In this document: in pieces, positions 1 through 64,000 of the stretch
How the letters are laid out: every line of letters starts with the position of its first letter
Position numbering within the stretch: position 1 is the stretch's first letter
Assembly (NCBI GenBank): GCA_035540635.1
Contig: DATLGH010000045.1
Coordinates: 1 to 64,000, forward strand
DNA from: Egibacteraceae bacterium
GTDB lineage: Bacteria > Actinomycetota > Nitriliruptoria > Euzebyales > Egibacteraceae
Length of the DNA: 64,000 nucleotides
Reading direction: 5' to 3'
Program-made: the position numbers and the translations under genes
Notes under the pieces: generated by a model
The model's input: only the letters and a program-made list of their open reading frames with translations
The model's database searches: none
What the model was told of the DNA's origin: nothing

Positions 1-106
1 GGCGGAGGAGTGGTACGCGAAGGTCGCCGCCGGCGCCCGGGGTGGTGCCGGCGAGCCGGGTGGTGCCGGCCTGCCCGACCATCTGCGCGAGGGCAACGTC
101 GTGTGA
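1..106 (+). CDS. ilvB: Acetolactate synthase large subunit, C-terminal end (partial)
   Basis: The window opens inside a gene read in the frame starting at base 2. Its last 34 codons begin AEEWYAKVAAGA and end at the TGA at 104-106. The residues alone are not diagnostic. The gene is called ilvB because ilvN and ilvC follow on the same strand in the standard ilvBNC order; the large subunit condenses pyruvate with pyruvate or 2-oxobutyrate using thiamine diphosphate. The tail contains a short Gly/Pro-rich duplication (GGAGEPGGAG). The identification rests mainly on context. Confidence 0.75.
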   Translation, partial: AEEWYAKVAAGARGGAGEPGGAGLPDHLREGNVV

Positions 107-169
107 GGCCGCAACGCGCCTCCGGTACCCTCTCCCCGTGAGCGCCTCGAGCGCCAGAAAGGCGAACCC

Positions 170-694
170 ATGGCGAAGCACACGCTGAGCGTGCTGGTCG
201 AGAACAGGCCGGGCGTGCTGGCCCGCATCGCGGGGCTCTTCAGCCGGCGCGGGTTCAACATCGAGTCGCTGGCCGTCGGACCCACGGAGGTGCACGACGT
301 CTCGCGCATGACGATCGTCGTGGACGCGGCCGCCCAGCCACTCGAGCAGGTGACGAAGCAGCTGAACAAGCTCATCCACGTGCTGAAGATCGTCGAGCTG
401 GAACCGGGCTTGACTGTCGAGCGGGAGCTCCAGCTCGTCAAGGTCGCCGCCGAGGGCGGCAACCGCAGCGAGATCATCGAGATCGCCGACGTCTTCCGCG
501 CCAAGGTCGTCGACGTGGACGTGGACGCGATCACCATCGAGGCCACCGGCTCACCGGAGAAGCTCGCGGCGATGGTGCGCCTGCTCAGTCCCTACGGCAT
601 CCGCGAGCTCGTCGGGTCGGGGCTCATCGCCGTCGGCCGGGGGTCGAGGAGCATCACCGAGGGCCGCGGGCTCCGTCTGGAGCGGACGGCGTAG
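170..694 (+). CDS. ilvN: Acetolactate synthase small (regulatory) subunit
   Basis: A 174-residue protein of normal length for IlvN/IlvH. The N-terminus (MAKHTLSVLVENRPGVLARI, then FSRRGFNIESLAVG) is a textbook ACT domain at about residues 3-75, the part that binds valine and confers feedback inhibition on the IlvB catalytic subunit. Residues about 80-160 match the C-terminal small-subunit domain (ELQLVKVAAEGGNRSEI and PYGIRELVGSG). It starts 63 bases after the ilvB stop and lies 42 bases before ilvC, so the three genes are probably one operon. A purine-rich AGAAAGGCG precedes the ATG. Confidence 0.96.
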   Translation: MAKHTLSVLVENRPGVLARIAGLFSRRGFNIESLAVGPTEVHDVSRMTIVVDAAAQPLEQVTKQLNKLIHVLKIVELEPGLTVERELQLVKVAAEGGNRSEIIEIADVFRAKVVDVDVDAITIEATGSPEKLAAMVRLLSPYGIRELVGSGLIAVGRGSRSITEGRGLRLERTA

Positions 695-736
695 AGGAAC
701 GGGAGCGGGCGTCACGGCGTCCGGCGGAGGAAGCTC

Positions 737-1732
737 ATGGCCAACATGTACTACGACGACCACGCGTCCCTCGAGCTCCTGGAGGGCAAGACCGTCGCCG
801 TCCTCGGCTACGGCGCCCAGGGCCACGCCCACGCCCGCAACCTCGCGGACTCGGGCGTGACGGTGTGCGTGGGTCTCTACGCCGGGTCGCGGAGCACCGC
901 CAAGGCGGAGGCCGCGGGCCTCGAGGTCCTGCCGACGAGCGAGGCCGCCAAGCGCGGCGACGTCGTCATGGTGCTGCTGCCCGACACCATCCAGCCGCAG
1001 GTCTACACCCAGGAGATCGAGCCGGGACTGGTCGAGGGCAACGCCCTTTTCTTCGCCCACGGCTTCAACATCCACTACGGGCAGGTCGCGCCTCCCGAGG
1101 GCGTCGACGTCTGCCTCGTCGCCCCGAAGGGCCCCGGCCACCTCGTGCGCCGCACCTACACCGAAGGCACCGGCGTGCCGGCGCTCTTCGCGGTCGAGCA
1201 GGACGCCTCGGGCCACGCCCGCGAGCTCGCCATGGCCTATGCGAAGGGGATCGGGGCCACCCGCGCGGGGCTCATCGAGACGACGTTCGCCGAGGAGACC
1301 GAGACCGACCTCTTCGGTGAGCAGGCGGTCCTCTGCGGAGGGGCGTCGAGCCTCGTGCAGAAGGGTTTCGAGACGCTTGTCGAGGCCGGCTACCAGCCCG
1401 AGGTGGCCTACTTCGAGTGCCTGCACGAGCTGAAGCTCATCGTGGACCTCCTCTACGAGGGCGGCTTCGAGCGGATGCGCTACGTCATCAGCGACACCGC
1501 GGAGTACGGCGACTACACCTCCGGCCCGTTCGTCGTCGACGACGGGGTCAAGCAGCGGATGCGCACGGTCCTCGACCGGGTGCAGGACGGCACGTGGGCA
1601 CGCGACTGGATTCTCGAGAACGCCGCCGGCCAGCCGTCTTTCCGGGCGCAGCGCCGCCGCCAGTCCGAGCACCCGATCGAAACGGTGGGCCGGGAGCTCC
1701 GCGCGATGATGAGCTGGCTACCGAGCAGGTAG
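737..1732 (+). CDS. ilvC: Ketol-acid reductoisomerase, class I
   Basis: A 331-residue, short-form (class I) KARI, which isomerises and reduces acetolactate or acetohydroxybutyrate in valine and isoleucine synthesis. The Rossmann fingerprint [17 protein letters not shown] lies at about residues 24-40. The cofactor loop [13 protein letters not shown] keeps the serine pair usual for NADPH-dependent enzymes, although the residues around it differ from the common GLREGSKSW form. The catalytic C-terminal domain has [11 protein letters not shown] and [16 protein letters not shown], which supplies the metal-binding acidic residues. A strong GGAGGAAG ribosome site precedes the ATG. Third gene of ilvBNC. 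Confidence 0.97.
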
Positions 1733-1737
1733 GGCCG

Positions 1738-2619
1738 ATGGCGCCCTACGTCCGGGATCTGCTGCGCGACGGGGGGCCCGCGTTCTCCTTCGAGTTCTTC
1801 CCGCCCAAGACCGACGAGGGCGAGCAGCAGCTCTGGCGCGCCATCAGCGAGCTCGAGCCCCTGAAGCCGACCTACGTGTCGGTGACCTGCAGGGCGAGCG
1901 GGTCCACCCACGAGCGCACCATCCGCACGGTGGAGCGCATCGCACGGGAGACGTCGATCACGCCGGTCGCTCATCTCACCTGCGCCGGCGTCTCGCGCGA
2001 CGAGCTGCGCACCACCATCCGGCGCCTGGCTGACGCGGGTGTGCGCAACGTGCTCGCCCTGCGTGGGGACCCACCGGCAGGGCTCGACAAGGAGTGGGTT
2101 GCCCACCGTGACGGCCTGCGCCATGCGGCCGAGCTCGTCGCCCTGCTCCACGAGGAGGGCGACTTCTGCGTCGGCGTGGCGGCGTTCCCCGAGACCCACC
2201 CGGAGTCTTCCGATCCCGACACCGACGTGCGCTACTTCGTGGAGAAGGTCGCAGCAGGCGCGGACTTCGCGGTCACGCAGTTCTTCTTCGACCCCGACGA
2301 CTACTTCAGGATGGTCGCCCGGGTCCGGGAGGCCGGCTGCGACGTGCCGATCGTGGCAGGGGTCATGCCCGTCACGAACCTGTCGTCGATCGAGCGGATG
2401 GCCGCCCTGTCGGGTGCGGCGTTCCCGATCGATCTCGCCGGGCGCCTCCGGCGCGTCGGCGACGACCCCGAGCGCGTGCGCGCCATCGGCGTCGAGGTGG
2501 CGAGCGACCTGTGCCGCCGGCTGCTCGACGGCGGCGCGCCGGGCATCCACTTCTACACCCTCAACCGGTCGACGGCGACCCGCGAGATCTACACCGAGCT
2601 GGGGTTGCGACAGGTCTGA
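1738..2619 (+). CDS. metF: Methylenetetrahydrofolate reductase
   Basis: A 293-residue TIM-barrel flavoprotein that reduces 5,10-methylene-THF to 5-methyl-THF for methionine synthesis. Family motifs are FSFEFFPPKTDEG near the N-terminus, PTYVSVTCRASGS, VRNVLALRGDPP, FAVTQFFFDPDDYF and GAPGIHFYTLNRS at the C-terminus. The frame is open far upstream, but the ATG at 1738, five bases after the ilvC stop, gives the normal length and the conserved start, so it was chosen. Tight spacing implies co-transcription with ilvC. A 9-bp inverted repeat follows the stop. Confidence 0.95.
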   Translation: MAPYVRDLLRDGGPAFSFEFFPPKTDEGEQQLWRAISELEPLKPTYVSVTCRASGSTHERTIRTVERIARETSITPVAHLTCAGVSRDELRTTIRRLADAGVRNVLALRGDPPAGLDKEWVAHRDGLRHAAELVALLHEEGDFCVGVAAFPETHPESSDPDTDVRYFVEKVAAGADFAVTQFFFDPDDYFRMVARVREAGCDVPIVAGVMPVTNLSSIERMAALSGAAFPIDLAGRLRRVGDDPERVRAIGVEVASDLCRRLLDGGAPGIHFYTLNRSTATREIYTELGLRQV

Positions 2620-2620
2620 G

Positions 2621-2648
2621 GGGTGGCGGTTGGCTTCCGCCGCCACCC
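2621..2648. terminator. Inverted repeat between metF and serA
   Basis: A perfect 9-bp stem, GGGTGGCGG at 2621-2629 and CCGCCACCC at 2640-2648, with a 10-base loop, begins two bases after the metF stop. There is no T-tract, so it may be a weak or Rho-assisted terminator. It overlaps the proposed serA -35 element, so it could also influence serA transcription. Confidence 0.5.
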
Positions 2649-2660
2649 CCGCCCTACAGT
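2630..2660 (+). promoter_or_regulatory. Probable serA promoter
   Basis: TTGGCT at 2630-2635 and TACAGT at 2655-2660 are separated by 19 bases, a fair match to actinobacterial vegetative promoters (TTG-type -35, TANNNT -10). The predicted transcript would start about 30 bases before the serA ATG at 2698. Supported by motif match only. Confidence 0.45.
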
Positions 2661-2697
2661 GGGGCCCACCAATCACCCGGCCGAAGGTCGCCCTGCA

Positions 2698-4269
2698 ATG
2701 AAGGTCCTCGTCGCCGACACCCTCTCCGAGGCCGGCGTCGCCGCGCTGTCCGAGCACGCCGAGGTCGACGTCCGCACCGGTCTGGACAAGTCCGCGCTCG
2801 TCGCGGCGATCCCGGAGTACGACGCCGTCGTGGTCCGCTCAGCGACGACGATCGACGCCGACGTCATCGCTGCGGCCCGCAACCTCAAGGTGATCGCCCG
2901 CGCCGGCATCGGCCTCGACAACGTCGACGTGGCGGCCGCGACCGCCCGTGGCGTCATCGTCTGCAACGCGCCGCAGTCGAACGTCATCAGCGCCGCCGAG
3001 CACACCGTGGCGCTCCTGCTCGCCCTGGCCAGGCGGATCCCCGAGGCCCACCAGAGCCTCCGGCGGGGGGAATGGAAGCGCAGCGCCCTCGAGGGGATGG
3101 AGCTGCACGGCAAGACGCTCGGCCTCCTGGGGCTCGGGCGGGTCGGCACGCTCGTCGCTCAGCGCTGCCACGCGTTCGGCATGCGCCTCCTCGCCTACGA
3201 CCCGTTCGTGTCGGCCGAGCGGGCCGCGCGCATGGGGGCGGAGCTCGTCGGGTCGGTGCAGGAGCTGTGCGCCGCCGCCGACGTCCTCACCGTCCACCTG
3301 CCGAAGTCAGCCGAGACCGTCGGCATCATCGGCGAGCCGGAGCTGCGCGCCATGAAGCCGAGTGCGCGCGTCGTCAACACCGCACGGGGCGGCATCGTCG
3401 ACGAGGACGCGCTCTACACCGCGCTGAGCGAAGGCTGGATCGCCGGTGCGGCGCTCGACGTCTTCTCCACCGAGCCGATGACCGACTCGAAGCTGTTCCG
3501 CCTCGACAACATCGTCGTGACCCCGCACCTCGGCGCCTCCACGACCGAGGCCCAGGACAAGGCGGGCACGATGGTCGCCGAGGCGGTGGTGCTCGCCTTG
3601 AGGGGCGACTTCGTGCCCAGTGCGGTCAACGTGCAGGTGGGCGCGGGTATCCCCGAGGCGGCCCGCCCGTTCATGCCGCTCGCCGAGAAGCTCGGGCGGC
3701 TGTGCACGGCGTTGCGGGCCGGGTCCACGGCGGAGGTCACCGTCGAGTACGTCGGGCGCATCGCCGGCGAGGACACCCAGGCCGTGACGCTGTCGGCGCT
3801 GAAGGGCCTGCTCACCGATGTCGTGCACGAACCGGTCACGTTCGTCAACGCCCCGCTGCTCGCCGAGGAGCGCGGCCTGAAGATCTCCACCGTCGCGTCG
3901 GCGTCCACGGAGGACTACGTGTCGCTCGTGCGGGTCCGCGCCGGCGAGGTCGAGGTGGCGGGCACGCTCGTCGGGCCGGCCAACCGGGAGCGTCTCGTGG
4001 CCGTCTGGGGGTTCGGCGTCGACATGGAGCCCGCCGACCACATGGTGTTCTTCCGCTACGCCGACCGTCCCGGCGTCGTCGGGATCATCGGCGGCGAGCT
4101 CGGGGAGGCGCAGGTGAACATCGCGAGCATGCAGGTCGGCCGTCAGGAGGCCGGCGGCGAGGCGCTCATAGCCATGACCGTGGACTCCGCGGTGCCATCC
4201 GACGTGGTCGAGCGGATCGCGGCCACTATCGGCGCGACGGACGCCCGGGCCATCGACCTGGTGAGCTGA
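2698..4269 (+). CDS. serA: D-3-phosphoglycerate dehydrogenase, long form
   Basis: A 523-residue type-1 phosphoglycerate dehydrogenase, the first committed enzyme of serine synthesis. The substrate-binding domain (ARAGIGLDNVDVAAATARG) and NAD-binding domain (GLLGLGRVGTLVAQR, then NTARGGIVDE and TPHLGASTTEAQDKAG with the catalytic His) occupy about residues 1-310. An allosteric substrate-binding region and a C-terminal ACT domain (about 450-523, VVGIIGGELGEAQVNIASMQ) follow, as in mycobacterial SerA. The frame extends upstream to 2623, but the ATG at 2698 places MKVLVADTL at the usual N-terminus. The next gene begins one base after its stop. Confidence 0.96.
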   Translation: MKVLVADTLSEAGVAALSEHAEVDVRTGLDKSALVAAIPEYDAVVVRSATTIDADVIAAARNLKVIARAGIGLDNVDVAAATARGVIVCNAPQSNVISAAEHTVALLLALARRIPEAHQSLRRGEWKRSALEGMELHGKTLGLLGLGRVGTLVAQRCHAFGMRLLAYDPFVSAERAARMGAELVGSVQELCAAADVLTVHLPKSAETVGIIGEPELRAMKPSARVVNTARGGIVDEDALYTALSEGWIAGAALDVFSTEPMTDSKLFRLDNIVVTPHLGASTTEAQDKAGTMVAEAVVLALRGDFVPSAVNVQVGAGIPEAARPFMPLAEKLGRLCTALRAGSTAEVTVEYVGRIAGEDTQAVTLSALKGLLTDVVHEPVTFVNAPLLAEERGLKISTVASASTEDYVSLVRVRAGEVEVAGTLVGPANRERLVAVWGFGVDMEPADHMVFFRYADRPGVVGIIGGELGEAQVNIASMQVGRQEAGGEALIAMTVDSAVPSDVVERIAATIGATDARAIDLVS

Positions 4270-4270
4270 C

Positions 4271-5239
4271 GTGGCCGCACCCCGTATCGCCGTCGCCCCG
4301 GGGGGAGCCCGCCAGTGGGTCTGCGACGCCGTGCGCGCCGGCGGTGCCGAGCTCGTCGAGCCGGAGCGCGCCGAAGGCATCGTGTGGACGGAGACCGACC
4401 GCGCCGCGGACCTCAAGCGGCTGCTCGACGACGTCCCGGGCATCCGCTGGGTGCAGCTGCCGTGGGCGGGCGTCGAGCCGTTCGCTCGCGCGGGGGTGCT
4501 CGACGACCGCCGGCTGTGGACCTGCGGGAAGGGCGTCTACGCCCGCCCGGTGGCCGAGCACGCGCTCGCGCTCGCCCTGGCGGGTCTGCGTAACCTCAAG
4601 CGCTTCGCCACCTCCCGCAGCTGGGACGAGCAGTCCGGCATAAGCCTCGTCGGCGGCAAGGTGACGATCTTCGGTGGGGGCGGGATCTGCCGGGAACTGC
4701 TCCGCCTGCTCGCACCGTTCGACGCCGAGGTCACCGTCGTCCGCCGCCACCCCGACGCTCGCCTCGACGGCAAGGGGGGGACGCCCGAGGGCACGCAGGC
4801 CCCGCCCCTGCGTGGCGTCCAGCGCGTGTTCGGCTTCGGCGAACGCTACGAAGCGCTGCGCGATGCCGACGTGGTGTTCCTCGCGCTCGCGCTGACCGCG
4901 GAGACGGCGGGGCTCATGGGGGCGATCGAGTTCGAGCTCATGGCACCCCACGCCTGGCTCGTGAACGTCGCCCGTGGGGAGCACGTCGTGACCGACGAGC
5001 TGCTCGTCGCCCTGCAGGGCGACGTCATCGGTGGGGCGGCCCTCGACGTCACCGACCCCGAGCCGCTGCCCGAAGGCCACCCACTGTGGTCGCTGCCGAA
5101 CTGCCTCATCACTCCGCACACGGCGAACACCGAGGACATGGCGATCCCGCTGCTGTCCGAGCGCATCGCCGAGAACGTCCGGCGCTTCGGCGCCGGCGAG
5201 GAACTCATCGGCCCGGTCGACGCGATGCTCGGGTACTAA
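4271..5239 (+). CDS. D-isomer-specific 2-hydroxyacid dehydrogenase
   Basis: A 322-residue NAD(P)-dependent 2-hydroxyacid dehydrogenase starting at a GTG one base after serA, so translationally coupled to it. The nucleotide-binding glycine cluster is VTIFGGGGICRELLRLL. VNVARGEHVVTDELLVALQ, GGAALDVTDPEPLPEGHP and ITPHTANTEDM hold the usual catalytic Arg, Glu and His. It lacks the ACT domain of SerA. The substrate cannot be read from sequence; it could act on phosphoglycerate, glyoxylate or hydroxypyruvate-like acids. The family call is secure and the specificity is open. Confidence 0.88.
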   Translation: MAAPRIAVAPGGARQWVCDAVRAGGAELVEPERAEGIVWTETDRAADLKRLLDDVPGIRWVQLPWAGVEPFARAGVLDDRRLWTCGKGVYARPVAEHALALALAGLRNLKRFATSRSWDEQSGISLVGGKVTIFGGGGICRELLRLLAPFDAEVTVVRRHPDARLDGKGGTPEGTQAPPLRGVQRVFGFGERYEALRDADVVFLALALTAETAGLMGAIEFELMAPHAWLVNVARGEHVVTDELLVALQGDVIGGAALDVTDPEPLPEGHPLWSLPNCLITPHTANTEDMAIPLLSERIAENVRRFGAGEELIGPVDAMLGY

Positions 5240-5257
5240 GGCCGGCCGGCCCCGACC

Positions 5258-5518
5258 GTGCACGCCCGCCCTGACGTCGGTGCGCTGAGGGTGGAGCAGC
5301 TTGTGCGGCTGGTGGGGCCGGCGGGGGAGCCGGTGGACCTGCGCCGCACCCTGTGCTGGGCGTGGGCCGACCTGCCGCCGCTGCGCCTCGACGAGGCCGT
5401 GCCCAGCCTGGCCGTCACCGTGCCGGTGCCGCGGGGACGCCCCCGGACGGTCGAGGTGCGTCCTGAGGGCCCCGACGCGGCTCTGGTGACCGTCGTGGGG
5501 CGGGCCCCGGGGCGATGA
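5258..5518 (+). CDS. N-terminal fragment of a split AlkA-like DNA glycosylase
   Basis: This 86-residue GTG-start ORF ends in an ATGA overlap with the next gene. Its pattern (EPVDLRRTL, then PRGRPRTVEVRPEG and a closing VTVVGRAPGR) resembles the N-terminal beta domain of actinobacterial AlkA-like base-excision glycosylases, which normally precedes the helix-hairpin-helix domain in the same polypeptide. Here that domain is encoded in the next reading frame. A one-base indel in the G/C-rich run just before 5515 would fuse the two. It may instead be a real two-subunit arrangement. The homology is inferred from pattern only. Confidence 0.55.
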   Translation: MHARPDVGALRVEQLVRLVGPAGEPVDLRRTLCWAWADLPPLRLDEAVPSLAVTVPVPRGRPRTVEVRPEGPDAALVTVVGRAPGR

Positions 5519-6195
5519 CGGCCGCCGCGCTCGTGGGGGCCGTACGGTCGATGCTGCGCCTCGACGAGGACCTGTCGGGCTTCTACTCGCTGGCGGGCGC
5601 CGACCCCGATCTCGCCTGGGTGTGCCGAGGCGCCGGGCGGCTGACCCGCAGCCCGAGTGTCTTCGAGGACGTGGTCAAGACCGTCTGCTCGACGAACTGC
5701 CACTGGTCGGCGACCCGGCGGATGGTGACCGCGCTCGTCGAGCACCTCGGCGAGCTGGCCGCCGACCACTCCGGACGGGCCTTTCCCACGCCCGCCGCGA
5801 TGGCTGAGGCGGGCGAAGACTTCTACACCGACGTGATGCGGGCCGGCTACCGCGCGCGCTCCCTCCATGCCATCGCGCAGCGGGTGAACGCGGGGGACGT
5901 CGCTCTCGAGGAGCTCGCGCTTCCCGATGCGGTGAGCGACGAGGACGCGGACGCGCGCCTTCGGTCCCTGCCCGGCATCGGCCCGTACGCCTGCGCGCAC
6001 GTGGGGCTTATGATCGGCCGCTACTCGCGGCTCATCCTCGACTCGTGGACCCGGCCGACCTACGCCCGCCTCGTGGGCCGCCAGCAGGTCGCCGACCGGA
6101 CCATCGAGCGGCGCTTTGCCCGCTACGGGCGCTGGGCCGGCCTCGCGTTCTGGCTGTTCCTCACCCGCGGTTGGGTGACCGACGAGCACGGCTGA
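5515..6195 (+). CDS. HhH-GPD family DNA glycosylase (catalytic domain)
   Basis: A 226-residue protein with the helix-hairpin-helix glycosylase core: LSGFYSL, FEDVVKTVCSTNCHWSATR, then the hairpin LPGIGPYACAHVGLMIGRY at about residues 152-170, followed by LILDSW, whose Asp is the likely catalytic residue. Such enzymes excise alkylated or oxidised bases in base-excision repair. It overlaps the preceding 86-residue ORF by four bases and lacks the N-terminal domain normally attached to it. No Fe-S cysteine motif is visible at the C-terminus. Confidence 0.8.
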   Translation: MTAAALVGAVRSMLRLDEDLSGFYSLAGADPDLAWVCRGAGRLTRSPSVFEDVVKTVCSTNCHWSATRRMVTALVEHLGELAADHSGRAFPTPAAMAEAGEDFYTDVMRAGYRARSLHAIAQRVNAGDVALEELALPDAVSDEDADARLRSLPGIGPYACAHVGLMIGRYSRLILDSWTRPTYARLVGRQQVADRTIERRFARYGRWAGLAFWLFLTRGWVTDEHG

Positions 6196-6239
6196 GGCCA
6201 CACCAAGCGAAATGGACGTTCGGCCCCGCGGCGGCGATG

Positions 6240-6338
6240 ATGGCGTCGATGCAGAAGCGGTGTACGAGCTGCGGCGGCGAGGTGGCGCCGGTCCGCGCAC
6301 GCTTCGAGGTGAGTCGCCGCGACAAACGAGGCGGCTAG
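6240..6338 (+). CDS. Possible 32-residue zinc-ribbon-like peptide
   Basis: A short ATG ORF with QKRCTSCGGEVAPVR, containing one CxxC pair typical of half a zinc ribbon, then a basic tail. It lies between the glycosylase and the decayed transporter. No second CxxC follows, so if real it is truncated or dimerises. Only the CxxC and an in-frame ATG support it. It could equally be chance. Confidence 0.2.
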   Translation: MASMQKRCTSCGGEVAPVRARFEVSRRDKRGG

Positions 6339-6389
6339 CGTCGGGGCATGGTCGCCGTCGATCGGATTGGCCCTGAAGGCTGGGAGCTG

Positions 6390-7110
6390 ATCGTCCGGAA
6401 TCGTGACGGCCCTCCCGGCTGAGCGACAGAAGGCGGTCGCGGGACTCGACGGCGAGCTCCGACACGAACGGGATCATCGCCACGACTCGTGATCTCCGAC
6501 GCCACGAACCAGCAGATCACGACGACGGTCCCCGCTACGAGCGAACCGCCCACCAAGCCGAGGGTCGTGTAGGCCACGGCGCATCCGAGGAGGCCGCCGA
6601 GGACGAAGCGGCGGAGGCCGAAGCGGTCGGAGAGTCGGGCGCGATGAGCCGGGTGACTGCGACAAGCCCGGCGACGGCCACCGCGCCCACAAGCACGAAG
6701 GGCGCCTGCCAGCTTCGTCAGGGCGATGAGGGCACCGGCCGGTACGGTGAGCACGAGCCCGAGCGCCCACGTCAGCTCGGTCGCGCCGAGCACCCTGCTC
6801 CGGCGTGCGAAGGGCACCCGTGCGCCGAACCACCCCTGCATCGGCACGTCGAAGGCGGGCTTGGCGAGGCCGCAGAGGACGATGCCGGCTGCCGCGACCC
6901 CGAACGCGGGTGCACCGGCGACGAGCAGGCAGCCGAGCCCGGTGGCGGAGACGCCGGCGACCATGCAGGCCCGTCGCCCGACCCTTCGGCGACGAGCGGC
7001 ACAGCGGGAGCGGTGAGCCCGGTGAGGGCCCGCACGGCCAGCACCACCCCCAGCGTCTCGGCGGCGACGGTTCGGCGCGCCACGTCCGGTGGGCTACGGT
7101 CCACCGAGGG
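6390..7110 (-). pseudogene. Decayed major facilitator superfamily transporter
   Basis: Membrane-protein sequence runs through this stretch on the minus strand but changes frame several times. From the 5' end: LGVVLAVRALTGLTAPAVPL; then in another frame MVAGVSATGLGCLLVAGAPA and PAFDVPMQGWFGARVPFARR with TELTWALGLVLTVPAGALIA written as one helix pair; then WQAPFVLVGAVAVAGLVAV; then LSDRFGLRRFVLGGLLGCAV and GTVVVICWFVASEIT; finally MIPFVSELAVESRDRLL. Together they cover roughly half an MFS protein, with at least three frameshifts. No single frame encodes a working transporter. Sequencing indels could explain one shift, hardly all. Confidence 0.75.
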
Positions 7111-7139
7111 TGACCCCGCGAGGGCATCGATCGGCTGCC

Positions 7140-7145
7140 TATCGT
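7140..7145 (+). promoter_or_regulatory. -10 element of a leaderless glycosyltransferase mRNA
   Basis: TATCGT ends seven bases before the ATG at 7152, the distance at which transcription would start on the start codon itself. No Shine-Dalgarno sequence precedes this ATG, which fits a leaderless transcript. Confidence 0.45.
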
Positions 7146-7151
7146 GTGACC

Positions 7152-8414
7152 ATGCGGATCCTCGTCTGGCACGGCTACCTGCTCGCCGGGACCGGCTCGA
7201 ACGTCTACACGCGCGAGCTGGCCCGCACCTGGAGTCGCCAGGGGCACGACGTGGTGGTGCTCTGCCAGGAGCCGCACCCCGAGCGCTACGACCTCGGCGG
7301 CGCTCGGGTCGTGCGGCCCCGCATCGACGGGCCGCTGCCGGTCTTCGTCCTCGATCACTACACCGACGCAACGCCCGTGCGGCTTCCCGACATGGCGGTG
7401 GAGGACCGCAGGCGGTTCGTGGAGGTGAACGCGCGGGCGGTCCGCGACGAGCTGCCCGCCGACTTCCTGCTGGCCAACCATGTCCTGCTCGGGGCGCCGG
7501 TGGGCGCCGCGGCGGGTGTGCCCTTCGTCGTCAAGACCCACGGCTCAGAGCTCGAGTTCGCCATGCGCGGTCACCCCGAGCTGTGCCGGTGGGCGCACGA
7601 GACGCTGCGGGCGGCGCGGGCCGTGATCGCCGGTTCGCGCCACGTCGCCGACGTGCTCGATGACGTCGTAGGGCCGGGGGAGCACACGCCGCGGCGCCAC
7701 ATCGTGCCCCCCGGCGTGGACACCGCGGTGCTCCGGCCGCAGGACCGTCCCGCAGCACTGCGGGCGCTCATCGCGGAATGCCACCGTGATGTTGCCCCGC
7801 AGACGGGGACGAGCGACGAGCGCGCGCCCGACCCCGGCAACGCCCGGCGGCTCGCGGACTTCCTGACCGGCGACGCGCCCACGGTCGTCTACGTCGGCAA
7901 GCTCAGCGAGGAGAAGGGGGTCACGCTGCTGCTCGAGGCCACGAGGACCCTGCAGGCGCGGACGGTCGTCGTCGGCTTCGGCCCGCTCCGCGAGCGCCTC
8001 GAGGCACGCGCCCGTCCCGACGTGCTGTTCACCGGACCGCTCGAGCACCGCCACCTCGCCCATCTGTGGCCGCTGGCCGACGTCGCGGTCACCCCATCGG
8101 TCTTCCCCGAGGCCTTCGGGATGGTGGCAGCCGAGGCGGCGTCGTGCGGGTGCCCGCCCCTCGTGGCCCGCCACTCCGGCCTCGCGGAGATCGCTGCCTG
8201 CATCGCGGCCGCGTATCCCCCGCAGCACCGGTCGCTCGTGTCGTTCGCCAACAACGACGTGGACGACCTGCGCGCCAAGCTCGCCGCCCTGACCGCGCTG
8301 CCACGTACGGAGTGGAGGTCGCTCTCACGCGCGGCCCGGCGGGCCGCGGTCACCCAGTGGGGCTGGGACAGCGTGGCCAACCGCCTCGCCGCCGTCGCCA
8401 TCACCAGCCGCTGA
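7152..8414 (+). CDS. Glycosyltransferase, GT4 family
   Basis: A 420-residue GT-B fold enzyme. The N-terminal acceptor domain opens MRILVWHGYLLAGTGSNVYT. The C-terminal nucleotide-sugar domain has VVYVGKLSEEKGVTLLLEA and the GT4 signature FPEAFGMVAAEAASCGCPP, the EX7E-type motif that holds the sugar-nucleotide phosphates, at about residues 320-340. It probably transfers a sugar to a lipid, polysaccharide or small molecule; donor and acceptor cannot be read from sequence. The start was placed at MRILVW rather than the upstream ATG because family members begin this way and a TATCGT box sits just before it. It is a lone gene, divergent from the MFS remnant. Confidence 0.87.
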   Translation: MRILVWHGYLLAGTGSNVYTRELARTWSRQGHDVVVLCQEPHPERYDLGGARVVRPRIDGPLPVFVLDHYTDATPVRLPDMAVEDRRRFVEVNARAVRDELPADFLLANHVLLGAPVGAAAGVPFVVKTHGSELEFAMRGHPELCRWAHETLRAARAVIAGSRHVADVLDDVVGPGEHTPRRHIVPPGVDTAVLRPQDRPAALRALIAECHRDVAPQTGTSDERAPDPGNARRLADFLTGDAPTVVYVGKLSEEKGVTLLLEATRTLQARTVVVGFGPLRERLEARARPDVLFTGPLEHRHLAHLWPLADVAVTPSVFPEAFGMVAAEAASCGCPPLVARHSGLAEIAACIAAAYPPQHRSLVSFANNDVDDLRAKLAALTALPRTEWRSLSRAARRAAVTQWGWDSVANRLAAVAITSR

Positions 8415-8439
8415 GCCGCTGCGAGGACCACGCGCGGCT

Positions 8440-9387
8440 TCAGGAGCCCGGCTCGACGCTCGGCGCGCGCCCCATCGCAGGGGACGCCGGCGGAGCGTCG
8501 GCCCGCCGGATCGGCATCGCAGCCGGGTGCACCCGCTCTCCGGTGCCGCCCGCCGACGCCAGGCCCGCACGCCGTTCGCGTCCGGGGAGCGGGAGGCGGA
8601 ACTGGCAGAGGTCGCAGTTCATGCGCGCCTCGCCCGCGAGCGCCTCCCGGTAGCGGTCCGCCACCGCCTCGGCCACCTCCCTGGCCGGCCCGAAGCGGCC
8701 TGCGTCGACGATCTCGATGCCGGTGCGCTTCGCCGCCTCGGCGGCCCAGCGGTCGACACGCTCCTCGAGCACCCCGGCGAGCAGCGACCAGCTGAACCGC
8801 ACGACGCGCCGCCCGCCCGCAGCGGCGATGCGGTGCAGGGCGACGTCGGCGGTCGGCCACGTCACGCCCGCGTAGGCGTTCTCCGCCCAGCGGTGACCGG
8901 TCGTCTCCGCGAGGAACCGGGTCGCCTTCGCGAGGTCGCCGTTCGCGTCGGGATCGCTCGACCCGGCCCCGGTGACGAGCAGCGCCTCCCCGCCGCCGGG
9001 GGGCTCGGGCCAGGGGCGGGCCGACGCGACCCGCTCGCGGGCGAGTGCGAACAGCGACGGATGCAGCCCGAGCACCCGACCGTGTCGCAGGGCGACGCCG
9101 GGATGGCTGTCGTGGATGGCGGCGACGCTGCCGGGCACGTCGGTCTTGGCATGACCCGCGCCGAGGACGAGGAACGGCAGCGTGACGATCGCCCGGGCGC
9201 CATCGGCGACGAGACGCCCCGCGGCGGTCACGGGATCGGGCTCGATGAGATCGTGCTCGAGCCAGGCGCTGGCGACCGGCGTGTCGAGGCGCCGGCCCAG
9301 CAGCCCCACGAGCTCGTCCATCTCCACGGGCCCGCGGGGGTTGCGGGTGCCGTGGGCGATGAGCAGCAGGGCGGGTCGGTGGTCCAT
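8440..9387 (-). CDS. CbiX/SirB-like sirohydrochlorin chelatase
   Basis: A 315-residue protein with two CbiX-type half domains. The first has LLLIAHGTRNPRG and VLGAGHAKTDVPG, each supplying a metal-binding His; the second begins near EALLVTGAGSSDPDANGD. This fold inserts Co or Fe (or Ni) into sirohydrochlorin for cobalamin or siroheme. After the domains comes MNCDLCQFRLPLPGRE, like the CxxC tail seen in many actinobacterial members and possibly a metal or Fe-S site, then a low-complexity tail. No cobalamin or sulfite-reduction genes flank it, so the target metal is unknown. Confidence 0.85.
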   Translation of the reverse strand: MDHRPALLLIAHGTRNPRGPVEMDELVGLLGRRLDTPVASAWLEHDLIEPDPVTAAGRLVADGARAIVTLPFLVLGAGHAKTDVPGSVAAIHDSHPGVALRHGRVLGLHPSLFALARERVASARPWPEPPGGGEALLVTGAGSSDPDANGDLAKATRFLAETTGHRWAENAYAGVTWPTADVALHRIAAAGGRRVVRFSWSLLAGVLEERVDRWAAEAAKRTGIEIVDAGRFGPAREVAEAVADRYREALAGEARMNCDLCQFRLPLPGRERRAGLASAGGTGERVHPAAMPIRRADAPPASPAMGRAPSVEPGS

Positions 9388-9442
9388 GGGACCATCCTGC
9401 CGCAGCGGCCGCGCGGGTCGGCGCCCGCGGTGCGACCGCGAG

Positions 9443-9607
9443 CTATCCGGTGCGTCTCCGGCCGGCGAAACCCGCCACGGCGCCGACCACGAAGACGAGC
9501 GCGGCGATGATGAGCAGCCAGCGCAGCGCCCGCAGGACGATGCCGAGGACGCCGAGAACGAGGGCGAGCAGCACCAGGCCCCCAGCGATCGCAAGCGGTT
9601 TGCTCAT
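9443..9607 (-). CDS. 54-residue membrane protein
   Basis: A short ORF starting ATG at 9607 with a strong AGGAGG ribosome site seven bases upstream. It starts MSKPLAIAGG, followed by an almost wholly hydrophobic stretch broken by LRALRW, then ends AGFAGRRRTG. This predicts two short transmembrane helices with a positively charged C-terminus. It precedes the chelatase gene on the same strand by 55 bases, so the two may be co-transcribed. Function unknown. Similar tiny hydrophobic proteins are common in actinobacterial genomes and often missed. Confidence 0.65.
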   Translation of the reverse strand: MSKPLAIAGGLVLLALVLGVLGIVLRALRWLLIIAALVFVVGAVAGFAGRRRTG

Positions 9608-9752
9608 CTGTCGCCTCCTACAACCTCGAGGAGCCGGTGTGGACCGGCCCGCATGACCATACCCCGGGGCCTACCCGCCTCGGGTGCGAAGAACCCCCGC
9701 CCGCGGTGGATCCTGTCCCGCGCGAGCCGCCGCGCTCTACCCCGCCATGGAA

Positions 9753-9758
9753 TAGGCT
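9753..9758 (+). promoter_or_regulatory. Possible -10 element for the 2-oxoacid dehydrogenase operon
   Basis: TAGGCT lies in the 273-base gap between the divergent small membrane protein and the E1-alpha gene. It would give a leader of about 115 bases. No clear -35 was seen. Nothing else recognisable was found in this gap. Confidence 0.3.
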
Positions 9759-9880
9759 CAAGAGGAGACCGCAGCCGCCGCCACCCGCACGGCGTCGTCG
9801 GTCCCGCCAGCGGGAACAACACGCTGCGCGCACGCGACCGCCACCGCGGCGACCCCGCGGCGACACAAGGGAGCACCCGC

Positions 9881-10990
9881 ATGACTGCCGCCTCACCGAC
9901 GCCCGATCCTGCGTCGCTCCTGCCTCCCGACCCTCCCACCCAGCTGCTCGACGACCACGGCAACCTGACCGAGGCCGACGGCTACCCCCTCGACCTCAAG
10001 GACGACGACTTCCGCGAGCTGTACCGGTTCATGGTGCTCGCGCGGCGCATCGACAAGCAGGCCATCAACCTCCAGCGCCAGGGCCAGCTCGCCGTGTACG
10101 CCTCACTGCTGGGCCAGGAAGCCGCCCAGATCGGCAGCGCCTACGCCCTCGCGCAGCAGGACTGGGTGTTCCCCTCCTACCGCGAGCTGGGCGCCGCTCT
10201 CGTCCGCGGCGTCGACCCCGTGCGCATACTCCACCTGTTCCGCGGCACGTGGCTGTCCGACCACGACCCGTACGAGCACCGTTTCGCCCTGATGTCCATA
10301 CCGATCGGGACGCAGGTGCTGCACGCCGTCGGCTTCGCGATGGGGGCGCGCTTCGAAGGGAGCGATCTCGTCGTCATGGCGTACTTCGGCGACGGTGCGA
10401 CGAGCGAGGGGGACCCGCACGAGGCGATGAACTTCGCCGGGGTGTTCGCCGCCCCGTGCGTCTTCTTCGTGCAGAACAACCAGTACGCGATCAGCGTGCC
10501 GTTGAGCCTGCAGACCAGGGCGCCGACGATCGCGCACAAGGCAGTCGGCTACGGCCTGCCCGGCTACCGCTGCGACGGCAACGACGTGCTCGCCTCCTAC
10601 GCCGTCACGCGGCAGGCCGTCGACCTCGCCCGCGCCGGCGGGGGCCCCGCACTCATCGAGGCGGTCACCTATCGCATGGAGGCGCACACGACCGCCGACG
10701 ACCCGACGCGCTACCGCACGCGCGAGGAGCTCGACGAGTGGCAGCGCCGTGACCCCATCGCCCGCTTCGAGACGTTCCTCGAGCACGAGGGCCTCCTCGA
10801 CGACGACTTCCGAGCCGAGGTCGACCAGGAGGCGGCGGACGCCGCCAGCCGGGTCCGTGAGGAGGTCTACGACGCCCCGCACGGTGACCCGCTCGAGCTC
10901 TTCGCCCACGTCTACGTCGAGCCACCGCCGAGCTACGGCGAGCAGCGTGAGCAGCTGAGCAGGGAGCTCCGCAGCGAGAGGAGGGGCTAG
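9881..10990 (+). CDS. 2-oxoacid dehydrogenase E1 component, alpha subunit
   Basis: A 369-residue E1-alpha of pyruvate or branched-chain 2-oxoacid dehydrogenase. The thiamine-diphosphate/Mg motif is YFGDGATSEGDPHEAMNFAG, followed by FFVQNNQYAISVP. Upstream are LARRIDKQAINLQRQGQL and FPSYRELGAALVRG, which resemble the PdhA/BkdA1 type. The phosphorylation-loop region reads YRMEAHTTADDPTRYR. The frame is open far upstream, but the ATG at 9881 gives the standard length. First gene of an E1a-E1b-E2 operon; E1-beta follows at once. Pyruvate versus branched-chain specificity is undecided. The branched-chain setting favours neither strongly. Confidence 0.92.
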   Translation: MTAASPTPDPASLLPPDPPTQLLDDHGNLTEADGYPLDLKDDDFRELYRFMVLARRIDKQAINLQRQGQLAVYASLLGQEAAQIGSAYALAQQDWVFPSYRELGAALVRGVDPVRILHLFRGTWLSDHDPYEHRFALMSIPIGTQVLHAVGFAMGARFEGSDLVVMAYFGDGATSEGDPHEAMNFAGVFAAPCVFFVQNNQYAISVPLSLQTRAPTIAHKAVGYGLPGYRCDGNDVLASYAVTRQAVDLARAGGGPALIEAVTYRMEAHTTADDPTRYRTREELDEWQRRDPIARFETFLEHEGLLDDDFRAEVDQEAADAASRVREEVYDAPHGDPLELFAHVYVEPPPSYGEQREQLSRELRSERRG

Positions 10991-11962
10991 GTGACCGTCA
11001 CGCTCGCGCAGGCGCTCAACACCGCTCTCCACGACGCCATGGACGCCGACGACAAGGTGGTGGTCTTCGGCGAGGACGTCGGCCGGCTCGGCGGTGTATT
11101 CCGCATCACCGACAAGCTCGCCGAGCGCTTCGGGTCGCAGCGCTGCTTCGACACCCCCCTCGCGGAGTCGGGGATCGTCGGCACGGCGATCGGCATGGCC
11201 CTCTACGGCTACCGACCGGTCGTGGAGATGCAGTTCGACGGCTTCACCTATCCCGCCTTCGAGCAGATCGTCAGCCACCTCGCGAAGCTGCGGAACCGCT
11301 CACGCGGCACCGTCGAGGTCCCCGTGGTGGTGCGCATCCCGTACGGCGGGGGCATCGGCGCGGTCGAGCACCACTCGGAGAGCCCCGAGAACCTGTTCGC
11401 CCACGTGGCGGGGTTGAAGGTGGTCTCGCCCGGGCTGCCGAGCGACGGCTACTCGCTGCTGCGCGAAGCCATCGACTCGCCCGATCCAGTGATCTTCTTC
11501 GAGCCGAAGCGGCGCTACTGGCTGAAGGAGGAGGTCGAGCTGCCGGTCACCACGGAGCCATTCGGTCGAGCGGTCATCCGCCGCCCGGGGGAGACCGCCA
11601 CCCTCATCGCCTACGGACCCATGGTGCGGACCTGCCTCGACACGGCCGCAGCCGCCGAAGACGAGGGGTGGGATCTGGAGGTCGTCGACGTGCGCACCCT
11701 CGTGCCCTTCGACCACCACACCGTGGTGGACAGCGTCAGGCGCACCGGCCGGGCCATCGTCGTCCACGAGGCGCAGGTGTTCTCCGGGTTCGGCGCGGAG
11801 GTCGCGGCTCAGATCACCGAGCGGGCCTTCTACCACCTCGAAGCGCCGGTGCTGCGCGTCGGCGGGTTCGACGTGCCCTATCCGCCAGCCAAGCTCGAGG
11901 AGTACTACCTTCCCGACGTCGACCGCATCCTCGACGCCGTCGACCGCTCGCTGGGGTACTGA
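10991..11962 (+). CDS. 2-oxoacid dehydrogenase E1 component, beta subunit
   Basis: A 323-residue partner of E1-alpha starting with GTG directly after its stop. Motifs include VVVFGEDVGRLGGVFRIT, FDTPLAESGIVGTAIGMAL, MQFDGFTYPAFEQIVSHLAK and IPYGGGIGAVEHHSESPE, all typical of the transketolase-like beta subunit. VVHEAQVFSGFGAEVAAQI marks the C-terminal domain. With E1-alpha it forms the alpha2beta2 decarboxylase that passes the acyl group to the lipoyl arm of E2, encoded two bases downstream. Confidence 0.94.
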   Translation: MTVTLAQALNTALHDAMDADDKVVVFGEDVGRLGGVFRITDKLAERFGSQRCFDTPLAESGIVGTAIGMALYGYRPVVEMQFDGFTYPAFEQIVSHLAKLRNRSRGTVEVPVVVRIPYGGGIGAVEHHSESPENLFAHVAGLKVVSPGLPSDGYSLLREAIDSPDPVIFFEPKRRYWLKEEVELPVTTEPFGRAVIRRPGETATLIAYGPMVRTCLDTAAAAEDEGWDLEVVDVRTLVPFDHHTVVDSVRRTGRAIVVHEAQVFSGFGAEVAAQITERAFYHLEAPVLRVGGFDVPYPPAKLEEYYLPDVDRILDAVDRSLGY

Positions 11963-11964
11963 CG

Positions 11965-13299
11965 GTGGTCGCGCGGGACTTCCTGCTCCCCGACCTCGGC
12001 GAAGGTCTCACCGACGGTGAGGTCGTGCGCTGGCTCGTTGCGGTGGGCGACACCGTCGAGGTCGACCAGCCCGTCGCCGAGGTTGAGACCGCCAAGGCCG
12101 TCGTCGAGGTGCCGAGCCCGTTCGCCGGCACCGTGACCGCCCTGCACGCCGCGGTGGGGCAGGAGGTGGCGGTCGGCAAGCCGCTCATGACCGTCGACGC
12201 GGCCGGATCGCCGGCGCTCGATGCTTCCGGTGACGCCCCTGCCGGGGCGCGCGGCAGCGAGGGTGTCGAGGAAGGCGACGGGGCCTCGGGCAGCGTGCTC
12301 GTCGGGTACGGCACCGCCGGTGGAGCACGCGCACGGCGCCGGCGGCCGGTCGGTGGACCGGCGGAGGCGCCGCGCGGCAACGGCGCGTCGGCGCCCCGCA
12401 CGCCACCTGCCCGTCCCCTCGCGAAGCCACCGGTGCGCAAGATGGCGAAGGACCTCGGGGTCGACCTGGCCGAGGTGCCCGGTTCGGGCCCAGGCGGCAC
12501 CGTCACCCGCGAGGACGTCCGGGCGTACGTCGACGCCGCCCGGCCTGTCGCCGAACGCGAGGCGGAGGCGCCGCTCGCCGAGGCCGCCCGCAAGGACGTT
12601 CCGGAGCTCACCGAGCGCATCCCCCTGCGGGGGGTGCGCAAGCGCATCGCCGAGAAGATGGCCACCTCGCGCCGGGAGATCCCCGAGGCGGTCACGTGGG
12701 TGGACTGCGACGCCACCGCGCTGATGGGGCTGCGCGCCGACCTCAACGCCTCGCAGGCCGTCGTCCGGGTCAGCCCCCTGGCGATCATCATGCGCGCCTG
12801 CGTCGCCGGCCTGCGGGAGTTCCCCGAGGTGAACGCCCGGCTCGACACCGGCACCGGCGAGATCGTCCTGCACCGCTTCGTGCACCTCGGCCTGGCGGCG
12901 CACACGGAGCGGGGCCTCGTCGTGCCGGTGATCAGGAACGCCCACCGGTTGACCACACTCGAGCTCGCCGCCGAGCTCAACCGGCTGGCGGCCGGAGCCC
13001 GGGAGGGCACGCTCGCCCCCGGGGACATGACGGGCGGGACGTTCACCGTGAGCAACTACGGGTCGTTCGGCGTCGACGGGGGCAGCCCGGTCATCAACCA
13101 CCCTGAGGCCGCGATTCTCGGCGTGGGACGCATCAGCGAGCGCCCGTGGGTGGTCGCCGGCGTCGTGGCGGTGCGCCAGGTGATGCAGCTGTCGATCGCC
13201 TTCGACCACCGGGTCTGCGACGGCGGCGAGGCAGCGGGCTTCCTGCGGTTCGTCGCCGACTGCGTGGAGAGGCCCGGCAGGCTCCTCGGGGTGCTCTGA
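11965..13299 (+). CDS. Dihydrolipoamide acyltransferase (E2)
   Basis: A 444-residue E2 beginning at the GTG two bases after the E1-beta stop. One lipoyl domain (about 1-80) has the lysine to be lipoylated, Lys44, in VETAKAVVEV. A linker rich in Gly, Ala and Arg follows. The peripheral E3-binding domain is VRKMAKDLGVDLAEVPGSG. The catalytic domain ends with the active-site AFDHRVCDGGEAAGFLRF. Order and size are normal. The E3 gene (lpd) is not adjacent and must lie elsewhere. Confidence 0.93.
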   Translation: MVARDFLLPDLGEGLTDGEVVRWLVAVGDTVEVDQPVAEVETAKAVVEVPSPFAGTVTALHAAVGQEVAVGKPLMTVDAAGSPALDASGDAPAGARGSEGVEEGDGASGSVLVGYGTAGGARARRRRPVGGPAEAPRGNGASAPRTPPARPLAKPPVRKMAKDLGVDLAEVPGSGPGGTVTREDVRAYVDAARPVAEREAEAPLAEAARKDVPELTERIPLRGVRKRIAEKMATSRREIPEAVTWVDCDATALMGLRADLNASQAVVRVSPLAIIMRACVAGLREFPEVNARLDTGTGEIVLHRFVHLGLAAHTERGLVVPVIRNAHRLTTLELAAELNRLAAGAREGTLAPGDMTGGTFTVSNYGSFGVDGGSPVINHPEAAILGVGRISERPWVVAGVVAVRQVMQLSIAFDHRVCDGGEAAGFLRFVADCVERPGRLLGVL

Positions 13300-13327
13300 G
13301 CGGGGCTCACCCGGGCGTCAGAAGGGA

Positions 13328-13356
13328 TTGCCGTCGGCCACCCCCGGTGTCATGCT
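13328..13356 (+). promoter_or_regulatory. Probable promoter of the branched-chain ABC importer operon
   Basis: TTGCCG at 13328-13333 and CATGCT at 13351-13356 have a 17-base spacer. The predicted start lies about 118 bases before the substrate-binding protein gene. This fits the gap between the E2 gene and the importer, which has no other gene. Motif evidence only. Confidence 0.4.
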
Positions 13357-13480
13357 GCTGCAGTCAGCCGCGACGAAGACGGCGGGAGCCCTGCGGCGGG
13401 CCGGCGGTCGGCGGCCCAGCGTCTCGCCGCATCTTCCGAACCGGCCGGGCGGAGGCTCGGTCGCAGTGGGAGGGGACAGC

Positions 13481-14665
13481 ATGCGAATGTGGCGTCGGTA
13501 CGGGAAGGCGGCGTTCGTGGCCGCGTGCGCGCTCGCACTGGCGGCGTGCGGCGGAGGCGGAGGAGGCGGGGCAGGAGCCGATGTCGTGCGGGTCGGCATC
13601 AACGCCGAGATCACCGGCTCCATCCCGAAGGTGGGCGAGCAGACGCGTCATGCGGCCGAGATGTTCGTCGAGGAGCTCAACAACGCCGGAGGTGTGGACC
13701 TCGGTGACCGCCAGGTCACGCTCGAGCTCGTCATCGAGGACAACGGCGCGACCCCGGAGGGCGCGGCGGCGGCATCGACGAAGCTCATCACCCAGGACAA
13801 CGTCGCGGTCATCGTCGGCGCGAACGCCAGTGCACAGGCGATCCCCGCAGCCGAGGTGGCCGATGCGAACGCCACACCGATCATCAGCCCGTGGTCGACG
13901 AACCCCGACACCACCGCCGGGCGCCCGTACGCGTTCCGGGTCCCCTTCCTCGACGACTTCCAGGGGCCGGTGATCGCCAACTTCGTCGAGGAGGAGTTCG
14001 GGTTCGAGCGCGCCGCGGTGCTCTATGACGTCGGAAGCGACTACCCGAAGGGGCTCGCGGAGTTCTTCACCCAGGCGTGGGAGGAGGACGGTCACGAGGT
14101 GGTCGCGACCGAGACCTTCACGACCGGCGACAGCGACTTCAGCGCGCAGCTCACGTCGATCCGCAACTCGGGCGCGGACTTCCTCTTCACCCCGCAGTAC
14201 TACAACGAGGTGCCGTTGATCGTGTCACAGGCCCGCAGCCTCGGCATCGACGTGCCGATCATGGGCAGCGACTCGTGGAGCGACCCCCAGACGCTCGAGC
14301 TCTGCGGTGAGGAGTGCGAGGGCACCTTCTTCAGCGCCCACTACGTGCCGGCCGGCGCGACCGGCTCGACGAAGGAGTTCATCGACGCCTACGAGGAGCG
14401 CTACGGCGAGATCCCGGGGGACGTCGCCGCGCTCACGTGGGACGCGATGCAGATCGTCGTCGAGGGCATCCGCAACTGCGGGGAGATCACCGGTGAGGTG
14501 GCCACCGACCGCGACTGCATCCGCGACGGCATGGCGGCGATCGAGGAGCTCGAGGGCATCACCGGCACGATGAGCTTCGATGACGAGGGCGACCCGGTGA
14601 AGTGCGCGGTCATCGCCCGCATCGAGGAGGGGGACTTCGTCTTCCACCAGGAGGTGTGCCCGTAG
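13481..14665 (+). CDS. Branched-chain amino-acid type ABC substrate-binding lipoprotein
   Basis: A 394-residue exported lipoprotein: charged N-terminus MRMWRRYGK, a hydrophobic core, then the lipobox LAAC with Cys23, and a Gly-rich linker. The mature part opens VVRVGINAEITGSIPKVGEQ and continues IVGANASAQAIPAAEVADAN, the LivJ-like periplasmic-binding-protein fold (PBP type 1). It delivers branched-chain amino acids, amides or related small ligands to the membrane complex encoded by the next four genes. The start at 13481 was chosen because it puts the signal peptide at the N-terminus. The exact ligand is unknown. Confidence 0.92.
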   Translation: MRMWRRYGKAAFVAACALALAACGGGGGGGAGADVVRVGINAEITGSIPKVGEQTRHAAEMFVEELNNAGGVDLGDRQVTLELVIEDNGATPEGAAAASTKLITQDNVAVIVGANASAQAIPAAEVADANATPIISPWSTNPDTTAGRPYAFRVPFLDDFQGPVIANFVEEEFGFERAAVLYDVGSDYPKGLAEFFTQAWEEDGHEVVATETFTTGDSDFSAQLTSIRNSGADFLFTPQYYNEVPLIVSQARSLGIDVPIMGSDSWSDPQTLELCGEECEGTFFSAHYVPAGATGSTKEFIDAYEERYGEIPGDVAALTWDAMQIVVEGIRNCGEITGEVATDRDCIRDGMAAIEELEGITGTMSFDDEGDPVKCAVIARIEEGDFVFHQEVCP

Positions 14666-14704
14666 AGGGCAGCACCCGTAGGGGGGCACGAACGGGGCCG
14701 CGCC

Positions 14705-15637
14705 GTGAGCCTGACCACGTTCCTGCAGCACTTCCTGAACGCGCTGCAGTGGGGCAGCTTCTACGCGCTCATCGCGGTCGGCTACACGATGGTGTACGGG
14801 GTGCTGCTGCTCATCAACTTCGCCCACGGCGACATCTTCATGGTCGGCGCCTACCTCGGGATGTTCGTCGCCCTGTTCCTGCTCGCCCAGTACGACGTCG
14901 CCCTCCCCCTCGACCTGCCCGCATGGGCGCTGCTGCCGCTAACCATCCTCGTCGCGATGGCCCTCACCGCAGTCGTCGGCGTGACGATCGAGCGGGTCGC
15001 CTACCGCCCGTTGCGGCGCAAGGGCGCGCCGAGGCTGTACGTCGTCATCACCGCGCTCATGTTCGGCCTGCTGCTCGAGTACGGCAACCTGGCGACCCTC
15101 GGGGCGCGGGACCGCCAGTTCCCCCGGCTCATCGAGCCGACGCTCTACAACATCGGCGGGGTGCGCTTCACCAACGTGCGGGTGGCGGTCATCGTGCTGT
15201 CGCTGCTCGCCATGGCCGTGCTCGGGTTCCTCGTCCAGCGGACGAAGACCGGCATGGCGATGCGGGCGATCTCCTACGACCGGCTCGCGGTCCCGCTCAT
15301 GGGCGTGTCGGTGGACCGCATCATCGTCGTCACCTTCGTCATAGGCTCCGCGATGGCCGCCCTCGCCGGGGTCATGTTCGGCGTGTCCTACCCGATACTC
15401 AGCTTCAACATGGGGCTGCTGTTCGGGTGGAAGGCGTTCATCGCCGCGGTCGTCGGCGGCATCGGCTCGATACGCGGCGCGGTCGTCGGCGGCTACATCC
15501 TCGGCTTCGTGGAGATCTTCGTCGCGGCCTTCATGCCGTCGACCTACCGGGACCTCATCGCCTTCAGCGTCCTGCTGCTCATCATCACCATCCGCCCGAC
15601 CGGCCTGTTCGGGGTCGCGAGAAGGACGAAGGTGTGA
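14705..15637 (+). CDS. livH: ABC importer permease, LivH type
   Basis: A 310-residue, very hydrophobic permease with GTG start. Signature segments are WGSFYALIAVGYTMVYGVL at the first helix, LLINFAHGDIFMVGAYLG, and GWKAFIAAVVGGIGSIRGAV with GGYILGFVEI near the C-terminus, the EAA-like loop that contacts the ATPases. About eight transmembrane helices. Pairs with the LivM-type permease encoded one base downstream. Confidence 0.93.
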   Translation: MSLTTFLQHFLNALQWGSFYALIAVGYTMVYGVLLLINFAHGDIFMVGAYLGMFVALFLLAQYDVALPLDLPAWALLPLTILVAMALTAVVGVTIERVAYRPLRRKGAPRLYVVITALMFGLLLEYGNLATLGARDRQFPRLIEPTLYNIGGVRFTNVRVAVIVLSLLAMAVLGFLVQRTKTGMAMRAISYDRLAVPLMGVSVDRIIVVTFVIGSAMAALAGVMFGVSYPILSFNMGLLFGWKAFIAAVVGGIGSIRGAVVGGYILGFVEIFVAAFMPSTYRDLIAFSVLLLIITIRPTGLFGVARRTKV

Positions 15638-15638
15638 C

Positions 15639-16754
15639 GTGACGGCCGTGGAGTCCCGGCCACCCGCCGGCAGCCACCGGCGCCCCCCGCGGACGTGGCG
15701 GCGGCGCGCCGCGATGCCCGCCCTCATCGGCGTCTTGTTCCTGGCCACCGTCGTGCCGTCGGGACTGGGCCTCTACAACCCCTACATCCAGCTCGTGCTG
15801 ATCTACATCGGCGTCAACATCGTCCTCACCGTCAGCCTCAACCTCGTCAACGGCTACATGGGCGAGTTCTCCGTCGGGCACGCGGCCTTCATGGGCGTGG
15901 GGGCCTACGTGAGCTCGGTCACCACCGTCGCGCTCGTCATCGGCAACCCCCGCCTCGGGGGCCCGCTGCTGCCGGAGGCCTCCTCGCTCGTGGTGTTCCC
16001 CCTCTCCCTGCTCCTCGGGGGCGTCGCGGCAGCGGTCTTCGGCCTGCTCGTGGCCATCCCCTCCTTCCGCGTCCGCGGCGACTACCTCGCCATCATCACG
16101 CTGGCGGTGAACTTCATCTTCAAGAGCCTGGTCGAGAACCTCGACGTCATCGGCGGTCCCCGGGGGTTCCTCGGCATGACGCGGGTCACGAGCGCGATGG
16201 GCCGTGCCGTCGACGTCCCGTGGACGATGATCTGGGCGTTCGTGGCGACGGTCGGGACCGTCTACGTCGTGCACAGCCTCGTGAACTCCACCTTCGGCAA
16301 AGCCATCGTCGCCATCCGCGAGGACGAGATCGCCGCCGAGCTCATGACCGTCGACACCCGACGCGTCAAGGTCGTCGCCTTCCTGCTGTCCTGCGGGCTC
16401 GCGGGCGTGGCCGGAGGCCTGTTCGCCCATGTCCTCGGGTTCATCAACCCCGCCGGGTTCGGCATCCTGAAGTCGACCGAGGTCCTCGTGATGGTCTACC
16501 TCGGCGGCATGGGCTCGATCACGGGCTCGGTGCTCAGCGCCGCCGGTTTGACCGTCCTGCTCGAGGCGATGCGTCCGCTGCACGTCTTCCGCTGGGTGCT
16601 CATCCCCCTGCTGCTCATCCTCCTCATGCGCTTCCGCCCCACCGGGCTCATGGGCAGCCGTGAGCTCACCGACGTGTTCCCCGCCCTGCGCCGCTGGTTC
16701 GGTCGACCGCCCGAGGACGAGCACTTCGAGCACACGGGCGGGCGCGTCTCGTGA
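15639..16754 (+). CDS. livM: ABC importer permease, LivM type
   Basis: A 371-residue permease starting GTG one base after livH. Motifs include VSLNLVNGYMGEFSVGHAAF, IPSFRVRGDYLAIITLAVNF, AIREDEIAAELMTVDTRRVK (the cytoplasmic coupling loop) and MVYLGGMGSITGSVLSAAG. A basic N-terminal tail of about 25 residues precedes the first helix, and the C-terminus has a soluble acidic tail. Its last four bases overlap the start of livG, so the operon is translationally coupled. Confidence 0.93.
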   Translation: MTAVESRPPAGSHRRPPRTWRRRAAMPALIGVLFLATVVPSGLGLYNPYIQLVLIYIGVNIVLTVSLNLVNGYMGEFSVGHAAFMGVGAYVSSVTTVALVIGNPRLGGPLLPEASSLVVFPLSLLLGGVAAAVFGLLVAIPSFRVRGDYLAIITLAVNFIFKSLVENLDVIGGPRGFLGMTRVTSAMGRAVDVPWTMIWAFVATVGTVYVVHSLVNSTFGKAIVAIREDEIAAELMTVDTRRVKVVAFLLSCGLAGVAGGLFAHVLGFINPAGFGILKSTEVLVMVYLGGMGSITGSVLSAAGLTVLLEAMRPLHVFRWVLIPLLLILLMRFRPTGLMGSRELTDVFPALRRWFGRPPEDEHFEHTGGRVS

Positions 16755-17518
16755 GCCTTCTGCGCATCGACGGGCTCACGCACACGTTCGGTGGGCTGCG
16801 CGCCGTCGACGGCTTCTCCGTGGCGCTCGAGGAGAACCAGGTCGTGGGTCTCATCGGCCCCAACGGCGCCGGCAAGTCGACGGTGTTCAACCTCGTCTGC
16901 GGCCTGTACCAGCCGGCCGGCGGGTCCATCGAGCTCCAGGGGCAGAGCCTCGTCGGGCGGCGCCCCCACGAGATCACCGCCCTCGGCATCGGTCGAACCT
17001 TCCAGAACATCCGCCTGTGGGACGAGCTGTCGGTCCTCGACAACGTCCGCGTCGCGCACTTCAGCCAGATCCGCTACGGCATCCGCGATGCCCTTCTCGG
17101 CACCGCACGCCTGCATGCCGATGAGCGCGAGCTCAACGGCCTCGCCCGCGAGCTCCTCGCGCGCTTCCACCTGGAGTCCTACGCGCAGGAGCTCGCGAAG
17201 AACCTCTCCTACGGCATACGGCGGCGGGTCGAGATGGCGCGCGCGCTCGTCACCCGCCCGAAGCTGCTCCTGCTCGACGAGCCGGCCGCAGGCATGAACC
17301 CGGCCGACATCACCGTGCTGCTCGACCTCATCGCATGGGTTCGCGACACCTTCGCCGTCACCATCTGGATCATCGAGCACCAGATGCGGGTCATCATGGG
17401 CGTCTGCGAGCACATCCAGGCCCTCGACTTCGGCCGGGTCCTCGCGGAGGGACGCCCCGAGGAGATCCGCAACAACCCCGACGTCATCCGGGCCTATCTG
17501 GGGGAGGAGGCCGTGTGA
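16751..17518 (+). CDS. livG: ABC importer ATP-binding protein, LivG type
   Basis: A 255-residue ATPase. Walker A is LIGPNGAGKSTVFNLV near residue 36, the LivG-specific insert ITALGIGRTFQNIRLWDELS follows, the signature is NLSYGIRRRVEMARAL, and Walker B is LLLLDEPAAGMNP. The usual signature LSGGxQR is here LSYGIRR, as in many LivG homologues. It overlaps livM by four bases and livF by four bases. Confidence 0.94.
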   Translation: MSLLRIDGLTHTFGGLRAVDGFSVALEENQVVGLIGPNGAGKSTVFNLVCGLYQPAGGSIELQGQSLVGRRPHEITALGIGRTFQNIRLWDELSVLDNVRVAHFSQIRYGIRDALLGTARLHADERELNGLARELLARFHLESYAQELAKNLSYGIRRRVEMARALVTRPKLLLLDEPAAGMNPADITVLLDLIAWVRDTFAVTIWIIEHQMRVIMGVCEHIQALDFGRVLAEGRPEEIRNNPDVIRAYLGEEAV

Positions 17519-18243
17519 CGCTCATCGAGGTGCGTGACCTCGTCGTGTCGTACGGCGCGATCCGTGCGTTGCACGGGCTGTCCTTCGAGGTCGCCGAGGG
17601 CGAGATGGTGACCCTCATCGGCGCGAACGGGGCAGGCAAGTCGACGACGCTGTGGTCGATGGTCGGCCAGCTCGGCGAGCTGGGAGGTCGAGCGGAGTCG
17701 GGGACGGTCACCGTCGGAGGGCAGGAGGTCCTGCGGCGGCCCGCGCACGAGATCGTCACCGACCTCGGGGTGTGCCTCGTGCCGGAGGGCCGGCGGGTGT
17801 TCGGCAACCTCACCGTGCTCGAGAACCTCCGGCTCGGGGCGTTCGCCCGGCGGGACAAGCCGCAGATCGCCGACGACCTCGAACGGGTCTTTTCCCTCTT
17901 TCCCCGCCTCGAGGAGCGCAGGGAACAGCTCGCCGATCTCCTGTCGGGCGGCGAACAGCAGATGCTCGCCGTCGGGCGGGCGCTCATGACGCGCCCGCGG
18001 GTGCTGCTGCTCGACGAGCCGTCGATGGGACTCGCGCCGAAGCTCGTGCGTCAGGTGTTCGACACCCTCGTCGAGATCAACCGCGCGGGCACGACGATGC
18101 TCGTGGTGGAGCAGAACGCCCACATGGCGCTGCGCCACGCCCATCGCGCCTACGTCCTCCAGACGGGCGCCGTCGTTCTGGCCGGCCCCGCCGACGAGGT
18201 CGCCGGCAACCCCGAGGTGCAGAAGGCCTACCTCGGCACCTGA
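17515..18243 (+). CDS. livF: ABC importer ATP-binding protein, LivF type
   Basis: A 242-residue ATPase starting at the GTG inside the GTGTGA at the end of livG. Walker A is LIGANGAGKSTTLWSMVGQ, the LivF-typical loop is CLVPEGRRVFGNLTVLENL, the signature is LLSGGEQQMLAVGRALM and Walker B is LLLDEPSMGLAP. The frame is open upstream, but this start puts the conserved LIEVRDLVVSYGAI at the N-terminus. Last gene of the importer operon. An inverted repeat lies 55 bases downstream. Confidence 0.94.
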   Translation: MTLIEVRDLVVSYGAIRALHGLSFEVAEGEMVTLIGANGAGKSTTLWSMVGQLGELGGRAESGTVTVGGQEVLRRPAHEIVTDLGVCLVPEGRRVFGNLTVLENLRLGAFARRDKPQIADDLERVFSLFPRLEERREQLADLLSGGEQQMLAVGRALMTRPRVLLLDEPSMGLAPKLVRQVFDTLVEINRAGTTMLVVEQNAHMALRHAHRAYVLQTGAVVLAGPADEVAGNPEVQKAYLGT

Positions 18244-18298
18244 CCGGGCAAGGCGTGGCGCCCGGTGGCCTGGCGGGTTCGAGCGTGCGGGGTGAGGA

Positions 18299-18318
18299 TT
18301 CCCGCGTCAGCGCGGGAA
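18299..18318. terminator. Hairpin between convergent livF and murJ
   Basis: Perfect inverted repeat TTCCCGCG / CGCGGGAA with the 4-base loop TCAG. It sits in the 112-base gap between two converging genes and could stop transcription from both sides. No T-tract follows, so function as an intrinsic terminator is uncertain. Confidence 0.5.
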
Positions 18319-18355
18319 AGTTGCATGGGGGCGCGGGCCGTCGGGGGCCGTTGCG

Positions 18356-20047
18356 CTACCGGCGCCGGCGCACGGCCTCGAGGAGGCGCGAAGCCTCGGG
18401 CAGGCGAAGGCGGCTCGCCACCGCGAGGTACACCACCCCGAGGAGACCCGCCGCGAGCGGGCCCGCGACGAGGACCGGCAGGCCGGCGAGCAGCGGGCGT
18501 ACCACGACGCCGGCGATCGCGGCGGCGCCGGCGGCCACGGCGGTTCGCGGGAGGTGCCCGCCGCCGTGCCGCGTCCGGCCGATCCGCCGGCGGACCGTGC
18601 GCCGCAGGAGTGCGTACTCGAGCCACGCGCCGATGGCCGCCCCCAGGGCGAGCCCGAGTGCGCCGAGCCGGGGTGGGCCGCCGGCCGCCTCGCGCAGCGG
18701 CGCGGGCAGCGGCGCGAACGCCGGAAGCTGGTCGAGCAGCACCACGCCGGCCGTGCTGATGCCGACCCGGTCGAGCTGGAGCATCAAGGCGACGCCGACC
18801 GCCGCCGAGGCCGTGACGCGCAGGGTGCTGATCTTGGCCGGCGTCGCTGCGTCCCCGATCGCATAGAGCGCCGACTGGAGCAGCCGGGAACCCGTGGACG
18901 CGAGCAGCCCGAGGCTGTACCCGGCGAGGATCGCCCACACCTGCAGGGTCGCGGCGCGCCCGAACTCGCCGGTCTGGAGGAGTGCGCCGACCACGAGATC
19001 GCCGATGACGAGGTACGCCGCGATCGTCGGGGCGACGAAGAACGCGATCCGAGCCAGGCCCCGGTCGAGTCGGGCGGTGAGCGCGCCGCGGTCCTCCTCG
19101 GTGGTGCTCGACAGCTCCGGCAGCTCCGCCGCTGCCACGCTCATCCCGAAGAGCGAGATCGGCAGGAGGTAGAAGATCTGCGCGTACCCCAGCGCGGCGA
19201 GGGCGCCGACGACGAGGAAGCTCGCGAGAAGCGTGTCGACGTACGCCGACAGCTGGACGACGCCGCGACCGGCGACGACGGGCCCGAAGGCCCGCAGCGT
19301 GCTGCGCACGCCGGGGAGGTCGGTGCGCAGACTCGGCCGCACCCCGGGCGCGACCCGCAGCACCTTCGGGAGCTGCACCGCGAACTGCAGGACGCCTCCG
19401 GCCAGGGTGCCCCACCCGAGCGCCGTGGCGAGACCGGCGAGGGCCGCCGGCTCGCTTGGTCCGTCGCCGAGGCCTTCACCGAACACGGTCAGCCCGAAGC
19501 CGACGAGGACGGCGATCTGCGCGGCGTTGAGGACGACGGGTGCGACGTAGGACAGGAAGAAGTGGCGGTGGCTGTTGAGCACGCCGAGGCACCACGCCGA
19601 CAGGACGAGAAAGCCGATGCCCGGCGTGACGATGCGCACGAGCGTGACGGTGAGGTCGAACCGCGCTCCCGTGAACCCCGCGGCGATGACCGAGGTGATC
19701 GGTTCCGCGAAGAGCACCCCCGCGACGACGAGGGCGCCGGTCAGCGCGGTGAGCAGACCCGCGATCGCCCCCGCGACGACGCCGGCGTCGCGCTCCCGGC
19801 CTTCGGCGAGCAACCGGCTGTAGACCGGGATGAACGAGGCCGAAAGCACGCCTTCCCCCAGCAGGTTCTGCAGGAGGTTCGGGATGCGCATCGCGGCGCG
19901 GAAGGCCTCCGTGGCGAAGCTCGTGCCGAGGAAGTGGGCGAGTGCCCGCTCGCGCGCGAGGCCGCTGACACGCGAGAGGAAGATGCCCGTCGCCACGAGC
20001 ATCGAGCCGCCCCGCGAGGAGGAGGCCGGCCCTTCGGGGTCCGCCAC
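18356..20047 (-). CDS. murJ: MurJ/MviN-type lipid II flippase
   Basis: A 563-residue protein of about 14 transmembrane helices. Typical segments are IFLSRVSGLARERALAHFLG near the N-terminus, FRAAMRIPNLLQNLLGEGVL and SASFIPVYSRLLAEGRERDA, which are hallmarks of the MurJ/MviN family that moves lipid II across the membrane for peptidoglycan synthesis. The start ATG at 20047 is followed by a short Ser/Gly-rich tail. No C-terminal pseudokinase extension like that of mycobacterial MviN is present. It is transcribed convergently with the livF operon. Confidence 0.92.
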   Translation of the reverse strand: MADPEGPASSSRGGSMLVATGIFLSRVSGLARERALAHFLGTSFATEAFRAAMRIPNLLQNLLGEGVLSASFIPVYSRLLAEGRERDAGVVAGAIAGLLTALTGALVVAGVLFAEPITSVIAAGFTGARFDLTVTLVRIVTPGIGFLVLSAWCLGVLNSHRHFFLSYVAPVVLNAAQIAVLVGFGLTVFGEGLGDGPSEPAALAGLATALGWGTLAGGVLQFAVQLPKVLRVAPGVRPSLRTDLPGVRSTLRAFGPVVAGRGVVQLSAYVDTLLASFLVVGALAALGYAQIFYLLPISLFGMSVAAAELPELSSTTEEDRGALTARLDRGLARIAFFVAPTIAAYLVIGDLVVGALLQTGEFGRAATLQVWAILAGYSLGLLASTGSRLLQSALYAIGDAATPAKISTLRVTASAAVGVALMLQLDRVGISTAGVVLLDQLPAFAPLPAPLREAAGGPPRLGALGLALGAAIGAWLEYALLRRTVRRRIGRTRHGGGHLPRTAVAAGAAAIAGVVVRPLLAGLPVLVAGPLAAGLLGVVYLAVASRLRLPEASRLLEAVRRRR

Positions 20048-20135
20048 ACCGTCGCCGTTCCGTCGTCTGCTTGCCGGCGGTGGATGCTAGAGGCGGCGTG
20101 ACGCAACGCCCGCGCGGCCGAACGGCCGGGGGTGC

Positions 20136-21185
20136 CTACGCGTGCTCGCCGACGCCGGTCGCGAGCTCGTGGCCGCGGAGCCGGCCGCTCGTCCGCGGGT
20201 CGAGGGGCGGTGTGGGCATCCCCGCCTCCTCCCGCATCCCGGCGAAGAGCTCGGCTAGCGCTTCGGTGGCGGTGTGCCGGGGCTGCCAGCCGAGCTCGTC
20301 GCGGGCCCGCGCGCTGTCGAGGATGGGCACCCGGACGAACACGTCGAGCAGACGGGGGTCGACCGGCATGGCCCGGAGCCGGTAGGCGGCCGCCATGGCG
20401 GTACGCACGGCGGCGCGTGGAACCCGCAGGGGACGCGCCCCGAGGAGTTCGGCGAGCACACGTGCATCGACCACTGGCTCCGCGGCCAGGTTGAACGCCC
20501 CCGCAACGGGACGCACGAGCGCGAGACGGAAGGCCTCGGCCGCGTCGGCGGTGTGCAGCGCCTGGAAGCGCAGACCGGGGAAGTCGGGCACGATCGGGAT
20601 GAACTCCCGCCGGACGAGCCAGCTCGGCAGCAGGGGGCCGGCGAACAGCCGGCGCTGCTCGGAAGCGGACTCGCGTTTGAAGATGAACGCCGGGCGCAGG
20701 CGCACGACGCGGATGTCGGACCGCTCGGCGGCGAGCCCGTCGAGGGTCCGCTCGACGTAGGCCTTCTCGCGGGCGTAGCCCGCCGTCGGCCACCCGTGCG
20801 TCGGCCACGTCTCGTCGACCGGGCGGTCCTTCGGGCCGGGCGAGTAGGCACCGACCGAGGACGCGTAGACGATCGTGGCGACGCCAGCCTCGGCGGCCGC
20901 GCGGAACACCCGCGCGCTGCCGACGGCGTTCGCCTGCCACGTGACCGTCGGCCGCCGCATCGGGTGGAACAGCCATGCGAGGTGGACCAGCGCGTCGGCA
21001 CCCTGCAGATGGGGTCCCATGTCGTCTTTGCCAACGTCGGCGCTCACCCACATGGTCTTCGGCGCCCTCACCGCGGGAGGGCGGCGAGCGATGCCGACGA
21101 TCGTGTCGACCGCGGGCTCGTCGGCGAGCGCTTCGACGAGGCTCGTCCCGACGTTGCCGGTCGCTCCGGTGATCACTACGCGCAC
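20136..21185 (-). CDS. NAD(P)-dependent epimerase/dehydratase-like protein (extended SDR)
   Basis: A 349-residue extended short-chain dehydrogenase. The Rossmann motif VRVVITGATGNVG opens at a GTG (21185). ALVHLAWLFHP, YASSVGAYS and the catalytic YxxxK in GYAREKAYVER follow, then RLRPAFIFKRE. It acts on an unknown, probably sugar- or isoprenoid-like substrate with NAD(P). The open frame continues upstream to 21338 without conserved residues, so the GTG was preferred. It lies upstream of murJ on the same strand by 88 bases, but a functional link is not evident. Confidence 0.82.
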   Translation of the reverse strand: MRVVITGATGNVGTSLVEALADEPAVDTIVGIARRPPAVRAPKTMWVSADVGKDDMGPHLQGADALVHLAWLFHPMRRPTVTWQANAVGSARVFRAAAEAGVATIVYASSVGAYSPGPKDRPVDETWPTHGWPTAGYAREKAYVERTLDGLAAERSDIRVVRLRPAFIFKRESASEQRRLFAGPLLPSWLVRREFIPIVPDFPGLRFQALHTADAAEAFRLALVRPVAGAFNLAAEPVVDARVLAELLGARPLRVPRAAVRTAMAAAYRLRAMPVDPRLLDVFVRVPILDSARARDELGWQPRHTATEALAELFAGMREEAGMPTPPLDPRTSGRLRGHELATGVGEHA

Positions 21186-21309
21186 GCCCGAACCCTTCCC
21201 CTCGACCGGCTCCTCAACCCCAGCGGGAGGCCGCGAGCTGCGTCGGCTCGTCGATCCGGCCCCCGGGTGGCTTCCGACACCTCCAGGCGCCCAGGGATGC
21301 GGCGGGACA

Positions 21310-21469
21310 CGCGTCGCGAACCTCGTGGGGCGCAACAAGCCCGTCGAGGACAGCGAGTCGAGAGGCGGTGGCTCGGGCCGACGCGCCGCCGTCTACCCCG
21401 CGACGCAGGCGGACGCGAACGATAGCCGCGCCGAGAGCGGCCGCGGTCGCCGCCGTGTCCAGCTTGCAT
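21310..21469 (-). pseudogene. Possible MarR-type regulator remnant
   Basis: The 388-base gap between the epimerase and the SDR fusion holds no intact gene. On the minus strand a segment reads LDTAATAAALGAAIVRV, then RATASRLAVLDGLV, the pattern of the first helices of a MarR family repressor. It lacks the winged-helix part and has its only nearby ATG (21469) one base out of frame. It may be a degraded regulator. The match is short and could be chance. Confidence 0.25.
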
Positions 21470-21573
21470 GGCCGGAAGAAGGACCGGACGGGAGCCTCAT
21501 CGGCGGCCGCGCCGGCGGAACGTAGTCTCCGACCCCGGGCCATCGCGGCGATGCACTCCCGGTGTTGGTCGCA

Positions 21574-23160
21574 TCAGCCGGCGAGCGGGTTGAGTCGGGC
21601 GGCGACCTGCCGGAGCGTAGGAACGGGCCGCTGGTCCTCGCTCATCTTGGCGTTGAGGACGACCACGGCGCCGGTAAGCGCCGGAACGGCGTACTCAGCG
21701 GCCCTGAGACGTCGTTGCGCCCGGGCGACCTCGGCGGGAGTGCCGGGGGTGGGCGTGGTCGCGTCCATGACGGGCGCACGGTCTCCGGCGGCGCGGACCG
21801 CCTGCTTGCGGTAGACCCGTGCGGCTACCGTGCTGGCCAGCGCGGCCAGGCTGACAGCCCCCTTCACCGCCATCTGCGACGCCATGCCGCGTTGGGTGAG
21901 GACGCGGCTCTTGTTGCCCCAGCCGGCGACGGCGCTGCCCAGCAGGTGCGCGGCGATCGCCATGCCCCCCGGCACGGTCCAGCGATCCCATACGGCGTCG
22001 ACCGTCCGCAGCCGGTCGGCGGGATCGTCGATGTCGCTGACCGCGCGGTTGACCGCGGCGACCCCCATGAGTGACCCGCCGAACCAGGCGGACAGGCCGG
22101 CGTCGCGGATCGACCGCACGACCGGGTTGACCCCCCACGTCACCGGCGACGTGGACGGCTCCACCTTCGACGTCAACGCGGCCAGCCGACCGTCAGAGGA
22201 GGAGCGCACCGCGAGCGCGGCGGCGACGCCGCCGACGGCGAGCACGGGCAGCAGCTTGCCGGCGATCGGGGCGGGACTGCTGGGCCAACCGCCGCTCACC
22301 GCGGTGCCGTAGGCGACGGGCTCGTTGACGTTGCCCGAGGTCGGCTCCGCCGGGGCCTGCTCGAAGTGGTCGCGGTCGACCATGCGGGCTTGCATCTTCT
22401 CGAACAGCGCGGGGCTCGTCAGCCGCTGCTGCCACAGCATGCGCCCGGCGCCGCCGACGATGCGCTCACGCTGCGGTTTGCGGGCGCAGCCGACGATGGC
22501 CTTGGCGACCACGTCGGCGTCGTACACCGGCCGCAGCGGCTTGACCTTGCGGCCCATGTAGTTCGCGGCGTGCTGGAAGATCGGTGTGTCGATGGAGGCG
22601 GGCAGGAGCGTGGACACGTGGATGTCCTTGTCGGCCACGAGCTCCTGGCGCAGCGACTCGCTCAACCCCACGATCCCGAACTTGCTCGTGGTGTACGCGG
22701 TGACATAGGGGCTGCCGATCTTGCCGAAGACCGACGCGTTGTTGATGATCGTGCCGTAGCCCTGCTCGCGGAACACCGGCAGCACCGCCCGCATGCCGCG
22801 GACGTAGCCGAGCAGGTTCGTGTCGATCACCCGGTCGTACTCTTCCGGCGGTGCCTCCTCGAAGCGGGCGAACAGGCTGACGGCGGCGTTGTTGACCCAC
22901 ACGTCGATCCGCCCGTACTCCTCCACAGCCCGCCGGGCCAGCTCGCGGACCTGCCCCTCGTCGGTGACGTCGGCGGCTACGACCAGCGCGCGCCCGCCAG
23001 CCTGCAGGCACTCCTCGGCGACCTCCTTGAGCACCTGCTCGCGGCGAGCGGCGAGCACGACCGCCGCGCCCTTCTTGGCGAACCGCAGCGCGGCGGCCCG
23101 CCCGATGCCGCTCGACGCGCCGGTGATGACGACGACGCTGTCCTTCAGCTTTCCAGCCAT
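21574..23160 (-). CDS. Short-chain dehydrogenase fused to a C-terminal membrane-associated domain
   Basis: A 528-residue protein. Residues 1 to about 260 are a classical SDR: VVITGASSGIGRAAALRFAK (cofactor glycines), NNAAVS, NNASVFGKIGSPY and the catalytic YTTSK. Residues about 260-335 (CARKPQRERIVGGAGRMLWQ) resemble a family of slightly longer SDRs. The last 190 residues are a different, partly hydrophobic module (LLPVLAVGGVAAALAV; LSAWFGGSLMGVAAVNRAVS; GMAIAAHLLGSAVAGWGNK) that looks membrane-associated and that I do not recognise. Start at MAGKLKDS (ATG 23160) with an upstream GGAGGGGA. Divergent from the next gene. Substrate unknown. Confidence 0.8.
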   Translation of the reverse strand: MAGKLKDSVVVITGASSGIGRAAALRFAKKGAAVVLAARREQVLKEVAEECLQAGGRALVVAADVTDEGQVRELARRAVEEYGRIDVWVNNAAVSLFARFEEAPPEEYDRVIDTNLLGYVRGMRAVLPVFREQGYGTIINNASVFGKIGSPYVTAYTTSKFGIVGLSESLRQELVADKDIHVSTLLPASIDTPIFQHAANYMGRKVKPLRPVYDADVVAKAIVGCARKPQRERIVGGAGRMLWQQRLTSPALFEKMQARMVDRDHFEQAPAEPTSGNVNEPVAYGTAVSGGWPSSPAPIAGKLLPVLAVGGVAAALAVRSSSDGRLAALTSKVEPSTSPVTWGVNPVVRSIRDAGLSAWFGGSLMGVAAVNRAVSDIDDPADRLRTVDAVWDRWTVPGGMAIAAHLLGSAVAGWGNKSRVLTQRGMASQMAVKGAVSLAALASTVAARVYRKQAVRAAGDRAPVMDATTPTPGTPAEVARAQRRLRAAEYAVPALTGAVVVLNAKMSEDQRPVPTLRQVAARLNPLAG

Positions 23161-23278
23161 GAACGAGTCCCCTCCTTGTGGTGTGCATCCGGGATGCCCA
23201 CTGCCGCCGCCGGTCACGCATAGCGACCGGCCGGCGCGGGCAGGGAGTGGACAGCCGTCCATCCCGAGGGGCCCTGCC

Positions 23279-24748
23279 GTGAAGCCACCGAGCTACATCG
23301 CCAACTTCGACTCAGCGTCGGCGATGGTCCGTGCGACCGCCCGCTACCTGAAGGGCAAGGACTTCCCGGCCCTGGGGCTCGGCGCGCCCGTGAAGTACCC
23401 GCCGCGGATCGCCAAGCGCCTGCCGCGACGTGCCCGCGAGATCGCCTACGCGTACAACAGCGCCGGGGAGGCCATCCGGCCCTCGTTCGCCGGGCGCGTC
23501 AACGACGAGGCCGTCGCGCGTTGGATCACCAGCACCTACCCGAAGCGATACTACCCGGCGGCGGTGGTCGGCTCGTCCAGCGGCGCCCTGGTGCACCTGG
23601 CCGCCGCGCTCGGCATGCCGTGGCTGCCCCAGACCTACCTCATCGGCATCCGCCAACCCGACGCGCATCCAGACGAACCCCGGCGCGGCTTGGAGAAGAG
23701 CCTCAAGCCGGGCCGCAAGCTGCTGGAGTCCAACCCCGACCTGCAGCTGCACGTCATGCACGACCCCAACCAGGACCGCCTCACCCTCACCCGCATGCAG
23801 TACTTCCGCGTGAAGTGGCGCCGGATGCCCGACACCTACCGCAGGTGGCTCAGCGACGTCCTGCCGGCCGGTGGGACGCTGTTCATCTCCGAGTGCCGGC
23901 GCACCTGGCCCCAGACGAAGGTCGACGATCGCTTCTACTACCAGTTCGGCGCCCTGGGAGGCGCCACCGAGGAGGAGTTCTTCACCGGCGGCCCCCGCGT
24001 CGAGGAGTACCTGCGCCACTACCAGTCCGACCGCGGCCGGCGCCCCCGCCGCAACCGCGGCGAGATCATGACCAGGTGGGACCCGCCGGCGCCCGACGGG
24101 GACTTCCCGGAAGCCGAGTGGGGCTTCGAGCCCGCCGTGACCGACGACCTCCTCGAGCTTGCCGCCGAGCACCGCTGGAACGTGCGCCGCATCGTCTTCG
24201 ACGAGCCCGAGCACCTGAGCCCCCTGGTTGCGGAGCTGTACCGCTGGTGGTACCGCCAGCGCCGCCTCTCCCCCAACCGGCTGCTGGTCGACTCGTTCCT
24301 GCTCATGGACCCGTGGTGGACCCTGCGGCTGGGCGCGGCGCCGCTGTGGCTGAAGTTCAACATGGAGCCCTCGGCCGAGGCGCTTGAGCGCTACCTCGCC
24401 GAGTTCGGGCCCTTCGACGACATCCGCATGATGCTGTTCGCCCACGGCGTCGAATGCGTCGGGCTTCCGCCCATCGACCGTTGGAAAGCATCCCTCGCCC
24501 AGGCCCGCGACGTCGGCGCCTTCCTCGACGTCGACGAGGACGCCTACCCGCTGCACTTCGACCACATGGGGCGCTACCACGACGCTTTGCAGGACGTCCC
24601 GGCCCGCTACCCCATGCCCGGCTACCTGGCGCTGGCACAGCTCGAGGAGTTCCTCGACGAGCAAGGCGACCGGTTCCCCGTGGCCTGGCCCAAGCCGGGG
24701 GAGCGCGCGCCACAGCCCACACAGGCCGCGGCCAGCAGCTGGGGCTAG
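23279..24748 (+). CDS. Uncharacterised 489-residue protein
   Basis: I do not recognise this family. The GTG start (VKPPSYIANFDSAS) lies just after a GAGGGG ribosome site. A GSSSGALVHLAAALG segment at about residues 100-114 resembles a nucleophile elbow or a nucleotide-binding turn, but no full hydrolase triad is evident. The protein is rich in Arg, Trp and Tyr (for example LYRWWYRQRR), largely soluble, without signal peptide or long hydrophobic helices. Residues near 130-170 include a Pro-rich charged stretch. It is divergent from the SDR fusion, and its last four bases overlap the end of the convergent hydrolase gene, so the three may form a small module. Confidence 0.75.
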   Translation: MKPPSYIANFDSASAMVRATARYLKGKDFPALGLGAPVKYPPRIAKRLPRRAREIAYAYNSAGEAIRPSFAGRVNDEAVARWITSTYPKRYYPAAVVGSSSGALVHLAAALGMPWLPQTYLIGIRQPDAHPDEPRRGLEKSLKPGRKLLESNPDLQLHVMHDPNQDRLTLTRMQYFRVKWRRMPDTYRRWLSDVLPAGGTLFISECRRTWPQTKVDDRFYYQFGALGGATEEEFFTGGPRVEEYLRHYQSDRGRRPRRNRGEIMTRWDPPAPDGDFPEAEWGFEPAVTDDLLELAAEHRWNVRRIVFDEPEHLSPLVAELYRWWYRQRRLSPNRLLVDSFLLMDPWWTLRLGAAPLWLKFNMEPSAEALERYLAEFGPFDDIRMMLFAHGVECVGLPPIDRWKASLAQARDVGAFLDVDEDAYPLHFDHMGRYHDALQDVPARYPMPGYLALAQLEEFLDEQGDRFPVAWPKPGERAPQPTQAAASSWG

Positions 24749-25500
24749 TGGCGTCCCAGGAACCCCCTGACGAGGCGGGCGAGCTCCAACGGCGCGGAGT
24801 ACACCATGCAGTGCCCCGGCCCCGGCACAACCCGCAGCTCGCCTCGCGGGGCTCGACACGCGACCGTCTCCGCCCACTGCTGCGTCACCAAAGGATCTCG
24901 ACTGCCTCGGACCACCAGCAACGGACAGGCCACCTCGGCCACCGTCTCCTCGATGCGGTCATCCAGCGCATGACGAAGCGTGGTCATGAGGCGCCCCACC
25001 CCCGCTTGCCGGACGCCGCGGGCCTGCACCCATCCCAGAGACGGGCGTTCGAACCGCGAGCCATGGGCCAGTCGCGCCGCCTGCCGGAGAACGGTCCGCG
25101 CGCCCGCGTCGATCGTCGGCCCCTGCAACACCACCGCATCGACCTGGTCCGGATGGCGGGCCGCAAGATGCGCGAGCACCTGGCAGCCCATCGAGTTGCC
25201 GACCACCACCGCAGGAGCCAGGCCCATCGCGGTCATCCACCCCGCCAAAGCGTCAGCGAGCTCCGGCAGGGTCGGGACGTGTGACGGCTGCTCGCTGCGT
25301 CCGAAGCCGGGAAGGTCGGGCACGAGCACCCGCAGCGAGCTCGCGAGCAACCGGGCGGCCGGAAGCTGCGCCTCCCCCGCGGCCCCCCAACCGTGCAGGA
25401 CCACCACCGGGCGCGCCGACGAACGCCCTGCCACGACGGCGTGCCAGCGCAGGCCCGCCACAAAGGCGGGCTGGGGCGTGAAGGTGCCGACGTCGGCCAT
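24745..25500 (-). CDS. Alpha/beta hydrolase
   Basis: A 251-residue alpha/beta hydrolase. The oxyanion motif is VVVLHGWGAAGEAQ, the acid-rich turn is LVPDLPGFGRSEQP, and the nucleophile elbow is VVGNSMGCQVLAHLAARHP with the Ser of GNSMG. The acid is the Asp in VVRGSRDPLV and the base is the His in PGPGHCMVYS. It is intact and soluble, and likely an esterase, lipase-like or C-C hydrolase; the substrate is unknown. It overlaps the convergent unknown gene by four bases at its 3' end. Confidence 0.87.
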   Translation of the reverse strand: MADVGTFTPQPAFVAGLRWHAVVAGRSSARPVVVLHGWGAAGEAQLPAARLLASSLRVLVPDLPGFGRSEQPSHVPTLPELADALAGWMTAMGLAPAVVVGNSMGCQVLAHLAARHPDQVDAVVLQGPTIDAGARTVLRQAARLAHGSRFERPSLGWVQARGVRQAGVGRLMTTLRHALDDRIEETVAEVACPLLVVRGSRDPLVTQQWAETVACRAPRGELRVVPGPGHCMVYSAPLELARLVRGFLGRH

Positions 25501-25532
25501 GTCGGGCTCAATGCCCGCTTGCCCCCCGTCGC

Positions 25533-25592
25533 ATGCAACCGCCCAGCTTCAACGGGGACGGCGACGGGATCTGCTGCGAGCCGTCGTCCCAA
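25533..25592 (+). pseudogene. Possible Excalibur-type calcium-binding motif remnant
   Basis: In the 148-base gap before the Mrp operon the plus strand reads MQPPSFNGDGDGICCE, close to the DxDxDG-x-C-E core of Excalibur domains found at the ends of secreted actinobacterial proteins. The rest of the protein is missing and the frame runs on into the antisense of mnhD. Probably a gene fragment, possibly coincidence. Confidence 0.25.
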
Positions 25593-25648
25593 CTCCTTTC
25601 GTGGCCAGGCATTAGGCCGGATTACGCCCATCAGCGAGCCGGCGTCCT

Positions 25649-27439
25649 TCATCGCAGCAGCGTGCTGAGGGTGATGCCGATGGCCGCGGTGCCGGCGACG
25701 AGCCAGGTGACGTAGTCGCCGACGTGGCCGCTGTGCACGCGGCGCAACCCGCCGACGGCTGCGCCGAGCGGGGCCAGTGCGGCCGCGGTCGGACGGATCG
25801 CGAGGCTGGCGGCGACGAGGATGAGCGCGGCGAGGGCCGCGAGGGCGGACTCGACCAGCGACTCGGCTGTGAAGATGTCTTCAGGCTCGGGTCGAGGCTC
25901 GGCGACCGCCTCGCCGTGCAACACCGCATCAACGTAGGCGTCGACTTCGACGAACCGCTCGCCTGCCTCCTCGGCGGCGGCGATGAACGTGGGCAGCGGC
26001 CCGATCACCGCCGAAGCGGCCATCAGGGCCACGGCGGGGACCAGGATCAGCAGGGTGACGCGCTGGCCGCCCTGCCCTCCGTCACGGTCGGGGTCGCCGC
26101 GGTCGCCGCCCCGGTCGGTGGCCCGCAGGCCGACGAGGGCGGCGGCGCGGAGCACCGCGGCGCCGGTGAGCGCGGCAGCGGCGAGAGCGACGTAGGAAAG
26201 CCACCCGTAGCCGACCGCTTCGGCGGCTTCGTCGATCAGCACCTTGCCGGTGTACATCCCGAACGGGGGCAGCCCGGCAAGGCCAAGCCCGCCGACCGCC
26301 AGGATGCCTCCCAGCAGTGGCAGCCGATACGCCCTGCCGGAGAACGCCGCGAGGCTCACGGTGCCGTGTTGCACCAGCAGCCAGCCGGCGGCCAGGAACA
26401 GCCCGGCTTTCACCAGCCCGTGGCCGACGACGTACGTGCCGGCGCCGGCGATGCCGTCCGGCTCGAACGTGGCGAAGCCGATCGCGGCGATGCCCAGGTG
26501 CGCGACGGTGGAGAACGCCAGCATCCGCTTGAGGTCGTCCTGCACCAGGCACATCACCGCCGCCACCCCGGCGGTGAGTACGGCGAACACCGCGTAGAAG
26601 GCGCGCAGCTCGTCGGTGTGTGCCTCCACCGGTCCGGCGAAGGCTGTCCAGTGCAGGCGGGCGATGGCGTACAGGGCCACCTGGATGAGCACGGCGGAGA
26701 AGAACGCGGCCGCCCACGACGGCGCGACGGCGTGGGAGTCGGCGTGCCAGAAGTGGAACGGCACGACGGCCGCCTTGGTGAACAGCCCGGCGGTCATCAG
26801 GCCGAGGGCGATGACGGTCGGGGCCTCGACGCCGGCGCCGTTCAGGAGTTCGGCGATCTCCGCGAGGTTCGGCGTTCCGGCGTGTGCGTAGAGGACCGCT
26901 GCGCCGGTGAGGAACAGCGTCGCGCCGATGGTGTTGGTCAACGCGAAGTTGACGGCCCCCTGCAGCGAGGCCAGCTCCTGGGGGCGGTAGCCGGTGATCG
27001 CGTAGGCGGCGATGCTCGTGGTCTCCAGGAACACGAACAGGGTGAGCAGGTCGCCGGCGAACGCGAAGCCGCAGAAGCCGCCGAGGAAGATCAGCGCCAG
27101 CGTGTGGGAGCGGTCGTCCACCGTCTCGCGGTTCCACTTGGTGAGCAGCACCGCGGTCATCAGCACGGCGCCGAGCGCGGCGATGCCGGCGCCGATCGGG
27201 TCGGCGACCAGCGCGATCCCGATCGCGTTCTCCTCCCTGGGCGTCCACCCCGCGACCCAGTGGACCAGCGTCTCGGCGGCGGATGCCCGAAGCAGCCACG
27301 CGGTCACGAGCGCGGTGGCCGCAGCCGACAGCACCGCCAGTCCGTCACGGACGCGGCGGTCCACCGACGGCGGCAGGGAGCGCAGGACGACCGCGGCGAG
27401 CAGCGGCACGGCGATCGCCAGGGGCATCAGCGCGTCCAT
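25649..27439 (-). CDS. mnhD: Mrp/Mbh-type antiporter subunit D (NuoL/M/N-like)
   Basis: A 596-residue polytopic protein with the proton-translocating core shared with complex I subunits: FLETTSIAAYAITGYRPQEL, AVNFALTNTIGATLFLTGAA, GLFTKAAVVPFHFWHADSHA (the Lys and following helix of the channel), VQDDLKRMLAFSTVAHLGIA and GHGLVKAGLFLAAGW. C-terminal helices follow an Asp/Gly-rich linker around residue 480. As the only large antiporter-like subunit of this operon it is the likely H+ and Na+ or K+ path. Longer than the typical ~500-residue MnhD, mainly through the C-terminal tail. It starts two bases after mnhC. Confidence 0.92.
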   Translation of the reverse strand: MDALMPLAIAVPLLAAVVLRSLPPSVDRRVRDGLAVLSAAATALVTAWLLRASAAETLVHWVAGWTPREENAIGIALVADPIGAGIAALGAVLMTAVLLTKWNRETVDDRSHTLALIFLGGFCGFAFAGDLLTLFVFLETTSIAAYAITGYRPQELASLQGAVNFALTNTIGATLFLTGAAVLYAHAGTPNLAEIAELLNGAGVEAPTVIALGLMTAGLFTKAAVVPFHFWHADSHAVAPSWAAAFFSAVLIQVALYAIARLHWTAFAGPVEAHTDELRAFYAVFAVLTAGVAAVMCLVQDDLKRMLAFSTVAHLGIAAIGFATFEPDGIAGAGTYVVGHGLVKAGLFLAAGWLLVQHGTVSLAAFSGRAYRLPLLGGILAVGGLGLAGLPPFGMYTGKVLIDEAAEAVGYGWLSYVALAAAALTGAAVLRAAALVGLRATDRGGDRGDPDRDGGQGGQRVTLLILVPAVALMAASAVIGPLPTFIAAAEEAGERFVEVDAYVDAVLHGEAVAEPRPEPEDIFTAESLVESALAALAALILVAASLAIRPTAAALAPLGAAVGGLRRVHSGHVGDYVTWLVAGTAAIGITLSTLLR

Positions 27440-27441
27440 GC

Positions 27442-27792
27442 TCAGCCCCGGAGCGCGACGAGGCCTGCGGGATCGAGGCTTCCGGTCCGCTTGTTGACCT
27501 GGACGGCGAAGGCGAGCAGGAGCGCCGTCGCCGCGGCACCGACGACGATGTCGGTCACCGTCAGCGCCTGCACGACCGGGTCGACCACGGCGACGTCGGC
27601 GGGGACGTCGTCGTAGATCGGCGCGGTGGCATCGTGGCGGTAGCCGATCGCCAGCAGCAGGACGTGCACGGAGGTCTGCAGCACCGCCAGGCACATGATC
27701 GTGTGGACGAGGTCGCGGCTGGTGACGATCCCCGCCAGGCCGGTCAGCAGCACCCAGGCGGCGAGGAGGTAGGGCAGGTGCTCCGCGCTCAT
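27442..27792 (-). CDS. mnhC: Mrp/Mbh-type antiporter subunit C (NuoK-like)
   Basis: A 116-residue three-helix membrane protein. LPYLLAAWVLLTGLAGIVTS, HTIMCLAVLQTSVHVLLLAI and DPVVQALTVTDIVVGAAATA match the NuoK/MnhC pattern, including the DPVVQALTLT-type motif. It starts with ATG inside the end of the B-subunit gene (4-base overlap). Part of the channel of the antiporter. Good match in length and topology. Confidence 0.9.
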   Translation of the reverse strand: MSAEHLPYLLAAWVLLTGLAGIVTSRDLVHTIMCLAVLQTSVHVLLLAIGYRHDATAPIYDDVPADVAVVDPVVQALTVTDIVVGAAATALLLAFAVQVNKRTGSLDPAGLVALRG

Positions 27793-28544
27793 GGCTCTTC
27801 CTGTCGGATCTCGACGGTCTGCTCGACGAACTTCTGGATCAGCGTGGCGAGGGCGGACGCGGCCTCGAGCCCGATGAGGACGCTGAGCACCCCGATGGTC
27901 CCGGCTGACAGCAGCCGGCCCGCCTCGCCGAGTGGCAGGACGTTGCCGAGAAAGCCCGCCCCGGTCGCCAGGGCGACCAGCCCGACGACGAGGAAGCCCC
28001 CGGCGCCGATGGACTCGGTGATGTCCAGGGCGCTCTCGGGTGCCAGGTGGTGCATGGTCGCCTGACGACCGGCGAGGAATACCAGGGCGACGGCCGCAGC
28101 GACGATGGCGCCCCCCTGGAACCCGCCGCCGACCGAGACGTGCCCGCGGGCGGCGATGTAGGCGCCGTAGAGCACCGTGGGGGCCACCAGCCACAGCGCG
28201 ACCGCGCGCACCGCGTCGCCGGTCGGGGCGGGACGGCGGTCGACGGCGGTGCTCGCCGGCGGCTCGCTCTCCTCCTCGCCGGCGAGCTCGCGCAGCACCG
28301 TCTGCACCGCCGCGGCGCCGGCGAACAGCGCCAGCGCCTCGCCGAGGGTGTCCAGCGCCCGCAGGTCGAACAGCACCGCGCTGACGGCGTTGGTGGCGTT
28401 GCGCTCGGCCAGCGCCAGGTCGGCGAGGGCCAGCCCGTAGGCGGGGGCGTCCTCACCGAACCCCGGCAGGCCCAGGAGCCCCTCGACCAGCCAGGCGCCC
28501 AACAGCACGACGGCCGCCAGGCCGATGAAGCCGCGGGCGCTCAC
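27789..28544 (-). CDS. mnhB: Fused antiporter subunit: MbhE-like plus MnhB
   Basis: A 251-residue membrane protein with two parts. The first about 95 residues include NATNAVSAVLFDLRALDTLG, a motif from the C-terminal end of MrpA, equal to the separate MbhE protein of archaeal Mbh complexes. The second part (about 110-251) is MnhB, with GHVSVGGGFQGGAIVAAAVA. A charged Glu/Pro-rich linker joins them. This fusion, and the separate MbhD-like gene upstream, replace the C-terminal half of the large MrpA protein, whose N-terminal NuoL-like half is absent. It overlaps both neighbours by four bases. Confidence 0.88.
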   Translation of the reverse strand: MSARGFIGLAAVVLLGAWLVEGLLGLPGFGEDAPAYGLALADLALAERNATNAVSAVLFDLRALDTLGEALALFAGAAAVQTVLRELAGEEESEPPASTAVDRRPAPTGDAVRAVALWLVAPTVLYGAYIAARGHVSVGGGFQGGAIVAAAVALVFLAGRQATMHHLAPESALDITESIGAGGFLVVGLVALATGAGFLGNVLPLGEAGRLLSAGTIGVLSVLIGLEAASALATLIQKFVEQTVEIRQEEP

Positions 28545-28780
28545 CGCCCTCCCGATCGAACTTTGGCGAGCGCCAGCAGGACCAGCAACGGCAGCACCAC
28601 GCCGCTCACCGCGGCCTCGGCCATGGCCACGCCCGGTGCGTGAAACGTGAGGAACAGCAGCGTCAGCGCCATCCCGTGCGCGCCGAACACGATCGCCTGG
28701 CGCGTCGTGTCGCGGGTCGCGGCCACCCCGGCAGCGGTGACGGCGACCAACAGCAACGCGATCACCTGCACGGCGGTCAT
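28541..28780 (-). CDS. MbhD-like antiporter subunit (MrpA C-terminal region, DUF4040 type)
   Basis: A 79-residue, three-helix hydrophobic protein: VIALLLVAVTAAGVAATRD, FGAHGMALTLLFLTFHAPGV and MAEAAVSGVVLPLLVLLALA. The last segment, APGVAMAEAAV, is the typical MbhD/MrpA-C signature (PDVAxTExxVG-like). It starts at an ATG overlapping mnhG and ends overlapping the fused B subunit, both by four bases. Confidence 0.85.
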   Translation of the reverse strand: MTAVQVIALLLVAVTAAGVAATRDTTRQAIVFGAHGMALTLLFLTFHAPGVAMAEAAVSGVVLPLLVLLALAKVRSGGR

Positions 28781-29094
28781 CCGGTGACCTTCCAGTCGTC
28801 CCCGGCGGGGCGGCCGTGCCGGCGGGTCAGGATCGCCCTGCCGGTCGCGTGGTTCAGCACCGGCCCGCTCGTCAGCACCACCACCCCGACCGCCAGGGCC
28901 TTCACCGCCACCTCGCTGACCCCGACCTCCACGACCACCGCCGCGACCAGCGCCACGGTGGCCAGGATCGTGGCCACTCCGGTGTAGTGCAGGCGGTCCT
29001 GGGCGTCGTCCATCACCAGCAGCCCGCCGACGGCCAGCAGCGCGGCGAGGGCCACGACCACCAGCAGGGCCACCACGACCACGCTCACAACCAC
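28777..29094 (-). CDS. mnhG: Mrp-type antiporter subunit G
   Basis: A 105-residue protein with three hydrophobic helices. After the first helix come LLVMDDAQDRLHYTGVATIL, the characteristic D-RLH motif of MnhG/PhaG, then the third helix and a basic tail (ILTRRHGRP). GTG start inside the end of mnhF (10-base overlap). Length and motif are normal for MnhG, an assembly subunit of the antiporter. Confidence 0.9.
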   Translation of the reverse strand: MVVSVVVVALLVVVALAALLAVGGLLVMDDAQDRLHYTGVATILATVALVAAVVVEVGVSEVAVKALAVGVVVLTSGPVLNHATGRAILTRRHGRPAGDDWKVTG

Positions 29095-29336
29095 CGCTCC
29101 AGGACGCGGGCGTAGGCGAGCCCACCAGCGAAGGACAGCAAGGCCATGACGATCGCCGCGTCGACGTACACCGACCGGCCCGCGCCGACGGCCACCGCCA
29201 CCAGCGCGACCGGCGTCAGGATGCTCAGCGCCTGCAGGGCGACCAGGCGCTGCTCCACCGAGCCGCGCAGCGTCATCACGGTCGGCGGCACCATCGCCGC
29301 CGCGACCACCGCGGCAGTGACCAGCCAGGCGTTCAC
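29085..29336 (-). CDS. mnhF: Mrp-type antiporter subunit F
   Basis: An 83-residue protein of three helices: NAWLVTAAVVAAAMVPPTVM, RLVALQALSILTPVALVAVA and YVDAAIVMALLSFAGGLAYA. The middle acidic YVDAAIV and the closing ARVLER are typical of MnhF/PhaF, the small subunit linked to cation or bile-salt resistance in Mrp complexes. GTG start at 29336, overlapping the end of mnhE by four bases. Confidence 0.88.
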   Translation of the reverse strand: MNAWLVTAAVVAAAMVPPTVMTLRGSVEQRLVALQALSILTPVALVAVAVGAGRSVYVDAAIVMALLSFAGGLAYARVLERWL

Positions 29337-29814
29337 GAACGGCCCCGCAGGTCCTCGTGGTCGAACCCGACGACGTAGCTGTTGGGCTGCAGCGACGTCC
29401 CGACGGTCATCAGCACCCGGCGGGCGGTGCTGCGCCCGTCCCGGCCGCCGACGTCGCAGGGCAGCGCGTTGAAGGACCCGGTCACCGGCCGGCCGGCCAG
29501 CCGCCGGGCCAGAGCAGCGGCCAGCTGCCCACAGTCGCTGAACGCCTGGGCCACCATGCCCGGGTCCGTGGCCAGTCTCCGCCGGGCCGGTGCCGCAGGC
29601 CGACAAGCTGGCGGGCGGCCAGCCCCGCGGCGGAGGCCAGCCCTCCGACCACGGTTGCGGCAACGATCTCGGCGACGTCCAGCTGTCCCGCCAGGCCCAG
29701 CCACAGCAGCGCAAGCGTCGCCGTCCAGGCCAGCCAGCTCGCGACGAGAGCTCGTGTTGCGGGCGCGTCGGAGCGGGGTGGTCCCGGCGGTTCGGAGGGG
29801 TGGTCGGTGCTCAT
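29333..29814 (-). pseudogene. mnhE: Mrp-type antiporter subunit E, split by a frameshift
   Basis: Two frames together make one MnhE protein of about 160 residues. The 5' frame, from the ATG at 29814, has SWLAWTATLALLWLGLAGQL and VAEIVAATVVGGLASAAGLA, the two N-terminal helices. The conserved rest appears in the next frame: DPGMVAQAFSDCGQLAAALA, GSFNALPCD, RRVLMTVGTSLQPNSYVVGF and DHEDL, as in MnhE. The switch is near 29573-29592, in a G/C-rich run. Either the gene is broken, a ribosomal shift is used, or the assembly lost or gained a base. Overlaps with neighbouring genes are otherwise intact. Confidence 0.75.
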
Positions 29815-30926
29815 CCGGCTCCCTTCGGTTGGGTGCGGTGGTGGTCGGACTCGCCCGTGGGTAGCGGGCCGTCGGCCGGTGTCCAGTCGGTGAGGTGAGC
29901 CAGCGCGGTGAGAAACGCGCGGAGCCGGGCGGCGGTGGCCACCGCCGCCGGATCGAGATCCCCCGGCGACCAGCGGTCCCCCAGCGCCTGGACCATCACC
30001 TCGCTCATCTGCTCGACCCAGCGCCGGTCGTCCTCGACGACGTCGGGGGCCTCGAGGGCGTCCATGACGGTGTCGTCGAGGTACTGCTCGGCGACAGTGC
30101 CCATCAGCCGTGTGGTCGCCAGGTCCAGCTCCTCCACGGCGGGGCGCACCGGCGCCTCAGGGTCGGTGGCCAGCAGGTAGCCGGCCACGACGGCCTCGCC
30201 GACGATCCGCAGCGTGCCCTCGGGGTCGTACGCCGGGTCGCGGGAGCGGTAGTACAGACTGGTCAGGGCGTAGCGGTGCAGCTTGTCCTCCACCTGACGG
30301 GCCAGCAGCGCCCACGCGACATAGCGGTCCTCCAGGGCGCGGGTGCCGGCGGGCGCATGGCGCAGCACCAGCTGCACCCCCCGCTCCGTGCCCCCCGTCT
30401 CGTCGTGGACGCGCAGCGACAGCCGGTTGCGCTCGTCGAGGCTGCCCACCAGCTCGATGATGTAGGTGACCACTGCGGTGAGCATCCCGAACCCCGACAA
30501 GGAGGCAGCCACCGCCACGAGCTGAAGCCACGGGGTCACCGGCGTGATGTCGCCGTAGCCGAGGACCGACACGGTGATCCCCGAGTAGTACAGAGCGTCG
30601 AAGAACGTGAGCAGCTCGATCTCACCCTCGGCGCGGTAGCTGCCGAGGTTGGGCCACACGATCAGGGCGATCCCCACGATGAACAGCGCGACCCACACCA
30701 CGAAGGTCAGCACCACCATGAACGGGCCAACGAAAGCGAGCAGCTGCCGGCGGATCCGCCGCAGGCGGTTGCCGAGGCCCACGGCGGCGGCCCAGGCGGA
30801 CCGCTGCACCGCCTTGGCGATCGGTCCCTCGATGTCGGGATGCAGGGTGGTGAAGAAGATGTCGGCGAGCACGGTCACGGCGAGCAGCCCGCCGGCGGTC
30901 GCCGACACCCACCCCCACGCCTCCAC
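29811..30926 (-). CDS. Two-pore-loop-type K+ channel protein, first gene of the Mrp operon
   Basis: A 371-residue membrane protein. The N-terminal helix (GGLLAVTVLADIFFTTLHP), a second (FMVVLTFVVWVALFIVGIAL), then the pore FDALYYSGITVSVLGYGDIT and a last helix, give an ion-channel pore with a selectivity filter of VLGYGD rather than the common T(V/I/L)GYGD. A soluble alpha-helical C-terminal domain of about 190 residues follows (LEDRYVAWALLARQVEDKLH). GTG start with AGGAGG six bases before it. It overlaps mnhE by four bases, so the channel and antiporter are made together. Probably a potassium channel; gating ligand unknown. A TTGGCA box lies upstream at 30962-30967 on this strand. Confidence 0.85.
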   Translation of the reverse strand: MEAWGWVSATAGGLLAVTVLADIFFTTLHPDIEGPIAKAVQRSAWAAAVGLGNRLRRIRRQLLAFVGPFMVVLTFVVWVALFIVGIALIVWPNLGSYRAEGEIELLTFFDALYYSGITVSVLGYGDITPVTPWLQLVAVAASLSGFGMLTAVVTYIIELVGSLDERNRLSLRVHDETGGTERGVQLVLRHAPAGTRALEDRYVAWALLARQVEDKLHRYALTSLYYRSRDPAYDPEGTLRIVGEAVVAGYLLATDPEAPVRPAVEELDLATTRLMGTVAEQYLDDTVMDALEAPDVVEDDRRWVEQMSEVMVQALGDRWSPGDLDPAAVATAARLRAFLTALAHLTDWTPADGPLPTGESDHHRTQPKGAG

Positions 30927-31110
30927 GGCACCTCCTGCCTATCCGTGCTGCGATTCCCGTGTGCCAATGCACAGGCAGACGGCGCAGCGTCATCGACGCC
31001 CGGTCAGGGGTCGGAGAGGCACTACCCACCTGAGCAACCGGTCATCCCGGCCGCGTACGCGCTGGGCTCGGCGCGTCGACGCGGGACCGGAATGGAGGTC
31101 GCCGGCCCCC

Positions 31111-31188
31111 GTGCGCCGAAAGGTCGTCGCGCTGTTCGCCGTCGCCGGCGGTGTGGCCGCCGCCCGCCAGGTTGCCTCCCGGCGGTAG
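31111..31188 (+). CDS. Possible 25-residue peptide
   Basis: The 389-base gap between the K+ channel and the Na/Pi transporter holds only this candidate: a GTG ORF reading MRRKVVALFAVAGGVAAARQ and five more residues, with a weak GGAGGT 11 bases upstream. It has the shape of a tiny basic-hydrophobic membrane peptide. No other support; it could be chance. The remaining bases of the gap look non-coding. Confidence 0.25.
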   Translation: MRRKVVALFAVAGGVAAARQVASRR

Positions 31189-31218
31189 CGAGGCCGGACG
31201 CCAACGCCCCGGCGCGGT

Positions 31219-31224
31219 TATCCT
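31219..31224 (+). promoter_or_regulatory. Possible -10 element for the Na/Pi transporter operon
   Basis: TATCCT lies 92 bases before the transporter ATG at 31316. No convincing -35 was found. An in-frame GTG at 31271 is an alternative start within this leader. Confidence 0.3.
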
Positions 31225-31315
31225 CCGCGCCTGTGAGACCGCCTCGGACCCCTCCGCCCGGTCTGCCCTCGTGACGCGGCACGCGGGGGCGGGCGCGCGC
31301 GCCCCCCGGGGCGAG

Positions 31316-32425
31316 ATGTCGGGCGTGGAGCGAGCCGCCCGACTGCTGCTGCTGTTCGTCCTCCTCTACCTGTTCCTCGTCGCCGTCGACCTGCTCGGAA
31401 GCGGCATCGCCGGACTCGGCGAGGAGTTCACCGATCAGCTCTTCCGCGGGGTTGGCAACCCGCTCGCGGCACTGGCGGTCGGCATCCTCGCCACCGTCCT
31501 CGCCCAGTCGTCCTCGGTGACGACGGCCACGCTCGTCGGCCTCGTGGGCGCGGGCGTGCTGAGCGTCGGCGACGCCGTGCCGATGATCATGGGTGCCAAC
31601 GTGGGCACGACGATCACGAACACCCTCGCCTCGATCGGCAGCATCCGCCGCGTGGAGGAGTTCCGCCGGGCGTTCGCCGGAGCGACGATGCACGACTTCT
31701 TCAACGTGGCGAGCGTCATGATCCTCCTACCCGTGGAGATCGCCACCGGTGTGCTCGCGCGGACGGCCGTCGCGCTGTCGGACATCTTCGGCGACGCTGC
31801 CGGCGGGGAGTTCAACAGCCCCGTGCGCGAGGCGGTGGGAGTCGGCGCGGGCCTCGTCGAGGACGCCGCCGCGGCGCTCGCCGGACCGACGCGGGTGGGG
31901 GCCGTGATCCTGCTCGCCAGCGGGTTGCTGCTCATCTTCGTGACGCTCGTGTCGATCACGAAGAACATGCGCGTCGTGGTCGCCGGTCCCGCGGAGCGCT
32001 CGCTGAACGCGGTCCTCGGACGCAGCGGCGTGCTCGGCATCCTCGTCGGGGCGATCCTGACCGTGGCGGTGCAGTCGTCGAGCATCTCGACGTCGCTGCT
32101 CATCCCGATGATCGCGGCGGGCGTCCTGCGGCTGGAGAACGCCTATCCGGTGACGCTCGGCGCCAATCTCGGGACGACGATCACCGCGCTGCTCGCCGCG
32201 CTCGCCATCCCGCAGATCGCCGGGTTGCAGATCGCGCTCGTGCACCTGCTGTTCAACGTCGTCGGCATCCTCATCTTCTACCCCGTCCCGTTCCTGCGCC
32301 GGCTGCCCCTGCGGGCCTCCCGGGCGGTCGCCGACCAAGCCGTCAAGCGGCGCACCATGGTATTGGTGTACGTGGTGCTCCTGTTCGTGGTCTTGCCCCT
32401 GCTGGTGATCGTGGTCGCGCGCTGA
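31316..32425 (+). CDS. Na+/phosphate cotransporter family protein (NptA/PhoU-linked type)
   Basis: A 369-residue polytopic protein with the two inverted Na/Pi repeats. Repeat 1 has VLAQSSSVTTATLVGLVGAG and MGANVGTTITNTLASIG; repeat 2 has VQSSSISTSLLIPMIAAG and LGANLGTTITALLAALA. The QSSS and GANxGTT pairs bind Na+ and phosphate. It probably imports phosphate at the cytoplasmic membrane. The ATG at 31316 precedes the first helix; an in-frame GTG at 31271 would add 15 basic residues. Followed 15 bases later by a PhoU-like regulator, the usual partner. Confidence 0.9.
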   Translation: MSGVERAARLLLLFVLLYLFLVAVDLLGSGIAGLGEEFTDQLFRGVGNPLAALAVGILATVLAQSSSVTTATLVGLVGAGVLSVGDAVPMIMGANVGTTITNTLASIGSIRRVEEFRRAFAGATMHDFFNVASVMILLPVEIATGVLARTAVALSDIFGDAAGGEFNSPVREAVGVGAGLVEDAAAALAGPTRVGAVILLASGLLLIFVTLVSITKNMRVVVAGPAERSLNAVLGRSGVLGILVGAILTVAVQSSSISTSLLIPMIAAGVLRLENAYPVTLGANLGTTITALLAALAIPQIAGLQIALVHLLFNVVGILIFYPVPFLRRLPLRASRAVADQAVKRRTMVLVYVVLLFVVLPLLVIVVAR

Positions 32426-32440
32426 GCGGAAGGAACCCGC

Positions 32441-33100
32441 ATGTTCAAGTGGCTACGGGCCAGTGGAGACGGGCTCGCAGAGGTCGAGGAGGCCTTTGCG
32501 GACATGCTGAGCGACGACCGGCACGTCTTCGACCTCGCGATGAGCGCGCGGGTCGGCGGCGCGGACCCCGCGACGATCGCCGAGGCGCTGCACCGCACGG
32601 AGGAGCGCACCGACGAGGCCGAGCGGCGCATCCGCCGGCTCGTGCTGGTGCACGCAAGCGTCCACGGCGCGACCGACATCCCCGCCTGCCTCATGTACAT
32701 GAGCATCGCCAAGGACGCGGAGCGCATCGCCGACCTGTCGAAGAACCTGTTCGGCATCGCGAGCACCGTGGGCCCGCCGCCGCCCGGGCAGGTCCGCGAC
32801 GACCTCGCTCGGCTGTGGGACACGATCTCGCCGATGATCACCGAGGCGACCCGGATCTTCGCCGACGACGACCGCGCGGCGGCCGAGGCGTTCATCGACG
32901 CCGCCCGGCGGCTGCAGGAGCACTGCACCGAGGAGATAGACCGGCTGCTGCGCGACCAGGCGGACGTGCCGCAGGCGGCCGCGACGGTCCTCACCTACCG
33001 CCACGTCAGCCGCATCGTCGCGAACCTCCTCAACATCGTCTCCGCGGTCGTGATGCCGCTCGACCGGCTCGACTACCCCGACGACGTGCCCGACCAGTAG
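32441..33100 (+). CDS. PhoU-like phosphate regulatory protein
   Basis: A 219-residue all-helical protein. ERTDEAERRIRRLVLVHASV and MSIAKDAERIADLSKNLFG (the metal-binding E/DxxxD motif of PhoU) form one domain, and VLTYRHVSRIVANLLNIVSA the second. Such proteins pair with Na/Pi transporters and probably tune their activity. GGAAGGA precedes the ATG. Its last 28 bases overlap the end of the convergent ACT gene. Confidence 0.85.
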   Translation: MFKWLRASGDGLAEVEEAFADMLSDDRHVFDLAMSARVGGADPATIAEALHRTEERTDEAERRIRRLVLVHASVHGATDIPACLMYMSIAKDAERIADLSKNLFGIASTVGPPPPGQVRDDLARLWDTISPMITEATRIFADDDRAAAEAFIDAARRLQEHCTEEIDRLLRDQADVPQAAATVLTYRHVSRIVANLLNIVSAVVMPLDRLDYPDDVPDQ

Positions 33101-33633
33101 TCCACGGATCGCTTACCGGCCGTCGCGCGGGCGCACGCCCGCGTGATCGTGGTCGCTCGCTGCTGCTCGGCCCGGGTGAACGGGTAGTCGCGGCGGACGA
33201 CAAGGGCTCCCCCGTCGACCGGTACCACGAGCGTGCGCCGGCCGCTGCGGGGCGCCTGCGCGGTCGCCACCACCTCCGCCGAGCTCGCCCGCAGCAGGCC
33301 GCCCACAAGGGTGGTCAGGGCACGCTCGGGCAGCATCGACCCGTCGAGCAGCGCCTCGAAGACGATCGCAAGCCGGGTCACCGCGTCCCCCGGGTCACCG
33401 CGCGACGGGCCGGCGTGCACGAGCTCGACGCCCTCCATGGTCTGCAGCCGGGTCACGAGGGCGCGAAGGTCGAGTGGGTCGATCGCGACGACGAGGTCGT
33501 CGAGGACCTGGCCGTCGTCGTGCTCGAGCACCTCCACCGACTGGATGTCGCCGCCGGCCTTGCCGACCGCGCCGGCGAGGCTCGCGAGCGCGCCCGGCCG
33601 GTCGGCCATCAGGCATCGCAACACGATCTCCAT
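33073..33633 (-). CDS. ACT-domain protein
   Basis: A 186-residue protein. The N-terminal ACT domain begins MEIVLRCLMADRPGALASLA, then GKAGGDIQSVEVLEHDDGQV and LQTMEGVELVHAGP. The second half is not recognisable and may be another small-molecule or protein-contact domain. ACT domains bind amino acids or related effectors, so a regulatory role is likely; the target is unknown. Start CAT at 33631-33633. It is divergent from the LOG-like gene and convergent with the PhoU-like gene. Confidence 0.75.
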   Translation of the reverse strand: MEIVLRCLMADRPGALASLAGAVGKAGGDIQSVEVLEHDDGQVLDDLVVAIDPLDLRALVTRLQTMEGVELVHAGPSRGDPGDAVTRLAIVFEALLDGSMLPERALTTLVGGLLRASSAEVVATAQAPRSGRRTLVVPVDGGALVVRRDYPFTRAEQQRATTITRACARATAGKRSVDYWSGTSSG

Positions 33634-33639
33634 GCCGCG

Positions 33640-33645
33640 TAGGCT
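33640..33645 (+). promoter_or_regulatory. Possible -10 element of the LOG-like gene
   Basis: TAGGCT lies 43 bases before the ATG at 33689 and directly behind the divergent ACT gene. No clear -35 was seen. Confidence 0.3.
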
Positions 33646-33688
33646 AATGCGCCGGTGTTTCGGGCGGGTCACGGATCGGGGGTGGGCG

Positions 33689-44053: not shown

Positions 44054-44608
44054 GTGGCGGACCCCGCACCCCAGAGCACCGGCGGGCGGCTCCCGCGCGC
44101 GCCGGCGTACGCCTGGGCGTGGCTGCAGCGGTCCCGGCCCGTTCTCGAGGAGGTGGCGCGGCGGTTGACCGGCCAGCCCGCGACCACCGCGTTCGTCGAG
44201 GGCCTGCGCGAGCAGCTGGCCACCGACGCCTTCGTGCAGGACATCGTCGTCGGGTCGATCGCCGATGTGGCGTTCAACGGCCGCCTGCCGACCCGCCGCC
44301 CGGCGGGCACGGCATGGGACCGCGGTCTCGTCTGGTGGGCTGCGGCGATCGCCGGGGTGAGCCCCGCAGAGTTCGAGGCCCGCTCGCGGCTGCCCACGGG
44401 GACGCAACCCGCGCTGTTCGCAGCACCGCCCGAGGCCGAGCGTCCCCCGCCGACCTCGCGGCCTGCGACGCGCGTGCCGCGGCGCCATCAGGTGCCGGGG
44501 CGCGCCGCCCTGGCCGCCGCCCTGCGCGAGCTGCTCGCCACCGCCGAGGGCGACCAGGTGCCGGCCAGTGCCGTGCGCCAGCTCCTCGCCGAGCTCGAAG
44601 AGGACTGA
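44054..44608 (+). CDS. Uncharacterised protein upstream of the SNF2 gene
   Basis: A 184-residue soluble protein, GTG start with GAGGAG upstream. It has APAYAWAWLQRSRPVLEEVA, VVGSIADVAFNGRLPTRRPA and a Pro/Arg-rich linker before a helical end, RAALAAALRELLATAEGDQV. No family is recognised. It lies 107 bases before the SNF2/SWIM genes on the same strand, so a shared role is possible. No enzyme motif seen. Confidence 0.6.
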   Translation: MADPAPQSTGGRLPRAPAYAWAWLQRSRPVLEEVARRLTGQPATTAFVEGLREQLATDAFVQDIVVGSIADVAFNGRLPTRRPAGTAWDRGLVWWAAAIAGVSPAEFEARSRLPTGTQPALFAAPPEAERPPPTSRPATRVPRRHQVPGRAALAAALRELLATAEGDQVPASAVRQLLAELEED

Positions 44609-44672
44609 CCCGGGCAAGTCGCCTCGCGGGACGCCGGCGCCCGCCGGGTGGCCGTCGCCGCGGGACTGCGGG

Positions 44673-44678
44673 TAGCGT
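44673..44678 (+). promoter_or_regulatory. -10 element in front of the SNF2 gene
   Basis: TAGCGT ends seven bases before an ATG at 44686. That ATG opens a frame of ten codons (MTATPRGVHP) that stops at 44716-44718, one frame away from the SNF2 coding frame. This position fits a leaderless transcript. See the SNF2 entry. Confidence 0.4.
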
Positions 44679-44822
44679 GGGCGGGATGACCGCAACCCCG
44701 AGAGGTGTGCACCCCTGAGCCCCTCCGCCTGGCCGTCCCGCCAACCGCCCACCTGGAGCGCGAGCGGCGTCGACGCCGTCTTCGTCCCGGAGCCCGCCCT
44801 GCCCGCACACGGCAGGCTGGCC

Positions 44823-47762
44823 TTGTACGCATCGCGGCCGGAGGCGGAGAAGGTGCTGCACGACGAGGCGCGCCGGTGGCGGCTGGGGGAGGGCACCGCC
44901 ACGCGGGTGCGCGTCGCGACGGTCCACGACCACGTGGCCGCCCTCCGCGACGTCCCCGCCACCACCATCCCGCTCGACGAGGCCGTGCCGCGACTGCTCG
45001 CCATGCCGGTCGACGAGCGTCCCGCCTACCGCCGCCCGCCCGACTCGCTGCGCGCATGGGCGCTCGCCGCGCGGCTGGCCGTGCGGGTGGTGGCGCACGG
45101 CCGGCTCGTGCCGACCCTCGTGGCGGCGGGGGAGGCCCGCGTCCACGGCGTGTGGCGGGCATGGCTCGGTGGCGACCCGGAGGAGGAGGCCGTCGTCGGG
45201 TGGCTCGCCGCGGCGATGCCACGGGCCGGTCACGCACTCGCCTGCGGCGACCGGGGCGTGTGGGCGCCGTCCGCGCTGCTGACCGCGTTCCTCGACGCCG
45301 TGGCCGATCTCGCCGTCCGCACGCCCGGCCCCGCGCCGTCTGCCACCCGGCCCCGGCAGCGGCTCCTGCCGTGGACGGCGCGATGGGCGGAGGCGCTCGC
45401 CGACCCCCACGACGCGTGCGTGCCTCTGCGTGACGACGCGGAGGAGGTGGTCGCGGTGGTCGCCGCCTGGCACAACGCGGCCGGGACCGCGCCCGAGGAC
45501 GGGGCGCCCGAGCTGCGGCTGCACGCGCCGGAAGCCCAGGACGGTCGGTGGGTGCTCGAGATCGGGCTGCGAAGCGCCGGGCACGGCTGGGTCCCGGCAC
45601 GGGTCGTGTGGCACGGCGGCGACCCCAGCCGTCAGGAGGCCTTGCTGCGCGGGCTCGGCCGTTGCGCCCGGGTGTACCCGCCGCTCGACATCGCGCTGCG
45701 CGAGCCAACCCCGGAGCGGGCCGAGCTCGACCTGGCGCAGGTGTGGACGCTGATCAGCGGGGGGGCGTCCGGGCTCGCCCAGGCGGGGGCGGTGCTCGTC
45801 CTGCCCGAGGACCTCGCCGCGGACGACCTGCGGCTGCGCCTGCGCGTCGACACCGCCGCCGACGCCGCAAACGCGGGAAGCGACGTGAGAGGTCCCGCGG
45901 GCGGGCCGTTCGACGGAGTGGTGGCCGAGGTCTCGTGGGAGGTGGCGCTCGGCGGCGAGCCGCTCTCCGACGACGAGCTCGACGCCCTGCTCGGCCTGTC
46001 TTCGCCGCTCGTGCGCTGGCGGGACCGGTGGGTCCGCGTCGACGAGGGGCAGCTGCGGGCCGTTCGCGGACGGCTGCCGCCGCCCGGCGGCGGGCGGCTG
46101 CCCCTCGGGGAGGCGATCGCGCTCGGGCTTGCCGGCACAGCGGGCAGCGACCCCACCGGCGGCTACGCCGGCGACGACGTGGACGTCGTCGCCGGCGGCG
46201 GTGTCGAGCGCTTCCTCGAGCGGCTGGCCGCGGCGGGCGAGGGACCGCCCGCGCCCTCCACTCCGGCCGGCTTCATCGGCCAGCTGCGGCCCTACCAGCG
46301 GCGAGGGGTCGCGTGGCTGCAGGGCATGGGGGAGCTCGGACTCGGCGCCGTCCTCGCCGACGACATGGGTCTCGGCAAGGGCATACAGCTCATCGCCTAC
46401 CTGCTCAGCCGGGCCGGCGGGCCGCACCTCGTCGTCTGCCCGACCTCGGTCGTCGGCAACTGGGAGCGCGAGCTCAACCGGTTCGCCCCCGGGCTGGACG
46501 TCGCGCGGTTCCACGGCCCCGACCGCCCCACCGACCTCCACGGCTGGCAAGGGGTGGTCGTCACGAGCTACGGAACCCTGCGCCGCGACGCCGACCCCCT
46601 CGTCGCCGTCGACTGGGACGTCGTCGCGCTCGACGAGGCGCAGCATGTGAAGAACCCCGCGACCGCGGGTGCGCGGGCCGTCCGCCGGTTGCGCAGCGCT
46701 CAGACCGTGGCGCTCACCGGCACGCCGCTGGAGAACCGGCTGTCGGAGCTGTGGGCGCTGCTCGACGTGACGAACAAGGGGCTGCTCGGCAGTCGCGCGG
46801 CGTTCGGTCGCCGTTTCGCCGGCCCCATCGAGCAGCGGAGGGACGGCCGGGCGGCGGCGCGCCTGCGCCGGCTCGTCGCCCCCTTCATCCTGCGGCGCGA
46901 GAAGAGCGACCCGACCGTGGTCGCCGAGCTGCCGCCGAAGATCGAGCGAACGGTCGCGTGCGCGCTGACCTCCGAGCAGGCGCAGCTGTACCGGGCCGCC
47001 GTCGACCGCGCGTTCGGGCGCGGACCCGACGCGGTCACGGAGACCTCGTCGATGGAGCGACGGGGGCGGGTGCTCGGGCTCGTCACGGCGCTCAAGCAGG
47101 TCTGCAACCACCCCGCGCAGCTGCTCGGCGAGACCGACCCGGTCATCCCCGGTCGGTCGGGCAAGCTTGCCGCGGCGCGCGAGATCATCGGAGAGGCCGT
47201 CGAGGCCGGCGACCAGGTCGTCGTGTTCACCCAGTACGTCGTGATGGGCCGCCTTCTCGTCACCCAGCTCGGCGCCGACCTCGACACGCCGGTGCCGTTC
47301 CTCCACGGCGCTGTGACCGCCACCGCGCGGGACCGGATGGTCGCGGCTTTCCAGGGGGAGGGCGATGGTGCCACCCCCCCGGTCCTCGTCGTGAGCCTGC
47401 GCGCGGGTGGGACCGGCCTGAACCTCACCGCCGCCACCCACGTCGTCCACTACGACCGCTGGTGGAACCCGGCGGTGGAGGACCAGGCCACGGACCGCAC
47501 GCACCGCATCGGACAGCTGCGCACGGTGGAGGTGCACAAGCTCGTGACCGCCGGCACCGTCGAGGAGCGCATCGCCCAGGTCATCGAACGCAAGCGGGAG
47601 CTGTCCGCCCACGTCGTCGGGGCCGGGGAGGCGTGGATCACCGAGCTCGGCGACGAAGAGCTCGCCGAGCTCGTCGCGCTCTCGCCGGCTGCGAGCATCG
47701 TCGACGTCGACGTCGACGACGACGACGAGGGTGGTCCGCCCGCCGTCCGGGAGGCGTCGTAG
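44823..47762 (+). CDS. SNF2-family DNA-dependent ATPase/helicase
   Basis: About 979 residues from the TTG at 44823, but the frame stays open and protein-like upstream (APLSPSAWPSRQPPTWSASG), so the true N-terminus lies near 44700. The first about 490 residues are the bacterial SNF2-associated region. Helicase motifs: LADDMGLGKGIQLIAYLL (Walker A, with Gly520 in place of the usual Thr), VVALDEAQHVKNP (II), ALTGTPLENRLSELW (III), VVSLRAGGTGLNLTAATHV (V) and DQATDRTHRIGQ (VI). It likely moves on DNA in repair or nucleoid remodelling. It overlaps the SWIM gene start by one base. The Walker A change may impair ATP use. Confidence 0.9.
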   Translation: MYASRPEAEKVLHDEARRWRLGEGTATRVRVATVHDHVAALRDVPATTIPLDEAVPRLLAMPVDERPAYRRPPDSLRAWALAARLAVRVVAHGRLVPTLVAAGEARVHGVWRAWLGGDPEEEAVVGWLAAAMPRAGHALACGDRGVWAPSALLTAFLDAVADLAVRTPGPAPSATRPRQRLLPWTARWAEALADPHDACVPLRDDAEEVVAVVAAWHNAAGTAPEDGAPELRLHAPEAQDGRWVLEIGLRSAGHGWVPARVVWHGGDPSRQEALLRGLGRCARVYPPLDIALREPTPERAELDLAQVWTLISGGASGLAQAGAVLVLPEDLAADDLRLRLRVDTAADAANAGSDVRGPAGGPFDGVVAEVSWEVALGGEPLSDDELDALLGLSSPLVRWRDRWVRVDEGQLRAVRGRLPPPGGGRLPLGEAIALGLAGTAGSDPTGGYAGDDVDVVAGGGVERFLERLAAAGEGPPAPSTPAGFIGQLRPYQRRGVAWLQGMGELGLGAVLADDMGLGKGIQLIAYLLSRAGGPHLVVCPTSVVGNWERELNRFAPGLDVARFHGPDRPTDLHGWQGVVVTSYGTLRRDADPLVAVDWDVVALDEAQHVKNPATAGARAVRRLRSAQTVALTGTPLENRLSELWALLDVTNKGLLGSRAAFGRRFAGPIEQRRDGRAAARLRRLVAPFILRREKSDPTVVAELPPKIERTVACALTSEQAQLYRAAVDRAFGRGPDAVTETSSMERRGRVLGLVTALKQVCNHPAQLLGETDPVIPGRSGKLAAAREIIGEAVEAGDQVVVFTQYVVMGRLLVTQLGADLDTPVPFLHGAVTATARDRMVAAFQGEGDGATPPVLVVSLRAGGTGLNLTAATHVVHYDRWWNPAVEDQATDRTHRIGQLRTVEVHKLVTAGTVEERIAQVIERKRELSAHVVGAGEAWITELGDEELAELVALSPAASIVDVDVDDDDEGGPPAVREAS

Positions 47763-48514
47763 TGGCCTGGTCGTGGGCCAGGAGGTGGGAGACGCTGCTG
47801 CCCTCCGACGACCCGGCGACCGCGCGGGAGGTCGCTCAGGGCCGGTCCTACCACCGCTCGGGCCGGGTCACCGCCCTGCGCGTAGCCACGGGACGGCTCC
47901 GGGGACGGGTCCAGGGCAATCTCGCCACCCCCCGGGCGGTCGAGGTGGCGGTGCCGGTCCTCGGCGACCCCGAGTGGTCCCGCATCGTGCGGCTGCTCGC
48001 GGGCCAGCTGCGCCACAGCGCCCGGCTGCTGGCCGGCCTACAGCCCGAGGGGCTCGAGGAGGAGCTGTCGGCGATGGGCGTGCGGCTTCTCCCGGGACCC
48101 GACGAGGTCGACACCAACTGCGGCTGCGGGAAGGCCCAGCCCTGCGCCCACACCGCCGCCGTCTGGCAGGCGGTCACCGAGCGGATCGACGAGGACCCCT
48201 TCACGCTCCTTCGCCTGCGGGGCCGTGGCCGGGAGCGGCTCCTCGCGGAGCTGGCCGCCGAGCGCGCCCGGCACGCAGCCGGCACCGACCGTGTGCCCCT
48301 CGAGGGGCTGGGGGTGGAGGGCTGGACCCGCGCTCGCTCACCGCTCGAGGCGCTGCACCTGCCCCCCGAGGACGACGGGGGGCCCGCGTTCAGCCCGCTG
48401 CGCGTGCTGGGCGATCCCCCGGGCTGGCCTCCGGGGCCCGGCGCGGAGAGCCTGTTCGGCCCGCTCGTACAGCGGGCCGCCGACTGGGCGCGCGCCCTGC
48501 GCAGCGACGCCTAG
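47762..48514 (+). CDS. SWIM zinc-finger protein
   Basis: A 250-residue protein whose GTG start shares one base with the SNF2 stop. The zinc motif NCGCGKAQPCAHTAAVWQ (CxC...CxH) at about residues 119-136 is the SWIM finger, usually partnered with SNF2 ATPases for DNA or protein binding. The N-terminal WSWARRWETLLPSDDPATAR resembles other bacterial SWIM proteins of this locus type. C-terminus Pro/Gly rich. Together with the SNF2 gene it forms a conserved pair, function not established. Confidence 0.85.
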   Translation: MAWSWARRWETLLPSDDPATAREVAQGRSYHRSGRVTALRVATGRLRGRVQGNLATPRAVEVAVPVLGDPEWSRIVRLLAGQLRHSARLLAGLQPEGLEEELSAMGVRLLPGPDEVDTNCGCGKAQPCAHTAAVWQAVTERIDEDPFTLLRLRGRGRERLLAELAAERARHAAGTDRVPLEGLGVEGWTRARSPLEALHLPPEDDGGPAFSPLRVLGDPPGWPPGPGAESLFGPLVQRAADWARALRSDA

Positions 48515-48552
48515 CCTCTCCGCGAGCCGGCCCGACGGCCGTTCCCGCCGGG

Positions 48553-49008
48553 TCAGGCCATTGGTTCTTCGAGGCCGGGTGGCAGCGTCCCCGTCGCCTT
48601 CTGCCATCCGGCGGCGACCCCGCGGATGGCGACGAGCTTGGCGGCGCCCATGCCCGCGGCCATGGCCAGGGTCCACGCGAGCGCCGGCGCCCAACTCGTT
48701 CCGGGAGCCGCGGGATTGCCCGGCGGCTCCTCGTGGCGGGCAGCCTTCCACGCCGCCGCCATTGCCTTGCGCACGGCGAGGCCGGCTGCCACGCCCGCTC
48801 CTGCCGCAGCGAGCTTCCAGGCGATCTTCTCCATGGTCTGCCCCATCTGTGCCCGTGCTTCGACGGTCAGCCGGTCGAGGTCACGGCCCAGCCGCAGGCG
48901 GGCCTCCTGGACCGCGGCGACGTGCTCCGCGAGACCGTTGTGCGCTCCCGCCGCCTGCGCGGGCGGCGTCCGTGTCCCTATCGGTTGGCCAGGTGCGACT
49001 TCGCCCAC
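48553..49008 (-). CDS. DUF3618/DUF4235-type membrane protein
   Basis: A 151-residue protein. The first about 60 residues (ARLRLGRDLDRLTVEARAQM) are helical like DUF3618 proteins. Residues 60-151 (MEKIAWKLAAAGAGVAAGLA and KLVAIRGVAAGWQKATGTLP) resemble DUF4235, with two membrane helices. Such proteins are often encoded beside a holin-superfamily-III protein, as here; the gene start overlaps that gene's end by 31 bases. Envelope function unknown. Confidence 0.7.
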   Translation of the reverse strand: MGEVAPGQPIGTRTPPAQAAGAHNGLAEHVAAVQEARLRLGRDLDRLTVEARAQMGQTMEKIAWKLAAAGAGVAAGLAVRKAMAAAWKAARHEEPPGNPAAPGTSWAPALAWTLAMAAGMGAAKLVAIRGVAAGWQKATGTLPPGLEEPMA

Positions 49009-49427
49009 GCCACGTCCTCCTCGACGTTGTGCTTGGTGGTGTCGAGGCTGACCGGGGTGGCGAGCTTGCGCTTGCCGATCAGCCCGAGAACCCCGCCGGC
49101 GACCAGCAGCACGACGCTGACGACGAGGGCGGCGGCCCAGCCCGGCAGCACGAGCGCGAGGGCCAGTCCGGCGGCCAGGAGCAGCCCCTGCAGCCCGAGC
49201 CAGCCGAGGATCGCCGTCCCGGCGAGCAGGCCCGCACCGGAGGCCTTGGCCTTGACGGACTCGGCGAGCTCGGCCTTCGCGAGCTCCACCTCGGCGCGTA
49301 CGAGCGCGCTCGCGTCCTCTGCCACGGCTTTCGCCGCGGCACCGGCACCGATGGTCGGCTGCGAGTTGAACAGTCGGCGGACGCCCTGGAGTGGCTGCTC
49401 GAAGGGCTGCCGTGGTGACGCGGTCAT
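48978..49427 (-). CDS. Phage-holin superfamily III type (DUF1469) membrane protein
   Basis: A 149-residue protein, start chosen at MTASPRQPF (49427). VAEDASALVRAEVELAKAEL is the amphipathic helix typical of the family, followed by two membrane helices (LQGLLLAAGLALALVLPGWA and ALVVSVVLLVAGGVLGLIGK) and KRKLATPVSLDTTKHNVEED. Despite the name these are ordinary chromosomal envelope proteins in actinobacteria; no phage gene is nearby. Precedes the DUF4235 gene. Confidence 0.82.
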   Translation of the reverse strand: MTASPRQPFEQPLQGVRRLFNSQPTIGAGAAAKAVAEDASALVRAEVELAKAELAESVKAKASGAGLLAGTAILGWLGLQGLLLAAGLALALVLPGWAAALVVSVVLLVAGGVLGLIGKRKLATPVSLDTTKHNVEEDVAWAKSHLANR

Positions 49428-49567
49428 CGCCGTCTTCTGCTCCCCGGTCGCGAATGTGAGCGCGGTAGCGCCTTTCCTCCCGAACGCGTACCCCCTGTGG
49501 GGGGTCCCCACACCGGACGGCGGCCCACCCCCACGCAGGCGCTACAGTGGATTCACCAACAAAGTGC

Positions 49568-49598
49568 TTGCCTGCACCGGGGAGGTTCGTCGTACCCT
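49568..49598 (+). promoter_or_regulatory. Probable promoter of the sigma-factor gene
   Basis: TTGCCT at 49568-49573 and TACCCT at 49593-49598 with a 19-base spacer. The transcript would start about 118 bases before the GTG at 49723, giving a long leader with a G-rich ribosome site (GAGGGGA) near its end. The 211-base gap contains no gene. Confidence 0.4.
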
Positions 49599-49722
49599 TG
49601 AGGCCGATTGTTCAGCGTGCGCCGCAGGGCCTCGACGGCACCCAGCGCACGATGACCCGCCGGTGCGGGGTCTCGCCCTTTGTGGTGGGAGGCCCCCCGC
49701 CCCCGCGCCTACCGAGGGGAAG

Positions 49723-50667
<945 letters not shown>

Positions 50668-50672
50668 CGCTC

Positions 50673-50694
50673 GACGCGGGGGATTACCCGCGTC
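50673..50694. terminator. Hairpin between the sigma-factor gene and the convergent pRiA4b-type gene
   Basis: Perfect 8-bp inverted repeat GACGCGGG / CCCGCGTC with the loop GGATTA. It lies between two convergent genes and touches the last bases of the minus-strand gene. Likely a bidirectional terminator, though no T-tract follows. Confidence 0.55.
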
Positions 50695-51802
50695 ACGCCT
50701 TCCAGGCGGTGCGCAGGCTCTCGGGGAGCCCCCAGCGGCCGAGCGGTGTGAGCGCGCCGCTCCCGTCGAGGACCCCGAGAGCCGTCCACAGCTGGACGAC
50801 GGTGTCGAGCCCGGCGAGCAGGATCTCCTCGTCCTCGGGGGTCAGGTCGGCGCCCTCCACCTCCGGGCAGCGGTCGATGAGCCCGAGCAGCGTCTCGGGG
50901 TCCGCGGGTTGTCCCACACCCGCCCGCACGAGCTCGATGACCGCACCGGCCCAGTCGGCCGGCTCGAGCGCCGCCCAGGCGCTCTCGGCGTCGGGGTCGA
51001 GCGGCAGCGCGCCGCGCGGCTCCACGACACCTGCGGCGAGCGTCAGCCACAGCTCCTCGTCGTCCTCCGGCGGCTCGTCGTCGTCGAGGCCTCCGGCGGC
51101 GAACAGCACGTCGTAGGGCCACTCTTCGTTGTCGGGGAGCCTGCGGAGCCCGCCGACGACCGCGCGCAGGGCAGCGTCGTCGCGTCGCCGTTCGAAGCCG
51201 GCCAGCGCTTCGGCGACGACCCCCCACGCCGAGCCCTCCGCCCGGGTCCAGGGCGGCTGCGCGACGGCCTGCTCGTCGGGGCGGTCGTCGGCCGCCGGCT
51301 CCTCGGCTGCGGTCCCGGGCTCGGCCTCGCCGGTCAGCTCGGTGTCGAGCACCTCGATGTCCTCGTCGTCCTCGGTCAGGCGCCCGTACTGGTCGGGGAT
51401 CGTGCCCCAGCCGTACAGGGGCACCGGTGCCTGGGGGACCTCCCCGTACTCGTCGACGGGATCGACGTCGACCGACTCCACCCGGCACTCGTGCGTCCAC
51501 CCCTCCCCGACGTCGAACACGTAGGTGAAGGGAGTGCCGAGGCGCAAACCCACCTCGCCGACGGTGACGTCGTCGCTGTCCTCGGCGTCGTCGTCGACGC
51601 CACCGGACACGAGGCGGCGGCCCTCGACGGTGAACTCGTGCGGCGGGGACAGGTCCCATCGTCCGAACGCCACGTCGACGGCCTCGGACAGGTCGGCGAA
51701 CGAGTGGTCGGAGTGCATGAGCAACAGGCGTCCCGGAGGCCGGGCGAGGGGTTCGCCGCGGCGGCCGAGGAGCACCACCCGGAGGGTCATCCAGTCGGTC
51801 AT
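50693..51802 (-). CDS. pRiA4b ORF-3-like protein
   Basis: A 369-residue soluble protein. The N-terminal about 130 residues (LLMHSDHSFADLSEAVDVAF, EFTVEGRRLV, FTYVFDVGEGWTHECRVES) match the plasmid pRiA4b ORF-3/IS1096 TnpR-like domain, whose job is unknown. The remainder is acidic (many Asp/Glu runs) with low complexity before a helical end. Start chosen at MTDWMTLRV (51802). No transposase is nearby, so there is no sign of an insertion sequence here. Confidence 0.75.
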   Translation of the reverse strand: MTDWMTLRVVLLGRRGEPLARPPGRLLLMHSDHSFADLSEAVDVAFGRWDLSPPHEFTVEGRRLVSGGVDDDAEDSDDVTVGEVGLRLGTPFTYVFDVGEGWTHECRVESVDVDPVDEYGEVPQAPVPLYGWGTIPDQYGRLTEDDEDIEVLDTELTGEAEPGTAAEEPAADDRPDEQAVAQPPWTRAEGSAWGVVAEALAGFERRRDDAALRAVVGGLRRLPDNEEWPYDVLFAAGGLDDDEPPEDDEELWLTLAAGVVEPRGALPLDPDAESAWAALEPADWAGAVIELVRAGVGQPADPETLLGLIDRCPEVEGADLTPEDEEILLAGLDTVVQLWTALGVLDGSGALTPLGRWGLPESLRTAWKA

Positions 51803-51904
51803 GGTGCGCCTTCCGACAGCGGCGGGCATGGCTTCCGGCACGCTACTCCCTTCACGGGACACGTGCCCGGTGGGCGGCGGGTCGTCCCACGCCCCGCGAC
51901 GCTC

Positions 51905-52291
51905 CTACTCGCGACGGCGCAGCGGGTGGTCGATCGGCGTCTCGACGATGACGAGCTCGAGGCCGTCGGGGTCGTGGACGCTGAGCTCGATGAGACCCCA
52001 CGGCTTGCGCTCGGGCTCCGCCGCGATTGCGACGCCCTTGGCGGCCAGCTCCTCCCGGGCGGCGCGGGCGTCGACGACCTGCAGCCACAGACGCACGCCC
52101 GGGTCCGGCGTCGGCCCATTTGCGTTCTCGCTCAGCTCGAGGTAGCCGCCCCCGAGGAAGTACACGACGCCGCGGTGGGGGGCGTGCCCCCATTCGCGGT
52201 AGCGGACGAGGCCGATACGGTGCTCGTAGAAGGCCACGGACGCGTCGAGGTCGGAGGGCCGCAGCAGGACGCGGGACTGCAGGACGTGCAT
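51905..52291 (-). CDS. VOC (glyoxalase/bleomycin-resistance) superfamily protein
   Basis: A 128-residue protein with one VOC module: MHVLQSRVLLRPSDLDASVA, YEHRIGLVRYREWGHAPHRG, VYFLGGGYLELSE and the closing LIELSVHDPDGLELVIVETP, whose Glu is a usual metal ligand. These dimerise into metal-dependent enzymes (glyoxalase, dioxygenase, drug binding). Substrate not predictable. The start ATG at 52291 matches family length. It lies nine bases downstream of the acetyltransferase gene. Confidence 0.82.
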   Translation of the reverse strand: MHVLQSRVLLRPSDLDASVAFYEHRIGLVRYREWGHAPHRGVVYFLGGGYLELSENANGPTPDPGVRLWLQVVDARAAREELAAKGVAIAAEPERKPWGLIELSVHDPDGLELVIVETPIDHPLRRRE

Positions 52292-52299
52292 ACCCGCCG

Positions 52300-52809
52300 C
52301 TAGTGCAGGTCGCGTTCGAGGAGGTCCATGAGCAGGCAGTCCTGCCACTGCCCGTCAGGGTTGCGCTCGTAGGAGCGCATCACGCCGACCTCGCGGAAGC
52401 CCACCCGCCGGTACGTGCGGATGGCCTTCACGTTGTCGACACTCGGATCGATCGTGAGCCGGTGGTGACCGCGGTCGTGAATGAGGTGGCGCGACAGCGT
52501 GCGCACCGCGTCGGTCCCGAGCCCCTTGCCGTGCCAGACGCTGTGGATGAAGACGTCGAGGCTCGCATGCCGGTAGGCGGGCGACGGCTCCTCGACGTAC
52601 TGGATGGAGCCGACGACCTCGCCGTCTACCTCGATGACGTAGACGACGGTGTCCTCCGCCTCGATGATGTCGCGCCGGACCCGGTCGGCGTCGTAGCGGC
52701 CCCACCAGCGAGCCACCTCCGGATCAGCGAGGATCGCGGCGAGGACCTCGGCGTCCTCGGGCCGCACCCTGCGCAGGGTGGTCGCCGTGCCGTGCAGCAC
52801 TGAAGTCAT
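52300..52809 (-). CDS. GNAT-family N-acetyltransferase
   Basis: A 169-residue acetyltransferase. [20 protein letters not shown] and ARWWG open the fold, [18 protein letters not shown] follows, and [20 protein letters not shown] is the acetyl-CoA pyrophosphate loop (GxGxG/A). [25 protein letters not shown] closes it. It resembles aminoglycoside 6'-N-acetyltransferases and ribosomal-protein acetylases, but substrate is open. GAGGAGA precedes the ATG at 52809. Operon-like with the VOC gene. Confidence 0.86.
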
Positions 52810-52868
52810 GGTCTCCTCTCGGCCCATCCTGCCAGATGCCGCACGCTTCGCCACCTGAGGGGTCGGCG

Positions 52869-52874
52869 TAGACT
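52869..52874 (+). promoter_or_regulatory. -10 element upstream of leuB
   Basis: TAGACT lies 22 bases before the leuB ATG at 52897. The -35 region (TTCGCC at 52847-52852, 16-base spacer) is weak. A strong AGGGAGGG ribosome site follows. Confidence 0.4.
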
Positions 52875-52896
52875 GCCCGTCCGAAAGGGAGGGCGC

Positions 52897-53973
52897 ATGG
52901 GCAGGTACAGCCTGGCGGTGATCGCCGGCGACGGCGTCGGGCCGGAGGTCACCGCCCAGGCGTGCAAGGCGCTTCGGGCCGCGGGCGAGCGTTGGGGCTT
53001 CGTCGTCGACATCACCGCCTACGACGTCGGAGGCGAGCGTTACCTCCGCACGGGCGAGGTCCTGCCCGGCAGCGTGGAGACGGAGCTGCGCGGCCACGAC
53101 GCCATCCTGCTCGGCGCGGTCGGCAGCCCCGACGTGCCCCCCGGTGTGCTCGAGCGCGGGCTGCTGCTGCGCCTGCGCTTCGCGTTCGACCAGTACGTGA
53201 ACCTGCGTCCGGTCCGGCTGTACGAAGGCGTCCGCTCACCCGTTGCGGGTCTCGACGCCGACCGGTGCGACATGGTCATCGTGCGGGAGAACACCGAAGG
53301 CCTCTACGCCGGGGCCGGCGGTTCGGTATACCGGGGGACCCCACACGAGGTCGCCACCCAGGAGTCGCTCAACACCCGCAGGGGCGTGGAACGGGTCGTG
53401 CGTCACGCCATGAGCCGCGCAGCGACGCGGCGACGCCGGTTGACGCTGTGCCACAAGACGAACGTGCTCACCTACGCCGGGGACCTCTGGCAGCGCACGG
53501 TCGACGAGGTCGGCGCCGAGTTCCCCGACGTGACCGTCGACTACGTCCACGTCGACGCGGCCTGCCTCTACCTCGTCACCGCCCCGGAGCGCTTCGACGT
53601 GGTGGTGACCGACAACCTGTTCGGCGACATCATCACCGACCTCGGTGCGGCGGTGCAGGGCGGTCTCGGCCTGGCGGCCAGTGCCAACCTCAACCCCGAG
53701 CGCACGGCACCGAGCATGTTCGAGCCGGTGCACGGGTCCGCGCCCGACATCGCGGGGAAGGGATGGGCGAACCCCACCGCGGCGGTGCTCAGCGCCGCAC
53801 TGTGCCTCGAGCATCTCGGGGAGCGGGAGGCGGCGACGGCCCTGGACCGCGCGGTCGCGTCGGTGCTGCCCGCGCTCGGCGCCATGGGCGGCCCGGAGAT
53901 GGGATACTCGACGGAGCAGATCGGCGACCTCCTCGCGGAAGCGGTCGCGTCGCCTGCCGGCAAAGGAGCCTGA
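52897..53973 (+). CDS. leuB: 3-isopropylmalate dehydrogenase
   Basis: A 358-residue beta-decarboxylating dehydrogenase. [20 protein letters not shown] opens it, [20 protein letters not shown] and [20 protein letters not shown] carry substrate residues, [20 protein letters not shown] has the metal aspartates, and [20 protein letters not shown] binds NAD. It oxidises 3-isopropylmalate in leucine synthesis. Some features overlap with isocitrate/tartrate dehydrogenases, but the ilvE-cimA neighbours favour leuB. Ends five bases before ilvE. Confidence 0.94.
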
Positions 53974-53978
53974 GGACC

Positions 53979-54899
53979 ATGCCCATCCCTTCAGTCGACA
54001 AGATCTGGATGGACGGTGACCTCGTCGATTGGGAGGATGCGCAGGTCCACATCCTCACGCCGACGCTGCACTACGGGTGGGGCGTGTTCGAGGGCATCCG
54101 CGCCTACGCGACCCACCGTGGGCCTGCGATCTTCCAGCACCGCAGGCACATGGAGCGCCTGCACCGCTCCGCGCGGATCCTCCAGATGGAGGTGCCCTTC
54201 GGCGTCGACGAGCTCATGGAGGCCACCCGCGAGCTCATCCGCGTCAACGACGTCGAGTCCTGCTACATCCGCCCGCTCGTGTACCTGGGCTACGGCGAGA
54301 TGGGCCTCAACCCCCTCCCGAGCCCGGTGCGGGTGTCGATCGCGATCTGGCCGTGGGGCACCTACCTCGGTGACGAGGGGCTGCAGAACGGGGTCAGGGC
54401 GAAGGTGTCGTCGTGGGTGCGCATCGGCACGAACATGATCCCGACCGGCACGAAGGCCTGTGGCGTGTACATCAACTCCTCCCTGGCCAAGGTCGAGGCG
54501 CTGAAGGCCGGCTACGACGAGGCCATCCTGCTCAACGAGCACGGCCACGTCGCCGAGGGCTCCGGCGAGAACGTCTTCGTGGTCCGCGACGGCACGCTGC
54601 TCACCCCGCCGCTCGCCGAGGGAGTGCTGCGCGGCATAACCCGCGACTCCGTGATCGAGCTGGCCACCGACCTCGACATCCCCTTCTCCGAGACGACGCT
54701 GCTGCGCCAGGACCTCTACCTCGCCGACGAGGCGTTCTACACCGGCACCGCCGCTGAGGTGGTGCCGATCCGCTCCGTCGACGACCGTGACATCGGGGCG
54801 CCAGGGCCGGTCACGAAGCAGCTGCAGGACCTCTTCTTCGACGTCGTGAAGGGCAAGAACGACCGGTACAAGCACATGGTCGACTACGTGCGGGAGTAA
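53979..54899 (+). CDS. ilvE: Branched-chain amino-acid aminotransferase
   Basis: A 306-residue class-IV PLP aminotransferase, the last step of Val, Leu and Ile synthesis. [20 protein letters not shown] and [20 protein letters not shown] start the fold; [20 protein letters not shown] contains the PLP lysine; [20 protein letters not shown] and [20 protein letters not shown] follow. Length fits E. coli IlvE. TGAGGA precedes the ATG at 53979. The frame is open far upstream without conserved residues. Confidence 0.96.
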
Positions 54900-55059
54900 A
54901 GAGACCACACGCACCTGGCCCGCGTCCGCGGCTGCATCCCGCGGCTGCCGAGCGGCGCGCTTGTGCGGCCGACCGCGACCCGGCACACTCCAGGGGATGT
55001 TCGCCTCGCAGCTCGAGTCCGCGCGCCACCCGTCGGCGTGTTGCGGCGCGCGCGCCCGC

Positions 55060-55095
55060 ATGGCGGCGACCATCATCATTGGACCGCTCCTGTAG
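55060..55095 (+). CDS. Isoleucine-type leader peptide of cimA
   Basis: An 11-codon ORF, MAATIIIGPLL, ending TAG 99 bases before cimA. Three consecutive Ile codons (ATC, ATC, ATT), then two Leu, match the end products of the pathway: citramalate synthase starts isoleucine synthesis and ilvE lies just upstream. Codon-run leader peptides of this kind control amino-acid operons by ribosome stalling. Weakness: no obvious Shine-Dalgarno before the ATG and short length. The call rests on codon content and position only. Confidence 0.6.
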   Translation: MAATIIIGPLL

Positions 55096-55168
55096 GACCG
55101 GTTGCCCGTGCCGGCCCGCAGGAGCGGCGGCACGGAGCAGTGCCCCCGCCACCTCGCAGCCGGAGCGG
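55084..55168 (+). promoter_or_regulatory. Alternative RNA pairings downstream of the Ile leader
   Basis: CCGCTCC in the leader (55084-55090) is complementary to GGAGCGG at 55121-55127 and again at 55162-55168. The first GGAGCGG sits in the loop of an 8-bp hairpin CCGTGCCG / CGGCACGG (55106-55135). That hairpin also competes with GGCAC / GTGCC (55129-55144). Such mutually exclusive pairings are typical of attenuators. The remaining 160 bases upstream hold only a 10-bp direct repeat, CCGCGGCTGC, near 54925-54948 and a weak promoter-like TTGTGC at 54961-54966. Confidence 0.5.
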
Positions 55169-55194
55169 GCAGCCCCCGAGAACAAGGTGGGCTC

Positions 55195-56901
55195 GTGGCT
55201 CGCAACCTCCTCGCAGCAGGGCTGCACGCACCGGTGGACGTCACGCCCGTGGACGTCTACGACACGACGTTGCGCGACGGCACGCAGCGCGAAGGCATCT
55301 CGCTCACCGTGGCCGACAAGCTGCGGGTCGCGGCGGAGATCGACTCGCTCGGTGTCAGCTACATCGAGGGTGGGTGGCCGGGTGCGAACCCAAAGGACAC
55401 TGAGTTCTTCCGCCGGGTGGCCGCGGGCGAGCTGCAGCTGCGCCGCGCCGTGCTCACCGCCTTCGGCATGACCCGCCGCCCGGGTGGCGCGGCGGGGAAC
55501 GACCCGACCCTCGCTGCGCTGCTCGAGGCCGCGACGCCGGTCGTGTGCCTCGTCGGCAAGTCCGACATCCTTCACGTCACCGAGGCGCTCGGGACGACGG
55601 CGGAGGAGAACCTCGCCATGGTCGCCGACTCCGTGCGCCTGCTGCGGCGTGAGGGGCGCCGGGTGTTCTTCGACGCCGAGCACTTCTTCGACGGCCATGC
55701 GCGCGACCCGTCCTACGCGCTGGAGGTGCTCGCCGCGGCGGCCGGCGCCGGCGCCGAGTGCGTCGTGCTGTGCGACACGAACGGCGGGGCCCTGCCCGAC
55801 CGGGTCGAGGCCGTCGTTCGCGAGGTCGTCGGTGTCCTCGGCGACACCCAGGTGGGCGTGCATGTGCACAACGACACCGACTGCGCCGTCGCCAACTCGC
55901 TCGTGGCGGTGCATGGAGGCGCGACCCACGTGCAGGGCACCGTGAACGGCATCGGGGAGCGCTGCGGCAACGCGAACCTCATGTCGATCATCCCCAACCT
56001 CAAGGTCAAGCTCGGCATGGACGTCGTGGGCGACGACGACCTGCGGCGGCTGTCGCACGTCGCGCACGCCGTCGCGGAGGTGATGAACACCACGCCGGAC
56101 CCCCACGCGCCGTACGTCGGCCACGCCGCCTTCGCGCACAAGGCCGGGCTGCACGTCTCGGCGCTGGCGAAGCGCGAGGACCTCTACCAGCACGTCGAGC
56201 CGGCCAGGGTCGGAAACGTTCTGCGGCTGCTCGTGAGCGAGCTCGCCGGACGCTCGACGGTCGTGCTGAAGGGCAGGGACTTCGGTCTCGATCTCACCGC
56301 CGACGGGGACGCGGTGAACCGCATCCTCGGCCGGGTCAAGGAGCTCGAGCACGCCGGCTATGCCTTCGAGGCGGCCGACGCCTCCTTCGAGCTGCTCGTC
56401 CGCAGCGAGATGGGCGAGGACGTGCATGCGTTCACGCTCGAGAGCTTCCGGATCATCGTCGAGCGGCGGGAGGACGGACGCATGGTCGCCGAGGCCACCA
56501 TCAAGCTGTGGGTCCCGGGTGAGGGCGACGCCGGCGGGCGGGGATATCGGGGTGAGGGCGTCGCCGGAGGCGACGCCGGCGGGCGGGGATATCGGGGTGA
56601 GCGGCTCATCGGGACGGGTGAGGGCAACGGCCCCGTCGACGCGCTCGACCAGGCCTTCCGCGCCGCGGTGAACGGCCGGTTCCCCGGGCTCGCGAAGCTG
56701 CACCTCGCCGACTACAAGGCCCGCATCCTCGACTCGGACTCCGGCACCGCTGCGACGACCCGGGTACTGATCCGCTCGAGCAACGGCGAGCGCGAGTGGG
56801 ACACCGTCGGCGTGTCGGCGAACGTGATCGAGGCGTCGTGGCTGGCCATGGCCGATGCGTACACCTACGGCCTGCGCGAGCAGCAGGACGCGGATGCGTG
56901 A
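55195..56901 (+). CDS. cimA: Citramalate synthase
   Basis: A 568-residue HMGL-family enzyme from the GTG at 55195, preceded by AAGGTGGG. VDVYDTTLRDGTQREGISLT, YIEGGWPGANPKDTEFFRRV, VHVHNDTDCAVANSLVAVHG (metal His) and VNGIGERCGNANLMSIIPNL mark it as CimA rather than LeuA. It condenses pyruvate and acetyl-CoA to citramalate, giving isoleucine without threonine deaminase. The C-terminal LeuA-type regulatory domain follows a linker with a 15-residue duplication (GDAGGRGYRGE twice) at about residues 444-470. It follows the Ile leader. An alternative GTG is at 55234. Confidence 0.93.
   Translation: MARNLLAAGLHAPVDVTPVDVYDTTLRDGTQREGISLTVADKLRVAAEIDSLGVSYIEGGWPGANPKDTEFFRRVAAGELQLRRAVLTAFGMTRRPGGAAGNDPTLAALLEAATPVVCLVGKSDILHVTEALGTTAEENLAMVADSVRLLRREGRRVFFDAEHFFDGHARDPSYALEVLAAAAGAGAECVVLCDTNGGALPDRVEAVVREVVGVLGDTQVGVHVHNDTDCAVANSLVAVHGGATHVQGTVNGIGERCGNANLMSIIPNLKVKLGMDVVGDDDLRRLSHVAHAVAEVMNTTPDPHAPYVGHAAFAHKAGLHVSALAKREDLYQHVEPARVGNVLRLLVSELAGRSTVVLKGRDFGLDLTADGDAVNRILGRVKELEHAGYAFEAADASFELLVRSEMGEDVHAFTLESFRIIVERREDGRMVAEATIKLWVPGEGDAGGRGYRGEGVAGGDAGGRGYRGERLIGTGEGNGPVDALDQAFRAAVNGRFPGLAKLHLADYKARILDSDSGTAATTRVLIRSSNGEREWDTVGVSANVIEASWLAMADAYTYGLREQQDADA
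56524..56601 (+). repeat. In-frame 33-bp direct repeat inside cimA
   Basis: The same 33 bases occur at 56524-56556 and 56569-56601, separated by 12 bases, giving a 45-bp period. Both encode GDAGGRGYRGE in the linker before the regulatory domain. The spacer GGCGTCGCCGGA with the next GGCGACGCC forms a 9-bp hairpin. It is in frame, so cimA stays open. Confidence 0.9.
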
Positions 56902-57017
56902 CCGGCCGCCACCGGGCGCTCGTCATCGCCGGCGCGGGACGTCGTACGCGCCTCCGTGTCCGAGGCGCCGCCACTGCCAAGCTCGGGGGCGCCACGGGAA
57001 GGGCCGTAGCGGTCGGC

Positions 57018-57023
57018 TAGGCT
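57018..57023 (+). promoter_or_regulatory. -10 element upstream of the FAA hydrolase gene
   Basis: TAGGCT lies 34 bases before the GTG at 57057; CAAGGAG six bases before it is the ribosome site. The 155-base gap after cimA has no gene. Confidence 0.35.
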
Positions 57024-57056
57024 TCCGGGCGCGACCCCCGTGCAAGGAGCCGTGCC

Positions 57057-57866
57057 GTGCGCATCGTCCGTGTCTCGCGCCCTGACGGCCCCGAGTTCGG
57101 CGTGGTCCGCGACGGCCACGTCGTCCTCGTCGAGGGCCATCCATTCACCGAGTTCCGCCTCACGAACCAGGCAGCCGCACTCGACAAGGCTCGCCTCCTC
57201 GCGCCGATCATCCCCTCCAAGATCTTCTGCGTCGGCAAGAATTACGCCGACCACGCCGCCGAGATGGGTGGTGACGTGCCCGCGGAGCCGCTCGTCTTCT
57301 CGAAGCCGAGCACCGCGGTGATCGGACCGGGTGAGCCGGTGCGCCTGCCGGTGCTCTCCGGGGAGGTCCACCACGAGGCGGAGCTCGCGGTGGTGGTCGG
57401 GGTGCTCGCGAGGAAGGTGCCCGCCAAGCGGGCGCTCGGCTACGTGTTCGGCTACACCTGCGCGAACGACGTCACCGCTCGGGACCTGCAGGCCCGCGAC
57501 GGCCAGTGGACGCGCGCGAAGGGCTTCGACTCCTTCTGCCCGCTCGGTCCCTGGATCGACACGGCGGTGGACCCCACCGACGGTCTGGCGGTGCGGTGTC
57601 GCGTCAACGGCGAGCTGCGCCAGGACGGCTCGACCGCCGACCTCGTGTTCGGGGTCGCCGAGCTCGTGGCGTACTGCTCGGCCTTCGCGACGTTGCTGCC
57701 GGGCGACGTCATCCTCACCGGCACGCCCGCCGGTGTCGGGCCGCTGGCGGACGGCGACACCGTCGAGGTCGAGATCGGCGGGCTCGGCTCCCTCGTCAAC
57801 CCGGTGCAGGCCGAGCAGGCAGGGCTCGGCGAAGGCGGCGACGAGGCGGGTCGGGCCCCGCGTTAG
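57057..57866 (+). CDS. Fumarylacetoacetate hydrolase family protein
   Basis: A 269-residue protein. An N-terminal about 70-residue region ([20 protein letters not shown]) precedes the FAH domain: [48 protein letters not shown] (metal acids), [18 protein letters not shown] and [20 protein letters not shown]. Members hydrolyse or decarboxylate diketo acids (for example oxaloacetate or aromatic ring-cleavage products). Substrate unknown. CAAGGAG precedes the GTG. The stop codon TAG lies within the TAGCCT box ahead of gltX. Confidence 0.9.
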
Positions 57867-57869
57867 CCT
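57864..57869 (+). promoter_or_regulatory. Possible -10 element for gltX
   Basis: TAGCCT overlaps the stop of the preceding gene and lies 43 bases before the gltX ATG. No clear -35. Weak motif evidence. Confidence 0.3.
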
Positions 57870-57911
57870 GTCGGTGCCCCGAGCCCTTCCCGCCCATCTC
57901 GAGAGAACCCC

Positions 57912-59432
57912 ATGGCCCTCCCACGCGTCCGCATCGCGCCGGCTCCGAGCGGGTGGTTGCACGTAGGCAACGCCCGCACCGCCCTCTACAACTGGCTGCA
58001 CGCACGGGGCAGCGGGGGGGCCTTCATCCTACGCGTGGAGGACACCGACGCCGACAGGGTCGCCCCGGAGGCCTACGAGGGCATCTACGAGGCCTTGCGG
58101 TGGCTCGGGCTGGACTGGGACGAGGGCCCCGGGCGCGGCGGTCCCCACGGCCCCTACCTGCAGAGCGAGCGCACGCCGCTGTACGCCGCGGTGACCGCCG
58201 CCCTGTTGCAGGCCGGCTACGCGTACGACGCCTACGAGACCCCCGAGGAGCTGGAGGCGGACCGCCGCGCGGCGCAGGCGCAGGGTCGCCCGCCCGGCTA
58301 TTCCGGCGCACAGCGCGACCTCGACCAGGAGCTGCGGGAGGCCTACCTGGCCGAGGGCCGGCAGCCGGTCGTGCGCCTTTGCACCCCCGACGATGGTGAG
58401 GTGTCCTTCGAGGACCGCATCCGTGGACCGATCACGTTCGCGTGGAAGGACGTCTCCGACTTCATCATCCAGCGCGCCGACGGCTCGCCGACGTACTTCC
58501 TCGCCAACGCCGTCGACGACCTCGCGATGGGCATCACGCTCGTCGCCCGGGGCGAGGACCTCCTTTCCGCCACGCCCCGCCAGCTGCTCGTCTACGACGC
58601 CGTGCTCGAGGGCGGCCTGCTCGACCGGCTGCTGGCCGAAAACGCGTTTCCGCCCCGCCCCGCCGACGCGGAGATTCCCGCCTTCGCACACCTGCCGCTG
58701 CTCGTCGGCGAGGACCGCAAGCCGCTGTCGAAGCGGCACGGCGCCGTCGCCGTCGACGAGTTCCGCCGCCAGGGCTTCCTGCCCGACACCATGGTGAACT
58801 TCCTCGCCCTGTGCGGGTGGAGCTACGACGACCGCAGGGAGCGCTTCGAGCGTGAGGAGCTCACGGAGAAGTTCTCGTTCGACCGCGTGGGTCGCAACCC
58901 CGCGTTCTTCGACACGACGAAGCTGCGCAACATGAACGGAGAGCGGATCAAGGAGCTCTCCGACAGCGCGCTCGCCGAGCTCCTCGTGCCCTATCTCAAC
59001 GCGGAAGGCCTCGTGGGGCTGCCGGCGACGCCCGAGGAGCAGCGACTGCTGCTCGCCCTCGCCCCCCTCCTCCGCGAGCGCATCCAGACGCTTGGCGAGG
59101 CGCTGCCGCTCGTGGCCTTCTGCTTCCGCGACGAGGTCGTCTTCGACGACGCCGCCGTCGCGAAGCATCTGAAAGGCCGCGCCGGCGAGGTCCTCGACGC
59201 CGCCGCGTCGGCCCTCGAGGCGGGGGGGGAGTGGTCCGCCGAGGCGATCATGGAGGCGCTCGACGGCGTGGCCGAATCGCTCGGGCTCGGACGCGGCAAG
59301 ACCTTCCAGCCCGTGCGGGTGGCCGTCGCCGGGGCTGCGGTCAGCCCCCCGCTGCCCGAGACGCTCGCCCTGCTCGACCGCGCCGTCGTCGTGGACCGAA
59401 TCCGGGCCGCCCGCAAGCGCGTCGCCGGGTGA
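57912..59432 (+). CDS. gltX: Glutamyl-tRNA synthetase
   Basis: A 506-residue class-I synthetase. The HIGH motif is PAPSGWLHVGNARTALYNW, the KMSKS motif is DRKPLSKRHGAVAVDEFRRQ, and FSFDRVGRNPAFFDTTKLRN plus the C-terminal helical domain match bacterial GltX. It charges tRNA-Glu, and in bacteria without GlnRS also tRNA-Gln for later amidation. Both cognate tRNA genes follow directly (59493 and 59593), an unusually neat placement. GAGAGAA precedes the ATG. Whether it is discriminating cannot be read from these residues alone. Confidence 0.96.
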   Translation: MALPRVRIAPAPSGWLHVGNARTALYNWLHARGSGGAFILRVEDTDADRVAPEAYEGIYEALRWLGLDWDEGPGRGGPHGPYLQSERTPLYAAVTAALLQAGYAYDAYETPEELEADRRAAQAQGRPPGYSGAQRDLDQELREAYLAEGRQPVVRLCTPDDGEVSFEDRIRGPITFAWKDVSDFIIQRADGSPTYFLANAVDDLAMGITLVARGEDLLSATPRQLLVYDAVLEGGLLDRLLAENAFPPRPADAEIPAFAHLPLLVGEDRKPLSKRHGAVAVDEFRRQGFLPDTMVNFLALCGWSYDDRRERFEREELTEKFSFDRVGRNPAFFDTTKLRNMNGERIKELSDSALAELLVPYLNAEGLVGLPATPEEQRLLLALAPLLRERIQTLGEALPLVAFCFRDEVVFDDAAVAKHLKGRAGEVLDAAASALEAGGEWSAEAIMEALDGVAESLGLGRGKTFQPVRVAVAGAAVSPPLPETLALLDRAVVVDRIRAARKRVAG

Positions 59433-59451
59433 CCACCGTCCGACGGGGCGT

Positions 59452-59480
59452 TTGAAGGCGCCGTGAGCCGCTGCTACCGT
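59452..59480 (+). promoter_or_regulatory. Promoter of the tRNA-Gln/tRNA-Glu pair
   Basis: TTGAAG at 59452-59457 and TACCGT at 59475-59480 with an ideal 17-base spacer. The expected start (about 59487) lies six bases before the tRNA-Gln gene. Good motif match. Confidence 0.6.
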
Positions 59481-59492
59481 GGGGGCCGCCCT

Positions 59493-59564
59493 TCGGGGGT
59501 GGTGTAATCGGTAACACGACTGGTTCTGGTCCAGTTATTGAGGGTTCGAGTCCTTCCCCCCGAG
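59493..59564 (+). tRNA. tRNA-Gln(CTG)
   Basis: 72-base cloverleaf: acceptor TCGGGGG pairs with CCCCCGA, discriminator G64; anticodon stem ACTGG / CCAGT with loop TTCTGGT giving anticodon CTG; T-arm GAGGG-TTCGAGT-CCTTC. No CCA is encoded. It sits 60 bases after gltX and under its own promoter, followed by tRNA-Glu. Confidence 0.95.
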
Positions 59565-59592
59565 CGAGGGTGTCTGGCATAGACGCCCTTCT

Positions 59593-59665
59593 GGTCCCGT
59601 CGTCTAGCGGCCAAGGACGCCGCCCTCTCAAGGCGGTAACGCGGGTTCAAATCCCGTCGGGACTA
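59593..59665 (+). tRNA. tRNA-Glu(CTC)
   Basis: 73-base cloverleaf: acceptor GGTCCCG pairs with CGGGACT (one G-T), discriminator A; anticodon stem GCCGCC / GGCGG region with loop CTCTCAA giving anticodon CTC; T-loop TTCAAAT between GCGGG and CCCGT. CCA not encoded. 28 bases after tRNA-Gln, probably one transcript. Confidence 0.95.
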
Positions 59666-59839
59666 CTCAGTGACAAGGTCAGCAGGACCTCGGCTTTCCC
59701 AGGGCCCAACCGCTGCGGTTCGTAACGACGCAGGGTACGAGCGTCGCACCAGCCGGACCGGCGCAGAGGAGCGGCCCGGCGTTTGTGGACGACGGCGTCG
59801 GGCAGCATCGGCGGACCGCCCTACGACTGGAGCAGACCC

Positions 59840-60040
59840 ATGTCTGATGCACCCCGCAACGAGGAGGACGTCGAGGAGCTACGCGACGCCGCGCGGGAGC
59901 TCGGCGTCGACCGCACCGAGGACAAGGACGCGGACGATCTGCTCGAGGCGGCGCAGCGGGCCCAGGGCGATTCGACGTCGTCGCCGACGAACCCCGACTG
60001 GCAGAAGGACGGCCCCCGCGACGACGTCGCGGGCGCGTAG
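59840..60040 (+). CDS. Small acidic uncharacterised protein
   Basis: A 66-residue hydrophilic protein from the ATG at 59840, opening MSDAPRNEEDVEELRDAARE and ending in a low-complexity Pro/Asp/Gly tail. Rich in Asp and Glu, predicted to be helical then disordered. No family recognised; resembles the many short acidic proteins of actinobacteria. Convergent with prfC, whose end lies 31 bases away. Confidence 0.55.
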   Translation: MSDAPRNEEDVEELRDAARELGVDRTEDKDADDLLEAAQRAQGDSTSSPTNPDWQKDGPRDDVAGA

Positions 60041-60071
60041 CACCCGACAGGACTCGCTTCCGGAGTGGCCG

Positions 60072-61682
60072 TCAGCGGCGGCGCAAGCCCAACTCGGCGA
60101 ACGTAACGTCCGGAAGGTCCTCGCGGGCCCACCGCAGGGCGTGCTCGGAGGCGAACAGCACGAGCGTGCGGCCCGCGGCGTCCTCGACGAGGGCGGTCCC
60201 GCGCTGGGCGCGAACGCGGCCCGCGTCGGCGAAGTCGATCTGGCGGGCGAGCTCCCACGGGGCTGGCGACAGCGTGACGTCACAGCCGAACTCGTTGGCC
60301 ATCCGGTACTGCGCGACCTCGAACTGCAGCCGGCCGACGCCGGCAAAGATCGGCTCCTGGTCGCCGAAGTCGGGCCGGCGCAGCACCTGCACCACGCCCT
60401 CCTCGGCAAGCTCGACGAGCCCCGCGCGGAACTGCTTGTACCGGGTGGAGTCCCGGTTGCGCACGGTCGCGAAGACCTCGGGGGAGAAGGTCGGGATCGG
60501 GGGGAAAGCCACTGGCGGGCCGTCGTAGAGGGTGTCACCGACCTGCAACCCCGTCGCGTTCACCACGCCGACGATGTCGCCGGGCACCGCCTCGTCGACG
60601 GTCTGCCGGTCGCGGGCGAAGAGCTGGTGGGCGTAGCGGAGCTGGTAGCGGCGGCCGGTGCGCGCGAGCGTCGCGGTCATCCCGCGGGAGAACCGCCCGC
60701 TGTTGACGCGGACGAAGGCGATGCGGTCGCGGTGACGCGGGTCCATGTTCGCCTGCACCTTGAAGACCATGCCGCTGAAGGGGGCGTCGAGGGGCCGCAC
60801 CCCCCCCGGGTTCGCGGTCGGCTGCGGGGCGGGAGGGGGGGCGAGCTCCGCGAAGCCCTCGAGCAGCAGGCGCACCCCGAAGTTCGCGAGGGCGCTGCCG
60901 AAGTACACGGGCGTCTGGCGGCCGGAGCGGAACGCTGCGATGTCGAGCCAACGCTCGTCGGCGTCGAGCAGCTCCACCTCCTCCATCGCCTCGGCCCACC
61001 GGTCGGGGGGGCACGCCCCGACCTCCGCCTTCTCGAGCGGGACGCGCTCCTCCTCGCCGACCGTGGACCCGTGCGCGGTGCGGTCGAACCGGACGAGCTC
61101 ACCCGCGGACCGGTGGACGATGCCGGCGAAGTCCGCGCCGTCGGCCACCGGCCACGTCATAGGGACGGGCTCGAGACCGATCCGCTCGCCGATCTCGTCG
61201 AGCAGACCGAGGGGCGGCAGCCCGGGACGGTCGCACTTGTTCACGAACGTGACGATCGGCAGCCCGCGCTCGTGGCACACCCCGAAGAGCTTGAGCGTCT
61301 GCGGTTCCAGGCCCTTCGCGCTGTCGAGCACCATCACCGCGGCATCGGCTGCGCACAGCGTCCGGTAGGTGTCCTCGCTGAAGTCGGCGTGGCCGGGAGT
61401 GTCGAGCAGGTTGAAGTGCCATCCGCCGTAGGTGAAGTGCAGCACGGTGGAGGAGATCGAGATCCCTCGCTGGCGTTCGAGCTCCATCCAGTCGCTCGTG
61501 GTGGACCGGGCGACCTTGCGGGACTGGACCGCGCCGGCCTCGTGCACCGCCCCCGAGTAGAGCAGCAGCTTCTCCGTCAGTGTCGTCTTGCCCGCGTCGG
61601 GATGGCTGATGATCGCGAACGTGCGGCGGCGCTCGACCTCGCGGAGCAGGGCAGGGTCGGCTACCGGGAGCTCGGGGGGCAT
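60072..61682 (-). CDS. prfC: Peptide chain release factor 3
   Basis: A 536-residue translational GTPase close to E. coli RF3 (529). G1 is IISHPDAGKTTLTEKLL, G3 is LLDTPGHADFSEDTYRTLCA, G4 is TFVNKCDRP, and TLCAADAAVMVLDSAKGLEP follows. Later RF3-typical segments are FRSGRQTPVYFGSALANFGV and FKVQANMDPRHRDRIAFVRV. It recycles RF1/RF2 after peptide release. The ATG at 61682 opens MPPELPVADPALLREVER. RF3 is patchy in actinobacteria, so its presence is worth noting. Confidence 0.95.
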   Translation of the reverse strand: MPPELPVADPALLREVERRRTFAIISHPDAGKTTLTEKLLLYSGAVHEAGAVQSRKVARSTTSDWMELERQRGISISSTVLHFTYGGWHFNLLDTPGHADFSEDTYRTLCAADAAVMVLDSAKGLEPQTLKLFGVCHERGLPIVTFVNKCDRPGLPPLGLLDEIGERIGLEPVPMTWPVADGADFAGIVHRSAGELVRFDRTAHGSTVGEEERVPLEKAEVGACPPDRWAEAMEEVELLDADERWLDIAAFRSGRQTPVYFGSALANFGVRLLLEGFAELAPPPAPQPTANPGGVRPLDAPFSGMVFKVQANMDPRHRDRIAFVRVNSGRFSRGMTATLARTGRRYQLRYAHQLFARDRQTVDEAVPGDIVGVVNATGLQVGDTLYDGPPVAFPPIPTFSPEVFATVRNRDSTRYKQFRAGLVELAEEGVVQVLRRPDFGDQEPIFAGVGRLQFEVAQYRMANEFGCDVTLSPAPWELARQIDFADAGRVRAQRGTALVEDAAGRTLVLFASEHALRWAREDLPDVTFAELGLRRR

Positions 61683-61752
61683 GAGGCCCAGCGTAGTCGG
61701 CCACCGTGGGCTGCGCCCGTCGCCCTGCTCCGCGGTGGCAACCGGGCGAGAG

Positions 61753-61758
61753 TAGGCT
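61753..61758 (+). promoter_or_regulatory. -10 element of a leaderless zinc-ribbon gene
   Basis: TAGGCT ends seven bases before the GTG at 61766, placing the transcript start at the start codon. No ribosome site precedes the GTG. No -35 was identified. Confidence 0.4.
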
Positions 61759-61765
61759 TGCGCGC

Positions 61766-61972
61766 GTGAACGCCGACGCGAGCACCCCCCGGGTCCTGCC
61801 GACCGAGTTCGGGGCCCTCGTGCTCACCGCGTACGACGGCGAGGAACGCACCTTCGCCACGCAGGCCGCCGACCCGGGCGAGCGCTGCTGGCGGTGCGAC
61901 ACGCCGGCGCGGGGGCCGCTCGACGACGCCGGGCTCTGCGGTCCGTGCGGCGCCGACCTGCGCGGTCCCTGA
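61766..61972 (+). CDS. Small zinc-ribbon protein
   Basis: A 68-residue protein: acidic N-terminal part (NADASTPRVLPTEFGALVLT) then a two-knuckle ribbon with CWRCDTPARGPLDDAGLCGP and CGAD, i.e. CxxC ... CxxC, a likely zinc site. Translation appears leaderless from GTG 61766. 16 bases before the ADP-ribosylglycohydrolase gene, probably co-transcribed. Function unknown. Confidence 0.65.
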   Translation: MNADASTPRVLPTEFGALVLTAYDGEERTFATQAADPGERCWRCDTPARGPLDDAGLCGPCGADLRGP

Positions 61973-61988
61973 CGGGGGAGCCCGCCTC

Positions 61989-62936
61989 GTGGGAGCCGAC
62001 ACCAGCCGTGCACGGTTTCGTGGATGCCTGCTCGGCCTGGCCGTCGGTGACGCGCTCGGTGCGCCTTTCGAGGGCCGGACGAGGGTCGACCCGCCCGCGT
62101 TCGACCGGTGGGCGGACGCCCCACAGCCGCTGCGCTGGACCGACGACACGGCCATGAGCGTCGGCGTGGCGCAGTCCCTCGTGGAGTGCCGCGGTTTCGA
62201 CGGCGCCCACATGGCCGAGACCCTCGCCGGCGTCTACGAGGCTGAGCCGTGGCGTGGCTACGGCAGCGGGCCGCCGGAGGTCTTCGCTGCTCTGCGCCGC
62301 GGCGCCGCCTGGACCGAGGCCGCGGCCGGACTGTTCGGCGGCGACGGGTCCTTCGGCAACGGCGGCGCGATGCGCGCAGCCCCGGTCGGGCTCGTCGCCG
62401 CTGACCGCGCGGAGGCCGTGCGCCTCGCTCACGACCAGGCCGCGATCACCCATGCGCACGCGCTCGGGCGGCAGGGGGCCGCCGTCCAGGCGGTCGCGGT
62501 CGCGTGGGCGGCGCAGGCCCCTGGCGACGCGGATCCCCGCGGCGTCCTCGGCGAGGTGCGGTCCGCGGCCACCGCGCCGCCACTCGTCGCGGCGCTCGAC
62601 CGCCTGGCCGCCCTTGGGCCCGACGCGTCGCCGACGTCGGTCGCTGCGGCGCTCGGCAACGGCGTCGCCGCGGTGGAGGCGGTCCCCGCGGCACTGGCGG
62701 CCTTCCTCCGCCACCCCCGCTCGCTGCCGGAGGTCGTGCGGACAGCGGTCCTCATCGGCGGCGACACCGACACTGTCGCGGCCATGGCGGGGGCCGTGGC
62801 CGGTGCGCTGCTCGGCGAGCACGCCGTTCCGGACCGATGGCGGACCCGCCTCGAGGGTGCCGACCACCTCGTGGCGCTTGCCGACCGCCTCCTGGACCTG
62901 CGGGAAGGGCGCGGGAGCGGCGTCGCGGACGTCTAG
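61989..62936 (+). CDS. ADP-ribosylglycohydrolase family protein
   Basis: A 315-residue all-helical hydrolase. GCLLGLAVGDALGAPFEGRT, LRWTDDTAMSVGVAQSLVEC (the TDDT metal ligands) and LIGGDTDTVAAMAGAVAGAL (second metal ligands) are the ARH/DraG binuclear-magnesium motifs. It removes ADP-ribose from proteins or small molecules. GTG start with GGGGGAG nearby. The last four bases overlap the end of the convergent terC. Target unknown; no DraT gene nearby. Confidence 0.9.
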   Translation: MGADTSRARFRGCLLGLAVGDALGAPFEGRTRVDPPAFDRWADAPQPLRWTDDTAMSVGVAQSLVECRGFDGAHMAETLAGVYEAEPWRGYGSGPPEVFAALRRGAAWTEAAAGLFGGDGSFGNGGAMRAAPVGLVAADRAEAVRLAHDQAAITHAHALGRQGAAVQAVAVAWAAQAPGDADPRGVLGEVRSAATAPPLVAALDRLAALGPDASPTSVAAALGNGVAAVEAVPAALAAFLRHPRSLPEVVRTAVLIGGDTDTVAAMAGAVAGALLGEHAVPDRWRTRLEGADHLVALADRLLDLREGRGSGVADV

Positions 62937-63958
62937 GGCTGGTCCCCGCGCGGACGCTCGGGGGAGGGCTGGTGCTCCCGCCGGCGTGACGAGAGCGGCC
63001 CGATGCCCGCCGGTGGGAACCCTTCGCCAGTCGGTCCGGCTCGCAGGCTGGCGCCGATCGTGACGGTGAGCACCGTGGCGATCACCGCGAGGCTTTGGAG
63101 GGGCGTCGGGTGGTAGATCGCCTCGATGTTCTCGGTGAAGAGCTTGACGCCGACGTAGCCGAGGATGACGGCCAGGCCGGTCTTGAGATAGCGCAACCGG
63201 TCGGCGACGCCCGCGAGCAGGAAGTACAGCGCGCGCAGCCCCATGATCGCGAAGACGTTCGAGGTGAGGACGATGAACGGATCGCGTGTGATGGCGAAGA
63301 TCGCCGGGATGGAATCCATCGCGAAGATGAGGTCGGTGAACTCCACGAGGATGAGCACCACGAACATCGGCGTGGCGAGCAGGCGCCCGTTCTCGCGCAC
63401 GAAGAAGCGGTCGCCGCGGTAGTCCGCGGTCGTCGGCAGGATGCGCTGGATCCGCTGGAAGATCGGGGAGGACGAGACGTCCGGATGCTCGTTGCGCTCG
63501 CGGAAGGTCCGCACCGCCGCGTAGATGAGGAAGGCGCCGAACAGGTAGAGCAGCCACTCGAAGCGCTCGATCAGCGCGACGCCCGCGAAGATGAGGATCG
63601 TGCGCATGACGATCGCGCCGAGCACGCCGTAGAACAGCACCCGGTGCTGGAGCTCCTTCGGCACCGCCAACGCCGAGAAGATGAGCAGGAACAGGAAGAC
63701 GTTGTCGACCGAGAGCGACTTCTCGATGACGTAACCGGTGAAGTACTCGACGACGGGGTTGCCCGTCCCCGTGCCCTCATGGAACTGGGGGATGAGCAGG
63801 CCGAAGATGATCGAGACGCCGATCCAGATGACCGTCCACGTCGCCGCCTCGCGGATGGTCACCGCATGGGTGTCGCGGTGGACGACGAGCAGGTCGATCG
63901 CGAGCAGCACGATGACGATTGCGGCGAAGGCGCCGTAGAGCAGCGGATCGGCGATCAC
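62933..63958 (-). CDS. TerC-family integral membrane protein
   Basis: A 341-residue protein of 8-9 helices. LLIPQFHEGTGTGNPVVEYF, TGYVIEKSLSVDNVFLFLLI (the Asp of the metal site) and LVEFTDLIFAMDSIPAIFAI with TSNVFAIMGLRALYFLLAGV are TerC hallmarks; members handle Mn2+ export or metal supply to secreted enzymes, and some give tellurite resistance. The GTG at 63958 has GCAGGAGA 11 bases upstream; a TTG at 63991 is an alternative but has its ribosome site too close. Arg/Pro-rich C-terminal tail. Confidence 0.9.
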   Translation of the reverse strand: MIADPLLYGAFAAIVIVLLAIDLLVVHRDTHAVTIREAATWTVIWIGVSIIFGLLIPQFHEGTGTGNPVVEYFTGYVIEKSLSVDNVFLFLLIFSALAVPKELQHRVLFYGVLGAIVMRTILIFAGVALIERFEWLLYLFGAFLIYAAVRTFRERNEHPDVSSSPIFQRIQRILPTTADYRGDRFFVRENGRLLATPMFVVLILVEFTDLIFAMDSIPAIFAITRDPFIVLTSNVFAIMGLRALYFLLAGVADRLRYLKTGLAVILGYVGVKLFTENIEAIYHPTPLQSLAVIATVLTVTIGASLRAGPTGEGFPPAGIGPLSSRRREHQPSPERPRGDQP

Positions 63959-64000
63959 TGCGCTGGTGTCTCCTGCGGGGGCCGCCGGCAATCCTGCGGG

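What the first reader, a model, noticed from the sequence alone, without database searches (positions are those of the whole stretch)
55060..55095. MAATIIIGPLL leader peptide in front of cimA
Seen: an 11-codon ORF with three consecutive Ile and two Leu codons sits 99 bases before citramalate synthase. Inference: an isoleucine-sensing attenuator for the citramalate route. Attenuators are well known for ilv and leu operons; I am not aware of one established for cimA, so this could be undescribed.
Basis: partly seen in the sequence, partly recalled or inferred. Interest (0 to 1): 0.72.

Follow-up and report, generated by a model that had tools for sequence, protein, structure and literature searches.

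The report
Isoleucine-sensing leader before cimA
Just before the first gene of an alternative isoleucine pathway there is a short decoy gene rich in isoleucine codons plus a switchable RNA hairpin, conserved in many actinobacteria, which very probably lets ribosomes sense isoleucine shortage and turn the pathway on; I found no earlier report of this gene being controlled this way.

Summary
The ORF is real, but 55060 is an internal, non-conserved start. The conserved leader starts at ATG 54997 (MFASQLESARHPSACCGARARMAATIIIGPLL*), 7 nt after a promoter-like TTGTGC-17-CACACT. ATHATHATH occurs once in the window; the Ile-run-plus-stop pattern occurs once in the 3.46-Mb genome. In the host class (probably Nitriliruptoria) a covariance model hits 50/66 genomes; the 30 best all lie upstream of cimA and end ..IIIxPLP* or close variants. 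Ile codons vary almost only synonymously, while the next codons co-vary with a downstream partner: protein-level and RNA-level constraint side by side. Two mutually exclusive hairpins follow: P1 (leader end + UAG) and P2. No U-tract and no conserved SD sequestration were found, so the OFF step is inferred. Outside the class, 52/75 actinobacterial cimA loci carry an II-leader (controls 0/72, 0/75, 3/225); 41 also have a leader-end hairpin and a TTTT tract. Streptomyces is positive too. No Rfam family and no paper in the searched open library describes a cimA attenuator. Verdict: a genuine, apparently undescribed Ile-responsive attenuator; a new variant of a known kind.

The parts
54961..54989 (+). 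promoter-like element TTGTGC - 17 nt - CACACT; -10 ends 7 nt before the leader ATG (probably leaderless transcript)
   Evidence: sequence; TTGnnn-17/18/19 nt-[CTG]AnnnT found at the same place upstream of the conserved leader start in 19 of 28 distinct relatives
54997..55095 (+). leader ORF, 32 codons + TAG: MFASQLESARHPSACCGARARMAATIIIGPLL*
   Evidence: conserved in-frame start about 24-37 codons before the stop in relatives
55060..55095 (+). the finding's 11-codon ORF; the C-terminal third of the leader, its ATG internal and not conserved
55072..55080 (+). sensor: three Ile codons ATC ATC ATT (codons -7,-6,-5 before the stop)
   Evidence: Ile at -5 in 28/28, -6 in 26/28, -7 in 19/28; ATC/ATT only, no ATA; unique in genome
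55084..55092 (+). P1 5' arm (A) CCGCTCCTG = last three leader codons
   Evidence: pairs 9/9 with 55119-55127; compensatory changes across relatives
55119..55127 (+). P1 3' arm (C) CAGGAGCGG; also forms most of the loop of P2
55098..55114 (+). inner helix of P1: CCGGT (55098-55102) with GCCGG (55110-55114)
   Evidence: 4-7 bp in all 28 relatives; P1 in window -31.7 kcal/mol
55106..55135 (+). P2, the competing hairpin: CCGTGCCG (55106-55113) with CGGCACGG (55128-55135); not followed by a U-tract
   Evidence: 3-11 bp, median 8, in 28 relatives (short, 3-5 bp, in four of them), with changed but still paired arms; -19.5 kcal/mol with a ribosome masking the stop
55184..55194 (+). Shine-Dalgarno-like AAGGTGG and spacer to the cimA start
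55195..56901 (+). cimA, citramalate synthase (controlled gene)
   Evidence: TIGR00977, 657.5 bits, cut-off 450

Best explanation
An isoleucine-responsive, ribosome-mediated attenuator of cimA. Transcription starts at or a few nt before ATG 54997 (inferred). A ribosome translates the 32-codon leader. When charged tRNA-Ile is scarce it stalls on the first Ile codon(s); the arm CCGCUCCUG starts 12 nt further on, about where the leading edge of the stalled ribosome lies, so the large hairpin P1 (leader end + UAG + inner helix + CAGGAGCGG) can form and P2 cannot: transcription continues and cimA is made. When Ile is plentiful the ribosome runs to the UAG and covers the P1 5' arm; P2 forms instead, and the transcript is stopped before cimA, either by P2 acting as a terminator without a U-tract or by Rho loading on the C-rich untranslated spacer. 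Shown: leader, Ile-codon conservation, covarying P1, mutual exclusivity of P1 and P2, position before cimA. Inferred: stalling, direction of the response, identity of the OFF step. I give about 0.9 to 'Ile-sensing attenuator' and about 0.55 to the P1-ON / P2-OFF assignment.
For: Sensor conserved at codon level with synonymous ATC/ATT exchanges. P1 arms exchange bases in pairs: 90% of cells paired, 6 double-sided changes against 1.5 in shuffles, 0/500; the window's own CTG/CAG replaces the usual CCG/CGG. P2 re-pairs with different arms in relatives. One strong hit in the own genome (next best E 0.66), 50/66 class genomes with hits, the 30 best all before cimA with an Ile leader. Same sensor plus a covarying leader-end hairpin plus a T-tract before cimA in other Actinomycetota (covariation 31 double-sided cells, 0/500). 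The same logic is experimentally supported for M. tuberculosis ilvB1, where changing LVVI to AAAA abolishes the response (PMC13236596).
Against: No expression data. No U-tract after P2 (0/28 with TTTT). The direction is not forced by the anatomy: stalls on the 2nd or 3rd Ile codon would also mask the P1 arm. The C-rich spacer (C 45.7%, G 30.3%) was not compared with other 5' UTRs of these genomes. In the other architecture (P1 next to a classical terminator) P1 and the terminator do not overlap, so base-pair competition cannot explain antitermination there. In S. coelicolor, changing ilvB leader codons had no effect (cited in PMC1262725).
Confidence: 0.75

Rival explanations
1. Translational attenuation (ermC-like): a ribosome stalled on the 2nd/3rd Ile codon masks the P1 arm, P1 opens, and a downstream rearrangement frees the cimA ribosome-binding site.
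For: The Ile codons closest to the hairpin (-5, -6) are the most conserved; no intrinsic terminator in this lineage.
Against: No conserved pairing between P1's 3' arm and the spacer, or between the spacer and the cimA SD, beyond shuffled spacers: most z-scores near 0, few individual hits. Elsewhere in the phylum the corresponding position carries a T-tract hairpin, i.e. transcription control.
Confidence: 0.2
2. The leader encodes a functional micropeptide or an arrest peptide sensed through the nascent chain (C-terminal PLP-stop), not a codon-based sensor.
For: The peptide tail IIIxPLP is recurrent.
Against: The N-terminal part is not conserved; the PLP codons change with compensatory changes in the RNA partner (Pro to Leu in the window with CGG to CAG), so RNA pairing explains their conservation.
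Confidence: 0.04
3. Chance short ORF without function.
For: Short ORFs are frequent in GC-rich DNA.
Against: Unique Ile run in window and genome; conserved in tens of genomes against 0/72, 0/75, 3/225 and 0/155 in controls.
Confidence: 0.01

Closest known systems
ilvB1 attenuator of M. tuberculosis (LVVI uORF; PMC13236596)
   Same: leader ORF with BCAA codons; stalled ribosome allows an anti-terminator, ribosome at the stop prevents it; branched-chain biosynthetic target
   Different: target is acetohydroxyacid synthase, not cimA; mixed L/V/I codons; a Rho-independent terminator is present, whereas the window's element has no U-tract
Actinobacterial ilvB leaders, incl. Corynebacterium ilvB-II motif (PMC10272879, PMC1262725)
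   Same: short BCAA-rich ORF overlapping a hairpin before a BCAA gene
   Different: gene, sequence and structure differ; terminator with U-run; no Rfam match for the cimA element
LEU element before leuA in Actinobacteria (PMC1262725)
   Same: amino-acid-specific codon run plus alternative RNA structures, no obvious terminator
   Different: LEU pairs its Leu-codon run with the leuA SD and forms a pseudoknot; here the sensor codons are outside the conserved pairs, the pairing arm lies after them, and SD pairing is not conserved
Classical trp/ilvGMEDA/leu attenuators of enterobacteria
   Same: ribosome position on a leader ORF selects between mutually exclusive hairpins
   Different: those end in an intrinsic terminator; citramalate synthase is not among their targets (own knowledge)

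Membership tests
ribosome-mediated amino-acid attenuator | leader ORF with a run of codons for the pathway's end product | tested here: met
   three Ile codons before cimA, Ile at -5 in 28/28 relatives
ribosome-mediated amino-acid attenuator | mutually exclusive RNA structures placed so that ribosome position can select between them | tested here: met
   P1 and P2 share 55106-55114 and C; covariation of P1; arm starts 12 nt after the first Ile codon
ribosome-mediated transcription attenuator of the classical (trp) type | intrinsic terminator (hairpin + U-run) as one of the structures | tested here: not met
   no TTTT in any of 28 class members; a leader-end hairpin plus TTTT is present in 41/75 actinobacterial relatives outside the class
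ribosome-mediated amino-acid attenuator | expression responds to starvation and depends on the sensor codons | not testable with these tools
   needs reporter assays
LEU element | run of Leu codons | tested here: not met
   Ile codons
LEU element | sensor codon run pairs with the SD of the controlled gene | tested here: not met
   sensor codons lie outside the conserved pairs; pairing of the spacer with the SD not above shuffles
Any Rfam family incl. T-box and ilvB motifs | match at the gathering score | tested here: not met
   window, only chance matches; nine relatives, none
M. tuberculosis ilvB1-type attenuator | anti-terminator freed by a stall and masked by a ribosome at the stop codon | tested here: inconclusive
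   geometry fits; the effect was not measured

The most novel reading that the evidence does not exclude
In this class the cimA leader is a ribosome-mediated attenuator without an intrinsic terminator: the leader's own stop codon lies in the anti-repressor hairpin P1, and the OFF state is a U-less or Rho-dependent stop. The same Ile sensor exists with a normal terminator in Streptomyces and other Actinomycetota, so one sensing principle has been wired to two different output devices before the same gene.
Probability: 0.45. Interest if true: 0.6.

Novelty: new variant of a known kind. Interest (0 to 1): 0.52.

Why it matters
It adds the entry enzyme of the threonine-independent isoleucine route to the genes controlled by leader-peptide attenuation, over a wide part of Actinomycetota including Streptomyces, and explains how that route could be tied to isoleucine supply. 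It offers a natural comparison of a terminator-equipped and a terminator-less device behind the same sensor. For isoleucine, propanol or butanol engineering through citramalate, the leader would be a control point to know about.

Tried and rejected
(1) Pairing of P1's 3' arm with the spacer (C:E) and of the spacer with the cimA SD (E:SD), which single folds suggested in several species: not better than dinucleotide shuffles overall, so a conserved SD-sequestration switch is rejected. (2) H-type pseudoknot of P1 and P2: judged unlikely because in many members almost no linker separates C from the P2 3' arm; mutual exclusion preferred (inference). (3) Classical 2:3 antiterminator in the terminator-bearing relatives: in the masked minimum-energy folds the terminator stays, no competing pairing found. 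(4) Known RNA family: no Rfam match. (5) A phylum sample of one or a few genomes per family shows the leader in only 9/60 (control 2/59), so it is not universal; one reason is that in some families the leader sits before leuB-ilvE rather than directly before cimA.

Full report
Observation. The 11-codon ORF is at the stated place, 99 nt before the GTG start of a protein that passes the citramalate synthase equivalog TIGR00977 by a wide margin; upstream lie leuB and ilvE, downstream a fumarylacetoacetate-hydrolase family gene and gltX. A run of three Ile codons is rare in this GC-rich DNA: ATHATHATH occurs once in the window (0.20 expected), and the run followed by four codons and TAG occurs once in the whole 3.46-Mb assembly.

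Leader boundaries. In the relatives the ATG at 55060 is not conserved (a few have a GTG near that codon), whereas an in-frame ATG/GTG about 24-37 codons before the stop is regularly present. In the window this is ATG 54997, giving MFASQLESARHPSACCGARARMAATIIIGPLL*. A promoter-like TTGTGC-17-CACACT ends 7 nt before it; a comparable arrangement stands in 19 of 28 relatives, with a 5-12 nt gap to the start codon. The leader is therefore probably transcribed leaderless, as reported for several leader peptides of S. lividans (PMC8079986). In several of the remaining relatives a purine-rich, Shine-Dalgarno-like stretch precedes the start by eye.

Two kinds of constraint in one short ORF. Codon -5 is Ile in 28/28, -6 in 26/28, -7 in 19/28, written ATC or ATT and never ATA: selection on the amino acid. 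The following three codons, by contrast, follow a distant RNA partner: CCGCTCCCG pairs with CGGGAGCGG, and the window's CCGCTCCTG with CAGGAGCGG. On alignment A1, 90% of cells pair, with 6 two-sided changes against 1.5 in shuffles (0/500) and far fewer pairs when the partner is slid.

RNA anatomy. P1 consists of the leader end paired with 55119-55127 around an inner helix (55098-55102 with 55110-55114); in several relatives the UAG stop itself is paired in single-sequence folds. P2 pairs 55106-55113 with 55128-55135 and uses the P1 3' arm as its loop; its arms differ between relatives yet stay paired (e.g. TGCCGGGCTG/CGGCCCGGCA in L030, GGACCGGGCTG/CGGCCCGGTCC in L099), though it is short (3-5 bp) in four of the 28. 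The two share bases and cannot both form fully. P1 is the stronger (-31.7 against -19.5 kcal/mol in the window; medians -32.4 and -17.6), so P2 is expected only when something masks the leader end. The P1 arm starts 12 nt after the first base of the -7 Ile codon, about the reach of a stalled ribosome.

Distribution in the class. Model R1 finds the element in 50 of 66 class genomes, usually once per genome, once strongly in the own genome. All 30 best hits, checked in sequence, carry an Ile leader whose stop is 118-205 nt before the conserved YDTTLRDG motif near the N terminus of CimA. The class is probably Nitriliruptoria, judged by the names of the closest public loci, L032 and L033. One family lacks the element before cimA; in two of its genomes a weaker hit stands before an unidentified small ORF.

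Beyond the class. Among 75 other cimA loci, mostly Streptosporangiales, Nocardioidaceae, Micrococcales relatives and Acidimicrobiia, 52 have a leader with consecutive Ile codons near its stop, 45 with a hairpin at the leader end, 41 also with a TTTT tract; controls give 0/72, 0/75 and 3/225 (sequences). This set was picked by similarity to the query and holds related genera, so 52/75 is not a prevalence: in a sample of 60 spread over families the figure is 9/60 (control 2/59). The large-genome genus of family f23, which I read as Streptomyces from genome size and sequence, is positive (leader ..MLSFATIIGSRRAGPQ* with a T-tract hairpin). The leader-end hairpin outside the class is supported by strong covariation (31 two-sided changes, shuffled mean 9.2, 0/500). 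Some families place the same leader before leuB-ilvE instead.

Mechanism. The geometry matches the experimentally supported ilvB1 attenuator of M. tuberculosis, where a stall allows the anti-terminator and a ribosome at the stop prevents it, and where mutating the sensor codons abolishes induction (PMC13236596). By analogy I assign P1 to Ile shortage (ON) and P2 to Ile sufficiency (OFF). The weak point is the OFF step: none of 28 class members has a TTTT tract downstream, and pairing of the spacer with the SD is not above chance. The spacer is C-rich (C exceeds G in 27/28), which would suit Rho, but I did not compare it with other 5' UTRs.

Known or new. No Rfam family matches. Ten searches of an open-licence library found attenuators for ilvB, leuA, leuS, trp and cys genes in Actinobacteria, but none for cimA; the S. 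lividans list of eight leader peptides lacks it. Subscription papers, notably Lopatovskaya et al. 2010, could not be read, and unnamed premature transcription units of Streptomyces Term-seq studies (PMC8269248) may include it. I file it as a new variant of the known ribosome-mediated attenuators, not as a LEU element or an ilvB motif.

Noticed in passing
window 34222-34332: leuA (34421-35995) in the same window has its own leader ORF ending in six Leu codons: MQTDATASGTARASRAAVGGVWLLPAPLPGLLLLLL*, like the LEU element leaders.
   Followed up: partly
L242, L232, L246: In some families the Ile leader (..VIIIP*..VIIIE*..PVIIR*) with a terminator-like hairpin stands before a leuB-ilvE gene pair (identified by eye) instead of directly before cimA.
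   Followed up: partly
L247, L248, L249: Genomes of one family without a cimA match have weak R2 hits within 1-2 kb of ilvD- or ilvB-like genes (by eye; relative orientation not checked).
   Followed up: no
L255 about 1440-1590: A Val-run leader (..GTVVVFV*) with hairpin and T-tract stands before an unidentified gene: a possible valine-sensing attenuator.
   Followed up: no
L149 about 290-480, L150 about 3200-3350 (minus strand): In two genomes whose cimA lacks the element, an R1-like element with an Ile leader (..LIIRSVT*..RIIRSAT*) precedes a small ORF (MPNIHTLLVRHRG.. in L149) without a Pfam match.
   Followed up: partly
window about 56512-56620: The window's CimA carries an in-frame repeat-like insert (GEGDAGGRGYRGEGVAGGDAGGRGYRGER) around residues 443-468; matches in many relatives break there.
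   Followed up: no
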